Positions 1 to 64,000 of a stretch of 64,000 bases of DNA are shown piece after piece. The DNA comes from Zhihengliuella flava (GTDB taxonomy: Bacteria; Actinomycetota; Actinomycetes; Actinomycetales; Micrococcaceae). The stretch covers positions 2,356,001 through 2,420,000 of the forward strand of contig NZ_JADOTZ010000001.1 of assembly GCF_015751895.1 (NCBI RefSeq), given 5' to 3'. How positions within the stretch are numbered: position 1 is the first letter of the stretch; every line of letters starts with the position of its first letter. The position numbers were made by a program, and so were the translations under genes. The notes below the pieces were generated by a model. That model saw only the letters and a program-made list of their open reading frames with translations, was not told where the DNA came from and did not search any database.

Positions 1-187
1 CAGGCCCATCGAGGCCACCGGTCGAGGCAGCAGCACACCACACGTCGCGCTGCCGCAAGGCGCCACCCGTCGTGTCTGCACCTCCTCTCGGTGACTCGGT
101 TCGTCCTTCGTCTCTCCCGCCAGTGCGCGCTCAGAGCACCTACGTCACTGGCGAGCCATCATTCACTCGCTTTCTTATGAGGACGAC
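1..187. other. upstream region of surface-protein gene, no gene seen
   Basis: No convincing coding region is seen in these bases. The stretch just before the surface-protein start holds a perfect 8-bp inverted repeat, CGCCAGTG at 118-125 and CACTGGCG at 146-153, with a 20-nt spacer, and a purine-rich ribosome site (GAGGA at about 178-182). The repeat could be an operator or an mRNA leader hairpin. No clear -10/-35 pair was identified. Confidence 0.4.
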
Positions 188-3100
188 ATGTCACGACATC
201 TCTCCCGCGTCCGCCCCGCGTGGCACCGCGGCATCAAATCACTACTGGCTATGGGGGTCGCCGCGGGACTGATGTTCTCCGGAAGCGTGGCCATGGCAAC
301 GTCAGCAGGCCTTGAATCGCCGGCCCCTGCCGAGGAAACTGCTGCCACTGAGCCGGCCGAGAGCTCGGCCGCCGAAGTCTCTGCGCGGCAAGCCCCGGCC
401 GAGGAATCGGCCCCGGACGCAGCGCCCGAGCCCGCGCCAGCGGTCGAGGAACCACCGGCTGAGGAGCCGGCGCCGTCGGAACCTGTCGCCGAGCCGGCCC
501 CCGAGCCTGCGCCCATCGAAGGGCCAGCCATCACGGACGCCCCAGAGCCTCCGGCCGCCAAGACGAAGCAGCAGAGCGAGGCGAAGAAGGCCCCCGAGAC
601 CACCGAAGCGGCCGAAGAGTCCGAGGCCGCGCCCGAGGCCTCTGCCGTTGAGATGTTTGCCTCGCCCAGCCAGTTCCTCCTGGACTGGCCCGCTGACATC
701 GATCAGGCAACGGATCCCATCGGTAACGCCGACACCACCGTCTACAGCCAAGGTTCCAAGGAGAATGATCCGTCGTCGTGGCAGTACAACGGCTCGGCGG
801 GTGCGCCGGATTCGGGCGACGTCGGGGATACCTGGGTTGCTGCCGAATATGACAGCTCGGGGGATGCTTGGCTCTGGTTGGCGTTTGAACGGACCACGGC
901 CAACGGTCAGATTGGCTACTTCCTCGAACTGAACCAAGCGCCCGCCACGACGAACAGCAACGGGGCAACCGTGCCCCAGCGAACGGTGGGCGATCTGCGG
1001 ATCACCTTCCCGGCGAACGGAAGCAACTTCTCGACGCCGCAAATTCAGGAATGGAACGGGTCGACGTGGGTCTCGAAGTCACTGCCCGCTGGCTCGTGGG
1101 ATCAGGCCATCAGTCAGGGATCGACTCTGGTCGAGTTCAAGTTCAACCTGTCCGCCATCTTCGGCGGTGCGGACGGGATCCTCGATTGTGGGCAGTTCGA
1201 CTTCGCGAGCCTCATGCTGCGCTCCGCGGCCTCGGCCAGCCCATCGTCCCAGCTCAAGGACTTTGTCGGCGGGTCGATCAACATCGATCTGTGCGCCGGC
1301 CTGACGATTCTCAAGACGGACGCTTCAGGAAACCCGTTGGGCGGAGCGAGCTTTGAGGTCTCGCCGAACCCGCTGCCCGGGGAGTCCGGCACGCTGTCCG
1401 TCACGGACAATGACAGCAACGATGCGAACCCGGCGGCTGGCACCATCGAATTGGCCGAAGTGAACCCGGGCACCTACACGGTGACGGAGACCGCTGCGCC
1501 GGCGGGCTACCTGCTGCCGGCAGACCGGGATCAAGGTCCTCAGACGGTGTCACCGGGTGGTTCTGTGACCTTTACCTTTGCGGATCCGCGGGCGTGGCAA
1601 CCGCTGACGGTGACCAAGACGATCCAGGCGTCCTACACGGCGACGCACGCGTGGGACATCGAGAAGACGGTGGACCGGACTCGGGTTGAGCAATCTGCGA
1701 CGACGGCGGACTTCAACTATGTGGTGACGGTGACCGAGGGGGAGCGGACGACGTCGGACTACGTGGTGAGTGGCCAGATCACCGTCAACAACCCCAACCC
1801 TGCCCCGATGGTAGCCACCGTCGAGGACGTGCTCAGCGATGGGACCGTCTGCGTGGTCGACGCGGCGGACGCCTCACCGGCGGACGGGCTCCAGGTGCAG
1901 TTTGCGGCCGGGACCAATGTCCTGAGCTACGAATGTGAGGTCGCGACGGAGCCGGCTGACGCGTCCGGATCCAACGAGGTGACGCTGACGTGGAACCGCG
2001 GGGATTACCCGCAGACGCAGTCGGACGTCGACGACCCTGAATCTGCGCCTGTGGCTACCGCATCCGATGAGGAGAGCTACGAGTGGCAGGTCAATAACGT
2101 CGATCGGACGATCACGGTCGAGGACAGCCAGTACCAGTTCGATCCGGCGTGGGAAATCACCTGGTCTTCGGCGGGCACGGAGCACGTCAAGAGCTACACG
2201 CTCACGCGGAGCGTCACCGCCGGTGAGTGCCAGACGTTTGACAATACGGCGACGATCGTCGAGACCGGTCAATCCTCGTCGACGCAAGCCACGCTCTGTG
2301 TCGGCGCAGATCTTGTGGTGGAGAAGAACGTGATCCACAGCTTTGACCGCACGTATCTTTGGGAGATTGAGAAGTCCGCCCTCGGCGAGCAACCGTTTGC
2401 TGCGGACCCGGCGACCGGCGATGTGACGGTGGAATATGAGGTCACGGTCGGCCCCGACTCCTCCGGCCCGGGTTTCCAAGATTCGGGCTGGGCCATGAGC
2501 GGCGGGATCGAAGTCTTCAATCCCAACACGTGGCAGGACATTGAGGTCACGGTCACGGATGTTGTCGATATCGGCGGCGGAGCCGAGTGCACGGTCCTTG
2601 ACTCGACGCGGGTTGTCGCCGCGGGAGAGAAGGAGACCTTCGACTACACCTGCACCTTCACGAGTGAACCGGAGTACGAGGGCGAAAACGTGGCCACGGC
2701 CACGTGGGACGCCGAAGCGGCGTTGACCCCGAACGGCTCTGACACGGGGAGCGCCCCTGTGGAGATCGACGAATGGTCGGTGACACCGATCAATCAGACG
2801 ATCACCGTGGTGGACGATCATTTCACGTTCGATCCAGCGTGGACCATCACGTGGTCTGACGGGATGCAGCCGCAAACCCGGACGTACGAGCTGACGTGGA
2901 ACGTGGGCGAGGCCGGGCAGTGCCAAGAATTCGTCAATACTGCCACGGTCCTCGGCGACAACGGGCTGCCCTTGACCGGTTCAGAGGCCTCCGCGCAAGC
3001 GTGTCGTGAGGCGGCTTTGGTGGTGGATAAGTCGATTGATGGGTCGTTTGATCGGTTGTATCTGTGGGATATCACTAAGGGTGTTGATCCGGAGCGGGTG

Positions 3101-6100
3101 ATGGTTGGTCAGGATGATGCTGTGCCGGAGGTTGAGTATTCGGTGGTGGCTGTTCCTGGTGGTGTTGTTGATAGTGGGTTTGTGTTGGGTGGTTCGATCA
3201 CGGTGTCGAATCCGAATACCTACGAGTCCGGTTGGATCGTGGCGGAGGTGGAGGATCAGATTTCGGTTGATTCTTTGGTCTGCACGGTGGCTGATGATGA
3301 TTTGAATCCGGATGGGACGGTGACGATCGCGCCGAGTAGTTCGGTGGTGCTGGATTATTCGTGCACGACTGATGGGGTCACGGCTGAGACCACGGGTGAG
3401 AACGTGGCGGTGGTTTCGTGGGCTGATGGTGCGCGTGAGTCGATGAGTGATCCGGTTCCGGTTGAGTTTGTGCTCGATGGTGAGACGGATCGGGTCGTTG
3501 AGGTCTATGACGATCAGACGGATCCGGAGGCGGAGCCGGTGTTGTTGGGTTCTGCTGAGTGGAACGCTGACGGGGTGGGTATTCCGTTTGAGTACCCGTT
3601 GGCTGTTGATGCGCCGGTGGGTGAGTGTGCGACGTTCACGAACACGGCGTGGGTTGTGGTCACTGGTCAGGATCCGGAAGCCTCGGCTGAGGTGACGGTG
3701 TGCCGTGAGGCGGCTTTGGTCATCGAGAAGACGGTCGAGGCGTCGTTTGATCGGACGTATCTGTGGGATGTGCTCAAGGATCGTGCCGACGGTGGCGAGG
3801 ACTTCGTCGAGGCTGATGAGACTGGTGAGGCGACGGTCCCTTACGCGATCACGGTGTTGTCTGAGGGCTATGTTGATTCCGGGTTTGAGTTGGGTGGGGT
3901 TATTACCATCACGAATCCGAATGTGTATGCCGAGGGTGTCATTGATGCCGTGGTTTCTGATGCGCTCTCGGTTGAGGGTGCGGTGTGTACGGTCTCTGGT
4001 TTGGGTGAGGGTGGGTCGTTGACCCTGGAGCCTGAGCAGTCGGTGGAGTTGGAGTATTCCTGCACGACCGAGGGGATGACGGCTGATTCCACGGGTGAGA
4101 ATACGGCGATGGCTTCGTGGCATAACGGTGAGCGTTCGGCCAGTAGTGATCCGGTTCCGTTCGCTTTCGCGGTGGATACGGAGACGGATCGGACGGTTGA
4201 GGTCTTCGATGATCAGGCGGTCCCAGGCGCTGCTGGTGAGCTGTTGGGCACGGTGTCTTGGGATGACGTGACCGAGCCGGTGGATGAGTGGTCTGAGCAG
4301 TTCGCTCAGGAGTTGGTGTTCCAGGTCGAGGCCGGCACGTGTGAGACGTTTACGAACACGGCGTGGGTCGAGGTCACGGGTGAGAATCCGCAGGATGACG
4401 CGGTGGCGACGGTGTGTAATGAGGCTGATTTGATGGTCTCGAAGTCGTCGGTGGCTTCCTTTGACCGGTTGTATCTCTGGGATGTCAGCAAGGACGTGAA
4501 TCGGACTACGGTGACCGTGGGTGCTGATGATGTGGCTCCTGAGTTTGATTACACGATTCTGGCGACTCCGGATGGTTTCGAGGATTCGGGTTGGGTGATG
4601 TCGGGTGAGATCACGATCATGAATCCGAACTCCGCGCAGCAGGGTCCGATCACGGCGACGGCTGTTGATCTTCCTGAGGTCGAGGGTGTTGAGTCCTGCA
4701 CGGTCACCGGTGGTGACGAGGTCGTGATCGAGGCCGGGCAGACGCGCACGTTGGAGTATGAGTGCGTGGTGTCGGGTCAGCCGGCGTACGAGGGCTCGAA
4801 CACGGTGGAGGTTACGTGGGATGGCGGTTTCGTAACCGCTAGTGCCGACGTCGTGTTTGAGCTGGCTGGTGAGACGGACAAGACGGTTGAGGTCTTCGAT
4901 GATCAGACCGATCCGGAGGCCGAGCCGGCGTTGTTGGGCACCGCGACCTGGAATGAGGCCGGGGAATCCACGGAGTTCGGGTACACGATGGCGTTGGACG
5001 CTCCGGCGGGTCAGTGCACTGAGTACACGAATACCGCGTGGGTGGATGTTGCGGGGGAGAACCCGCAGGATTCGCAGACCGTGATGCCGTGTCGTGAGGC
5101 GGCTTTGGTGGTGGATAAGTCGATTGATGGGTCGTTTGATCGGTTGTATCTGTGGGATATCACTAAGGGTGTTGATCCGGAGCGGGTGATGGTTGGTCAG
5201 GATGATGCTGTGCCGGAGGTTGAGTATTCGGTGGTGGCTGTTCCTGGTGGTGTTGTTGATAGTGGGTTTGTGTTGGGTGGTTCGATCACGGTGTCGAATC
5301 CGAATACCTACGAGTCCGGTTGGATCGTGGCGGAGGTGGAGGATCAGATTTCGGTTGATTCTTTGGTCTGCACGGTGGCTGATGATGATTTGAATCCGGA
5401 TGGGACGGTGACGATCGCGCCGAGTAGTTCGGTGGTGCTGGATTATTCGTGCACGACTGATGGGGTCACGGCTGAGACCACGGGTGAGAACGTGGCGGTG
5501 GTTTCGTGGGCTGATGGTGCGCGTGAGTCGATGAGTGATCCGGTTCCGGTTGAGTTTGTGCTCGATGGTGAGACGGATCGGGTCGTTGAGGTCTATGACG
5601 ATCAGACGGATCCGGAGGCGGAGCCGGTGTTGTTGGGTTCTGCTGAGTGGAACGCTGACGGGGTGGGTATTCCGTTTGAGTACCCGTTGGCTGTTGATGC
5701 GCCGGTGGGTGAGTGTGCGACGTTCACGAACACGGCGTGGGTTGTGGTCACTGGTCAGGATCCGGAAGCCTCGGCTGAGGTGACGGTGTGCCGTGAGGCG
5801 GCTTTGGTCATCGAGAAGACGGTCGAGGCGTCGTTTGATCGGACGTATCTGTGGGATGTGCTCAAGGATCGTGCCGACGGTGGCGAGGACTTCGTCGAGG
5901 CTGATGAGACTGGTGAGGCGACGGTCCCTTACGCGATCACGGTGTTGTCTGAGGGCTATGTTGATTCCGGGTTTGAGTTGGGTGGGGTTATTACCATCAC
6001 GAATCCGAATGTGTATGCCGAGGGTGTCATTGATGCCGTGGTTTCTGATGCGCTCTCGGTTGAGGGTGCGGTGTGTACGGTCTCTGGTTTGGGTGAGGGT

Positions 6101-8692
6101 GGGTCGTTGACCCTGGAGCCTGAGCAGTCGGTGGAGTTGGAGTATTCCTGCACGACCGAGGGGATGACGGCTGATTCCACGGGTGAGAATACGGCGATGG
6201 CTTCGTGGCATAACGGTGAGCGTTCGGCCAGTAGTGATCCGGTTCCGTTCGCTTTCGCGGTGGATACGGAGACGGATCGGACGGTTGAGGTCTTCGATGA
6301 TCAGGCGGTCCCAGGCGCTGCTGGTGAGCTGTTGGGCACGGTGTCTTGGGATGACGTGACCGAGCCGGTGGATGAGTGGTCTGAGCAGTTCGCTCAGGAG
6401 TTGGTGTTCCAGGTCGAGGCCGGCACGTGTGAGACGTTTACGAACACGGCGTGGGTCGAGGTCACGGGTGAGAATCCGCAGGATGACGCGGTGGCGACGG
6501 TGTGTAATGAGGCTGATTTGATGGTCTCGAAGTCGTCGGTGGCTTCCTTTGACCGGTTGTATCTCTGGGATGTCAGCAAGGACGTGAATCGGACTACGGT
6601 GACCGTGGGTGCTGATGATGTGGCTCCTGAGTTTGATTACACGATTCTGGCGACTCCGGATGGTTTCGAGGATTCGGGTTGGGTGATGTCGGGTGAGATC
6701 ACGATCATGAATCCGAACTCCGCGCAGCAGGGTCCGATCACGGCGACGGCTGTTGATCTTCCTGAGGTCGAGGGTGTTGAGTCCTGCACGGTCACCGGTG
6801 GTGACGAGGTCGTGATCGAGGCCGGGCAGACGCGCACGTTGGAGTATGAGTGCGTGGTGTCGGGTCAGCCGGCGTACGAGGGCTCGAACACGGTGGAGGT
6901 TACGTGGGATGGCGGTTTCGTAACCGCTAGTGCCGACGTCGTGTTTGAGCTGGCTGGTGAGACGGACAAGACGGTTGAGGTCTTCGATGATCAGACCGAT
7001 CCGGAGGCCGAGCCGGCGTTGTTGGGCACCGCGACCTGGAATGAGGCCGGGGAATCCACGGAGTTCGGGTACACGATGGCGTTGGACGCTCCGGCGGGTC
7101 AGTGCACTGAGTACACGAATACCGCGTGGGTGGATGTTGCGGGGGAGAACCCGCAGGATTCGCAGACCGTGATGCCGTGTCGTGAGGCGGCTTTGGTGGT
7201 GGATAAGTCGATTGATGGGTCGTTTGATCGGTTGTATCTGTGGGATATCACTAAGGAGCGCCTCGGGACGGAGGAGCTCGTGGAGGCGGACCGCCAGGGT
7301 GAGGCCGACGTCCCCTACCTGATCTCCGTCACGAGCGCCGGCGTGGCCGACAGCGGTTTTGCGCTGGGTGGCTCGCTGACGGTCGTGAACCCGAACACCT
7401 ACGAGTCCGGTTGGATCGTGGCCGCTATTGAACATGAGATCTCTATCGAGTCTCTCCTGTGCACGGTGGCTGATGATGATTTGAATCCGGATGGGACGGT
7501 GACGATCGCGCCGAGTAGTTCGGTGGTGCTGGATTATTCGTGCACGACTGATGGGGTCACGGCTGAGACCACGGGTGAGAACGTGGCTGTGGTCTCGTGG
7601 GCGGACGGAGACCGGTCCGTACGCACGGCGCCAGCAGCCGTCGAGTTTGTGCTCGATGGTGAGACGGATCGGGTCGTTGAGGTCTATGACGATCAGACGG
7701 ATCCGGAGGCGGAGCCGGTGTTGTTGGGCACGGTCTCGTGGGACGAAGTGGACCCCTCCGACGATGAGTGGTCGAAAGACTTCGAACAAGAGTTGACCTT
7801 CACCGTCGACCCCGGCACATGCCAGGGCTTCGTGAACACCGCGTGGGTCGAGGTCACCGGGGAGAACCCCGAGGACAACGCCTCGGTGACCGTCTGCCAC
7901 GAGGCGGAGCTCTTGGTTTCGAAGTCCGCTCAGGCGACCTTTGACAGGACGTATTTGTGGGAGATCGACAAGGACGTGGAGCGCGAGCACATCACCGTCG
8001 CGCACGACGGCGACGCGCCACAGTTCAACTACGCCGTGACGGCGACCCCCGACGGGCACGAGGACTCCAACTGGATGCTCTCCGGTCAGATCACCGTGAC
8101 GAACCCGAACTCCGCCGAGCAAGGGCCGATCGTCGCAAGCATCGCGGATCAACCGGGCGTCGAAGGCGTGCAATCCTGCACGATTGCCGAGGGCGAGACC
8201 ATCGACATCCAGCCGGGGGAGACCCTGACGCTGAATTATGAGTGTCGCATCGACGGCGAGCCGGCGCTGCGTGGCGAGAACGTCGTCGTCCTCACCTGGG
8301 ACGGCGGTGCCGTCACGGCGACGGCCGACGTCGTCTTCGAGGTGGCGGCCGAAACCAACAAGTCGGTTGACGTCGTCGATGACCAGGCGAACCCGGACGC
8401 CGCGCCCACCGCGTTGGGAACGGCTGAGTGGAACGACGCTGGCGAGCCGACAACGTTCGAGTACGTCCTGACACGTGATGTGGCGGTCGGTGACTGTGAA
8501 ACCTTCACCAACACCGCCACGCTCGTTGAAACCGAGGCGGAAGCTACAGCGGACGCCGAGGCCTGCCGCGAGGCAACGCCTCCGGTCAAGCTGCCGCCAA
8601 CCGGACTCAACGCGGGGTGGATGTCCGCCCTGGGATTCGGGATGCTGCTCTTCGGCGCTGCGGCGCTGATCATGCGCCATCGCCGGAGCTAG
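188..8692 (+). CDS. giant LPXTG-anchored repeat surface protein (adhesin-like)
   Basis: This 2834-aa protein is probably exported and covalently attached to the cell wall by sortase. The N-terminus has a basic stretch, a hydrophobic core and an AMA signal-peptidase site near residue 37, followed by a Pro/Glu/Ala-rich linker to about residue 155. A unique region (about 155-365) precedes a SpaA/Cna-B-like prealbumin domain at about 369-460, recognisable from LTILKTDASGNPLGGASFEV and GTYTVTETAAPAGY. Ten related modules of roughly 225-238 aa follow, starting near residues 471, 703, 939, 1172, 1410, 1635, 1868, 2106, 2331 and 2570. Most contain a SFDRxYLW[DE]-type motif and about four cysteines. 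The C-terminus has LPPTG at 2802-2806, a hydrophobic segment and RHRRS. The ATG start follows GAGGA. Modules 3-5 and 6-8 form an exact-looking tandem duplication with less GC-rich codon use than the flanks. Adhesion is inferred from architecture; the ligand is unknown. Confidence 0.93.
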   Translation: MSRHLSRVRPAWHRGIKSLLAMGVAAGLMFSGSVAMATSAGLESPAPAEETAATEPAESSAAEVSARQAPAEESAPDAAPEPAPAVEEPPAEEPAPSEPVAEPAPEPAPIEGPAITDAPEPPAAKTKQQSEAKKAPETTEAAEESEAAPEASAVEMFASPSQFLLDWPADIDQATDPIGNADTTVYSQGSKENDPSSWQYNGSAGAPDSGDVGDTWVAAEYDSSGDAWLWLAFERTTANGQIGYFLELNQAPATTNSNGATVPQRTVGDLRITFPANGSNFSTPQIQEWNGSTWVSKSLPAGSWDQAISQGSTLVEFKFNLSAIFGGADGILDCGQFDFASLMLRSAASASPSSQLKDFVGGSINIDLCAGLTILKTDASGNPLGGASFEVSPNPLPGESGTLSVTDNDSNDANPAAGTIELAEVNPGTYTVTETAAPAGYLLPADRDQGPQTVSPGGSVTFTFADPRAWQPLTVTKTIQASYTATHAWDIEKTVDRTRVEQSATTADFNYVVTVTEGERTTSDYVVSGQITVNNPNPAPMVATVEDVLSDGTVCVVDAADASPADGLQVQFAAGTNVLSYECEVATEPADASGSNEVTLTWNRGDYPQTQSDVDDPESAPVATASDEESYEWQVNNVDRTITVEDSQYQFDPAWEITWSSAGTEHVKSYTLTRSVTAGECQTFDNTATIVETGQSSSTQATLCVGADLVVEKNVIHSFDRTYLWEIEKSALGEQPFAADPATGDVTVEYEVTVGPDSSGPGFQDSGWAMSGGIEVFNPNTWQDIEVTVTDVVDIGGGAECTVLDSTRVVAAGEKETFDYTCTFTSEPEYEGENVATATWDAEAALTPNGSDTGSAPVEIDEWSVTPINQTITVVDDHFTFDPAWTITWSDGMQPQTRTYELTWNVGEAGQCQEFVNTATVLGDNGLPLTGSEASAQACREAALVVDKSIDGSFDRLYLWDITKGVDPERVMVGQDDAVPEVEYSVVAVPGGVVDSGFVLGGSITVSNPNTYESGWIVAEVEDQISVDSLVCTVADDDLNPDGTVTIAPSSSVVLDYSCTTDGVTAETTGENVAVVSWADGARESMSDPVPVEFVLDGETDRVVEVYDDQTDPEAEPVLLGSAEWNADGVGIPFEYPLAVDAPVGECATFTNTAWVVVTGQDPEASAEVTVCREAALVIEKTVEASFDRTYLWDVLKDRADGGEDFVEADETGEATVPYAITVLSEGYVDSGFELGGVITITNPNVYAEGVIDAVVSDALSVEGAVCTVSGLGEGGSLTLEPEQSVELEYSCTTEGMTADSTGENTAMASWHNGERSASSDPVPFAFAVDTETDRTVEVFDDQAVPGAAGELLGTVSWDDVTEPVDEWSEQFAQELVFQVEAGTCETFTNTAWVEVTGENPQDDAVATVCNEADLMVSKSSVASFDRLYLWDVSKDVNRTTVTVGADDVAPEFDYTILATPDGFEDSGWVMSGEITIMNPNSAQQGPITATAVDLPEVEGVESCTVTGGDEVVIEAGQTRTLEYECVVSGQPAYEGSNTVEVTWDGGFVTASADVVFELAGETDKTVEVFDDQTDPEAEPALLGTATWNEAGESTEFGYTMALDAPAGQCTEYTNTAWVDVAGENPQDSQTVMPCREAALVVDKSIDGSFDRLYLWDITKGVDPERVMVGQDDAVPEVEYSVVAVPGGVVDSGFVLGGSITVSNPNTYESGWIVAEVEDQISVDSLVCTVADDDLNPDGTVTIAPSSSVVLDYSCTTDGVTAETTGENVAVVSWADGARESMSDPVPVEFVLDGETDRVVEVYDDQTDPEAEPVLLGSAEWNADGVGIPFEYPLAVDAPVGECATFTNTAWVVVTGQDPEASAEVTVCREAALVIEKTVEASFDRTYLWDVLKDRADGGEDFVEADETGEATVPYAITVLSEGYVDSGFELGGVITITNPNVYAEGVIDAVVSDALSVEGAVCTVSGLGEGGSLTLEPEQSVELEYSCTTEGMTADSTGENTAMASWHNGERSASSDPVPFAFAVDTETDRTVEVFDDQAVPGAAGELLGTVSWDDVTEPVDEWSEQFAQELVFQVEAGTCETFTNTAWVEVTGENPQDDAVATVCNEADLMVSKSSVASFDRLYLWDVSKDVNRTTVTVGADDVAPEFDYTILATPDGFEDSGWVMSGEITIMNPNSAQQGPITATAVDLPEVEGVESCTVTGGDEVVIEAGQTRTLEYECVVSGQPAYEGSNTVEVTWDGGFVTASADVVFELAGETDKTVEVFDDQTDPEAEPALLGTATWNEAGESTEFGYTMALDAPAGQCTEYTNTAWVDVAGENPQDSQTVMPCREAALVVDKSIDGSFDRLYLWDITKERLGTEELVEADRQGEADVPYLISVTSAGVADSGFALGGSLTVVNPNTYESGWIVAAIEHEISIESLLCTVADDDLNPDGTVTIAPSSSVVLDYSCTTDGVTAETTGENVAVVSWADGDRSVRTAPAAVEFVLDGETDRVVEVYDDQTDPEAEPVLLGTVSWDEVDPSDDEWSKDFEQELTFTVDPGTCQGFVNTAWVEVTGENPEDNASVTVCHEAELLVSKSAQATFDRTYLWEIDKDVEREHITVAHDGDAPQFNYAVTATPDGHEDSNWMLSGQITVTNPNSAEQGPIVASIADQPGVEGVQSCTIAEGETIDIQPGETLTLNYECRIDGEPALRGENVVVLTWDGGAVTATADVVFEVAAETNKSVDVVDDQANPDAAPTALGTAEWNDAGEPTTFEYVLTRDVAVGDCETFTNTATLVETEAEATADAEACREATPPVKLPPTGLNAGWMSALGFGMLLFGAAALIMRHRRS
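3002..5089 (+). repeat. 2088-bp tandem direct repeat, copy 1
   Basis: This block encodes modules 3-5 of the surface protein (about residues 939-1634) and is followed immediately by a second copy. Landmarks such as TGTCGTGAGGCGGC recur at an exact offset of 2088 bp (3002, 5090, 7178). The translations match in several frames on both strands, so nucleotide identity is perfect or nearly so. Internal module starts lie 699, 714 and 675 bp apart, all multiples of three, so the duplication keeps the frame. Confidence 0.96.
5090..7177 (+). repeat. 2088-bp tandem direct repeat, copy 2
   Basis: This is the second copy of the surface-protein repeat, encoding modules 6-8 (about residues 1635-2330). It abuts copy 1 with no spacer. 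The lack of visible divergence suggests either a recent duplication or continuing homogenisation by recombination; a repeat of this length could also be miscounted in assembly. Confidence 0.96.
7178..7256 (+). repeat. truncated third copy of the 2088-bp repeat
   Basis: The first 79 bases of the repeat occur a third time, then identity stops abruptly at CTAAGG and the sequence switches to GC-rich codons. Patches identical to the repeat return further on (about 7459-7590 and 7646-7728), so module 9 is a mosaic of repeat-identical and diverged segments. Confidence 0.9.
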
Positions 8693-8731
8693 CGGGTGAC
8701 CGGGGCGTTGTGAGGACACGACGCCGTAGCG

Positions 8732-8767
8732 AACGGGCCGCGTTCCCTGACGGGAGCGCGGCCCGTT
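8732..8767 (+). terminator. terminator after surface-protein gene
   Basis: A 16-bp stem (8732-8747 with 8752-8767, one G-U pair) with a TGAC loop lies 40 bp after the surface-protein stop. It has no long T-tract, as is common in actinobacterial terminators. It separates the adhesin from rpoB. Confidence 0.75.
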
Positions 8768-8831
8768 GTGTGGCGTGTGGGCTACCTTCCGCCGGAGGAA
8801 TTCTGGCCGACGACGTTTGTCAACCAGCCGC

Positions 8832-8860
8832 TAGACATGCTAGGTGAGCCGATGTACTAT
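8832..8860 (+). promoter_or_regulatory. rpoB promoter
   Basis: TAGACA (8832-8837) and TACTAT (8855-8860) are separated by 17 bp and resemble a primary-sigma promoter. The predicted transcript would carry a leader of about 160 nt before the rpoB TTG start. Nothing else gene-like was seen in the 332-bp gap between the adhesin and rpoB. Confidence 0.65.
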
Positions 8861-9024
8861 GGAGCTTTGCGTCTTCCCTCTCTACGTTCTGGCCTTCATA
8901 TAGCGGTGGGCCCGAAATCCATTGAGTAGCCCGGGGCAATCGTCGATCATCGCGAATGCTCTGGGCTGTACGTCATGGACGAGGGCGGCGCTCGGAAACC
9001 TGACGGTCTGTGGAAGGATCCATC

Positions 9025-12531
<3,507 letters not shown>

Positions 12532-12536
12532 CACGT

Positions 12537-12590
12537 CGGCGGGTCCCGGCATTGCCTGCCGGGCACCCGCCGTCGTACCCGATCTTTTTC
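12537..12590 (+). terminator. terminator-like hairpin between rpoB and rpoC
   Basis: A strong GC stem (12537-12551 with 12557-12572, one bulged C) is followed, after a short gap, by five T residues at 12585-12589. A smaller 7-bp hairpin (12599-12605 with 12611-12617) follows. Since rpoB and rpoC are normally one transcript, this may be a partial terminator, an RNA-processing site or a stability element. Confidence 0.5.
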
Positions 12591-12653
12591 CTAACCCTGA
12601 GGTGGCCACGCCACCTCGAGAAGACTTCAGAGAACAAGAGAGATAGGGACCAT

Positions 12654-16544
<3,891 letters not shown>

Positions 16545-16588
16545 GGAACGACGAAGCCCGGCATTCCGGGCTGACTCGTCGGAAGGCA

Positions 16589-16636
16589 ACGCCGGAGGGC
16601 GGTGCTGCGCTCACGCGTGGCACCGCCCTTCGGCGT
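16589..16636 (+). terminator. rpoBC operon terminator
   Basis: A 17-bp inverted repeat with a single G-T mismatch (16589-16605 with 16620-16636) and a 14-nt loop lies 45 bp after rpoC. A smaller AGCCCGG/CCGGGCT hairpin sits just upstream at about 16556-16573. Together they probably end the rpoBC transcript. Confidence 0.7.
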
Positions 16637-16675
16637 AGGCGGCACCGGTGTCGCAAACGCCGTTAGCGCGGCCAA

Positions 16676-16705
16676 TTGGGCGCGACCAAATGGGCGTGCT
16701 AGGAT
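16676..16705 (+). promoter_or_regulatory. str operon promoter
   Basis: TTGGGC (16676-16681) and TAGGAT (16700-16705) are 18 bp apart. They lie downstream of the rpoC terminator and about 195 bp before rpsL, leaving a long leader. No other gene was seen in the 356-bp gap. Confidence 0.6.
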
Positions 16706-16900
16706 AAGATTAATTGTTTTTCTGTGTGGCAAAGGGACTCGGTCCGGGTTGCGGGTAAGGTGCGCAACGAATGCCACACTTTTGCACGCCTACGGTCGAT
16801 TCCGCTTCCGTTGCGTTGCGAGGAAACGACCACAAAGCGGCTCCGACGTGAACGTAGGTTGTCGGTGCTGCATGTTCACAGAAACTGAGAGGACACGAAA

Positions 16901-17275
16901 GTGCCTACTATTCAGCAGCTGGTCCGTAAGGGCCGCTCGCCGAAGGTCAATAAGACCAAGGCTCCCGCCCTTCAGGGCGACCCGATGCGCCGTGGCGTGT
17001 GCACCCGTGTGTACACGACCACCCCGAAGAAGCCGAACTCCGCCCTGCGTAAGGTTGCCCGTGTGCGCCTGTCCGGTGGCGTTGAGGTGACGGCCTACAT
17101 TCCGGGCGTCGGCCACAACCTGCAGGAGCACTCCATCGTGCTCGTTCGCGGCGGCCGTGTGAAGGATCTCCCGGGCGTGCGCTACCGCATCGTTCGCGGT
17201 GCCCTCGATACCCAGGGTGTCAAGGACCGTAAGCAGGCTCGTTCCCGCTACGGCGCAAAGAAGGAGAAGAAGTAA
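16901..17275 (+). CDS. rpsL: 30S ribosomal protein S12
   Basis: S12 (124 aa) lies at the decoding centre of the 30S subunit. The signature [13 protein letters not shown] is present, and the residues whose change gives streptomycin resistance, K43 and K88, are both wild type. The GTG start at 16901 follows GAGAGGA. It is the first gene of the str operon, and its stop codon overlaps the rpsG start by one base (TAATG), which suggests translational coupling. Confidence 0.99.
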
Positions 17276-17745
17276 TGCCTCGTAAGGGTCCTGCGCCGAA
17301 GCGCCCCCTCGTTGCTGACCCGGTCTACGGGTCCCCGCTCGTCACTCAGCTGATCAACAAGGTTCTGGTCGACGGCAAGAAGTCCACCGCCGAGCGCATC
17401 GTCTACGGTGCTCTGGCCGGTGCCGAAGCCAAGACTGGCTCTGATCCGGTGGCGACTCTCAAGAAGGCTATGGACAACGTCCGCCCGGCCCTTGAGGTTC
17501 GCTCGCGCCGCGTCGGTGGCGCCACCTACCAGGTCCCGGTCGACGTGAAGCCGGGCCGCTCCACCGCCCTGGCACTGCGCTGGCTGGTCGGCTACTCCAA
17601 GGACCGCCGCGAGAAGACGATGATCGAGCGTCTCATGAACGAGATCCTCGACGCGTCGAACGGTCTCGGTGCCGCTGTGAAGCGTCGCGAAGACACTCAC
17701 AAGATGGCCGAGTCCAACAAGGCCTTCGCTCACTACCGCTGGTAA
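17275..17745 (+). CDS. rpsG: 30S ribosomal protein S7
   Basis: S7 (156 aa) binds the 3' domain of 16S rRNA and nucleates assembly of the 30S head. The N-terminal [11 protein letters not shown] and the C-terminal NKAFAHYRW are characteristic of the family. The gene overlaps rpsL by one base. In other bacteria S7 represses its own operon; no such site was identified here. A GC-rich hairpin-forming stretch of about 84 bp separates it from fusA. Confidence 0.99.
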
Positions 17746-17829
17746 ATATGATGTGAGGAGGGCGGCGGCCCCCATGCCTCCGGGCTGGAGCCGCCGTCGT
17801 CCCCAGATCGACCGACAAAGGGAGACAAC

Positions 17830-19950
<2,121 letters not shown>

Positions 19951-20003
19951 TTCGTCCAACGGATCAACGACGAGCCCAAGGCTTCATGAGGAGCTACGGG
20001 TAT

Positions 20004-20038
20004 CGTGGTGGGGCGGTCGGCTAGGCCGCCCCACCACG
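20004..20038 (+). terminator. hairpin between fusA and tuf
   Basis: A perfect 13-bp stem (20004-20016 with 20026-20038) with a 9-nt loop lies 53 bp after fusA. It probably terminates or attenuates the str transcript so that tuf depends mainly on its own promoter downstream. Confidence 0.65.
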
Positions 20039-20091
20039 GGGCAGACTGAAGGGCCCGGGCATTGACGCGGGCGCTGACGGAAACCAGAAAT

Positions 20092-20121
20092 TTAGCGAAA
20101 TAAACAAGCCCACAGTAGACT
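20092..20121 (+). promoter_or_regulatory. tuf promoter candidate
   Basis: TTAGCG (20092-20097) and TAGACT (20116-20121) with 18-bp spacing lie after the fusA hairpin and about 67 bp before tuf. The -35 match is weak, but the -10 hexamer is identical to those proposed for rplN and secY. Confidence 0.5.
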
Positions 20122-20188
20122 TGCATGAGATTCGTCCACGAACCGCGTGGGCGGGGTAAGTCTTCTGAAAACGTTCTAGGAGGAACCT

Positions 20189-21379
20189 GTGGCGAAGGCA
20201 AAGTTCGAGCGGACTAAGCCGCACGTCAACATCGGCACCATCGGTCACGTTGACCACGGTAAGACCACGTTGACTGCTGCCATTTCCAAGGTGCTGGCTG
20301 ACAAGTACCCGGATCTCAACGAGCAGCGCGATTTCGGCATGATCGACTCCGCTCCGGAGGAGCGCCAGCGCGGCATCACGATCAACATCGCCCACATCGA
20401 GTACCAGACGGACGCCCGTCACTACGCTCACGTGGACGCCCCGGGTCACGCTGACTACGTCAAGAACATGATCACCGGTGCTGCTCAGATGGACGGCGCC
20501 ATCCTCGTTGTCGCCGCGACCGACGGCCCGATGGCTCAGACCCGCGAGCACGTGCTGCTGGCCCGCCAGGTTGGCGTTCCGAAGCTCCTCGTTGCGCTCA
20601 ACAAGGCTGACATGGTCGACGATGAAGAGCTTCTCGACCTCGTCGAGATGGAGGTTCGCGAGCTGCTGTCGGACCAGGAGTTCGACGGCGATGACGCTCC
20701 GGTCATCCGCGTCTCCGGCCTCAAGGCTCTTGAGGGCGACGCACAGTGGGTCAAGGCTGTTGAGGACCTCATGGAGGCCGTCGACGAGTACATCCCGACC
20801 CCGGTGCGTGACACCGACAAGCCGTTCCTGATGCCGATCGAGGACGTCTTCACGATCACCGGTCGCGGCACCGTCGTCACCGGCCGCGCCGAGCGCGGTA
20901 CCCTGAAGATCAACTCGGACGTCGAGATCGTCGGCATCCGTCCGCTGCAGAAGACCACGGTCACCGGCATCGAGATGTTCCACAAGCAGCTCGACGAGGC
21001 CTGGGCCGGCGAGAACTGCGGCCTGCTGCTTCGCGGCATCAAGCGCGAGGACGTCGAGCGCGGTCAGGTTGTTGTGGCTCCGGGTTCCATCACCCCGCAC
21101 ACCAACTTCGAGGCGAACGTCTACATCCTGTCCAAGGATGAGGGCGGCCGTCACAACCCGTTCTACTCGAACTACCGTCCGCAGTTCTACTTCCGTACCA
21201 CGGACGTCACCGGCGTTATCACGCTGCCGGAGGGCACCGAAATGGTCATGCCGGGCGACAACACTGAGATGACCGTTGAGCTCATCCAGGAAATCGCCAT
21301 GGAAGAGGGCCTCGGCTTCGCTATCCGCGAGGGTGGCCGCACCGTGGGCTCCGGCCGCGTTGTGAAGATCCTGAAGTAA
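20189..21379 (+). CDS. tuf: elongation factor Tu
   Basis: EF-Tu (396 aa) delivers aminoacyl-tRNA to the ribosome as a GTP complex. Visible motifs are GHVDHGKTT (about residues 19-27), DAPGHADY and NKAD, followed by the two beta-barrel domains at full length. The GTG start is preceded by AGGAGG with 6 nt spacing, an unusually strong ribosome site that fits very high expression. It is the only tuf copy in this window and is followed by a 17-bp terminator stem. Confidence 0.99.
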
Positions 21380-21414
21380 GGTTCTGACCTTAAGGATCTA
21401 GCCGTCAGGCTTTT

Positions 21415-21452
21415 CGAAGGCCCCCGCCGTCTCACGACGGCGGGGGCCTTCG
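21415..21452 (+). terminator. tuf / str operon terminator
   Basis: A perfect 17-bp GC-rich stem (21415-21431 with 21436-21452) with a TCAC loop begins 35 bp after tuf. TTTT precedes the stem and no T-tract follows it. This is among the strongest hairpins in the window. Confidence 0.85.
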
Positions 21453-21512
21453 TCGTGGGTGAGCGGGACTTTGCCCTGCGCAGTGGTGTAGCCAAGCGCA
21501 CAGCGCCTGCGA

Positions 21513-21543
21513 TTGGCGTCAGCCTCACCATCCGTGCGATACT
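21513..21543 (+). promoter_or_regulatory. S10 operon promoter candidate
   Basis: TTGGCG (21513-21518) and an extended -10, TGCGATACT (hexamer 21538-21543), are spaced 19 bp. A second -10-like hexamer, GATAAT, is at 21648-21653 without a good -35. The remaining leader (to 21904) holds the palindrome at 21722-21741 and no gene I can support. Confidence 0.4.
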
Positions 21544-21721
21544 AGACAAGTTGTTCAAGCGCCGCTCTGTGTCTTGGGTCATTCACGGCCGCCCCTTGGG
21601 TAGCTGACCGCTCGAGGCTAGACCAACAGAGATTGCGTCCCGCCCGGGATAATGCCCGGGGCAGGGTCGAATCCAACCGGCAGAGCGGACCAACGTCACA
21701 CGATCCCCAGGGCGGTCATTG

Positions 21722-21741
21722 TTTGCGAATTCGTTCGCAAA
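21722..21741. promoter_or_regulatory. palindrome in S10 operon leader
   Basis: TTTGCGAA and TTCGCAAA flank a TTCG centre, giving a perfect 8-bp inverted repeat in an otherwise GC-rich leader, about 165 bp before rpsJ. It could be a protein operator or an RNA hairpin with a UUCG loop. I do not recognise a known factor site. Confidence 0.5.
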
Positions 21742-21904
21742 GGATGCGCGACACGCCCGACTACGGGGGTCGGACCTCGGCGGGGTGAGGAACCCGGATC
21801 ATGTTTCCGGATTCAGCCCGTGCGAGGCGTGCCGATCCGTTGGAGGATCACGTCGAGGGCACAGCAACTGTACAGAGAGTGCTATCAGAAAGAGGCATGA
21901 CGCC

Positions 21905-22213
21905 ATGGCGGGACAGAAAATCCGCATCCGGCTGAAGTCGTATGACCACGAGGTCATTGACGTTTCTGCCCGGAAGATCGTTGAGACGGTCACGCGCGCA
22001 GGCGCAACCGTAGTCGGCCCCGTGCCGCTGCCAACGGAAAAGAACGTGTACTGCGTTATCCGTTCGCCCCACAAGTACAAGGACAGCCGCGAGCACTTCG
22101 AGATGCGCACTCACAAGCGCTTGATCGACATCGTCGATCCGACTCCGAAGGCCGTCGACTCGCTCATGCGTCTCGACCTGCCGGCTGATGTCAACATCGA
22201 AATCAAGCTTTAA
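21905..22213 (+). CDS. rpsJ: 30S ribosomal protein S10
   Basis: S10 (102 aa) is a head protein of the 30S subunit; in other bacteria it also acts with NusG/NusE antitermination. The ATG at 21905 gives the canonical [19 protein letters not shown] start. An upstream in-frame extension exists but covers non-conserved leader sequence. It is the first gene of the S10 operon, with a leader of roughly 360 nt if the 21513 promoter is used. Confidence 0.98.
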
Positions 22214-22232
22214 GGGGAGGTGCTGAGAGACT

Positions 22233-22883
22233 ATGACCGCAACCCGTAATGTCAAGGGTCTGTTGGGCACGAAGCTCGGCATGACCCAGGTGTGGGACGA
22301 GAACAACAACCTCATCCCGGTTACCGTCGTCCAGGCCGACTCGAACGTTGTCACCCAGCTGCGCAACGCCGACCGCGATGGCTACGCCGCCGTGCAGATC
22401 GGCTACGGCCAGATCGACCCGCGCAAGGTCACCAAGCCGCTGGCCGGCCACTTCGAGGCCGCAGGCGTGACGCCTCGCCGCCACGTCGTCGAGCTGCGCA
22501 CCGAGGACGCCGAGTCCTACGAGCTCGGCCAAGAACTGACCGTCGAGGCTTTCGAGGCCGGCCAGAAGGTCGACGTCGTGGGCAAGACCAAGGGTAAGGG
22601 CTTCGCCGGTGTGATGAAGCGCCACGGCTTCTCCGGCGTCGGCGCCTCGCACGGCCAGCACAAGAACCACCGCAAGCCGGGTTCCATCGGTGGAGCTTCC
22701 ACCCCGGGCCGCGTCTTCAAGGGCCTGCGCATGGCTGGCCGTATGGGCAACGTCCGTCAGACCACCTTGAACCTCACGGTTCATGGCGTGGATGCCGACA
22801 AGAACCTCCTCTTGATCAAGGGTGCCGTTCCGGGCGCCCGCGGCCAGGTCGTCCTCGTGCGCTCTGCCGTGAAGGGAGCATAA
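22233..22883 (+). CDS. rplC: 50S ribosomal protein L3
   Basis: L3 (216 aa) is an early-assembly 23S rRNA binding protein whose long loop reaches toward the peptidyl-transferase centre. The loop region with [16 protein letters not shown] and TPGRVFKG is present. The ATG follows AGGGGAGG. The gene is 4 bp from rplD in the usual S10 order. Confidence 0.99.
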
Positions 22884-22887
22884 GCAA

Positions 22888-23493
22888 ATGGCTAACTCTG
22901 CACTGAAGGTTGATCTCCCCGCTGAGATCTTCGACGTCCAGACCAACGTTCCGCTGCTGCACCAGGTCGTCGTCGGCCAGCTGGCCGCCGCCCGCCAGGG
23001 CACGCACAAGGTGAAGACCCGCTCCGAGGTTTCGGGCACGGGTAAGAAGCCGTTCAAGCAGAAGGGCACCGGCCGCGCCCGTCAGGGCTCCATGGTGGGC
23101 CCGCATATGGCCGGCGGTGCAATTGTGCACGGACCGACCCCGCGCGACTACTCGCAGCGTACGCCGAAGAAGATGAAGGCAGCTGCTCTGCGTGGCGCCC
23201 TGTCTGATCGCGCTCGCCACGATCGCGTCCACGTCATCGAGTCCTTGGTCTCCGGCGCGAAGCCGTCCACCAAGGAAGCGCTGGCAACCCTGCGTGCTCT
23301 CACTGAGCGCAAGAACCTGCTCGTAGTCATCGATCGTGCCGATGATGTTGCCGCGCTCTCCGCGCGCAACCTCGAGAACATCCACGTCATCTACGTCGAC
23401 CAGCTCAACACCTACGATGTGCTGGTTGCCGACGATGTGGTGTTCACCAAGGCTGCCTTCGATGCCCTGGTTAACAAGGAGGAAGCCAAGTGA
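22888..23493 (+). CDS. rplD: 50S ribosomal protein L4
   Basis: L4 (201 aa) lines the peptide exit tunnel; in E. coli it also represses the S10 operon. The tunnel-loop sequence with [15 protein letters not shown] is intact, so no macrolide-resistance-type change is apparent. Its stop overlaps the GTG start of rplW by four bases. Confidence 0.99.
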
Positions 23494-23795
23494 GCGCCGC
23501 CTTCACCAAAGCTCCGCACGACGTGATCATTGCTCCCGTCGTCTCGGAAAAGAGCTACGGCTTGATCGACGAAGGTAAGTACACCTTCTTGGTCGACCCG
23601 AACTCGAACAAGACCGAAATCAAGTACGCCGTGGAGAAGATCTTCGGCGTGAAGGTTGCTTCGGTCAACACCAATAACCGTGCCGGGAAGCGCAAGCGCA
23701 CCCGCTTCGGCTGGGGCGAGCGCAACGCTACCAAGCGTGCCATCGTCTCGCTGAAGGAAGGCACGATCGACATCTTCGGCGGTCCGCTTTCCTAA
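23490..23795 (+). CDS. rplW: 50S ribosomal protein L23
   Basis: L23 (101 aa) sits at the tunnel exit and is the docking site for trigger factor and SRP in other bacteria. Conserved features are PVVSEKSY near the N-terminus and the [17 protein letters not shown] segment. It uses a GTG start that overlaps the rplD stop by 4 bp. Confidence 0.98.
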
Positions 23796-23823
23796 GCGGA
23801 GACCACTTTAACGAGGAATAAAC

Positions 23824-24663
23824 ATGGCAATCCGTAAGTACAAGCCGACGACGCCGGGCCTGCGTGGCTCGTCCGTCGCCGACTTTGCAGAAATCACTCG
23901 GACCACTCCGGAAAAGTCGCTGGTTCGCCCGCTGACGAAGACCGGTGGTCGTAACAGCAGCGGCAAGATCACCACCCGGCACAAGGGTGGCGGCCACAAG
24001 CGCGCCTACCGTCTGATCGACTTCCGTCGTCATGACAAGGACGGCGTGCCGGCCAAGGTCGCTCATATCGAGTATGACCCGAACCGTACGGCTCGTATCG
24101 CTCTGCTCCACTACGTGGACGGCACCAAGCGGTACATCATCGCCCCGAACAAGCTGGTTCAGGGTGCCACCGTTGAGGCTGGCCCCAACGCTGACATCAA
24201 GCCAGGCAACAACCTGCCGCTGCGCAACATCCCGGTCGGTACCGTGATTCACGCAGTGGAGCTCCGCCCGGGTGGCGGCGCCAAGATGGCTCGTTCCGCT
24301 GGCGCTTCGATTCAGCTGGTGGCCCGTGAGGGCAAGTACGCGCAGCTGCGTCTGCCGTCCGGCGAAATCCGCAACGTTGACGTGCGCTGCCGCGCCACGG
24401 TCGGCGAGGTCGGCAACGCCGAGCAGTCGAACATCAACTGGGGTAAGGCTGGCCGTAACCGCTGGAAGGGCATCCGCCCGACCGTCCGTGGTGTGGTGAT
24501 GAACCCGGTTGATCACCCGCACGGTGGTGGTGAAGGCAAGACGTCCGGCGGCCGTAACCCGGTCAACCCGAACGGTAAGAAGGAAGGCCGCACGCGCCGT
24601 CCGAACAAGGAAAGCGACAAGCTCATTGTGCGCCGTCGCCGTACTGGCAAGAACAAGCGATAG
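23824..24663 (+). CDS. rplB: 50S ribosomal protein L2
   Basis: L2 (279 aa) is a primary 23S rRNA binding protein needed for subunit association and peptidyl transfer. The conserved [18 protein letters not shown] block and the basic C-terminus ([11 protein letters not shown]) are present. The start follows AACGAGGAATAAAC. Standard S10 operon position. Confidence 0.99.
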
Positions 24664-24675
24664 GAGCCTGGAAAC

Positions 24676-24957
24676 ATGCCACGCAGCCTGAAGAAAGGCC
24701 CCTTCGTCGATCAGCACCTTTACCTGAAGGTTGTTGCTGAGAACGAAAAGGGCACCAAGAACGTCATCAAGACGTGGTCCCGCCGTTCGATGATCGTGCC
24801 CGACATGCTCGGCCACACGATCGCCGTACATGACGGACGCAAGCACGTGCCGGTGTTCATCACCGAGTCGATGGTCGGGCACAAGCTCGGCGAATTCGCT
24901 CTGACGCGGACTTTCCGCAGCCACGTGAAGGACGACAAGAAGGGCAAGCGCCGCTAA
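24676..24957 (+). CDS. rpsS: 30S ribosomal protein S19
   Basis: S19 (93 aa) is a head protein contacting the A-site region and the intersubunit bridge. [12 protein letters not shown] at the start and [10 protein letters not shown] near the C-terminus are typical. The ATG follows AGGAGCC. It lies between rplB and rplV. Confidence 0.99.
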
Positions 24958-25012
24958 TCCCGCAAGGGACTAGCTGCACTGCACTTCTTCGATAGACGAG
25001 AGAAGGAAAGCA

Positions 25013-25378
25013 ATGGAAGCCAAGGCTATTGCGCGTCACATCCGCGTAACGCCTATGAAGGCCCGGCGCGTCGTCGACCTTGTTCGTGGCAAGCAGGCGA
25101 ACGAGGCGCTCGCGATTCTGAAGTTCGCCCCGCAGGGCGCTTCGGAGCCGGTCTACAAGGTTGTCGCTTCGGCCGTCGCCAACGCTCGCGTTGCCGCCGA
25201 CCGTGCCGGGGTTGCGTTCAACGAGGATGACCTGGTGATCAGCCAGGCCTTCGTGAACGAGGGCGCGACCATGAAGCGGTTCCAGCCGCGTGCCCAGGGC
25301 CGCGCGTACCGCATCAACAAGCGCACCAGCCACATCACCGTGGTTGTTTCAACCTCGGAGAAGGGTGGGGAGAACTAA
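25013..25378 (+). CDS. rplV: 50S ribosomal protein L22
   Basis: L22 (121 aa) contributes a long hairpin to the peptide exit tunnel. The family pattern [17 protein letters not shown] and the tunnel-loop [16 protein letters not shown] are visible. The ATG is preceded by GAGAAGGAAAG. The next gene, rpsC, starts directly after its stop codon. Confidence 0.99.
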
Positions 25379-26185
25379 ATGGGTCAGAAGATCAACCCGA
25401 ATGGATTCCGACTCGGCATCACCACCGACCACGTGTCGCACTGGTTCGCCGATTCGAACAAGGCGGGTCAGCGCTACAAGGATTTCGTCCGCGAGGACGT
25501 CAAGATCCGCGAGCTGATGACCACCGGCATGGAGCGCGCCGGCATCGCGAAGGTGGAGATCGAGCGTACGCGTGACCGCGTTCGCGTTGACATCCACACC
25601 GCCCGCCCGGGCATCGTGATCGGCCGTCGCGGCGCGGAGGCCGAGCGCATCCGCGGCGAGCTCGAGAAGCTCACGGGCAAGCAGGTTCAGCTGAACATCC
25701 TCGAGGTCAAGAACCCGGAGATCGAAGCTCAGCTGGTGGCCCAGGGCATCGCCGAGCAGCTCGCTTCCCGCGTGGCGTTCCGTCGCGCGATGAAGAAGGC
25801 CATGCAGTCCGCCATGCGCGCCGGCGCCAAGGGCATTCGTGTCCAGTGCTCCGGCCGTCTGGGTGGCGCCGAAATGTCCCGTAAGGAGTTCTACCGCGAG
25901 GGTCGCGTGCCGCTGCACACCCTGCGCGCGAACATCGATTACGGCAAGTTCGAGGCCAAGACCACCTTCGGCCGCATCGGCGTGAAGGTGTGGATCTACA
26001 AGGGCGACGTGACCGCCAAGGAGCTCGCAGCCCAGGCTGCCGCCGCTCCGGCACGTGGCCGCGGCGACCGCGGTGGTCGCGGCGGTGGCGAACGCCGTCG
26101 TCGTAACGACCGCAACACCGGCGCCAAGGTGAACACCGAGGCTAAGGCTGAGGCACCGGCTGCTGCAGAAGGAGGACAGGCGTAA
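25379..26185 (+). CDS. rpsC: 30S ribosomal protein S3
   Basis: S3 (268 aa) helps form the mRNA entry tunnel. The KH domain is shown by [14 protein letters not shown]. The last 50 or so residues form an Ala/Arg/Gly/Asp-rich tail ([20 protein letters not shown]) ending in an acidic/Ala stretch, a variable extension common in actinobacteria. It abuts rplV and overlaps rplP by one base. Confidence 0.99.
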
Positions 26186-26601
26186 TGCTGATCCCACGCC
26201 GAGTTAAGTTCCGCAAGCAGCATCACCCGAAGCGTTCGGGCGCTGCTAAGGGCGGTACCACGGTGTCCTTCGGCGAGTACGGCATTCAGGCTGAAACTCC
26301 GGCCTACGTGACGAACCGCCAGATCGAGGCCGCTCGTATTGCCATGACCCGCCACATCAAGCGTGGCGGTAAGGTCTGGATCAATATTTATCCGGACCGC
26401 CCGCTGACCAAGAAGCCGGCCGAAACCCGCATGGGTTCCGGTAAGGGTTCGCCGGAGTGGTGGGTTGCCAACGTCAAGCCGGGACGCGTGATGTTCGAGC
26501 TCTCCGGTGTCAGTGAAGAAGTGGCACGCGAGGCCCTGCGCCTGGCGATCCACAAGCTGCCGTTGAAGGCACGCATCGTGCGCCGTGAGGGTGGTGAATA
26601 A
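26185..26601 (+). CDS. rplP: 50S ribosomal protein L16
   Basis: L16 (138 aa) lies near the A-site tRNA and peptidyl-transferase centre. [17 protein letters not shown] and [14 protein letters not shown] are family hallmarks. Its start overlaps the rpsC stop (TAATG), suggesting coupled translation. Confidence 0.99.
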
Positions 26602-26603
26602 GA

Positions 26604-26849
26604 ATGGCAATTGGATCCAAGGATCTTGCTATCGAGAAGCTGGAAGGCCAGAACAATGAGGCCCTCGTCGAGGAGCTGAAGAAGGCCAAGGAGGAGCTGT
26701 TCAACCTCCGTTTCCAGTCGGCCACCGGCCAGCTGGAGAACCACGGTCGTCTCAAGGCTGTCAAGCGCGACATCGCCCGCATCTACACGGTGCTGCGCGA
26801 GCGCGAGCTGGGCATCCGCGAAGACGCATCCGCAGAGGACGCCAAGTAA
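26604..26849 (+). CDS. rpmC: 50S ribosomal protein L29
   Basis: L29 (81 aa) is a small helical protein next to L23 at the tunnel exit. The core [20 protein letters not shown] and the downstream [12 protein letters not shown] are conserved. It follows rplP by 2 bp and overlaps rpsQ by one base. A short acidic tail extends beyond the minimal family length. Confidence 0.98.
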
Positions 26850-27139
26850 TGAGCGAGAAGGAGAACGCAGTGGCTGAGCAGGCAGAAGCCCGCGGTTACC
26901 GCAAGACCCTTCGCGGGTACGTGGTTTCCGACAAGATGCAGAAGACCATCGTCGTGGACGTGGAGGATCGCGTGAAGCACTCCCTCTACGGCAAGGTCAT
27001 GCGCCGCAACAAGAAGGTCAAGGCTCACGACGAGCAGCAGACCGCCGGCATCGGCGATCTGGTGGTTATCGCCGAGACCCGTCCGCTGTCCGCGGATAAG
27101 CGCTGGCGCTTGGTCGAGATCGTCGAGAAGGCTAAGTAA
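26849..27139 (+). CDS. rpsQ: 30S ribosomal protein S17
   Basis: S17 (96 aa) is a primary 16S rRNA binding protein. [19 protein letters not shown] and [13 protein letters not shown] identify it. The ATG at 26849 overlaps the rpmC stop; a second in-frame start, GTG at 26870, has a better spaced GAAGGAG site and would give an 89-aa product. Both could be used. It is the last gene of the S10 operon and is followed by a terminator. Confidence 0.97.
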
Positions 27140-27171
27140 GGCCTCCCGACACCTCGATTTTTTCAGAGACG

Positions 27172-27207
27172 ACGCCGGTCCCAACCCTCAGGGGATGGGG
27201 CCGGCGT
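27172..27207 (+). terminator. S10 operon terminator
   Basis: A 12-bp stem (27172-27183 with 27196-27207, one G-T pair) with internal CCCT/GGGG pairing is followed by TGTTCT. It separates the S10 operon from the spc promoter. Confidence 0.75.
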
Positions 27208-27224
27208 TGTTCTATATCACGGGT

Positions 27225-27254
27225 TTGGTGATGGAAGCCAACATCGTCTAGACT
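27225..27254 (+). promoter_or_regulatory. spc operon promoter
   Basis: TTGGTG (27225-27230) and TAGACT (27249-27254) are 18 bp apart, immediately after the S10 terminator and about 240 bp before rplN. No gene is evident in the remaining leader. Confidence 0.65.
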
Positions 27255-27501
27255 TGTAAATCTGTGCGTTCTGCGTGCCCGGACTATCCACCCTGGTGCG
27301 CAGACATTCGTGTGAGAGCCGATTTTCGGTGAACCCACGGCATGGCCCTGGGGCATTCGCCTCGGCCCTGCCTCACTCATAGCAGCTGCCACTGAAGGCG
27401 TGCCGCGCTGTTTCGAGGTGGGGGTAAGCGCTAGTCCCGGGTGGTACATATCCGTTCCGCAAGGCTCTATTCGAGAACCAGCGAGACGACAGGAGCAAAT
27501 A

Positions 27502-27870
27502 GTGATTCAGCAGGAGTCGCGACTCAAGGTTGCTGACAACACGGGTGCCAAGGAAATCTTGACCATCCGCGTTCTCGGTGGCTCTGGCCGTCGCTACGCA
27601 GGCATCGGCGACACGATTGTCGCCACCGTCAAGGATGCAATTCCTGGCGGCAACGTTAAGAAGGGCGACGTCGTCAAGGCCGTCATCGTCCGCACGAAGA
27701 AGGAACGCCGCCGTGCGGATGGTTCCTACATCAAGTTCGACGAGAACGCAGCTGTGATCCTCAAGAATGAGGGCGAGCCGCGCGGTACCCGTATCTTCGG
27801 GCCGGTCGGGCGTGAGCTTCGCGACAAGAAGTTCATGAAGATCGTTTCGCTCGCTCCGGAGGTGCTGTAA
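27502..27870 (+). CDS. rplN: 50S ribosomal protein L14
   Basis: L14 (122 aa) contacts 16S rRNA across the subunit interface. [18 protein letters not shown] and the [12 protein letters not shown] segment are characteristic. The GTG at 27502 follows AGGAGC; an in-frame extension upstream is not conserved. First gene of the spc operon. Confidence 0.99.
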
Positions 27871-27873
27871 CTC

Positions 27874-28236
27874 ATGGGTGCAAAGATCAAGAAGGGTGAC
27901 CTCGTTCAGGTCATCACCGGTGCCAAGCAGGACCGGGGCGGCGACCTCGGCAAGCAGGGCAAGGTCCTGAAGGTGTTCACGGCTGAGAACCGCGTTCTCG
28001 TCGAGGGCATCAACATCATCACCAAGCACGTCAAGGCTGGTCAGAACGCCTCGGGTGCCGCCACCGGCGGCATCGAGAAGGTTGAGGCACCGCTGCACGT
28101 TTCCAACGTCGCGGTCGTTGACCCGGAGACCAACAAGCCGACCCGCGTCGGTTTCCGCGAGGAGACCGTTGAGAAGGACGGCGTGCAGAAGACCGTGCGT
28201 GTTCGCTACGCCAAGGCTTCCGGAAAGGCTCTCTAA
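27874..28236 (+). CDS. rplX: 50S ribosomal protein L24
   Basis: L24 (120 aa) initiates 50S assembly in E. coli. The KOW motif is in [20 protein letters not shown], followed by GKVLKVF and [12 protein letters not shown]. The start lies 3 bp after rplN, and the stop overlaps rplE by one base. Confidence 0.98.
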
Positions 28237-28805
28237 TGACTGATGCAGCTGTGAAGATCCAGCCGCGCCTGAAGGCCAAGTACCTCTCCGAGGTCCGCGA
28301 GGCACTCCAGGGCGAGTTCAACTACGCGAACGTCATGCAGGTTCCTGGCCTGACCAAGGTCGTTGTGAACATGGGTGTCGGCGAGGCCGCCAAGGACTCC
28401 AAGCTCATTGAGGGCGCCGTCCGCGACCTGACCGCCATCACCGGCCAGAAGCCCGTGGTGACCCGTGCCCGCAAGTCCATCGCTCAGTTCAAGCTGCGTG
28501 AGGGCATGCCGATCGGTACCCACGCCACGCTGCGCGGCGACCGCATGTGGGAATTCGTTGACCGTCTCGTGACTCTGGCCCTGCCGCGTATTCGCGACTT
28601 CCGTGGCCTGAGCCCGAAGCAGTTCGACGGCAACGGCAACTACACCTTCGGTCTGACGGAGCAGGTTATGTTCCACGAGATCGACCAGGACAAGGTTGAC
28701 CGCACTCGTGGTATGGACATCACCGTGGTGACCACCGCCAAGACTGACGACGAAGGCCGTGCGCTGCTGCGCGCCCTGGGCTTCCCGTTCAAGACCGAAA
28801 ACTAG
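28236..28805 (+). CDS. rplE: 50S ribosomal protein L5
   Basis: L5 (189 aa) binds 5S rRNA and contacts P-site t[33 protein letters not shown] and [15 protein letters not shown] are conserved. Directly downstream is rpsH, with no S14 gene between, a gene order known from Micrococcus luteus. Confidence 0.99.
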
Positions 28806-28868
28806 AAACACTACGTTGCAGGTCCGCCGCAGTAGCGGATACCACAACGAGGAAGGGCAGAAGCCCAC

Positions 28869-29267
28869 ATGACTATGACAGATCCTGTCGCAGATATGCT
28901 GACTCGTCTGCGCAACGCCAACTCGGCTTTCCACGACTCGGTGACCATGCCGTCGTCGAAGCTGAAGATTCGCGTTGCGGAGATCCTGAAGCGTGAAGGC
29001 TACATCGCCGAGTACGTGGAAGAGGCAGCAGAGGTTGGCAAGAAGCTGACCATCACCCTGAAGTTCGGCCCGAACCGCGAGCGTTCCATCGCTGGCCTGC
29101 GCCGCATTTCGAAGCCGGGCCTGCGCGTGTACGCGAAGTCCAATAACCTCCCGCACGTATTGGGCGGCCTCGGCATTGCCATCCTGTCCACGTCCTCCGG
29201 TCTGCTCACGGACCGCCAGGCAGCCAAGAAGGGTGTGGGTGGGGAAGTCCTCGCCTACGTCTGGTAA
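28869..29267 (+). CDS. rpsH: 30S ribosomal protein S8
   Basis: S8 (132 aa) binds the central domain of 16S rRNA and, in E. coli, regulates the spc operon. [14 protein letters not shown] and the C-terminal [19 protein letters not shown] are family hallmarks. A 63-bp gap separates it from rplE; the ATG follows GAGGAAGGGCAG. Confidence 0.99.
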
Positions 29268-29287
29268 CGGGAAGGGAGAACAGACAC

Positions 29288-29824
29288 ATGTCGCGTATTG
29301 GAGTACGTCCAATCACCATCCCGTCCGGCGTTGAGGTCAAGGTTGACGGCAATGACGTCACCGTGAAGGGCGCGAAGGGCGAGCTGGTCCAGACGATTTC
29401 GCCGATCATGTCGATCGAAATCGAAGACACCACCCTGACGGTCCGCCGTCCCGACGAGACCCGCGAGGCTCGTTCGCTGCACGGCCTGACTCGCACCTTG
29501 ATCTTCAACATGATCCAGGGCGTGACCGAGGGCTACAGCAAGAAGCTGGAAATCCACGGCACGGGTTACCGCGTGGTCGCCAAGGGTACGGACCTGGAGT
29601 TCGCGCTCGGCTACTCGCACCCGATCACGATCAAGGCTCCGGAGGGCATCCAGCTCGCCGCGGAGGGCACCAACAAGGTGATCGTGTCCGGTATCAGCAA
29701 GCAGCGCGTCGGTGAGGTTGCAGCCAGCATCCGCAAGCTGCGCCGCCCCGATCCCTACAAGGGCAAGGGCATCCGCTACGAAGGCGAACGAATCCGCCGC
29801 AAGGTCGGAAAGGCTGGTAAGTAA
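29288..29824 (+). CDS. rplF: 50S ribosomal protein L6
   Basis: L6 (178 aa) sits near the factor-binding stalk base. It has the usual two-lobed pattern with [17 protein letters not shown] at the start and [16 protein letters not shown] near the end. The ATG follows GGGAAGGGAG. The rplR start is 2 bp downstream of its stop. Confidence 0.99.
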
Positions 29825-29826
29825 TC

Positions 29827-30198
29827 ATGGCTATCGGAATTAAGGGCAAGAGCAAGTCGGCCGCTCGCGGTCGTCGCCACCTGCGCCTCCGCAAGAAGGT
29901 TACGGGTACCGCCGTCCGTCCGCGCCTCGTCGTGAACCGTTCGGCCCGCCACATGTTCGTCCAGATTGTCGACGACAACAAGGGCATCACCGTGGCCTCG
30001 GCCTCCACCATGGAAGCCGACCTGCGTGCGCTGGACGGTGACAAGACCGCCAAGGCCAAGCGCGTTGGCGAGCTCGTCGCCGAGCGCGCCAAGGCTGCCG
30101 GCGTTGAGACTGTCGTGTTTGACCGCGGCGGTAACAAGTACCACGGCCGCGTGGCCGCGGTTGCCGACGGCGCACGGGAAGGTGGTCTGGCACTGTGA
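29827..30198 (+). CDS. rplR: 50S ribosomal protein L18
   Basis: L18 (123 aa) binds 5S rRNA with L5. [20 protein letters not shown] and the C-terminal [20 protein letters not shown] are diagnostic. The stop overlaps the first GTG of rpsE by four bases. Confidence 0.98.
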
Positions 30199-30887
30199 GC
30201 GAAGCAACTAACGAGAAGGAAACCCAGGTGTCTGAAGCTACTGAGCAGACCGCCCAGGCGGAGAACACCGGTGGACGTCGCGGCGAGGGCCGCGGCCGTG
30301 GCGAAGGCCGTGGCCGTGGTGAGGGTCGTGGCCGTGGCCGCGATTCCCGCGATAACCGCAACGATGACAAGGACAAGTTCCTTGAGCGCGTTGTGACCAT
30401 CAACCGCGTTTCCAAGGTCGTCAAGGGCGGCCGTCGCTTCAGCTTCACCGCACTCGTGGTGGTGGGCGACGGCAACGGCCTCGTCGGCGTTGGCTACGGC
30501 AAGGCCAAGGAAGTTCCCTCGGCCATCGCCAAGGGTGTCGAGGAAGCGAAGAAGAACTTCTTCCGTGTTCCGCGCGTCGGCACCACCATCCCGCACTTGG
30601 TGCAGGGCGAGGCCGCTGCCGGCGTCGTACTGCTGCGCCCGGCTGCACCGGGTACCGGCGTGATCGCCGGCGGCCCGATTCGCGCCGTGCTCGAGTGCGC
30701 TGGTATCCACGACGTCCTGTCCAAGTCCATGGGCTCGGCCAACCAGATCAACATGGTGCACGGCACCATCGCTGCTCTGAAGGGTCTCGAGGAGCCGGCG
30801 TCCGTCGCCGCTCGCCGTGGTCTGGCCATGGACGAGGTTGTGCCGGCCCCGATGCTGCGCACCCTCAACGAGAAGGCAGGTGCTTGA
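30195..30887 (+). CDS. rpsE: 30S ribosomal protein S5
   Basis: S5 (230 aa) helps form the mRNA entry site and influences decoding accuracy. The core from about residue 55 ([20 protein letters not shown]) is typical, including [19 protein letters not shown]. The N-terminal extension is unusual: an acidic stretch and then tandem RGEGRG units. Two starts are possible: GTG 30195, overlapping rplR, and GTG 30228, which has AGAAGGA well placed upstream. I list the longer form. Confidence 0.97.
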
Positions 30888-30892
30888 ACCTC

Positions 30893-31099
30893 ATGGCGAA
30901 GAACCTGGTCCCCAGCGACGCAAAGCTGGAAATCACCCAGATCAAGTCCACCATTGGTGGCAAGCAGAACCAGCGCGATACCCTGCGTTCGCTCGGTCTG
31001 AAGCGAATCGGCCACACCGTGGTCCGCGACGCCGACGCCGTGACCGTGGGCATGGTCAATACGGTTCCGCACCTCGTGAAGGTTGAGGAGGCGAAGTAA
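30893..31099 (+). CDS. rpmD: 50S ribosomal protein L30
   Basis: L30 (68 aa) is a small 50S protein. [19 protein letters not shown] and [11 protein letters not shown] match the family. The ATG at 30893 gives [11 protein letters not shown]; a TTG nine bases upstream is an alternative. It lies between rpsE and rplO as expected. Confidence 0.96.
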
Positions 31100-31101
31100 T
31101 C

Positions 31102-31557
31102 ATGGCAGAGAAGGACAACGCACTAAAGGTTCACCACCTGCGTCCGGCCGAAGGCGCCAAGACCGCAAAGACCCGCGTGGGTCGCGGTGAGGCGTCGAAG
31201 GGTAAGACGGCAGGCCGCGGTACCAAGGGCACCAAGGCCCGTTACCAGGTGAAGGCAGGCTTCGCGGGCGGACAGTTGCCGCTGCACATGCGCCTGCCGA
31301 AGCTGCGCGGCTTCAAGAACCCGTTCCGCGTCGAGTTCCAGGTCGTGAACCTGGACAAGATCGCGGAGCTCTTCCCGGAGGGTGGCGACGTGACCGTCGA
31401 GGCCCTCGTGGAGAAGGGTGCGGTTCGCAAGAACCAGCCGGTCAAGGTGCTCGGCACCGGCGAGATCTCCGTCAAGGTGGACGTGAAGGCTGACGCCTTC
31501 TCCAAGTCCGCTGCGGAGAAGATCGCTGCTGCTGGCGGATCCACGACCGCGCTCTAA
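31102..31557 (+). CDS. rplO: 50S ribosomal protein L15
   Basis: L15 (151 aa) is a late-assembly protein of the 50S subunit. [20 protein letters not shown], the Gly/Lys-rich [16 protein letters not shown] and the [14 protein letters not shown] block identify it. It starts 2 bp after rpmD and is followed by a long terminator stem, so secY has its own promoter. Confidence 0.99.
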
Positions 31558-31578
31558 GGTCTTGGACCTCAGCTAGAC

Positions 31579-31626
31579 GAAAGGCCCTCGGGCTCATGGA
31601 CAATGTCCTGAGTCTGGGGGCCTTTT
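31579..31626 (+). terminator. spc operon terminator
   Basis: A long stem pairs 31580-31596 with 31609-31625 (several G-T pairs) and extends through GGAC/GTCC near the loop. It ends in CCTTTTCTC, a short T-rich run. It separates rplO from secY. Confidence 0.85.
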
Positions 31627-31676
31627 CTCGTCCGGCGAACATTTCAGGAAGTTTTTCATACCTCGGCCGTCTGACG

Positions 31677-31706
31677 TGAGTGACAGCTCACGGTTACCGG
31701 TAGACT
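31677..31706 (+). promoter_or_regulatory. secY-adk-map promoter candidate with inverted repeat
   Basis: TAGACT (31701-31706) matches the -10 proposed for tuf and rplN. No good -35 is seen (TGAGTG at 31677-31682 with 18-bp spacing). The -35 zone is occupied by the inverted repeat CGTGAG-6-CTCACG (31675-31692), which could be an operator or activator site. Confidence 0.45.
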
Positions 31707-31754
31707 CGAGTAGTCCATTCGGCCGAAGCCGGTTCACTGTTTTCAGGAGGACGC

Positions 31755-33059
31755 TTGTTTAGCGCCATTGCCCGGGTATTCCGGACGCCTGACTTGCGAC
31801 GCAAGTTGTTGTTCACGCTAGGGATCATTGTGATCTATCGCATCGGAGTCTTCATCCCGACTCCCGGTGTCGACTACGGCAATGTGCAGCAATGCCTCGC
31901 GTTGGGTAATACCACCGGAGGCGTGTACGACTTCGTCAACCTCTTCAGTGGCGGCGCACTGCTCCAAGTCTCCATCTTTGCGATGGGCATCATGCCGTAC
32001 ATCACCGCAGCGATTATCGTGCAGCTGCTGCGTGTGGTGATCCCGCGCTTCGAGGAGCTCCACAAGGAAGGCTCGAGCGGGCAGGCCAAGCTGACCCAGT
32101 ACACGCGCTATCTGACCATCGCGCTCGCCCTGCTGCAGGCCACCACTTTGGTTTCCCTGGCCCGCAGCGGCTTGCTGTTCGCGGGATGCCAGTTGCCGGT
32201 GGTTCCCGACGACAGCCTCGTGGTGATCCTCTTGATGATCCTGGTGCTGACCGCAGGTACCGTCACCATCATGTGGATGGGTGAGATGGTCACCGAGAAG
32301 GGCATCGGCAATGGCATGTCCATGATGATCTTCGTGTCGATCGCGGCCGGCTTCCCGGCGTCCATGGGCAATATCTTCCGTGCGCAGGGATGGGCCATCT
32401 TCCTCGCCGTCATCTTGATTGGCCTGGTCACCATCGCCGCCGTCGTCTTCGTCGAGCAGTCCCAGCGCCGGGTTCCAGTCCAATACGCCAAGCGCATGGT
32501 GGGCCGCAGGACCGTGGGCGGCTCGTCGACGTACATCCCGATCAAGGTCAACATGGCCGGCGTCATTCCCGTCATCTTCGCCTCGTCGATGCTGGCGCTG
32601 CCGACGATGCTGGTTCAGTTCAACACCAACGACGACGGCACGCTGCCGGGCTGGGCGGAATGGGTTTCAGTCAACCTCAGCACCTCGAGCCCGCTGTACA
32701 TGGCGATCTATGTGCTGATGGTCATCGGTTTCACCTACTTCTATGTTTCGATCACCTTTAACCCCACTGAGGTGGCGGAGAACATGAAGAAGTATGGTGG
32801 TTTCATCCCTGGTATCCGCGCCGGGCGTCCGACCGCGGAGTATCTGCAGTACGTCATCAGCCGAATCACGTTCCCAGGTTCCATCTACTTGGGCATCATT
32901 GCGCTCACCCCGCTACTCGCGATCGTGCTGATCAATGCAGACCAGAACTTCCCATTTGGTGGTATTTCGATCCTCATCATGGTGGGTGTGGGTCTTGAAA
33001 CCGTCAAGCAAATCAATGCTCAGATGCAGCAGCGACACTACGAAGGACTTCTGCGATGA
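31755..33059 (+). CDS. secY: protein translocase subunit SecY
   Basis: SecY (434 aa) forms the membrane channel of the Sec translocon with SecE and SecG. Ten hydrophobic membrane segments can be counted. Family blocks include RTPDLRRKLLFTLGI, GIMPYITAAIIVQLL and the cytoplasmic loop EQSQRRVPVQYAKRMVGR. The TTG at 31755 follows AGGAGG. The stop overlaps the adk ATG by 4 bp. Confidence 0.98.
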   Translation: MFSAIARVFRTPDLRRKLLFTLGIIVIYRIGVFIPTPGVDYGNVQQCLALGNTTGGVYDFVNLFSGGALLQVSIFAMGIMPYITAAIIVQLLRVVIPRFEELHKEGSSGQAKLTQYTRYLTIALALLQATTLVSLARSGLLFAGCQLPVVPDDSLVVILLMILVLTAGTVTIMWMGEMVTEKGIGNGMSMMIFVSIAAGFPASMGNIFRAQGWAIFLAVILIGLVTIAAVVFVEQSQRRVPVQYAKRMVGRRTVGGSSTYIPIKVNMAGVIPVIFASSMLALPTMLVQFNTNDDGTLPGWAEWVSVNLSTSSPLYMAIYVLMVIGFTYFYVSITFNPTEVAENMKKYGGFIPGIRAGRPTAEYLQYVISRITFPGSIYLGIIALTPLLAIVLINADQNFPFGGISILIMVGVGLETVKQINAQMQQRHYEGLLR

Positions 33060-33628
33060 CACGACTTCTCATTGTGGGCCCCCCAGGCTCGGGCAAGGGC
33101 ACCCAGGCAGAACGCATCTCCGAGAACTTGGGCGTGGTGGCCATCTCCACCGGCGACATCTTCCGCGCGAACGTCAAGGGCGGGACCCCGCTGGGCCTCG
33201 AGGCCAAGAAGTACATTGACGCTGGCGACTTCGTCCCGGACTCCGTGACCAACAACATGGTCCGCGATCGTCTGGCGCAGGAGGACGTCGCCGATGGATT
33301 CCTCCTCGATGGCTATCCGCGGACGTCGGCCCAAGTGGACGAACTGGACTCCATCCTCCAGGACAACGGTCAGCAGCTCGACGCGGTCCTCATGCTCACG
33401 GTGGACGATGAAGAACTGGTCACGCGCCTGCTGAAGCGTGCCGAGATCGAGGGGCGTGCCGACGACACCGAGGACGTCATTCGCCACCGTCTCGCCCTCT
33501 ACCATGAGCAGACGGCGATCGTCGTCGATCGCTACCGGGAACGCGGGATTGTGCGCGAGGTCAACGGCCTCGGTGAGGTCGACGAGGTCACCACCCGTCT
33601 CGTCAACGCGCTGGGCAACGACGCCTAA
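33056..33628 (+). CDS. adk: adenylate kinase
   Basis: Adk (190 aa) interconverts ATP + AMP and 2 ADP. The P-loop GPPGSGKGTQAE (about residues 8-19), the AMP-binding STGDIFR and the DGYPRT motif are present. It is the short form: the LID domain is reduced to a few residues compared with the ~214-aa Gram-negative enzyme, as usual in actinobacteria. It overlaps secY by four bases. Confidence 0.98.
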   Translation: MTRLLIVGPPGSGKGTQAERISENLGVVAISTGDIFRANVKGGTPLGLEAKKYIDAGDFVPDSVTNNMVRDRLAQEDVADGFLLDGYPRTSAQVDELDSILQDNGQQLDAVLMLTVDDEELVTRLLKRAEIEGRADDTEDVIRHRLALYHEQTAIVVDRYRERGIVREVNGLGEVDEVTTRLVNALGNDA

Positions 33629-33750
33629 GCAACATCCGTGTCACAGCCGGCAGCTCCCGCTCCCACCAGCGGGGGCTGCCGCCGTCGTTCCGCCACCTAT
33701 TGCCGCACCGCGGCAGGGGAGCGGCGAGTAACTAGTGAAGGGCCCACAGC

Positions 33751-34581
33751 ATGAGCTTCCGCTCGTCCAAGATTGAATACAAGACCAACGCGCAGATCCT
33801 CAAAATGCGCGAGGCAGGCCTGGTGCTTGCCGAGGCGTTGGATACGACCGTCGCCGCCGCGGCGGCGGGGATGACGACGGCCGAGCTCGACGCGATCTTC
33901 GAATCCGTCATCACCAAGCACGGCACGACGAGTAACTTCAAGGGATACCACGGCTTTCCGGCGACCATCTGCGCGTCCGTCAACGAGGAAGTCGTGCACG
34001 GGATCCCGGGCAGTCGGGTGCTCCGTGACGGAGACGTCCTGAAGATCGACGGCGGCTGCATTGTGGACGGGTGGCACGCCGATTCGGCGCGCACCGTGAT
34101 CATCGGTGAGGCCGACCCGGCCGATCAGCGCCTGTCTGAGATCACCCAAGAAGCCATGTGGGCCGGGATCGCTGCACTCGCCAACGCACGGTTTGTCGGT
34201 CAGATCGGCGAGGCGATTGACGACTTCGTCTCCGGCCAGCCGGGCGAGCCGCTCGGCATCCTCGAGGACTACGTGGGCCACGGCATCGGCTCCGAAATGC
34301 ACATGCCGCCGGATGTGCTCAACTACCGTTCGGGTCATCGGGGCCCTCGCGTGAAACCGGGCATGGTTCTGGCCATCGAGCCGATGCTGGTGCGCGGCAG
34401 CATCGAGACCGCTGTGCTGGACGATGACTGGACGATTGTCACCACCGACGGTTCCCGCGCCTCCCAGTGGGAGCATTCCGTTGCGGTGACCATGGGCGGC
34501 ATCTGGGTGCTCACGGCACACGACGGCGGTGCCGAGCGCCTGGCGAAGTACGGGGTCACGCCTTCGCCGATCCTCACCTAG
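33751..34581 (+). CDS. map: type I methionine aminopeptidase
   Basis: Map (276 aa) removes the N-terminal methionine from new proteins. The metal ligands are recognisable: the two aspartates in KIDGGCIVDGWHADSART (in DGWHAD), the His in GHGIGSEMHMPP, the Glu in AIEPM and the Glu in WEHSVAVT. It has no zinc-finger extension. The ATG at 33751 follows GAAGGG. A 122-bp gap follows adk, and a new promoter region for infA lies downstream. Confidence 0.97.
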   Translation: MSFRSSKIEYKTNAQILKMREAGLVLAEALDTTVAAAAAGMTTAELDAIFESVITKHGTTSNFKGYHGFPATICASVNEEVVHGIPGSRVLRDGDVLKIDGGCIVDGWHADSARTVIIGEADPADQRLSEITQEAMWAGIAALANARFVGQIGEAIDDFVSGQPGEPLGILEDYVGHGIGSEMHMPPDVLNYRSGHRGPRVKPGMVLAIEPMLVRGSIETAVLDDDWTIVTTDGSRASQWEHSVAVTMGGIWVLTAHDGGAERLAKYGVTPSPILT

Positions 34582-34659
34582 ATCCCGTTGGTCCGAGGCT
34601 CGTGTTGGCCTGTGGCGGAGGTCGCAGACATTGGATTTCTGTTTAACGTCTGAAAACGG

Positions 34660-34665
34660 TAGGCT
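34660..34665 (+). promoter_or_regulatory. -10 box candidate for infA operon
   Basis: TAGGCT, about 130 bp before infA, resembles the -10 boxes of the other ribosomal operons. No -35 of good quality is seen at 17-18 bp spacing; a TTGGAT at 34631-34636 is too far (23 bp). Confidence 0.3.
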
Positions 34666-34796
34666 TGATTGTTGGTTGTCTCTATGTCTGTGCCCAAAAA
34701 TGTTGCGGTTCGCCTGCGGCTGGGGCAGAGGCGGGGAGGGCCAGTAACTATCAGCGCCGGGAGCACCTGCCACCGGCACAAACGTTAGCGGAGGAT

Positions 34797-35018
34797 ATGG
34801 CCAAGAAAGAGGGTGTCATCGAGGTAGAGGGCACCGTGTCGGAAGCTCTTCCCAACGCGATGTTCCGCGTTGAGCTGCCGAACGGACACGTCGTGCTTGC
34901 CACTATCTCGGGCAAGATGCGTCAGCACTACATTCGAATCCTTCCCGAGGACCGGGTCGTGGTTGAACTCAGCCCATACGACCTGAACCGCGGCCGCATC
35001 ACCTACCGCTACAAGTAA
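34797..35018 (+). CDS. infA: translation initiation factor IF-1
   Basis: IF-1 (73 aa) binds the 30S A site during initiation. The S1-like OB fold is shown by [19 protein letters not shown] and [12 protein letters not shown]. The ATG at 34797 follows GCGGAGG; a longer in-frame ORF upstream is non-conserved leader. It starts the infA-rpmJ-rpsM-rpsK-rpoA-rplQ group. Confidence 0.98.
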
Positions 35019-35030
35019 AGACTTCCCGCA

Positions 35031-35076
35031 CCCGCGAAGGGCGCTCACCACCTCGGTGGAGGGCGAGATTCGCGGG
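35031..35076 (+). other. hairpin between infA and rpmJ
   Basis: CCCGCGAA (35031-35038) pairs with TTCGCGGG (35069-35076), and nested CCACC/GGTGG pairing fills the loop. It may be a weak terminator or a processing/stability element; genes on both sides are usually cotranscribed. Confidence 0.5.
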
Positions 35077-35129
35077 CGCGGTTCGTGTTTACTGCTCCAC
35101 TTCTAACCACATCGCAAAAGGAAGATGCC

Positions 35130-35243
35130 TTGAAGGTCAACCCTAGCGTGAAGCCGATCTGCGAAAAGTGCAAAGTGATCCGCCGTCGTGGCGTGGTCAT
35201 GGTGATCTGCGACAACCCGCGCCACAAGCAGCGCCAGGGCTAA
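35130..35243 (+). CDS. rpmJ: 50S ribosomal protein L36
   Basis: L36 (37 aa) is the smallest 50S protein. The full peptide has the pattern C-x2-C-x12-C-x4-H (Cys 11, 14, 27 and His 32), the zinc-binding C+ form. It begins at a TTG (35130) preceded by AAAGGAAG, and the sequence starts [15 protein letters not shown]. It lies between infA and rpsM, its standard place. Confidence 0.95.
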
Positions 35244-35394
35244 TTCCCCTCACGGGAACCCTGCGCGTAGTCAGTACATCGGCAGCACAGCATCCACTAC
35301 GCGGGATGCACACCCCCGGCACGGAGGCCGGGGACCGGGAAACCGGGCCGTGCTGCTCCACACCTCCGAATTCAAGAACAGGAAGACAACCACT

Positions 35395-35763
35395 ATGGCT
35401 CGTCTCGCTGGCGTAGACATCCCGCGCGAGAAGCGCGTGATCATCGCGCTCACCTACATCTACGGCGTGGGTAGCACCCGTGCAGCACAGACCCTGGACG
35501 CTACGGGAATTGACCCGAGCATCCGCGTTAAGGACCTCGACGACGATCAGCTGCTCAAGCTGCGCGAATACATCGAAGGCAACTTCACCGTCGAAGGCGA
35601 CCTCCGCCGCGAAGTGGCAGCCGACATCCGCCGCAAGGTGGAAATCGGCTCCTACGAGGGCATCCGCCACCGCAAGGGCCTTCCGGTCCGCGGTCAGCGC
35701 ACCAAGACCAACGCGCGCACCCGCAAGGGCCCGAAGCGCACCGTCGCCGGTAAGAAGAAGTAA
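35395..35763 (+). CDS. rpsM: 30S ribosomal protein S13
   Basis: S13 (122 aa) is a head protein contacting P-site tRNA and the 50[35 protein letters not shown] and the Lys-rich C-terminus are typical. The ATG at 35395 follows AGGAAGAC. A gap of about 150 bp separates it from rpmJ. Confidence 0.99.
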
Positions 35764-35813
35764 GACCGCGCTCTCGCGGCACACTTAAGCCAAAGATTTC
35801 GTAGGAGTAATCA

Positions 35814-36215
35814 ATGCCCCCTAAGACTCGTGGAGCGGTGCGCAAGCCGCGTCGCAAGGACAAGAAGAACATCACCCTGGGCCAGGCCCACATCAAGTCG
35901 ACCTTCAACAACACCATCGTGTCCATCACGGATCCGACCGGTGCTGTTATCTCCTGGGCTTCCGCCGGTGAGGTTGGCTTCAAGGGTTCGCGTAAGTCGA
36001 CTCCGTTCGCCGCGCAGACCGCAGCGGAGTCCGCTGCCAAGCGCGCTCAGGAGCACGGCATGAAGAAGGTTGACGTCTTCGTCAAGGGCCCGGGTTCGGG
36101 CCGCGAGACGGCGATCCGCTCGCTTCAGGCCGCTGGCCTCGAGGTCGGCTCCATTCAGGACGTGTCCCCGAGCGCTCACAACGGCTGCCGCCCGCCGAAG
36201 CGCCGCCGCGTCTAA
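35814..36215 (+). CDS. rpsK: 30S ribosomal protein S11
   Basis: S11 (133 aa) forms the platform near the mRNA exit. [20 protein letters not shown] and the C-terminal [15 protein letters not shown] identify it. The ATG follows TAGGAG. Usual order before rpoA; a gap of about 175 bp follows. Confidence 0.99.
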
Positions 36216-36391
36216 GTTGCTTCTCAGCGGCGGGTGCCCCGCCGTCGTCGTACCGTGCACACGGAACGACGACGGCTGGCACCGGCCGGAGCGTCAACTC
36301 ACTTCAAAGACGGACGCCGGCCCACGGCAGACGTCGTTTCCACCCACATGTGTTGCGTCATATAGCGGACGCTCGCTGAAAGGAAATGTAA

Positions 36392-37402
36392 GTGCTTATT
36401 GCACAGCGCCCCACCCTCACTGAAGAAGTAGTCTCAGACAACCGTTCCCGGTTCACGATTGAGCCGCTGGAGCCGGGCTTCGGCTACACCTTGGGCAACT
36501 CGCTCCGCCGCACGCTGCTGTCCTCGATTCCTGGTGCCGCTGTCACCAGCATCCGGATCGACGGCGTGCTGCACGAGTTCACCACCGTTCAGGGTGTGAA
36601 GGAGGACGTCACCGAGCTGGTCCTCAACGTCAAGAACTTGGCCGTGTCCTCGGAGCACGACGAGCCGGTCGTCGCCTACCTGCGCAAGCAGGGTCCGGGT
36701 GTCGTGACGGCAGCTGATATCACCCCGCCGGCCGGCGTCGAGTTCCATAACCCGGACCTGCACATCGCGACCCTGAACTCCGATGGCAAGTTCGACATGG
36801 AGCTGACGATCGAGCGCGGCCGCGGCTACGTCTCGGCAGCCCAGAACAAGAGCGTTGACTCGGAGATCGGCCGTATTCCGGTCGACTCGATCTACTCTCC
36901 CGTTCTGAAGGTCACCTTCCGCGTGGAGGCGACCCGTGTTGAGCAGCGCACCGACTTCGACAAGCTGATCGTCGATGTGGAGACCAAGGAGTCGATCGTC
37001 CCGCGTGACGCCGTCGCTTCCGCCGGCACCACCTTGGTGGAGCTGTTCGGTCTCGCCCGCGAGCTGAACTCGGCCGCCGAGGGCATCGAGATCGGTCCGT
37101 CGCCAAGCGATCAGGCCCTGGCCGCTGACATGCAGCTGCCGATCGAGGACCTGGACCTGACCGTCCGCTCCTACAACTGCCTCAAGCGCGAGGGCATCCA
37201 CACTGTGGGCGAGCTCGTGGCGCGGTCCGAGGCGGACTTGATGGACATCCGGAACTTCGGTGCCAAGTCCATCGACGAGGTCAAGGCGAAGCTGATCGAC
37301 CTGGGTCTGAACCTGAAGGATTCCCCTCCCGGTTATGACCTCGCCGCGCACGCTGCTTCGATCGAAGAAGACGACGCCGAACACGGTGACGAAGAGGCCT
37401 AA
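36392..37402 (+). CDS. rpoA: DNA-directed RNA polymerase subunit alpha
   Basis: The alpha subunit (336 aa) dimerises to scaffold RNA polymerase. The N-terminal domain contains [19 protein letters not shown], the dimer interface. The C-terminal domain (about 245-315) has the helix-hairpin-helix pattern [15 protein letters not shown] and [14 protein letters not shown] that contacts UP elements and activators. The GTG at 36392 follows GAAAGGA. An acidic tail ends the protein. Confidence 0.99.
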
Positions 37403-37487
37403 GGCCCTTCACCCCCATTAGTAGTTTTTCGTCCGATGCTCCCGCCGCGAGGCGCGGGTATGCGGACATCACTTGAGGAGAAATACC

Positions 37488-37967
37488 ATGCCTACCCCCG
37501 CTAAGGGCCCGCGTCTCGGCGGCGGTGCCGCACACGAGCGCCTGATGCTCGCCAACCTGGCAGCCCAGCTGTTCGAGCACAAGCAGATCACCACCACGGT
37601 GCACAAGGCCAAGCGCCTGCGCCCCTACGCAGAGCGTCTGGTCACGTTCGCCAAGCGCGGCGACCTGGCCTCGCGCCGCCGCGTGCAGGGTGCCATCGCG
37701 TCCCGCAGCCGCACCAACAAGTCGATCGTTCACGAGCTGTTCGAGAACATCGCACCGGTCATGGCTAACCGCGACGGCGGCTACACCCGCATCACCAAGA
37801 TTGGCAACCGTAAGGGCGACAACGCCCCGATGGCCGTCATCTCCCTGGTGATGGAGCCGGTGTCCCCGAAGCAGGCCGTCGTGGCCGAGGCCGAGAAGGC
37901 CGCTGAGAAGGCCGCTCCGGCCTCCGAGGCTCCGGCACAGGAGACCGCGGAGACCAAGGAGGACTAA
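37488..37967 (+). CDS. rplQ: 50S ribosomal protein L17
   Basis: L17 (159 aa) is a 50S protein near the tunnel exit. [19 protein letters not shown] and the [17 protein letters not shown] block are conserved. The last ~35 residues are an Ala/Glu-rich tail not found in the minimal family. The ATG at 37488 is preceded by GAGGAGAAA. It ends the alpha operon with a terminator. Confidence 0.98.
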
Positions 37968-37988
37968 GTCCCTCCGGTACGTCGCCCG

Positions 37989-38034
37989 CTGGCCCGTGCC
38001 GTTGTTCCCGACAGGGAGCGGCGGCACGGGCCAG
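37989..38034 (+). terminator. alpha operon terminator
   Basis: A perfect 13-bp stem (37989-38001 with 38022-38034) encloses a smaller CCC/GGG hairpin. It lies 22 bp after rplQ and 23 bp before truA, so truA transcription may depend on readthrough. Confidence 0.75.
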
Positions 38035-38056
38035 GGTCGTTAACGGAGCTTTTAGA

Positions 38057-38986
38057 ATGGCAGTCATGACTTCGCACGATGCCCTGCACTCGGCCGGTTT
38101 CACCGTGGCCGAGGGCGCTACTGAGCCGGCGCTGGTGCGCCTCAAGGTGACCCTCGCCTACGATGGCTCCGAGTTCTCCGGCTGGGCTCGCCAGCCCGGC
38201 TTGGCCACGGTCCAGGGGCGCGTCGAGGACGGGCTGGAGCTCCTCATTCGCCGGCCCGTGCGGATCACCGTGGCCGGGCGGACCGACGCGGGGGTCCACG
38301 CGCGCGGTCAGGTGATCCACTTCGACCTCACCTCAGCCGAATTCGAGGGGCTCTCCCGCGGCCGCGACTTGCCTCCGGCACAGGCGCTGACCCGCCGACT
38401 CAGGGGCGTGCTGGCCCGGCACGGACAGGCCATTCTGATTCGGAGCGCCGAGGTGGCGGATCCGGGCTTTGACGCGCGCTTCTCCGCCCTCGCGCGGCGT
38501 TATTCCTACCGGATCGCCGATGGAACCGAGCAGTGGGACCCCCTCACCCGGGGACTGACCTTGTGGCACCCCGAGAAACTGGACGTCGCGGCGATGAACG
38601 AGGCGACCGCCTTGGTCCTCGGCCGGCACGATTTCCTGTCCTTCTGTAAACCCCGAGCGGGGGCGACGACGATCCGCACGCTCGAATCTTGGGGCTTCGA
38701 ACGCGCTGGGGACGGCATCATCACGGTGCGTCTCGAGGCTGATGCGTTTTGCCACAACATGGTCCGCGCACTCATCGGCGCGAGCCTCAAGGTCGGCTCC
38801 GGGGCTCAGGATCCGGCGTGGCTCCGGCAACGCCTCGTGGCCCAAGTGCGCGATTCGCATACCGTGCTGGCTCCTCCGCATCCCCTCGTCCTCGAGGACG
38901 TCCTGTATCCGGAGGCGGCGGAACTCGCCCGCCGGGCGGAACAGACCCGCGCCCGCCGGTCGCCGGGGGACACGCAGCCGCTGTAG
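38057..38986 (+). CDS. truA: tRNA pseudouridine(38-40) synthase
   Basis: TruA (309 aa) converts U38-U40 in the anticodon arm of tRNAs to pseudouridine. The catalytic aspartate is about D77 in AGRTDAGVHARGQVIHF. The C-terminal part has EADAFCHNMVRALIG, another family block. The ATG at 38057 has ACGGAG upstream; MTSHDA at 38066 is an alternative start. It follows rplQ as in many bacteria, but the rplM-rpsI pair often found next is displaced by the Tad locus. Confidence 0.97.
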   Translation: MAVMTSHDALHSAGFTVAEGATEPALVRLKVTLAYDGSEFSGWARQPGLATVQGRVEDGLELLIRRPVRITVAGRTDAGVHARGQVIHFDLTSAEFEGLSRGRDLPPAQALTRRLRGVLARHGQAILIRSAEVADPGFDARFSALARRYSYRIADGTEQWDPLTRGLTLWHPEKLDVAAMNEATALVLGRHDFLSFCKPRAGATTIRTLESWGFERAGDGIITVRLEADAFCHNMVRALIGASLKVGSGAQDPAWLRQRLVAQVRDSHTVLAPPHPLVLEDVLYPEAAELARRAEQTRARRSPGDTQPL

Positions 38987-39006
38987 GCCTCGGAGCGCCG
39001 GGCGGG

Positions 39007-39906
39007 TTAGGGGCCCAGCCGGGCGGAGTCGAGAATGCCGCTCTCAAGAATATTAATCACGGCCGGCCCCATCACCACGATGAAGATCGTGGGAAAGATG
39101 AAGAACAGCAACGGGAAGAGGATCTTCACGGGCAGCTTCATGGCCTTCTCTTCCGCGCGTTGGCGCCGCTTGACGCGCATCTGCGCGGCCTGAGTGGCCA
39201 GCACCCGGCTGATCCCGATGCCGTAGCGGTCCGCCTGGGTCACCGCCCGGACGAAGGACGCCAGATCTTGGCAGGTGCTGCGGTCGGCCATGGCTTGATA
39301 GGCCTCGCTGCGCGACCGCCCAACCTGCATTTCCTGAAGCGTACGGGACATCTCCTCGGCCATCGGCCCCGTGCCCCGCGCAGCAACGCGTGACATAGCC
39401 TGCTCGAGTCCCAGCCCGGCCTCGACGGAGATCAGTAACTGGTCCAGCACGTTCGGTAGCTCCAACTGCAAGGCTTCTTGGCGCTTGAGCGCAGCGTTGA
39501 GCAGGAGCAGGTCCGGCAAGAAGTATCCGAGCGCCACGAGCAGGATCCACGCCAACACCGTGGCCGGGGCGGGAGAACTCCAGACGACGAGCCCGCCGAG
39601 GCCGAAGCCCGCGATGGCCAAGAGCGGCTTGGCGCTGAGGATCCGCTCCAGCGGCCATGCGGCGGGCCGTCCAGCGCGTGCGAGCTGCCGGTCCAAGCCA
39701 GCAGCGTAGGTGCCCGGCGTGAGCCGGCGAGCCAACGCGAGGAATTCACCGCCCCGGGCCGCGGGCGCCGCGTCAGGCGAGCTGACGCGCGTGAGGTTTT
39801 GTTGGACCAGTGAGACTGACCGTCGGTCGACGGCGATCAGCCCGTACGTGAGGACCGCTACGGGCACCACCGTTAGCACTAGGGCCAGCCATCCAAACCA
39901 CGTCAT
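39007..39906 (-). CDS. tadC: Tad pilus assembly protein TadC (type II secretion F-like)
   Basis: This protein of about 299 aa is an inner-membrane platform subunit of a Tad (tight adherence) pilus machine. Membrane segments are seen at the N-terminus, in the middle (two adjacent) and near the C-terminus. The T2SF domain core is represented by LPNVLDQLLISVEAGLGLEQAM and RYGIGISRVLATQA. The ATG at 39906 is preferred because AGGGG lies 10 nt upstream; a GTG at 39915 is possible. It is the last gene of the operon and faces truA tail to tail. Confidence 0.9.
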   Translation of the reverse strand: MTWFGWLALVLTVVPVAVLTYGLIAVDRRSVSLVQQNLTRVSSPDAAPAARGGEFLALARRLTPGTYAAGLDRQLARAGRPAAWPLERILSAKPLLAIAGFGLGGLVVWSSPAPATVLAWILLVALGYFLPDLLLLNAALKRQEALQLELPNVLDQLLISVEAGLGLEQAMSRVAARGTGPMAEEMSRTLQEMQVGRSRSEAYQAMADRSTCQDLASFVRAVTQADRYGIGISRVLATQAAQMRVKRRQRAEEKAMKLPVKILFPLLFFIFPTIFIVVMGPAVINILESGILDSARLGP

Positions 39907-39919
39907 CGTTGTCACGCCC

Positions 39920-40866
39920 CTAAAACTCGATCCGAATCATCCGATGCAGCACGATCGAGCCGATGATGATCAGCAGCGCGCCGACGACCAGCAGCAGGAT
40001 CCCGATCGGGTGGCTGACCAACGTCCCGACGTAGTCGGGGTTCATCACGGACATGATGGCGGCGAGGGCGAAGGGCAGCGCGATGAGGATGTAGGCGGAG
40101 ATGCGCCCTTCGGCCGAGAGGGCCCGGACCTGCCCCTTGATCTCGGCCCGTTCGCGAATCGTTTGACCGACCTGATCGAGGACGCGGGCTAGATCCCCAC
40201 CGACCTCACGGTTGATGCGGATGGCCTCAGCGACCCACGCGAAGTCCTCCGAACGCATGCGCGCAGCGGCTTCCTGCATCGTGATTTCCAGATTCCGGCC
40301 CACCCGGGCCTCGTTGACGACGCGGCTGAGGACTTCGTTCATCGGAGCAGCGAACTCGCGGGCCGCGCCGTCGAGTGCGCGTACCACCGAGTGCCCTGCG
40401 CGGAGGCTGCCAGCGAGCGTCATGAGGAGGTCCGGCAGCTGATCGTCGAACGCGGAGCGCCGCCGTTCGGCACGCACCCGGAGGGTGACGAGCACGGCGA
40501 CCGGAGCCGCGGCGACACCGAGGAGGGCCGCGATGAAGCCGCCCAGCACCCATCCGGCTGTGCCCGCCACGACGGACGCGATGATCGTCAAAACCATCAT
40601 TTCCGCTGGCGCCCGGCGGATCCCAGCGTCCTCCAGCGCATCGGCGCCCAGCCAGCCACCGCCGTTGGCCCCGATCCGGGTGTCCACGGCGGTCACGGCG
40701 GCCTGGCCCAGCCGGGCCATCGGCGAGGAGGAACCCACCGTCGCCGTGGGACGCCGTCGTTCCCTAGGGACCAACGAGGTGGCGGGTCGTAGCAACACGA
40801 GCACCGCGAGCGCGAGGGCCGCCACGGAGCTCGCGAGCCCGCCGAGCAGGAACCACGCTGCGCCGT

Positions 40867-40870
<4 letters not shown>
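39920..40870 (-). CDS. tadB: Tad pilus assembly protein TadB (type II secretion F-like)
   Basis: TadB (316 aa) is the second polytopic platform protein of the Tad machine. Hydrophobic segments occur at the N-terminus, around residues 100-130 and at the C-terminus. The T2SF core is visible in [19 protein letters not shown], followed by [20 protein letters not shown]. It overlaps the tadA stop by four bases (ATGA), which indicates translational coupling. Confidence 0.92.
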
Positions 40871-42413
<1,543 letters not shown>

Positions 42414-42417
<4 letters not shown>

Positions 42418-43610
42418 GAGATGACCTCCCGTCGATGCTGTTGGCGCAGTTGCGCCCGTTCTTCCGTGTCGAAGCGCTTGACCAGCTTGGTCAGGCCCCG
42501 CCAGGCGCCGTCGTGCCGCCCCTCGGCCACGTGAGGTACGCCGCGATTCGTGCTCAGCGGCAGGGTGCGGGACCGCGGGATCACCACGTCAACGGGCGTT
42601 CCGAGGCTGGACTCAATGTCAGCGACCGTCAGACCGCTGCGCTTGTCCGCGAAGTTCAGGACGGTGTGCCGGCCTCGGGGGAGTAGGTCCAATTCGCGGA
42701 GCACGGACTGCGCCTCGGCCATGCCCCGGACGCTGGGCACGTCCATGCCGCACACCCACACCGCCGCCGTCGCCCGTTCTAGAGCGGTGAGGAGGTGTTC
42801 TCCGAGGCCAGGTGCCGTGTCAACGACCACGAACTCGAACTCGGTGGTCAGCTGATCGATCAGGTTGCCGATCTGCGTAGTGCTTAGTTGATCCCCATCG
42901 CTCGGCGTGCGCGGTCCGCACAGCGCGTAGATGCCCTGTTCCGTCCGGCTCAGGTACGCCTTCAGGACCATCGTGTCGTGCGCCGCCGAGTTGTAGACGG
43001 CATCGGTGATGACGTGCTTCGGGTCGATATTCAGCGCGGTGGCCACATCGCCGAACTGCAGGTCGAGATCCACGATGACGACCTTTTGCGGGGTGAGGCT
43101 ATTCAGCCCCACCGCGAGGTTCGTGGAGACAGTGGTCTTGCCAACACCTCCCTTCGGGGACATGACGAGGACGACGTCGCCGCGGCGCCCACCGCTCTCC
43201 GGTTCGGTGCGCTGCCGGCGGCGTTCCGCGAGGTGGCAGGATCGTTCGAGCGCCACCCGGAGCTGGTCGCTGTCCACGCCCGCGGGGAGCACCTCGCGGA
43301 TACCGGCGCGCATGGCCGACCGCAGCACGTCCGGGTCCTGAGCCGCCTCCGTCACGAGGATCACGGCCACGTCCGGTGCGATGCCGGTCAGTTCCGTGGC
43401 CCGCAGCAGCGCCGCCTCGAGCGGGACGTCCGCTCCCAGCAGCACGGCGTCGGTCGGCTCCCCGATGCTTCGGCGCAGGATGTCGGCGGCCGGCGCGGCG
43501 AGTGCGGAGGCGCTCAGCCGGTAGCAGGTGCCCGGGAGAACGCCGTCGGCGGCGTGGATGACGCGAGGCTCTAAGGTGTTCGAATCCGAGATGATGAGGA
43601 AGCGGCTCAT
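42414..43610 (-). CDS. cpaE: Tad pilus localisation ATPase CpaE/TadZ (ParA/MinD-like)
   Basis: CpaE/TadZ (398 aa) positions Tad machines in the cell. The N-terminal 120 or so residues look like a degenerate response-regulator receiver (VILVTEAAQDPDVLRSAMRA). A ParA/MinD ATPase follows with the deviant Walker A SPKGGVGKTTVSTNLA and the motif IVDLDLQFGDVA. The ATG at 43610 overlaps the cpaB stop (ATGA). The longer in-frame ORF upstream runs antiparallel to cpaB coding sequence in another frame and is not coding. Confidence 0.93.
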
Positions 43611-44377
43611 CGGAGCACCTCCTGCACGTCCCAGTCCTGGACCTCGGCTTCCGACGTGCTCTCGCTCTGCTTGGTCAGCCACGTCAGGCCGAAGTCCTGC
43701 GTGAAGATGATGCGGCCAGCCTGATCCGCGTCGACCGCGAAGGTCACGAACGCAGAGCCGCTCGGCAAGGCGGACACGCCGTCTGGGGCCACCGCGTCCG
43801 TTTGCTGCGGCGTCGCGATCTGCACGCCCGTCACCAAGACCTGCTCCATGAGCAGGCTCGTCCGATCCACCGTCGTCGTCCCGTCCGCTTGCGTGTCCGA
43901 TTCCTCGGCGTCGGTGATGCGGAGTTCGTAATTGCCGTAGATCGCGACCCGGTCCCCGGCGCGGATCTTGCCGCCGACCACGCGGGCGGGGTCGAGGACC
44001 ACGGTGACCTCCTGCAGGCCCGCGGGGACCGACACCGTGCCGGGTTCCAGCTGCTCCTCGGGGTCCACCAGCTTGGTCTCCAGCAATTGTTCGCCGGCTA
44101 GCAGGGGGTGGGCGAGCACCAGGCCCTGCTGACCATCGAGGCTGCTCAGGGCTCCCTCCGCCACGGCCGTCGCCGGCAGCGTGGAGGCTTCGAGGTACTC
44201 GCCGAGATCCTCGACGGCGGTCCCCTCCGGGGCATCGACGACGGCGACAAGCACCTCCTGCGGGTCCAAGCCGTCCTGGGCGCGGCGGTCCGCTGCGCCC
44301 ACGTAGGCGAAGAGCAGTACTGCGCCCACGACGGCTAAGACGAAGGCGGCGATGCCGCCGATGATTCTGCCGTTCAC
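43607..44377 (-). CDS. cpaB: Tad pilus assembly protein CpaB/RcpC
   Basis: This 256-aa protein has a single N-terminal membrane anchor (residues 5-28) and a SAF-like domain with ALSSLDGQQGLVLAHPLLAG and RIRAGDRVAIYGNYE-type segments (here KIRAGDRVAIYGNYE). CpaB/RcpC proteins act in the periplasmic or wall-side part of Tad systems; in a Gram-positive it would sit outside the membrane. It is separated from tadG by about 65 bp and overlaps cpaE. Confidence 0.88.
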   Translation of the reverse strand: MNGRIIGGIAAFVLAVVGAVLLFAYVGAADRRAQDGLDPQEVLVAVVDAPEGTAVEDLGEYLEASTLPATAVAEGALSSLDGQQGLVLAHPLLAGEQLLETKLVDPEEQLEPGTVSVPAGLQEVTVVLDPARVVGGKIRAGDRVAIYGNYELRITDAEESDTQADGTTTVDRTSLLMEQVLVTGVQIATPQQTDAVAPDGVSALPSGSAFVTFAVDADQAGRIIFTQDFGLTWLTKQSESTSEAEVQDWDVQEVLR

Positions 44378-44442
44378 TGGTCCCCCTCAATGTTGGCGCC
44401 CTGCGGACGCGATGCTGGTTGGTGAGTCCTGGTGAGATGCCG

Positions 44443-45474
44443 TTACTCGATGAGAGCGGGCGGAACGGTGACGCCGTAGTCAATCCCGCCGCCTCCGCCC
44501 AGCTCGTCCGGCTCGTAGATCTCCACGAATTTTCCGTAGACGCCGCGGCAGCTGCCCGTGCACCCGGCGGGGAGGGAGGCGTTGTTGGGGTATTGGTCCG
44601 GCGATCCACCGCCGGAGAACTTCCACGCCTCGATCTCGAAGGCGGCCACGCCGGTGATTTCCCATTCGACGTTGGAGCCGGTGAGGCCGTTCGAATCGGA
44701 AATAACGGGGAAGTACACCGTGGTGGCGCCCGCGGCGTCGATGGCGGTGATCCAGTCCTCCAGCGTCTCTTGGCAGATGGCCTTGACCCCGCCCGAGGCC
44801 GGCATGGAGTTACCGGTGTCGCCGGGGTACATCACGCCGTCGTCCACGTCGATGTGGACCTCGCAATTGCCGTCCGGGTCCAGCCAGCCCCAGTTGCCCG
44901 GGATGGCGTTGCCGTGGGGGTTGCAGGGGCTGGCGGCGTACGTCAGCCAGCCGGCCGTGTCGCTTCCCGAGGCGAGGAAATCCGCTAGGGCGCACTCTGA
45001 AAAGGCGAGCGGAAACGTGAAGTCCCCGATGGTGGGGCCACCCCAGGCCGCGACGGCCCGGGCGCGGACGCCCACGGTGTCCGTGCCGAAGAGTTGACCG
45101 AACCAGACGGCGGACCCATTGGCGTCGGGGCCGCCCGCCTCGCGGGCCTCGGTCACCACGGTGACCGTCTGGGCGGACAAGTCGATGGTGGTCAGCGCGG
45201 CGGCGGCGCCGTCGGCAGCATTCGCCGCCGAGAGGGAGGAGCCTAACGCGGAGTCGGTGGTGCAGTCCGGTGAGGCGGCGTCGGCCGCGCAGGCGTTCGC
45301 GACGCCGAGGGCCGCTGCGTCGGCCCCATTCTGTAGCTCCGCGCGGTCCCAAAAAAGCTTGCCGACGTCGACCGCGAGGGCCACAAAAAGGAGCAGGATG
45401 ATCATGAGTCCCGCGACCAGGACGGAGGATCCTCCGCGCTCGCCGGCCCACTCACGGTGCGTTAGCCTTCGCAT
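44443..45474 (-). CDS. tadG: TadG-like pseudopilin/pilus assembly protein
   Basis: This 343-aa protein has the N-terminal arrangement of TadG: a basic start with RGGSSVLVAGLMIILLLFV, one membrane segment, then VGKLFWDRAELQNGADAAALG, the typical helix of the TadE/G-like domain. The extracellular part has several cysteines, probably disulfide-bonded, and no von Willebrand A domain that I can see. The ATG at 45474 lies inside the end of tadE (13-bp overlap). An upstream in-frame extension would only overlap tadE and is rejected. Confidence 0.88.
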   Translation of the reverse strand: MRRLTHREWAGERGGSSVLVAGLMIILLLFVALAVDVGKLFWDRAELQNGADAAALGVANACAADAASPDCTTDSALGSSLSAANAADGAAAALTTIDLSAQTVTVVTEAREAGGPDANGSAVWFGQLFGTDTVGVRARAVAAWGGPTIGDFTFPLAFSECALADFLASGSDTAGWLTYAASPCNPHGNAIPGNWGWLDPDGNCEVHIDVDDGVMYPGDTGNSMPASGGVKAICQETLEDWITAIDAAGATTVYFPVISDSNGLTGSNVEWEITGVAAFEIEAWKFSGGGSPDQYPNNASLPAGCTGSCRGVYGKFVEIYEPDELGGGGGIDYGVTVPPALIE

Positions 45475-45869
45475 TGCATGGCCCCCTTGGCGCCGATCTG
45501 TGCGGGTAAGGGGAAGAGCCCCAGCAGGGCGTCGTTGGCGCCCGCAATGGTCACCGTGACGGTGGTGCCGGCCGGGCATCCCGCGGTGGAGGCTACGGCG
45601 GAGTCGATGGTCAGGGTGGGGGAGCCGGCGTTGGCGACCGACAGTAGGTCAAAGCCGGGCTCGTCGTGATGGAGCACGTGGGCCCTCGCGGCAGCGCGCG
45701 CGCCCTGCGTGGCGGAAATCTGTTGGTTGAAGTACCAGGCGTACTCCAGTACCCCAAAAATCAGCGTGAGGAGAATCGGGACGATCAAGGCGAACTCGAC
45801 GGCCGAGGCGCCGGATTCGGCGCGTGGCCGGCCGGTTCGGTGCTGTTGCGAGCCCATGATGCTCCTCAC
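45462..45869 (-). CDS. tadE: TadE-like minor pseudopilin
   Basis: TadE (135 aa) is a minor pilin-like subunit. SGASAVEFALIVPILLTLIF is a class-III prepilin-type signal: a Gly followed by a hydrophobic segment with Glu at the fifth position after cleavage. After the membrane helix comes the exported domain with two cysteines. MGSQQHR five codons downstream is an alternative start. It overlaps tadG. Confidence 0.9.
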   Translation of the reverse strand: MRSIMGSQQHRTGRPRAESGASAVEFALIVPILLTLIFGVLEYAWYFNQQISATQGARAAARAHVLHHDEPGFDLLSVANAGSPTLTIDSAVASTAGCPAGTTVTVTIAGANDALLGLFPLPAQIGAKGAMQCEG

Positions 45870-45888
45870 GCTGAAATGGGTCGGTCCC

Positions 45889-45916
45889 GGGGCGGGGCCA
45901 TGGTTGGCCCCGGCCC
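45889..45916 (-). terminator. attenuator-like hairpin between flp and tadE
   Basis: GGGGCC (45894-45899) and GGCCCC (45906-45911) around a 6-nt loop extend to an 11-bp stem with one mismatch in the 69-bp flp-tadE gap. It may let most transcripts stop after flp so that the major pilin is made in excess of the assembly proteins. Confidence 0.5.
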
Positions 45917-45938
45917 AAGGGCCTGCGGTGTCGTTGAC

Positions 45939-46148
45939 CTACGGGACGAGCGCATCCAGTTCTGCTCCGATGCGGATCCAAAGTTCATTGAGCGCTCCGG
46001 TCATGACTCCGGCGCCGATCAGGACGACCAGCGAAATGATGCCGATGGTTAGGCCGTATTCGACGGCGGTGGCGCCCTTTTCGTCGCGGCGCAGGCGGGA
46101 GCCCAGCGTCTCGAGCGCGAGGTAGATGTTGGCGAGGAACGTGTTCAT
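45939..46148 (-). CDS. flp: Flp/Fap-type major pilin
   Basis: This 69-aa prepilin should form the Tad pilus fibre. It has the Flp signature: a basic N-terminus, then RRDEKGATAVEYGLTIGIIS, with predicted cleavage after the Gly before ATAVEYGL and the conserved Glu-Tyr pair. The ATG at 46148 (MNTFLANIYL) follows AGGGG; an ATG 18 bp upstream is possible. No prepilin peptidase (TadV) is in the window, so processing must depend on an enzyme elsewhere. First gene of the operon. Confidence 0.94.
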   Translation of the reverse strand: MNTFLANIYLALETLGSRLRRDEKGATAVEYGLTIGIISLVVLIGAGVMTGALNELWIRIGAELDALVP

Positions 46149-46300
46149 GGTGCTAACCCCTGTCAATCGGTGGCGTCACTGCCGCGGCGCCGGTGGTGCG
46201 GATTCTGGATGAGGGGAGTTGCGGAGCCTTCCCGTTGCTGGGTGGCGCGTGACCTGGCTGGCCGGCCCGCACGGTCCCCGACCGCTGCGTCTGATTTGGG

Positions 46301-46329
46301 ACAGTAGGAGTGTTCCGCGGGGCTGTCTA
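46301..46329 (-). promoter_or_regulatory. Tad operon promoter
   Basis: On the minus strand TAGACA (46329-46324) and TACTGT (46306-46301) are 17 bp apart, matching the pattern of the rpoB promoter. The predicted start leaves a leader of about 145 nt before flp. It is about 210 bp from the repeated TACGGGGA sites. Confidence 0.6.
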
Positions 46330-46396
46330 GGGATACGAGGGCTTTGGAATTTCTCACCAACAGGTTGTTTTAAGTAATTTGCGCGGAGAGGTATTG

Positions 46397-46415
46397 GTCG
46401 TGGATTATTCACGAC
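46397..46415. promoter_or_regulatory. dyad GTCGTG-7-CACGAC
   Basis: A perfect 6-bp inverted repeat with a 7-bp AT-rich centre lies about 70 bp upstream of the Tad promoter. Its form fits a dimeric DNA-binding protein; the factor is unknown. Confidence 0.45.
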
Positions 46416-46536
46416 ATACTTCGGGAAATCTTGAGAATGTCGGAAACGCGCTTCAGTTGAAGGTTTATGTACTGGACGACAGGGATGACGATGCGGCCAG
46501 GCATCTGGCGCTTGCGGTGCTTGCCTGCCACGAGAT

Positions 46537-46663
46537 TCCCCGTAGTTTATCCCGTACCTGCAGGTCATGCGGCCCGGGTGCTGGAGGGGAGGATGCCCTG
46601 GGGTACGGGGAAATGGGGCTCAAGTACGGGGAGATACGTGACGTTCTCTCGGGGGTACGTGAA
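46537..46663. promoter_or_regulatory. phased array of six TACGGGGA-like sites
   Basis: Core TACG(G/T)GRN sites occur on the plus strand at 46604, 46625, 46635 and 46656 (TACGGGGA, TACGGGGA, TACGTGAC, TACGTGAA), spaced 21, 10 and 21 bp. Two inverted copies end at 46544 (TACGGGGA) and 46556 (TACGGGAT). The spacing equals whole helical turns, as expected for cooperative binding of a regulator. They lie between the divergent Tad operon and LAL regulator gene. The rest of the ~700-bp region shows lower GC and no supported gene. Confidence 0.6.
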
Positions 46664-46844
46664 GCTTCAATAATCTATTGATGTCGCTTCTTTTTGGGTT
46701 CACCGTTGGTTTTAGTCGCCTTTCATAGGCGGTCGCCCCTCGCTAGTTCAATCCGGAGTTTTCCCTCCCCCCCCGATGCCTTCGGGTTGAGCTGGCGAGG
46801 GGATTTCTCTGCTCTCGAACCTGTTTTTTGTTGGGGTCGATCAC

Positions 46845-46850
46845 TACACT
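46845..46850 (+). promoter_or_regulatory. -10 box of LAL regulator gene, likely leaderless
   Basis: TACACT ends 8 nt before the ATG at 46859, so transcription would start at or within a base or two of the start codon. No ribosome binding site precedes the ATG. A T-rich stretch lies in the -35 zone without a clear hexamer. Confidence 0.45.
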
Positions 46851-46858
46851 CTTGTGGC

Positions 46859-49783
46859 ATGGGGGAGAGCATCGGGGATGGCAGGTTGATTGGCCGGGAC
46901 AGGGCCGTCGATCAGCTCAGCGCTGCCGTCGCCAGCGTCGCCCGCGGCGAGCATCGCTTTGTGGTGGTTGAAGGCCACGCGGGCGTCGGTAAATCCGCCG
47001 TCGTTTGGGCTGGACTCCATGCGGCTCAGCATTGGCCGCGCAAGTATGCCTCGCTGGTGCCCACCGACCTCCATGAACTCGGTTCTGCAGCATGCAAGCT
47101 CATCCCCGGGATGACCCCGGAACTGGCGGCGGACGTGCCCGTCGCCGTTGACTTTGCCTTGTCCGTCCTCGGCACGTTCGACGAGCCGACCGTCATCATC
47201 CTAGAAAACGGTCAGTGGATCGACGCGATCTCCACGGAGATCATGTCGGGGATCCTGCCCTATCTCAGCAACTACCCGGTGTTGTTTATCGGCACTACAC
47301 GCCCCTCGCTCGAAGATCCGGCGAAACGGTTGATTCACGCAGCGCTCGCGCCCGCGACCACGTCCTACATCGGATTGGCGCCCTTGACCGTCGACGAGAG
47401 CCGGGATCTGCTGGCCACACACCTCGGCGTGCCGCTCTCCCCAGCGCTGGCACACCGATTGCACCGCATCACCGGGGGCCTGCCGCTGCTCGTGGAAGAC
47501 GTCGCCCGCCTGCTGCAGGGAAACCGCCACGACGCGTCCGCTGTCGCGGAAGTTTTCGACGTCTTTGCTGCGCGTTCCTCACGACGCGTTCGCGACTTTG
47601 ACGCAACGGTGGCCGATGCGCTGACCTATCTCACGCCTGTGGGCCGTCATGTGGTGGAAACGCTCGCCGTGAGCCCGGTCGTCCTCACTCCTGCCCAGCT
47701 ACGCGCCGCCTGCGGGGTAGAACGCCTCGATCAACGGGAACTGATTGCTCTGCAAGAGGCGGACTTCATCCGCTGGGACGCGCCGCAACGTGGGTTTCGC
47801 ATTGCCCTCGAACCGATCGCTCAGGCAGTGCGGCAATGGGGCATGGCCCAGGACGAAGCTGTTCAGGGTGTTCTCGCGGCCATCGCCCCGCATCCGGCGG
47901 CGGAAGTGATGCGGTTTCTCGAGGGGCCCGCGACCGCGGGCGGCGTCACGACGATTCCCAGCGCCGTAGCGGAGCAAGCGCTCTCGCTCTTGGAGCGCCG
48001 TGTGCTCGACCCGCTCATGGAACTTCTGCAGGATTTGGTGCGCACGCACCCGGATGACGCCGTGTTGTCTCTTGTTCTTGCTGTCTGTTGGGACGAGCCC
48101 AGGGAGAGCTTCCGTGGCACCATCCGCTATGCGATGCGGGCAACGCGCAGCCCGTTCTTGGCTTCAGTGGCTCGAGCGCTCGAGAGCTTCACGAATGCCC
48201 GCTACGAGGCCGCGATCTCCTATCTGTTGGCGGCCGGTGATTCTAAACCGGACCACCCGGCCGCGGCCTATGCGTACCTCCGCGCCGTCGACCGCATCGC
48301 ACGCACTGATGCGGTGCGCGGAACGCTGCACTTAAGCCACGAGCTGCGCCGGCTGGCCTCAGCACAGCTGCGACGGCTGGAAGAGGAGCTGAGGGCCTCG
48401 GATCAGACGGACCTCGACGGATACGTGACTCAGCCTCGGCTCGGTGCGTTGCGGGCGAGCCTTCGGCTGTGGGAAGAATTGGCCGAGCTGGGCCCCGAGT
48501 TGGGCCACGTGCGTCCCGGCGAGTTCGCTGACCTGTCCCGTCGCCTCGTCAAACGGCTCGAAGCGGCCCCACACATCGAGGACGATGTGCTGGCCGTGAG
48601 GGTGTTTACGGCGGCGCGGGCCCGCGACTTTGGCGATCGGTCTTCCGTCGCCGCCATCCTCGCGCATCGGCCCGTGCTCGAGAACGGGACGGAAGAACTG
48701 GTGGCCGACGCCTACGGTCAGTTGGCGTTGACGTACTTCGACGCCGGGCAGTTTGACGGTGCCCAACGGTTCGCAGAGCTAGCCCGGGAACAAGCGTTCG
48801 GGACGGGGAACGCGGAACTGTTGCTGACGATGGTGGCCTTGGACGCCCTGGTTCCCGGGACACAGTACGGTGTGGCTGCGGTGAAGCGTACGTTGTCGAC
48901 AGCGGAACGTGATCCAGAGGTGCGGTGGTACCCCTTCGTGAATTTGGCGACGGCGTACGTGCGGGCTTGGGCGGCCACGGCCGACGGCGATCACGAGGAA
49001 GTCGTGGCGTCCCTCCTGCCCGTGTCCGACAACGTCCTCGGCTGGCAGCCCCTAGGCATGGCCGCGCTGACGCTCTTGGCGCGCTCGCAGTACTACGCCG
49101 GCGGAACGAGTGTCGCCACGGATTCACTGGGGCTTCTCCACAACCATCGCGTCGCGGCAACCGAGGCCGTCACTGCGTTCGTCACCGCCTACCTGCGTGC
49201 CCTGTCTACTGCGACGGACGATCCGCAGGCTGCAGCGCGGCACTACTCGATGGCGCTCGGTGCCTCCGCAGAGATTCCCAACATTGTGACGGAACAACCA
49301 GACGGGCGTGGTGGTGGCCTGCGTATCTACCGCGCGTTGGCGGCCTATGACTTCGGGCGCCTCATCGTGGAATCGGGCACAGCCCTGCAGGCCTACGCCA
49401 GCGAGGCCCTGCGGGGGGTTCTCTGCGCGGACCAGCTGTGGATCAGCTGTCATGCGACAACGCTTCGGGCCGGAAACTCGGCGCTGATCGGGCGGCTTCG
49501 GGAGCTAGCAGTTCATTCCACGAGCCTGGACGAGCCGTCCGAATCGAACGGGGTGGTTGCCGATGCACCCCAAGGATCGTCGGCAGATCTCACGGTGCTG
49601 TCGCGTCGCGAACGAGAGATCGGGACTCTCATTGGGCGCGGACTGATGAATCGGGAAATTGCAGATCGGCTCGTCATTTCTGTCAGGACCGCCGAGTACC
49701 ACGCGGCCAATATCGCGAAGAAGCTGCGGGTCGATTCCCGGGCCGAGGTGCGGCAGATTTTTTCCGGGGGGCGGCGCCGGTGA
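46859..49783 (+). CDS. LuxR-family (LAL-type) ATP-binding transcriptional regulator
   Basis: This 974-aa protein has the architecture of large ATP-binding LuxR (MalT/LAL) regulators. An AAA/STAND ATPase comes first, with Walker A GHAGVGKSAVVW near residue 43 and a Walker B-like VIILENGQWID. A long helical, TPR-like middle region follows. A C-terminal LuxR helix-turn-helix (about residues 910-970) contains LSRREREIGTLIGRGLMNRE, then IADRLVISVRTAEYHAANI. I start it at ATG 46859, where homology to the ATPase begins; an in-frame extension to 46694 crosses the promoter. It is divergent from the Tad operon and is the obvious candidate regulator of it (inference). The signal it senses is unknown. 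Confidence 0.9.
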   Translation: MGESIGDGRLIGRDRAVDQLSAAVASVARGEHRFVVVEGHAGVGKSAVVWAGLHAAQHWPRKYASLVPTDLHELGSAACKLIPGMTPELAADVPVAVDFALSVLGTFDEPTVIILENGQWIDAISTEIMSGILPYLSNYPVLFIGTTRPSLEDPAKRLIHAALAPATTSYIGLAPLTVDESRDLLATHLGVPLSPALAHRLHRITGGLPLLVEDVARLLQGNRHDASAVAEVFDVFAARSSRRVRDFDATVADALTYLTPVGRHVVETLAVSPVVLTPAQLRAACGVERLDQRELIALQEADFIRWDAPQRGFRIALEPIAQAVRQWGMAQDEAVQGVLAAIAPHPAAEVMRFLEGPATAGGVTTIPSAVAEQALSLLERRVLDPLMELLQDLVRTHPDDAVLSLVLAVCWDEPRESFRGTIRYAMRATRSPFLASVARALESFTNARYEAAISYLLAAGDSKPDHPAAAYAYLRAVDRIARTDAVRGTLHLSHELRRLASAQLRRLEEELRASDQTDLDGYVTQPRLGALRASLRLWEELAELGPELGHVRPGEFADLSRRLVKRLEAAPHIEDDVLAVRVFTAARARDFGDRSSVAAILAHRPVLENGTEELVADAYGQLALTYFDAGQFDGAQRFAELAREQAFGTGNAELLLTMVALDALVPGTQYGVAAVKRTLSTAERDPEVRWYPFVNLATAYVRAWAATADGDHEEVVASLLPVSDNVLGWQPLGMAALTLLARSQYYAGGTSVATDSLGLLHNHRVAATEAVTAFVTAYLRALSTATDDPQAAARHYSMALGASAEIPNIVTEQPDGRGGGLRIYRALAAYDFGRLIVESGTALQAYASEALRGVLCADQLWISCHATTLRAGNSALIGRLRELAVHSTSLDEPSESNGVVADAPQGSSADLTVLSRREREIGTLIGRGLMNREIADRLVISVRTAEYHAANIAKKLRVDSRAEVRQIFSGGRRR

Positions 49784-49799
49784 ACCGGTCTGTCATGTC

Positions 49800-49817
49800 A
49801 CGCGACGAGCGTCGCGT
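49800..49817. terminator. shared hairpin between convergent genes
   Basis: ACGCGAC (49800-49806) and GTCGCGT (49811-49817) flank a 4-nt loop in the 37-bp gap between the LAL regulator and the convergent small membrane protein. It could terminate from both sides; the stem is short. Confidence 0.4.
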
Positions 49818-49820
49818 CGG

Positions 49821-50171
49821 TTAACGGGAGCTCGGTTCGCTGGCGTCGTTCTGAGGCGACGGCGCGTCGTTCTGGCGCCCAGAAGCGGCGGCCTCGCTCG
49901 GGGTCACGCGACGGGGTCTGGTGCCCGGCAGGGTTTCCCGGTACGCACGGGATGCGTGACCAGCGTCGAGATGCTCGGTGATCAGCCGGCGCGCCCAGTC
50001 GATGTCCTCGGACCCCGCGCGTGGCACGCTGAGATGAAATTCGCAGGACTCGCAATGCACCTCGTAACGGGCTGCGGCAGCCCGCGCGCGGCGAGTGCGG
50101 ACGAGGGTCCAGGCCAAGACCGTGACGGCGGCAATCGCAGCTGATCCCAGCAGAATGTCGAGTAGTCCCAT
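49821..50171 (-). CDS. small membrane protein with CxxC motif, unknown function
   Basis: This 116-aa protein has one N-terminal membrane segment (about residues 5-24), a basic stretch, a CESC motif near residue 40 and a Ser/Ala/Asn-rich polar tail. I do not recognise a family. The start at 50171 puts the membrane helix at the N-terminus; an in-frame extension to 50219 is possible. It is convergent with the LAL regulator and faces away from rplM. The CxxC could bind metal or form a disulfide (inference). Confidence 0.6.
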   Translation of the reverse strand: MGLLDILLGSAAIAAVTVLAWTLVRTRRARAAAARYEVHCESCEFHLSVPRAGSEDIDWARRLITEHLDAGHASRAYRETLPGTRPRRVTPSEAAASGRQNDAPSPQNDASEPSSR

Positions 50172-50358
50172 GCCCTCATAGTGTCGGTACGGGAGCTTTC
50201 GTGACGCCGTCGCAGTCAATGCCCGAAAGGTTTAACCTCAAAATTCACCCCTTGCCGCCGCACAGTGTGATCGGCCCCATATCACCTGCCGGCCACACGG
50301 CACATGATCGCTATGCCTGTGGCGCTGCGATCTGGCCCCGTGTGGCGGGGGTCTCGAG

Positions 50359-50387
50359 TTGGGCTGCGAGCCGCGGGCTGCTAAGAT
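50359..50387 (+). promoter_or_regulatory. rplM-rpsI promoter
   Basis: TTGGGC (50359-50364) and TAAGAT (50382-50387) are 17 bp apart and about 235 bp before rplM. The rest of the 451-bp gap between the small membrane protein and rplM shows no supported gene. Confidence 0.6.
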
Positions 50388-50622
50388 TGAGAGCTGTTGT
50401 GCATACCCGTGCCTGACATCCCGCATTTCACGTGACGGCCTCGTTGCAGGGCCCTGGTCGGTGAAGTGTGCAGGCGTTATATGGGAACCGGTTGGAATCA
50501 GTCCTCACCTGATGAACTGGTTGAGCGCTACTCGTAACACAGTGCGTGTGTCACCCGACGGATCTCACAGCCGTCGCGGCAGGCGTACTTGACCAGTAAC
50601 CAAGGAAACGAAGGCAATTACC

Positions 50623-51066
50623 GTGCGTACGTACACCCCGAAGCCCGGCGACGCAGATCGTCAGTGGCACGTCATTGACGCCACTGATGTCGTTCTGGGC
50701 CGTCTCGCCAGCCAGACCGCAACTCTGCTGCGCGGCAAGCACAAGCCGACCTTTGCTCCTCACCAGGACATGGGCGACTTCGTGATCATCGTTAACGCCG
50801 AGAAGGTCGCCCTGACCGGCGCCAAGCTCGAGCAGAAGCGCGCATACCGTCACTCCGGCTACCCGGGTGGTCTCAAGTCCGAGACCTACGCTGAGCTGCT
50901 GGAGAAGAACCCGGTGCGCGCCGTGGAGAAGGCCATCAAGGGCATGCTCCCGAAGAACAAGCTCGCCGATCAGCAGATGGGCAAGCTCAAGGTTTACGCT
51001 GGCGCCGAGCACCCGCACGCCGCCCAGCAGCCCAAGGCATTCGAAATCACCCAGGTCGCACAGTAG
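50623..51066 (+). CDS. rplM: 50S ribosomal protein L13
   Basis: L13 (147 aa) is an early-assembly 50S protein. [27 protein letters not shown] and the C-terminal [17 protein letters not shown] are diagnostic. The GTG follows AAGGAAACGAAGG. It forms a two-gene unit with rpsI. Confidence 0.98.
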
Positions 51067-51106
51067 CGCTGGGCCCCGAACAAGAGACTAGTTTTCAAGG
51101 AGAATC

Positions 51107-51604
51107 GTGGCTCAGAATACTGAAGAGCTGAACGTGAACGAGGACACCCCCTCGACTTACACCACCGAGTCTGCCCCGGCTGAGGAGACCGTCGCCACGG
51201 AGCGTCCGGCCCTCACCATCGGCGGCTCCGCCGTCGGCCGTCGCAAGCAGGCCATTGCTCGCGTGCGCCTGGTTCCCGGCTCCGGCCAGTGGACCATCAA
51301 CGGCCGTTCGCTGGAGGACTACTTCCCGAACAAGCTGCACCAGCAGGACGTCAACGAGCCGTTCAAGCTCCTCGGCCTCGAGGGCGCCTACGACGTGCAG
51401 GCCAACATCACCGGCGGCGGCGACTCCGGTCAGGCCGGTGCCCTGCGCCTCGGCATCGCCCGCTCGCTGAATGAGATCGACCGCGAGAACAACCGTCCGG
51501 CCCTGAAGAAGGCTGGCTACCTGACTCGCGATGCTCGCGTGATCGAGCGCAAGAAGGCTGGCCTCAAGAAGGCACGCAAGGCCTCGCAGTTCTCGAAGCG
51601 CTAA
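51107..51604 (+). CDS. rpsI: 30S ribosomal protein S9
   Basis: S9 (165 aa) contacts the anticodon of P-site tRNA through its C-terminal tail, here ending QFSKR. The conserved core begins near residue 40 ([20 protein letters not shown]); the first 38 residues are an acidic, Thr/Glu-rich extension. The GTG start follows AAGGAGAATC. It is followed by two hairpins. Confidence 0.98.
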
Positions 51605-51614
51605 ACCCGCTTTC

Positions 51615-51675
51615 GGCCGCCACTTCTTTGGCGGCCATCGAAGGCCCGGCAGTGGATTCCGCTGCCGGGCCTTCG
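51615..51675 (+). terminator. tandem terminators after rpsI
   Basis: Two hairpins lie in tandem: GGCCGCC/GGCGGCC (51615-51621 with 51630-51636, 8-nt loop) and a perfect 14-bp stem (51639-51652 with 51662-51675). Confidence 0.8.
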
Positions 51676-51754
51676 CGCGTTGATACGCCGTGGCACTACC
51701 TCATCATCTGAAGAGTGCCAGCAGCGGATGAGATCCTTCAGCTCCCGTGCGGCA

Positions 51755-51809
51755 AAAGCGTTCAGGCCCTGGGGCACGCGCTGTGCGTGCCCCAGGGCCT
51801 GAACGCTTT
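51755..51809 (-). terminator. 25-bp perfect terminator stem of the minus-strand glycosyltransferase gene
   Basis: The arms 51755-51779 and 51785-51809 are perfectly complementary around a 5-nt loop, 11 bp past the stop of the minus-strand gene. Read on that strand the stem is followed by a short T-run (CTTTTGCC). It may also block plus-strand transcription coming from rpsI. Confidence 0.85.
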
Positions 51810-51820
51810 CGTGTTGTTTG

Positions 51821-54787
51821 CTAGCGCGCCCCGTGAAGCTGCTCGGTCGCCTCGCCTTCCTCGGAGTCTGAGGATTCCCCTTCCTCGAGGGGATCGCGCT
51901 CGACGTCCTCGGCGGAGGCCGCCGAAGACCCAGCGGCAGGAACGTGGCCCAGCAGGCTGGTCAGCGTGCCTGCGGCTGCCGCGCGGGCATGTAGCGACTC
52001 GACGAGCTCGTCCCACACCTCTTGCAGAACGACGTATTCCGGTCGCCACGGTTTGGCAGGGCCTGCCCAGTGAATCAGCCACGGATCCTCTACCACTTCT
52101 TGCTGCGGTACGGAGTTCCACCGGATATCTAGCACGGTGCGCTTCGGGCCGGTGTAGCAGTTCAGGATTTCTTGGTCATTCATGCCGAACTCGCCCGCCA
52201 TGCCGACGTAGCGGTGGCAGAAGTCATCCTTCCGCATATGAGCCAAGTCCATGACCAAAATGCCGGCGTTGAACGTTGTGAAATCGTACGGCATCATCTC
52301 GTGCATACCGCGGCGTAGTCGAGCCGCTGTCGTCCGGTCCAACCGGTTGGCGGCCCGGTAAACGTTGCCGAACCCTGACTCAGCCCAGCTGGCGCGCGAC
52401 GAGCGCGCGGCAATTGGGTTTTCCCCGAGGTCGGTATTGTACAGGTCCGCGATATCGGCCAACGTCACCGCGTCAATGTCGTGATAGACCACGCGGTCAA
52501 GGTCGGGTAGCAGTAGTGGCAACAGCAGGCGGTCCATCGTTGAGACGGTGATGTGCTGCAACATGCCAGCGATGTCGCCGTACTGCACCCGGTCGCAGGG
52601 TAAGAAGGTGAATCGAGCCTGCGGGAAGGTCTCGGCCAGCGCGGCGAAGTAATCCGGGCGCAGGTCCCGCGTGAGGACCCAGAAGTGCACGGGCTGGGAG
52701 GCGTTCTTCAGAATCGACTCGACGACTACGGGTACCTCGTAGCGGAGGTTCGCGTCCGTCGCTAGGGCGACGTGGACGTCGTCGGGTTGGGCCGGTTCGG
52801 TGGTGGAAATGCCGGAGGCGAAGTCAGCCCGGCCCTCCAGAATGGTTTGGCACGCCGAGGCAACATCAAACTGCGGTTTCGGCAGCTCGAACGGCTGGGA
52901 CGCGTACTCGTTCGCGGCCGCGACATCATCAGCGGTGAGTTCGCGCCAATGGGTGTATACGGCGTCCCGGTCCGCTCCAGAAAGAATCAGCCGATAGACC
53001 GACTCGAGCTTCGCCCGCAGACCGTTCTGGATCGCTGCCAGATCCGGCGAGCCAGGGGTGAGGCCATGGAGTCCATCAAACCGAACATCGCCGTCCCGCC
53101 CCGGCGTGAATTCCACCGTGCAGCCGAGCGCGGTGGCCGGCAGATAGCAGTGCAGGCGGGAGGTGATGACTTTGCCGTAGTAGCGGTAGCGGTCCAACAG
53201 TTCGAGGGCCTCGCGGACATTTGGCCCAAGAGGTGAGCGCCCGACTTCGGGGGAGGCCTGCGTAATGACGTCGACCGTGCTGCCGGCGGGCACCAATGCG
53301 CGAATGTCGCTGGTGAGGTTCTTATCCACGACGGCGACCCGCTCAGGGTCCTGCACGCCGGAGGGATCCTCGAAGACCGCATCCACCGTGGTGGTGAGGC
53401 AGCCGGAGAAGAACGCCTCAACGCCGACACCGCGCAGCAGGTAGACCGTGGTCCAGTCGCGGCAGCCGATGGGGCCGTGCTTCTTGAGGTAGGCAATCGC
53501 CGCGTCCGTCAGCATCTCGCGTCGCTGGATATGGAAGGAGACAAAAATCGGGTTCACGTTCTCGGCGAACGGAAAATTGAACTCACCCTTGAACGGCGGG
53601 TGCATGTACCAGCCGAACGCCAGCATCCACGTGTTATCCGGGATGTGGTTGTGGCCGGTGTCGTCCCGGTCCAGGCGTACCAAGTTGGCCTTCGCCGGTG
53701 TCTCGAGCTCCGAGCGGAACTCACCACGAGTGCGACTCTGTAGCAGCTCCGCGGTGGACGTCAGGTCCTCGTGGCCGTGGAACTCCAGATTCGTGAAGCG
53801 GGTGAGGTGGGTCATGGACCCGATGGTTTGGATGTAATCGCCGATGTTGGCCGATTGACGCGTAAAGTCTGCGTGCTTGTAGTCGAGGACGCCGATGTTG
53901 ACGGCGTCGTCGTGCCACGCGGGCTGGCCTGCCGCCTCACGATCAGTCATCTCGAACCAAGACTGCAGCCACGCATACTCGTCCAGAGCGCGCGCGGAGA
54001 GCGCTGGGGCGTCTGCGCGGTCGGCACGCAACTGGTCATACAGAGTCCGCGCAAACTCGTCCTGATGCTCGCGCAGGGCCAGCGCCACGGCCTCAAACCG
54101 GAGCTCGTCCGTGGCGAGCAACTGCGCTGCATGTTCTTGAGTGGAGGCGACCGCGGCGGCCGGATCCCGACGGAACTGCACATCCATCCACTCAGCCGGG
54201 ACCAACCGTGCGGCCTCGTCCGGGGTCAACGCATCGAAATGATGCTCCGCCAGTTCAATCAGGCTCTGGTACATGGCGACCAGCCCCACGGCGGCGTGGC
54301 CGAGGCCTTCAGTGCCTTCGTACTTCAGCAGCGAGTGGCCGATCGAGCGGGCACGCACGTGCTGCTTGTTTGCGAGGAGCTTGCGCACCATGCGCATGAT
54401 CGCCACGTCGAGGGGATTGCCGTGCTCCAGTTCCTGCCCCAGCACGGCCTGACCCCCCAAGGACTTAATCGCCTTGAGCGCATGACGGCGTGCTTGGGCT
54501 GGAGTCTGGGTCCGGCTCAGAGGCATCTGGACTTGCGTGAGGCCGGAGGAGACCGCTGAGCGGAACAAGCGAGCATCCGCGAGCTGCTGCTGCAAACGCT
54601 CGATCTGCCCCTCAAGGCGGCGCACCTCGGCATCGCTGGGACGGCCGCCCTGCTGCTCGCGGGCTTCTTGGGCACGGTCGACACCGGAGGTGATTTTGTT
54701 GAGAGTAGCTCGGGCGAGACGCTTCCCCTGCGTCATGGCGGTGGCGCGCAGGCGCGCCAGCGGCAAGTTTTCCTGCCGGTCGGTCAT
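51821..54787 (-). CDS. multidomain glycosyltransferase (pyruvyl-transferase-like + GT8-like)
   Basis: This 988-aa protein has a short coiled-coil-like stretch at about 38-75. A helical region follows. A central part (about 295-560) carries motifs of the polysaccharide pyruvyl transferase family: SANIGDYIQ, GPIGCRDW and VITSRLHCYLPATALG. From about 670 a GT8-type glycosyltransferase follows, with VHVALATDANLRYEVPVVV, the metal-binding DID in YHDIDAV (about 768) and HWAGPAKPW (about 908). The tail is acidic. The ATG at 54787 follows AGGAAG. It is divergent from a second protein with related parts. No signal peptide is seen. A role in decorating a cell-surface glycan is inferred; substrates are unknown. 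Confidence 0.85.
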   Translation of the reverse strand: MTDRQENLPLARLRATAMTQGKRLARATLNKITSGVDRAQEAREQQGGRPSDAEVRRLEGQIERLQQQLADARLFRSAVSSGLTQVQMPLSRTQTPAQARRHALKAIKSLGGQAVLGQELEHGNPLDVAIMRMVRKLLANKQHVRARSIGHSLLKYEGTEGLGHAAVGLVAMYQSLIELAEHHFDALTPDEAARLVPAEWMDVQFRRDPAAAVASTQEHAAQLLATDELRFEAVALALREHQDEFARTLYDQLRADRADAPALSARALDEYAWLQSWFEMTDREAAGQPAWHDDAVNIGVLDYKHADFTRQSANIGDYIQTIGSMTHLTRFTNLEFHGHEDLTSTAELLQSRTRGEFRSELETPAKANLVRLDRDDTGHNHIPDNTWMLAFGWYMHPPFKGEFNFPFAENVNPIFVSFHIQRREMLTDAAIAYLKKHGPIGCRDWTTVYLLRGVGVEAFFSGCLTTTVDAVFEDPSGVQDPERVAVVDKNLTSDIRALVPAGSTVDVITQASPEVGRSPLGPNVREALELLDRYRYYGKVITSRLHCYLPATALGCTVEFTPGRDGDVRFDGLHGLTPGSPDLAAIQNGLRAKLESVYRLILSGADRDAVYTHWRELTADDVAAANEYASQPFELPKPQFDVASACQTILEGRADFASGISTTEPAQPDDVHVALATDANLRYEVPVVVESILKNASQPVHFWVLTRDLRPDYFAALAETFPQARFTFLPCDRVQYGDIAGMLQHITVSTMDRLLLPLLLPDLDRVVYHDIDAVTLADIADLYNTDLGENPIAARSSRASWAESGFGNVYRAANRLDRTTAARLRRGMHEMMPYDFTTFNAGILVMDLAHMRKDDFCHRYVGMAGEFGMNDQEILNCYTGPKRTVLDIRWNSVPQQEVVEDPWLIHWAGPAKPWRPEYVVLQEVWDELVESLHARAAAAGTLTSLLGHVPAAGSSAASAEDVERDPLEEGESSDSEEGEATEQLHGAR

Positions 54788-54915
54788 GTGATGACTTCCT
54801 GTTCGTGGGCAACATCAACTTCGCGGGATTCTCCGCACAAGCGTTTGGATACCACGGTACCGCTCACGGAGGCTGGCACGTCGGATATCCCTCGAGGAGC
54901 GGTAAATTGGAGGCC

Positions 54916-56739
54916 ATGACCATTTCCCCTGAGCTGGATGCTGCTGAGGATCGCAGTGCGCTACCGACGCTGGTGAGTTTCTACGCGGGAGACCGCTATT
55001 ACTACGACGCCGCGGAGTCCCTACGCGCCGACTGCGAGCGGCTCGGCATGCCCCACCACATCGAAGAATTGCCTGCTGAGAATCTCGATTGGGGCGCCAT
55101 CACGCGCCTCAAGATCGACTTCTACCGACGCATGCACGCCCAGTTCGGTGCCATTCTGTGGGTCGACGTCGATACGCGCTTGGTGCGGTTGCCACGGGAG
55201 CTCGCCGGTGGCGGGCTAGACCTCGTGGGTTTCGGCGGACGCTATCAGTACATCCGCAACTATGATCCTTTTCACACGACGCGATTTTGGGTTCCATCCT
55301 TCCTCTACTTTGGCAACACGCCCGGCGCCACGGATTTCTTGAACCTGATGGGGGATATCGAGGCGGAAACCACCGAGACCGTTACCGACGACTACGTCTT
55401 GCACGAGGCGTGGCTTCGCCACGAGGACATGCTCAACGTCGGATTCCTCGCCCCCGACCTCGTGGCGCGTCCGGCCGAGCCAATCAACGAGAAGCACGTT
55501 TTCGTGCACGGAGACAGCGGAAACGTCTCTTCTTTCCGTGGCAAAGTGGCACAGCACCAGCGCTCGGTGGACAACCCCGTGGTCCGGGCCCGTGTGTTCT
55601 GCGCCGAAGCCGTGGACGCGATGAAGGCCGGCTCACGCGCGGATGCGGTCTGGCTGAGCCGCCGCGCGCTGGCCACCAAGCCGGACGATTCCCCCGCAGC
55701 GATTCAGCTGTCCCGTTACCTCAAGATCGTCAAGCAGCCGCAAGAGGCGCTCGAGGTCCTAGAAGACCAGCTGGCTGACTACCCGCAACTGGATGCGTCT
55801 CGGCTCGAGCTGGTGTCTCGCCTCGCCGAGCGGCGCCGTTACGCCGAAGCGCGCGAGCAGTGCCGGCGCCTGATGCAGAGCGAGGATCCGACTGTGGCGG
55901 CGCGGGCGAGGTCGACTGACGACGACGTGGCGCGTGAAGAGCGGGCCGCAGCGGCCGGGCTCTCCGCGGCTGATCGTCCACGCATGTGGTGGATGAAGAC
56001 GCCTTATCCGGGCAATTTTGGGGATGTGCTGAGTCCGTGGATGGTCGAGTGGGTCACGGGCAAGCCGCCCGTCTTCGGCCAGCGTGGTGACAGCCTGCTC
56101 GCTATCGGATCGGTCATCAAATTCGCCACGGCAAAGTCGATGGTGTGGGGAGCTGGCACGCCCCGGCGCGGTGACCCGCTGTCCCCGGAGGCGCGTTACG
56201 TGGCCGTGCGCGGCCCCATCACCCGGGAGGAAATCCTCGCCAACGGCGGGGACTGTCCGGAAGTCTATGGAGACGCCGGGCTGCTGTTACCCCGTTACAT
56301 CCCCGCGGCGGCTGAGAAAACGCACGAGGTCGGCTTCATCCGCCACGTCACGCAGGAGAATCTGGAACTGGAGCTGGAGGGCGTCCTCGACATTCGCCTC
56401 GCGGGCGTGGGGGAGGACTTCCTGCGCAGCGTCGTTGAGCAGATCACGTCGTGCCGACGCATCATCTCGACGTCGTTGCATGGGGTCATCGTCGCCAACG
56501 CCTATGGCATTCCGGCGCGCTGGGCAGTCATCGGGGACGCGTCGGAGGCCATTGCCGGCGACGGGACGAAGTTCGAGGACTACTTCCGTTCGGTGGGTCT
56601 GGAATTGCAGACACCGTTGGAGCTCAGTCGTGAGACGCGAATCACTCCGGAGCTAGCGGCGGATCTCCCACCACGCGTCGAGCTCGATTTTGACGCTGAG
56701 GCCCTGATCAACGCGCTACGGTCAGGGCTGGAGCAGTAG
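54916..56739 (+). CDS. multidomain protein: glycosyltransferase-like + TPR + polysaccharide pyruvyl transferase
   Basis: This 607-aa protein begins with a glycosyltransferase-like domain (about 1-200) containing a DVD motif in ILWVDVDTRL. A TPR-like helical section follows (about 225-320). The C-terminal part (about 355-545) is a polysaccharide pyruvyl transferase domain with NFGDVLSPWMVEW, AVRGPITREE, YGDAGLLLP and IISTSLHGVIVANAYGIP. I chose ATG 54916 because GGAGG lies directly upstream and an in-frame extension to 54805 has no support. A -10-like TAAATT at 54903-54908 would make the mRNA leaderless. It is head-to-head with the GT8-containing protein, so they may act on the same glycan (inference). 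Confidence 0.82.
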   Translation: MTISPELDAAEDRSALPTLVSFYAGDRYYYDAAESLRADCERLGMPHHIEELPAENLDWGAITRLKIDFYRRMHAQFGAILWVDVDTRLVRLPRELAGGGLDLVGFGGRYQYIRNYDPFHTTRFWVPSFLYFGNTPGATDFLNLMGDIEAETTETVTDDYVLHEAWLRHEDMLNVGFLAPDLVARPAEPINEKHVFVHGDSGNVSSFRGKVAQHQRSVDNPVVRARVFCAEAVDAMKAGSRADAVWLSRRALATKPDDSPAAIQLSRYLKIVKQPQEALEVLEDQLADYPQLDASRLELVSRLAERRRYAEAREQCRRLMQSEDPTVAARARSTDDDVAREERAAAAGLSAADRPRMWWMKTPYPGNFGDVLSPWMVEWVTGKPPVFGQRGDSLLAIGSVIKFATAKSMVWGAGTPRRGDPLSPEARYVAVRGPITREEILANGGDCPEVYGDAGLLLPRYIPAAAEKTHEVGFIRHVTQENLELELEGVLDIRLAGVGEDFLRSVVEQITSCRRIISTSLHGVIVANAYGIPARWAVIGDASEAIAGDGTKFEDYFRSVGLELQTPLELSRETRITPELAADLPPRVELDFDAEALINALRSGLEQ

Positions 56740-56755
56740 GAGCTGACGGCCACCC

Positions 56756-56787
56756 GGGCGGTGGTGGAAGTGCCTCCAGCACCGCCC
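56756..56787 (+). terminator. hairpin between pyruvyl-transferase gene and glmM
   Basis: GGGCGGTG (56756-56763) pairs with CACCGCCC (56780-56787), with further pairing toward the loop interrupted by one mismatch. It separates the accessory gene from glmM. Confidence 0.6.
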
Positions 56788-56825
56788 GCGGGGCCCAGAG
56801 GTCAGTATTTTTCAGTTGTGGGCTC

Positions 56826-56831
56826 TAGGAT
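56826..56831 (+). promoter_or_regulatory. -10 box of glmM
   Basis: TAGGAT, the same hexamer as in the rpsL promoter, ends 9 nt before the glmM ATG. The -35 zone has no clear match. The transcript would have almost no leader. Confidence 0.4.
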
Positions 56832-56840
56832 AGGCAAATC

Positions 56841-58196
56841 ATGAGCAGACTATTTGGTACGGACGGTGTCCGTGGAAAAGCGAACGGGCTGATCACTCCG
56901 CAGCTAGCGATGTCGCTGGCGCAGGCGGCCGCCGTCGTGCTCGGTTTCAATCAGGTCGAGGCCGGCAAGCGGCCGGTGGCGGTCATCGCCAAGGATTCGC
57001 GCATTAGCGGCGATTTCATTTCGGCGGCGATCGAGTCTGGCCTCGCTGCGGCGGGCGTCGATGTGTACGACGCCGGAACGCTGCCAACGCCAGCGGCCGC
57101 CTACCTCGTGGCGGATCTGGACGCTGACTTCGGCGTGATGGTTTCGGCCTCTCACAATCCTGCGCCGGACAACGGTATCAAGTTCCTGGCCCGAGGCGGT
57201 CAGAAGCTGGATGACGCGTTGGAAGACGCCATCGAAGCTCAGCTGGAGCTTGAGCCACCGCGCCCCTTCGGCGGGGAGGTCGGGCGGATCCGGCGCTTTG
57301 CCGACGCCGAGGACCGGTATGTGGTGCACCTGCTGAGTACCATGCCGAACCGGCTGGGCGGGCTTAAAGTGGTCCTCGACTGCGCCCACGGCGCGGCCAG
57401 CGGCTGCTCACCGGAGGTGTTTAAGGACGCCGGCGCGGACGTGGTCGTCATCGGGGCGGATCCGGATGGCGTGAATATCAATGCGGGCTATGGATCTACC
57501 CATCTGGAAAAGCTGCAGCGGGCTGTCGTTGAGCAAGGGGCGGACCTCGGGATCGCGCACGACGGCGACGCGGACCGTTGCCTAGCCGTCGATCACGAGG
57601 GATCGGTCGTCGATGGCGATCAGATCATGGCGATCATGGCCACCACCTTGAAGGAGCAGGGCAAACTCACCAAGAACACGCTGGTGGCCACGGTGATGAG
57701 TAATCTGGGCCTCAAGCTCGCGATGGAAGCCGCCGGCATCGACATCGCGGAAACCGCGGTCGGCGACCGCTACGTGCTGGAGGCCATGCGAGCCCAGGGC
57801 TACAACTTGGGCGGCGAGCAGTCGGGGCATGTGATCTTCGCGGACCATGCGACGACGGGCGACGGAGTCCTCACGGGCCTCCACATCGCGGCCCGGGTGG
57901 CCGCGACGGGCAAGTCGCTCAAGGAGCTTGCGGCCGTCATGGAGGTCTTGCCGCAGGTGCTGATCAACGTCAACGACGTCGACAAGGCGGCCGTGGCGTC
58001 CAACGCCGTGGTGTCCGCCGAAGTCGCGGCCGTGGAAGCTGAGCTGGGGGACAACGGGCGCGTCTTGCTCCGCCCATCCGGCACGGAGCCCGTGGTGCGC
58101 GTCATGGTTGAAGCCACGGAGAAGCCGACGGCGGAACAGATGGCGCGGCGATTGGCCACCGTGGTCCAAACCGAGCTGGCGCTCGCCGGCGCCTAG
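56841..58196 (+). CDS. glmM: phosphoglucosamine mutase
   Basis: GlmM (451 aa) converts glucosamine-6-phosphate to glucosamine-1-phosphate on the way to UDP-GlcNAc and peptidoglycan. The active-site phosphoserine is in [15 protein letters not shown]. The metal-binding loop is DGDADR, the sugar-binding loop GGEQSGH, and the phosphate-binding loop [12 protein letters not shown]. Length is typical. There is no convincing ribosome site before the ATG. It acts directly after GlmS, encoded 4 kb downstream. Confidence 0.97.
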
Positions 58197-58205
58197 GCAA
58201 GACAG

Positions 58206-58250
58206 CACGCGCAGGAGGGCGGCTCGAATCGGGCCGCCCTCCTGCGCGTG
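58206..58250 (+). terminator. glmM terminator
   Basis: A perfect 18-bp stem (58206-58223 with 58233-58250) with a 9-nt loop begins 10 bp after glmM. It is 16 bp from the stop of the convergent minus-strand gene and may serve both. Confidence 0.85.
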
Positions 58251-58265
58251 TGTAGTGTTGCGGGG

Positions 58266-59153
58266 CTAGCGCTGCCGGCGCTGTTCCATCCATTGTCGGC
58301 CCGCGGACGGCAGGCGCATGGCAAAGCGCGCGATGCGGCGAAGACGGGCGAGGGCGAGTGTTCGGGCCGGGGCATCGAGCAGGCGAAGGTCAGTCGCCGC
58401 GAGCTGCTCGCGGCTGGGGAAGAGTCCCTGCAGGACGTACTTGGGACGCCGAGCCCAGGGCAGTGAGTGCAGGTGCAGCAAGCGAAAGACCCCGGGCTCG
58501 GTGACTTCTGTGCGACGCAACCATTCCAAGCTCGGTGCGGGGAACGTGCCGCGATCGGCGTTGGGGTATGCCTCGCGAGCGAAAGCCCGCAGGGGGCCGA
58601 GAGAGCCGGTTCGCTGAGCCAGGTCCCGAAGATCTTCCCAGTCGGGTCGCGGGGCCTCTGAAATGAGAAAACGCCGCTCGGAGATGTTGATGGGCTTGTT
58701 GTGTTCCCGCAGGGCGTGCAGCGCCTGAATGAGGTACGTTGCGGTGGGATCTAGGGCCCACACGGCTCGCGCACCCAGTGTCGTTGAGCGTCGACGCTCC
58801 CAGAGCGCCTCAAAGACGCTCGAATCCTGAGATTCGAGGCCGGGATAGGCGTAGTGCACGTCAATATCGCTGGGCCACTGGGGGTGGTACATGGTGACCG
58901 AGTGCAGTGGATGCTCGCCGTCGTGCGTGGTCGGCCGTCGCCGCCAGCCCCGTTGGGAGAGTGCCTCGACCATGACGGGCAGCGAGTCGCGTTCGACGAG
59001 CAGGTCAACATCACTCGACGGGCGTTGAGACCGGATTCCGAGCTCGGTCGCGGGAGGGCCCTTCAGGATGAGAGCGCGCACTGCGTGATCCTCTGCCACG
59101 CGTGAGACCAGCGCGGCGGCGAGGGGAACGGCCTCGTCCATCCTGAGGTCCAC
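58266..59153 (-). CDS. nucleotidyltransferase-fold protein (NTP_transf_5-like)
   Basis: This 295-aa protein resembles the uncharacterised nucleotidyltransferase family often annotated NTP_transf_5. LILKGPPATELG is followed by RPSSDVDLLVE, where the two aspartates match the metal-binding pair of the fold, and a third acidic site may be in SDIDVHY. The C-terminal half is Arg/Leu-rich and helical. The GTG at 59153 has GGAGGA 3 nt upstream. It is convergent with glmM and follows mscL on the same strand after a terminator. Its substrate is unknown; a link to the glycan genes at 51.8-56.7 kb is only positional. Confidence 0.7.
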   Translation of the reverse strand: MDLRMDEAVPLAAALVSRVAEDHAVRALILKGPPATELGIRSQRPSSDVDLLVERDSLPVMVEALSQRGWRRRPTTHDGEHPLHSVTMYHPQWPSDIDVHYAYPGLESQDSSVFEALWERRRSTTLGARAVWALDPTATYLIQALHALREHNKPINISERRFLISEAPRPDWEDLRDLAQRTGSLGPLRAFAREAYPNADRGTFPAPSLEWLRRTEVTEPGVFRLLHLHSLPWARRPKYVLQGLFPSREQLAATDLRLLDAPARTLALARLRRIARFAMRLPSAGRQWMEQRRQR

Positions 59154-59217
59154 GCGTCCTCCAACTCTTTCGGCTCAAGTTTCCCTCAGACTACCCGTGA
59201 CCGGCGCCGCTGGCATG

Positions 59218-59257
59218 CAAAAAGGCTGGTGGGGCCGTCATGTGGCCCCACCAGCCT
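59218..59257 (-). terminator. mscL terminator
   Basis: A perfect 14-bp stem (59223-59236 with 59244-59257), followed on the minus strand by a five-T run, lies 17 bp after mscL. It is the clearest intrinsic terminator in the window. Confidence 0.92.
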
Positions 59258-59273
59258 GGTGGTCAAGGGGTGG

Positions 59274-59672
59274 TTACTTCGCGGTTTTGAGGGAATCGCG
59301 GATCTCGGTGAGGAGGGCGACTTGAGGATCGACGGCCTCCTCCTCGTCGTCGAGGCCGATGCCCAGCCGGCGGTTGCGAGCCTCGATCATCTTGTTCATC
59401 GGAATGACCACCACAAAATAGATGGCTGCGGCGATCAGCAGGAAGTTGACGATGGCCGTCAGGACGGCACCGATGGCGATCTCATTGCCATTGAGGGTGA
59501 CGAGGAGGAACTCGTCGAAGTTCGGGGACCCGACGAGCGCGGAAATCAGTGGCATCAGCACGCGCTCCACGAGCGCGGTCACGACGGCGCCGAAGGCGCC
59601 TCCGAGGACCACTGCGACGGCAAGGTCAACGACGTTGCCCTTCATGATGAATTCTTTGAATCCGTGAATCAT
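59274..59672 (-). CDS. mscL: large-conductance mechanosensitive channel
   Basis: MscL (132 aa) opens under membrane tension and protects cells from osmotic downshock. GFKEFIMKGNVVDLAVAVV leads into the pore-lining first membrane helix. The second helix is VLTAIVNFLLIAAAIYFVVV, followed by a cytoplasmic acidic/Lys helix. The ATG at 59672 has no ribosome site but a TAATCT hexamer 7 nt upstream, suggesting a leaderless message. Confidence 0.97.
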   Translation of the reverse strand: MIHGFKEFIMKGNVVDLAVAVVLGGAFGAVVTALVERVLMPLISALVGSPNFDEFLLVTLNGNEIAIGAVLTAIVNFLLIAAAIYFVVVIPMNKMIEARNRRLGIGLDDEEEAVDPQVALLTEIRDSLKTAK

Positions 59673-59679
59673 GGTTCAC

Positions 59680-59685
59680 AGATTA
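59680..59685 (-). promoter_or_regulatory. -10 box of mscL, likely leaderless
   Basis: On the minus strand TAATCT ends 7 nt before the mscL ATG. A weak TAGTGA lies 18 bp further upstream. Confidence 0.45.
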
Positions 59686-59720
59686 CAGCGGCATAGACCG
59701 AACTCACTAGAGATACTTGG

Positions 59721-60689
59721 TTAAATCTTGCGTAAGAGCATTCTCCTGATGGAATGGTCCGCATCCTTGCTTAGGACCAGCTGGGCCCGTCCGCGGGTGG
59801 GCAGCACGTTCTCTCGCAAGTTCGGCTCGTTGATGCGCCGCCAAATATCGAGGGCCGTGGCTCGGGCCTCTTCATCCGTCAACGTCGAGTAGCGGTGGAA
59901 GTAGGACGCCGGATCAGCGAACGCGCCGCTGCGCAGCTTCATGAATCGCTTGACGTACCACTCCTCAATATCCTGCGTCCGGGCGTCAACGTAGAGGGAA
60001 AAATCGAAGAAGTCACTGAGCGCAAGTCCCGCCGTTCCATTGGTTCGGATGCGAGCCGGTTGGAGGACATTGAGCCCCTCGACGATGAGCACATCCGGCT
60101 TGCGGACCACCACCTCTTCGTCGTCAAGGATGTTGTAGGTCAGGTGGGAGTACATCGGGGCGCGAACTTCTTCCGCACCTGACTTCACCGCGGCAACAAA
60201 ACGCAGCAGCGCACGGCGATCGTAAGACTCCGGGAAGCCCTTCCGGTGCATGATGCCGCGGCGTTCCAGCTCCTCATTGGGGTAGAGGAAGCCGTCCGTG
60301 GTGACCAACTGTACGTCCGGGGTGTCCGGCCAACGGCGCAGCAGCTCACGCAGCACGCGCGCGGTGGTCGACTTGCCGACGGCAACGGAGCCGCCGACGC
60401 CGATGACGAACGGGGTGCGCTGCGTGGCCTCGCCGAGGAAGGTGCTGGTCACGCGATGAAGGTGACCAGCCCCCTGCACGTAGAGATAGAGCAGGCGGGA
60501 GAGCGGTAGGTAGACCTCGCGGATCTCGGCCAAGCTGAGTTGTTCCCCCAACCCGCTGAGCCGATCCAGATCGTCCATATTTAATGGCTGCTCGATGGAA
60601 TGAGCCAGACGCGACCACGTCTCGCGTTCGAGTTCGATGAAGGGGGAGACGCCGTTGTCATTTGCCCGGGAATCAGTCACCCGCAACAT
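59721..60689 (-). CDS. coaA: type I pantothenate kinase
   Basis: CoaA (322 aa) phosphorylates pantothenate, the first step of coenzyme A synthesis. The P-loop is [17 protein letters not shown] (about residues 97-113). [22 protein letters not shown] and the Tyr/His-containing YSHLTYNI match the prokaryotic type I family. The ATG at 60689 is used; GTG a few codons in (MTDSRAND) is an alternative. It is divergent from glmS with 83 bp between. Confidence 0.97.
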
Positions 60690-60759
60690 TCTGCCAAAGG
60701 CTCACGCGCACACTAAACCGTGTCGCAGATGCCCTCCCCGTGGGGACAATGAGGGGCGG

Positions 60760-60765
60760 TACCCT
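60760..60765 (+). promoter_or_regulatory. -10 box candidate of glmS
   Basis: TACCCT ends 7 nt before the glmS ATG at 60773. GAGGG lies only 1-2 nt before the ATG, too close for a normal ribosome site. Leaderless transcription is therefore possible. Confidence 0.35.
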
Positions 60766-60772
60766 TGAGGGC

Positions 60773-62647
60773 ATGTGTGGAATCGTTGGTTATGTTGGCG
60801 GTGCGTCGAAGTCTTCTGGTGCTCATGGTGCTGTGGATGTGGTGTTGGAGGGGTTGCGCCGGTTGGAGTATCGGGGCTATGACTCGGCTGGTGTTGCGGT
60901 GTTGGGTGATGGTGGTCTTGAGTTTCGGAAGAAGTCGGGCAAGCTGACGAATCTGGTGGGGGCGATTGAGGCCTCCCCGTTGCCGGTGTCGTTGACGGGT
61001 ATTGGTCATACGCGGTGGGCGACCCATGGTGGGCCGTCGGATGAGAACGCGCATCCGCATGTGGCTGATGAGGGCCGGTTGGCGTTGATTCATAACGGGA
61101 TTATTGAGAATTTCGCGGAGATCAAGCAGGAGTTGCTGGCCGCGGGCCACGAGTTCGCCTCGGAGACGGATACTGAGGTTGCTGCGGTATTGCTCGCGGA
61201 GGTGTATCGGGGTGAGGCTGCCGGGGATTTAACGCGTTCGATGGAGTTGGTCTCGCAGAAGCTCGAGGGTGCGTTTACGTTGTTGGCGGTGCATGAGGAG
61301 CATCCTGGTGTGGTGGTTGCTGCGCGCCGGAATTCGCCGTTGGTGGTGGGTTTGGGTCAGGGGGAGAATTTCCTGGGCTCGGATGTGTCGGGCTTTATTG
61401 ATTTCACGCGGCGTGCGGTGGAGTTGGGTCAGGATCAGATCGTGACGATTACTCCGGAGTCGCATCGGATCACTGATTTTGAGGGCAACCCTGCTGAGGG
61501 TAAGGAATTCACGGTGGATTGGGATGCTGCGGCCGCGGAGAAGGGTGGTTTTGCCTCGTTCATGGAGAAGGAGGTCCATGATCAGCCGGCGGCGGTGGCG
61601 GATACGTTGTTGGGTCGGTCGGATTCTGAGGGCCGGTTGACTCTGGACGAGCTGCGCATTGATCCGGGCCAGCTTAAGCGGGTCAATAAGATCATTGTGT
61701 TGGCGTGTGGGACGTCGGCGTATGCGGGGTCGGTGGCGAAGTACGCGATTGAGTCGTGGTGCCGGATCCCGGTGGAGGTGGAGCTCTCTCATGAGTTCCG
61801 GTATCGGGAGCCGATCGTGGATGCGGACACGTTGGTGGTGTCGATCTCGCAGTCGGGCGAGACGATGGATACGTTGATGGCGGTCCGGTATGCGAAGGAG
61901 CAGGGGGCGAAGACCCTGTCGATTTGTAATACGAATGGGTCCACGATTCCGCGCGAGTCGGACGCGGTGCTGTATACGCATGCGGGTCCGGAGATCGCGG
62001 TGGCTTCGACGAAGGCGTTTTTGGCGCAGATTGTTGCGACGTACATTCTTGGCCTGTACTTGGCGAGCCTGCGGGGGAACCTGTTTACCGGTCAGATCCG
62101 GGACATCATGGCGGATCTGAATAAGATTCCGGGCAAGATCACGGACATCCTGGACCGCGAGGACGAGATCAAGGAGTTGGCTCGTTCGATGAAGGACGAG
62201 GCGTCGGTGTTGTTCCTGGGCCGGCATGTGGGGTACCCGGTCGCGATGGAAGGGGCGTTGAAGCTCAAGGAGATCGCGTACATTCACGCTGAGGGTTTCG
62301 CGGCGGGCGAGTTGAAGCACGGACCGATCGCGTTGATCGATGACGGGCAGCCGGTGTTCGTCGTGGTCCCGTCCAAGCGGGGCCGGGACTCGTTGCACGC
62401 GAAGGTCGTTTCGAATATTCAGGAAGTCCGGGCCCGTGGGGCACGCACTCTGGTCATCGCGGAAGAGGGTGACGAGGCGGTGCGGGAGTACTCCGAGTTC
62501 GTGTTCTATGTCCCGGAGACCCCGACCCTGCTCATGCCGTTGCTGACCGTGGTCCCTCTACAGATCTTCGCTTGCGAACTCGCCTCCGCGAAGGGCTACG
62601 ACGTGGACCAGCCCCGCAACCTCGCCAAATCCGTCACCGTCGAATAA
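60773..62647 (+). CDS. glmS: glutamine-fructose-6-phosphate aminotransferase (isomerising)
   Basis: GlmS (624 aa) makes glucosamine-6-phosphate from fructose-6-phosphate and glutamine, committing sugar to UDP-GlcNAc. The ATG at 60773 is fixed because Cys2 (MCGIVGYVGG) must become the N-terminal nucleophile of the glutaminase domain. HTRWATHGGPSDENAHPH follows. Two SIS domains bind the sugar phosphate (CGTSAYAG, SQSGETMDT), and the C-terminus ends PRNLAKSVTVE. The first 1.3 kb or so use many GTT, GGT, GAT and TTG codons, unlike neighbouring genes; the last third looks more like the host. Confidence 0.98.
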   Translation: MCGIVGYVGGASKSSGAHGAVDVVLEGLRRLEYRGYDSAGVAVLGDGGLEFRKKSGKLTNLVGAIEASPLPVSLTGIGHTRWATHGGPSDENAHPHVADEGRLALIHNGIIENFAEIKQELLAAGHEFASETDTEVAAVLLAEVYRGEAAGDLTRSMELVSQKLEGAFTLLAVHEEHPGVVVAARRNSPLVVGLGQGENFLGSDVSGFIDFTRRAVELGQDQIVTITPESHRITDFEGNPAEGKEFTVDWDAAAAEKGGFASFMEKEVHDQPAAVADTLLGRSDSEGRLTLDELRIDPGQLKRVNKIIVLACGTSAYAGSVAKYAIESWCRIPVEVELSHEFRYREPIVDADTLVVSISQSGETMDTLMAVRYAKEQGAKTLSICNTNGSTIPRESDAVLYTHAGPEIAVASTKAFLAQIVATYILGLYLASLRGNLFTGQIRDIMADLNKIPGKITDILDREDEIKELARSMKDEASVLFLGRHVGYPVAMEGALKLKEIAYIHAEGFAAGELKHGPIALIDDGQPVFVVVPSKRGRDSLHAKVVSNIQEVRARGARTLVIAEEGDEAVREYSEFVFYVPETPTLLMPLLTVVPLQIFACELASAKGYDVDQPRNLAKSVTVE

Positions 62648-62653
62648 TCGCCC

Positions 62654-63010
62654 ATGATCGTCGGAATTGGTGTGGACGTGGTGCAGGTGTCCCGCTTCAA
62701 GCAGCAGCTCGAGCGGACCCCTGCACTGCGCGAGCGGCTTTTTGTCCCCGCGGAACGGGACCTGCCTCTGAGATCATTGGCGGCTCGCTTCGCCGCGAAA
62801 GAAGCCATTGCGAAGGCGCTCGGCGCTCCGGCGGGCATGAACTGGCAGCACTGTCAGGTGGTGAAGGACGACGCGGGTGACCCCCATGTTCTCGTCGATG
62901 GAACGGTGGCCGACGTGGCGGCACGGAAAGGCGTCCAGAAGTGGCATCTCACCATGAGCCATGACGGGGACTTGGCCACCGCCATGGTGGTCGCGGAACG
63001 CTTGTCATGA
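62654..63010 (+). CDS. acpS: holo-[acyl-carrier-protein] synthase
   Basis: AcpS (118 aa) transfers 4'-phosphopantetheine from CoA to acyl carrier protein. The metal-binding Asp is in [15 protein letters not shown] and the catalytic Glu in [13 protein letters not shown]. It starts 6 bp after glmS and overlaps the next gene by four bases, so the three genes are probably one transcript. Function links it to coaA, which makes the CoA precursor. Confidence 0.97.
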
Positions 63011-64000
63011 GGCCGGTCTTTACCGGAGCTGAGGTGCGTTCCGCCGAACAGCCTCTCCTCGACGCGGGGCTCGGACCTGAGCTCATGCGACGAGCGGCTC
63101 ACGGCTTGGCCCAGCACGTCATCGAGGTGTTGAAGGGGACGGTTTCCGCGGGCCAACTCGCCGAATCCCGCGATCGCCGGGGGCGACGACGGCCCCACGC
63201 TGCCCGCATCTACGGCGCCCGCGTTGCCGCGTACGTTGGAACGGGAAACAACGGCGGCGACGCACTCTACGCGCTCGCTACCTTGCGTCGGCGCGGCGTG
63301 CACTGCGTCGCCCTGCTGACCGGCGAGCGGTGCCACGCGGCTGGACTCGCCGCATTGCGATCCGCCGGTGGCCGCGCACTGTCGATCAGCGATCCGGAGG
63401 CACCGGCTGTCCTAGAGCGAGCCGACGTCGTCATCGATGCCATGCTCGGCACCGGATCGCGCGTGACGGACGAGCCTCGCCCCATCGAGTTGATCGCACC
63501 CGCGGAGCACGTTCACATCGTTGCGTGTGATCTGCCCTCCGGTGTTGACGCCGCCACGGGCCGCGCAGAACCCGGGGCCCTGAGGGCGGACAGCACGGTG
63601 ACGTTCGGTGCTGTGAAGTGTGGACTCGTGATGGGAGAGGGGCGACAACTCGCCGGCGAGGTGCGGGTGGTCGACATCGGGTTGAGGCCCTATCTCCCGG
63701 AGGCCCGGGTGCAGCACGTGGAGGTTCACACAGCGGCTTGTTCCGACTCCGCCCCACCGTGGAACGCGCACAAGTATTCTCGTGGTGTCGTCGGACTCAT
63801 CGCCGGATCCGAACAGTATCCCGGAGCCGCGGTCCTCACCGCGCGCAGTGCGGTCAACGCGGGCATCGGGATGCTCGTGGCGTGCCCGCCGGAGGGTGCC
63901 TCGACAGTACGCCAACTGCTTTTGGGTGCACTGCCGGAGGTAGTGGTCTCGGAACACGCCGACGACGGCGTCAGGGAACGCATCAGTGCCTGGGTGCTGG
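63007..64000 (+). CDS. nnr: bifunctional NAD(P)H-hydrate epimerase/dehydratase, truncated by window end
   Basis: This gene is open to the right edge; 331 codons are visible. It encodes the bifunctional repair enzyme for hydrated NAD(P)H. The N-terminal YjeF_N epimerase part has [24 protein letters not shown] and [12 protein letters not shown]. From about residue 252 the ADP/ATP-dependent dehydratase domain begins with [20 protein letters not shown]. The ATG at 63007 overlaps the acpS stop (ATGA). Position after acpS is common in bacteria. Confidence 0.95.

Follow-up and report, generated by a model that had tools for sequence, protein, structure and literature searches.

A conserved heptamer array between the tad operon and a divergent LAL regulator gene: a probable switch for pilus control in Zhihengliuella

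A conserved array of short repeats, set between a tad pilus operon and a divergently transcribed LAL regulator gene, probably acts as the switch that controls the pilus in Zhihengliuella, a genus of the Micrococcaceae. We consider it reasonably likely, from sequence comparison and the precedents discussed below, that the array serves as operator for the LAL protein encoded beside it, which would bind there cooperatively and activate flp and the tad genes. The array was detected in a 64-kb stretch of DNA (the window) from the genome of Zhihengliuella flava, a single contig of 2.9 Mb that serves as the reference (G000) in a sample of five genomes of the genus (G000 to G004). It lies in a 710-bp intergenic region, with flp and the tad genes read leftward and the LAL gene rightward. 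The genes of the locus, and the predicted -10 element of the LAL gene, are:

39007..45869, minus strand: tad genes, namely TadE-like, Tad (TadE/G-like), TadZ/ParA-like, TadA ATPase (T2SSE) and two T2SSF (TadB/TadC)
45939..46148, minus strand: flp pilin gene, 69 aa, Flp_Fap (Pfam)
46845..46850, plus strand: predicted LAL -10 element TACACT, 13–14 bp before the ATG in all four species
46859..49783, plus strand: LAL regulator, 974 aa, N-terminal AAA_16 ATPase and C-terminal LuxR (GerE) HTH

Pfam matches to Flp_Fap, T2SSE, two T2SSF, TadE and AAA_31/ParA identify the leftward genes as a Tad/Flp pilus locus. The rightward gene encodes a protein of the LAL class, which is large (974 aa) and has an N-terminal ATPase with a Walker A motif (AAA_16 match 2.8e-12; G39, G44, K45 and S46 invariant in four sequences), and its GerE match (2.7e-13, residues 968–1019 of a 1029-aa ORF) is that of a LuxR-type HTH. 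In a profile search against solved structures it was matched in the HTH only, best by NarL; the 30 sequences included no MalT chain. Its middle region is predicted to be helical, in an AlphaFold model that is poor (pLDDT 56). As TACACT lies only 13–14 bp before the LAL start codon, a leaderless mRNA would be expected, and the element is read here as suggesting one. No motif site was found at this predicted LAL core promoter.

The order of tad genes, flp and divergent LAL gene is identical in G001, G002 and G003, where the LAL orthologues share 53–57% identity with that of G000. Genome G004 has no LAL orthologue, no flp match at E<=0.001 and no match to the hairpin RNA described below; it retains TadA homologues at 38 and 41% identity. 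Two more TadA-like ATPase genes are found in G000 (G000:C1:489538-490446 and 1023506-1024522; 44 and 37% identity), and the other four genomes of the genus carry two distant TadA homologues each. The genus probably holds further, more distant Tad-like clusters.

Two inverted and four direct copies of a heptamer make up the array in G000:

46537..46544, minus strand: inverted site I1, TACGGGGA
46550..46556, minus strand: inverted site I2, TACGGGA; G000 and G003 match the motif here, G001 and G002 do not
46604..46611, plus strand: direct site B, TACGGGGA
46625..46632, plus strand: direct site C, TACGGGGA
46635..46641, plus strand: direct site D, TACGTGA; TACTGGA in G002, TACGAGT in G003
46656..46662, plus strand: direct site E, TACGTGA; TACGTGAA-N-CTTCAA invariant across four species

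Sequence and pattern searches bear out how the initial annotation had described these sites: six copies of TACGKGR (the TACG(G/T)GRN core) occur in 127 bp, the four direct copies are spaced at exactly 21, 10 and 21 bp, the two inverted copies stand upstream of them, and three copies (I1, B and C) read exactly TACGGGGA. Periods of 10–11 and 21 bp would place B to E on about the same face of the helix. The 710-bp flp–LAL region of G000 contains six TACGKGR matches, where 5000 dinucleotide shuffles averaged 0.31 and never reached six, although the motif was derived from the G000 sequence itself and this P value alone is post hoc. Across the whole window the motif matches 30 times, or 24 times once the array is set aside, and shuffles give 16.5 matches on average; the motif is thus commoner window-wide than the shuffles predict and the shuffle means are somewhat low, which leaves the conclusion unaffected.

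Conservation provides an independent test, since the motif was fixed in G000 and then counted in the relatives. The intergenic counts are 6 in G002, 6 in G001 and 5 in G003 (shuffle means 0.37, 0.33 and 0.38), and in each genome 0 of 5000 shuffles reached the count. With E taken as zero, B lies 52–53 bp, C 31–32 bp and D 21 bp away in all four genomes, while an extra site A is found 11 bp before B in G001 and G002. The distance from I1 to E is 118 bp in G000 and 106 bp in G001, G002 and G003. When G000 is compared with each relative in turn, the heptamers of B to E are identical at 25 of 28 letters and the spacers at 8–10 of 31 (ungapped comparison, better of two end anchors); among the relatives, which are closer to one another, spacer identity is 25/32, 20/31 and 16/31 and the contrast between motif and spacer is weaker. 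The 28 sites yield the consensus TACG(G/T/A)G(G/A), from a motif table that omits the non-matching site A (G000 and G003) and I2 (G001 and G002), keeps degenerate copies of C, D, F and I1, and in G003 assigns CTCGTA to I1 and CCCCGTA to I2, a chosen pairing. Retained sites amid diverged spacers read as the footprint of binding. The initial annotation had made its proposal depend on motif and spacing being conserved in relatives with the same regulator, and the array is indeed present at 4 of 4 LAL-bearing tad loci.

A seventh site, F, which was absent from the initial annotation, belongs to the set and lies immediately upstream of a predicted flp promoter:

46301..46306, minus strand: predicted flp -10 element TACTGT
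46324..46329, minus strand: predicted flp -35 element TAGACA; TAGACA in G000 and G002, TGGACA in G001 and G003
46334..46340, plus strand: site F, TACGAGG in G000 and TACGGGG in G001, G002 and G003; its centre falls at -43 with respect to the predicted flp promoter

On the flp strand, 4 of 4 species show the same succession of F, T(A/G)GACA, a spacer of 17 or 18 bp and TANNNT, 152–154 bp before the ATG. The predicted -10 element (TACTGT, TACGCT, TACGCT and TAAGCT in G000, G002, G001 and G003, with spacers of 17, 17, 17 and 18 bp) is the sole TANNNT between F and flp in each species. A sigma-70 promoter scan with a stricter consensus returned no promoters in this region. If the usual distance from -10 element to start is assumed, F is centred at -43, -43, -43 and -44 from the predicted flp start, which in G000 would be near 46294. 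A centre near -43 is the position of activators that contact sigma. The conserved placement of F upstream of a predicted -35 element favours control of the pilus operon, and F is the strongest link between the motif and that operon, via a promoter that is itself predicted. F is 237–322 bp from the direct sites, and together with B to E it reproduces, in four species, the MalT-type layout of several asymmetric direct boxes with one of them promoter-proximal, the promoter here being predicted.

MalT has several sites in the divergent mal region. Of the LAL proteins it is the best known; it is a STAND ATPase and, as a multimer, is described as binding MalT boxes cooperatively (PMC4381067). By analogy, an inducer together with ATP would bring the Zhihengliuella LAL protein, itself a STAND ATPase of MalT type that carries a LuxR HTH, into a multimeric form. 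The multimer would bind cooperatively to the same-face direct heptamers TACG(G/T)G(A/G) of B to E, joined by A in two relatives. The complex would also occupy site F, bridging or looping over about 240–320 bp, and F-bound LAL could then recruit RNA polymerase for transcription of flp and the tad operon. Through the inverted pair I1/I2 and the rightward elements, this complex may also act on the RNA hairpin and the LAL gene. While the sites, their spacing and conservation, the placement of F and the co-occurrence with LAL were read directly from the genomes, we infer LAL binding, activation, cooperativity, looping and an inducer, as well as any autoregulation.

The most probable alternative, which is compatible with this scheme, is that the array chiefly drives rightward transcription, of the RNA with the C8 loop, the LAL gene or both, and that F alone controls flp. 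In its favour, the array is closer to LAL than to the flp start, the spacing between site E and a downstream TTGNTG element is fixed in four species, and hairpins start about 60–80 bp downstream of E in G000. We regard it as possible, on the doubtful side: a TANNNT 18 bp after TTGTTG is present only in G001 and G002, and the array sites are oriented like F relative to flp. The structured elements beside the array are:

46667..46681, no strand assigned: dyad TCAATA-3-TATTGA, directly 3′ of site E, found by eye; helix 1, 89.3% of cells paired
46715..46733, plus strand: small hairpin preceding the one with the C loop; helix 2, pairing in 100% of cells
46736..46802, plus strand: long hairpin whose loop (46767-46774) is C8, with a U-rich stretch after it; helix 3

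The dyad is TCAACAA-4-TTGTTGA in G001 and G002, with another loop length, and imperfect in G003, while the loop of eight C residues is C9 in G001. The region folds more stably than its shuffles (z of -5.3 in G000, -4.6 in G002, -3.1 in G001 and -3.5 in G003). Across the 39 pairs of the dyad and the small and long hairpins, 94.2% of cells pair and 6 pairs changed on both sides, against 34–48% and 0–2 such pairs in a slid-alignment control, for four sequences from which the structure was itself derived. A covariance model built from the four genomes recovers those four, by construction; under strict filters that weak relatives could escape, it matched none of the remaining 391 of 395 genomes of the family and none of the remaining 383 of 386 of the order. 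Rfam families had no match to the hairpin region. The hairpin could function either as a small RNA or as a leader terminator, and the C8-loop hairpin is possibly a new RNA without an Rfam family; a terminator scan returned none here under a rule limited to loops of 3–8 that is blind to this hairpin. The 6C RNA (RF01066) is an actinobacterial RNA with C-rich loops. The hairpin resembles it in the C-rich loop, but RF01066 had no match here (none at E<=1 in 46100-46960, and none at E<=0.001 in G000), and this identity was discarded. Targets at the flp start and the LAL 5′ end were likewise rejected, as the duplexes computed there for the C-rich loop in four species were energetically no better than those with 500 mononucleotide shuffles of the target (fraction as low or lower, 0.15 to 0.70). 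In G000 the loop has a 9-nt complementarity to LAL codons, which was not seen by eye in the relatives. As a parallel for a regulator of this kind acting on an RNA, a MalT-controlled small RNA from the malK 5′ region has been described in Vibrio (PMC8265627).

Another regulator, such as a NarL/FixJ-type response regulator or a protein of SARP/OmpR type, could bind the array in place of LAL. SARP operators are heptameric direct repeats with 10–11 bp periods that resemble the array, and those of PimR are described as heptamers with 3–4 nt spacers in units of 10–11 bp (PMC5930380). Other LuxR-type HTH proteins, candidate alternative binders, are encoded in the genomes of the genus. Each genome of the genus has either both this flp and LAL or neither, so their joint occurrence does not distinguish a LAL operator from that of another regulator, and because of this co-occurrence the present rival most deserves a test. 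We nevertheless judge it quite unlikely, given that LAL is the regulator gene adjoining the array in 4 of 4 genomes and that the binder looks bound to one locus. The genome search for spaced pairs that had been proposed initially found TACGGGGA twice at 21 bp at one place in the 2.9 Mb of G000, and of three TACGKGR pairs at 21 bp in that genome two are in the array. Looser TACGKGR pairs number nine in G000, four at the locus and five outside, against four for a reversed-pattern control; outside the locus, the five genomes together hold 21 pairs, which barely exceeds the control of 16 (5/4, 4/3, 3/2, 7/3 and 2/4 from G000 to G004). The bulk of the pair excess in G000 is this locus, and a few other sites are possible; a wider regulon is unsupported at the level of TACGKGR pairs (21 against 16). 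Some outside pairs are common to two or three relatives, and a near-identical TACGTGG...TACGGGG stretch, which may be coding, occurs outside the tad locus at G001:C1:1081760, G002:C19:2693 and G003:C14:30435.

Within the family, one flp locus per genome was scanned for 30 loci (4 of the genus and 26 others) from 171 genomes with an flp match, and the array was found at 0 of the 26 other family loci; isolated sites (one or two, within 1 kb) occur at 4 of them, and no significant LAL similarity was detected within 1.5 kb on each side of the 26 (best E 0.66). A search of the order at E<=1e-60 recovered LAL orthologues in 3 of 396 genomes, all of the genus, while a family search at E<=1e-40 gave 17 of 395 genomes, 13 of them outside the genus at 25–29% identity. 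The 14 out-of-genus LAL loci in those 13 genomes have no flp, TadE, TadA or TadB match at E<=0.01 within 13–15 kb; TadZ is matched weakly at two of them (E 0.008 and 0.004). A scan of genome contigs with two peptide patterns gave matches in the relatives Kocuria polaris MS50-16 and Zhihengliuella salsuginis.

The sign of control could also be reversed, with LAL as a repressor: its complex, bound both at the array and at F, would form a loop that keeps flp off until an inducer releases it. Distant paired sites (F to the direct sites, 237–322 bp) have a looping geometry, and SCO6993, a Streptomyces LAL described as a negative regulator (PMC9628970), makes repression possible in the family. We find this decidedly unlikely, as F lies upstream of the -35 element in the position of an activator, not over the promoter core, and MalT is described as an activator (PMC4381067). 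Finally, that the repeats are due to chance or a by-product of coding, as part of a reading frame or neutral, might be argued from a 100-aa ORF (46379-46681) that overlaps the array in G000 and from 21 bp being 7 codons, but its probability is negligible and a coding origin is rejected, because the ORF, judged spurious, has no Pfam match, the 160-nt array stretch has stops in 6 of 6 frames in G002 and 5 of 6 in G001 and G003, the 10/11 spacing disrupts the frame and the sites are retained while the spacers diverge. The shuffle counts given above also contradict this reading.

With LAL as the preferred binder, the closest known systems differ in site and target. The MalT system is alike in its large ATPase-LuxR regulator and in short, asymmetric direct sites, one near -35 (PMC4381067, PMC7567727). 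Here the site is TACGKGR instead of GGGGA(T/G)GAGG, a box not recovered over the 28 sites, the target is a Tad pilus, and the heptamers are spaced at 21, 10–11 and 21 bp with a remote site at -43. The actinobacterial MalT motif is reported to overlap -35, and that of Actinoplanes is an inverted repeat with a 5-nt gap at -35 (PMC7567727), so direct repeats are no rule for such regulators. TpdR, an actinobacterial LAL that controls tpdABC in Rhodococcus jostii TMP1, likewise has direct repeats in front of its target. They lie at -79/-65 and -51/-37, and activity requires one of them; they are two 15-nt repeats, TnnAAnnGCGGAnTC, with 13 nt between, the operon is catabolic, and binding was likewise inferred, from mutants (PMC6099782). 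In Streptomyces, the SARP-LAL protein PimR and the LuxR-family MilO have heptameric or 11-bp direct repeats with a period of about one turn, three in the case of MilO, 142 bp upstream of the start of its target (PMC5930380, PMC11784345). PimR binds through its SARP domain, without a LuxR HTH (PMC5930380), and the sequences described for the two, CGGCAAG and TGTCNNNCGGT, belong to antibiotic clusters. IniR of mycobacteria is an ATPase-LuxR STAND regulator described as specific for iniBAC (PMC5760070); its target is another, and the Zhihengliuella LAL falls outside its family model (NCBIfam NF038181, 49.3 bits against a cut-off of 750). In Micrococcus luteus, the tad genes of Mlut_14640-14670 also have a divergent gene for a DNA-binding protein, but this is an HTH_17 protein, not a LAL, and the excerpts of that account describe no such array (PMC8467076). 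Titles and opening lines of abstracts among the matches listed describe no such site for a tad locus, in line with the initial annotation. Direct-repeat operators of LAL and LuxR proteins are already known; what is new is the sequence of the site and its pilus target.

A ComEC-type competence protein is encoded in 5 of 5 genomes of the genus, including G004, which combines it with distant TadA homologues and has no close flp or LAL. In the related Micrococcus luteus (Micrococcaceae), Tad/Flp pilus genes are reported to be required for natural transformation, and the same sources indicate that Tad/Flp regulation in Actinobacteria is little known (PMC4322843, PMC8467076). For Zhihengliuella, a candidate regulator, its putative operator sites and a predicted pilin promoter can now be placed to the base, which makes control of the pilus directly testable. 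A broader and rather unlikely version is a genus-specific, self-contained switch, in which a STAND ATPase that serves a single Tad operon would work through a new phased operator and would also drive, from the same divergent region, a new small RNA with the C8 loop, giving two layers of control. If such a two-layer switch were true, pilus production, and possibly DNA uptake, would be under both transcriptional and RNA control.
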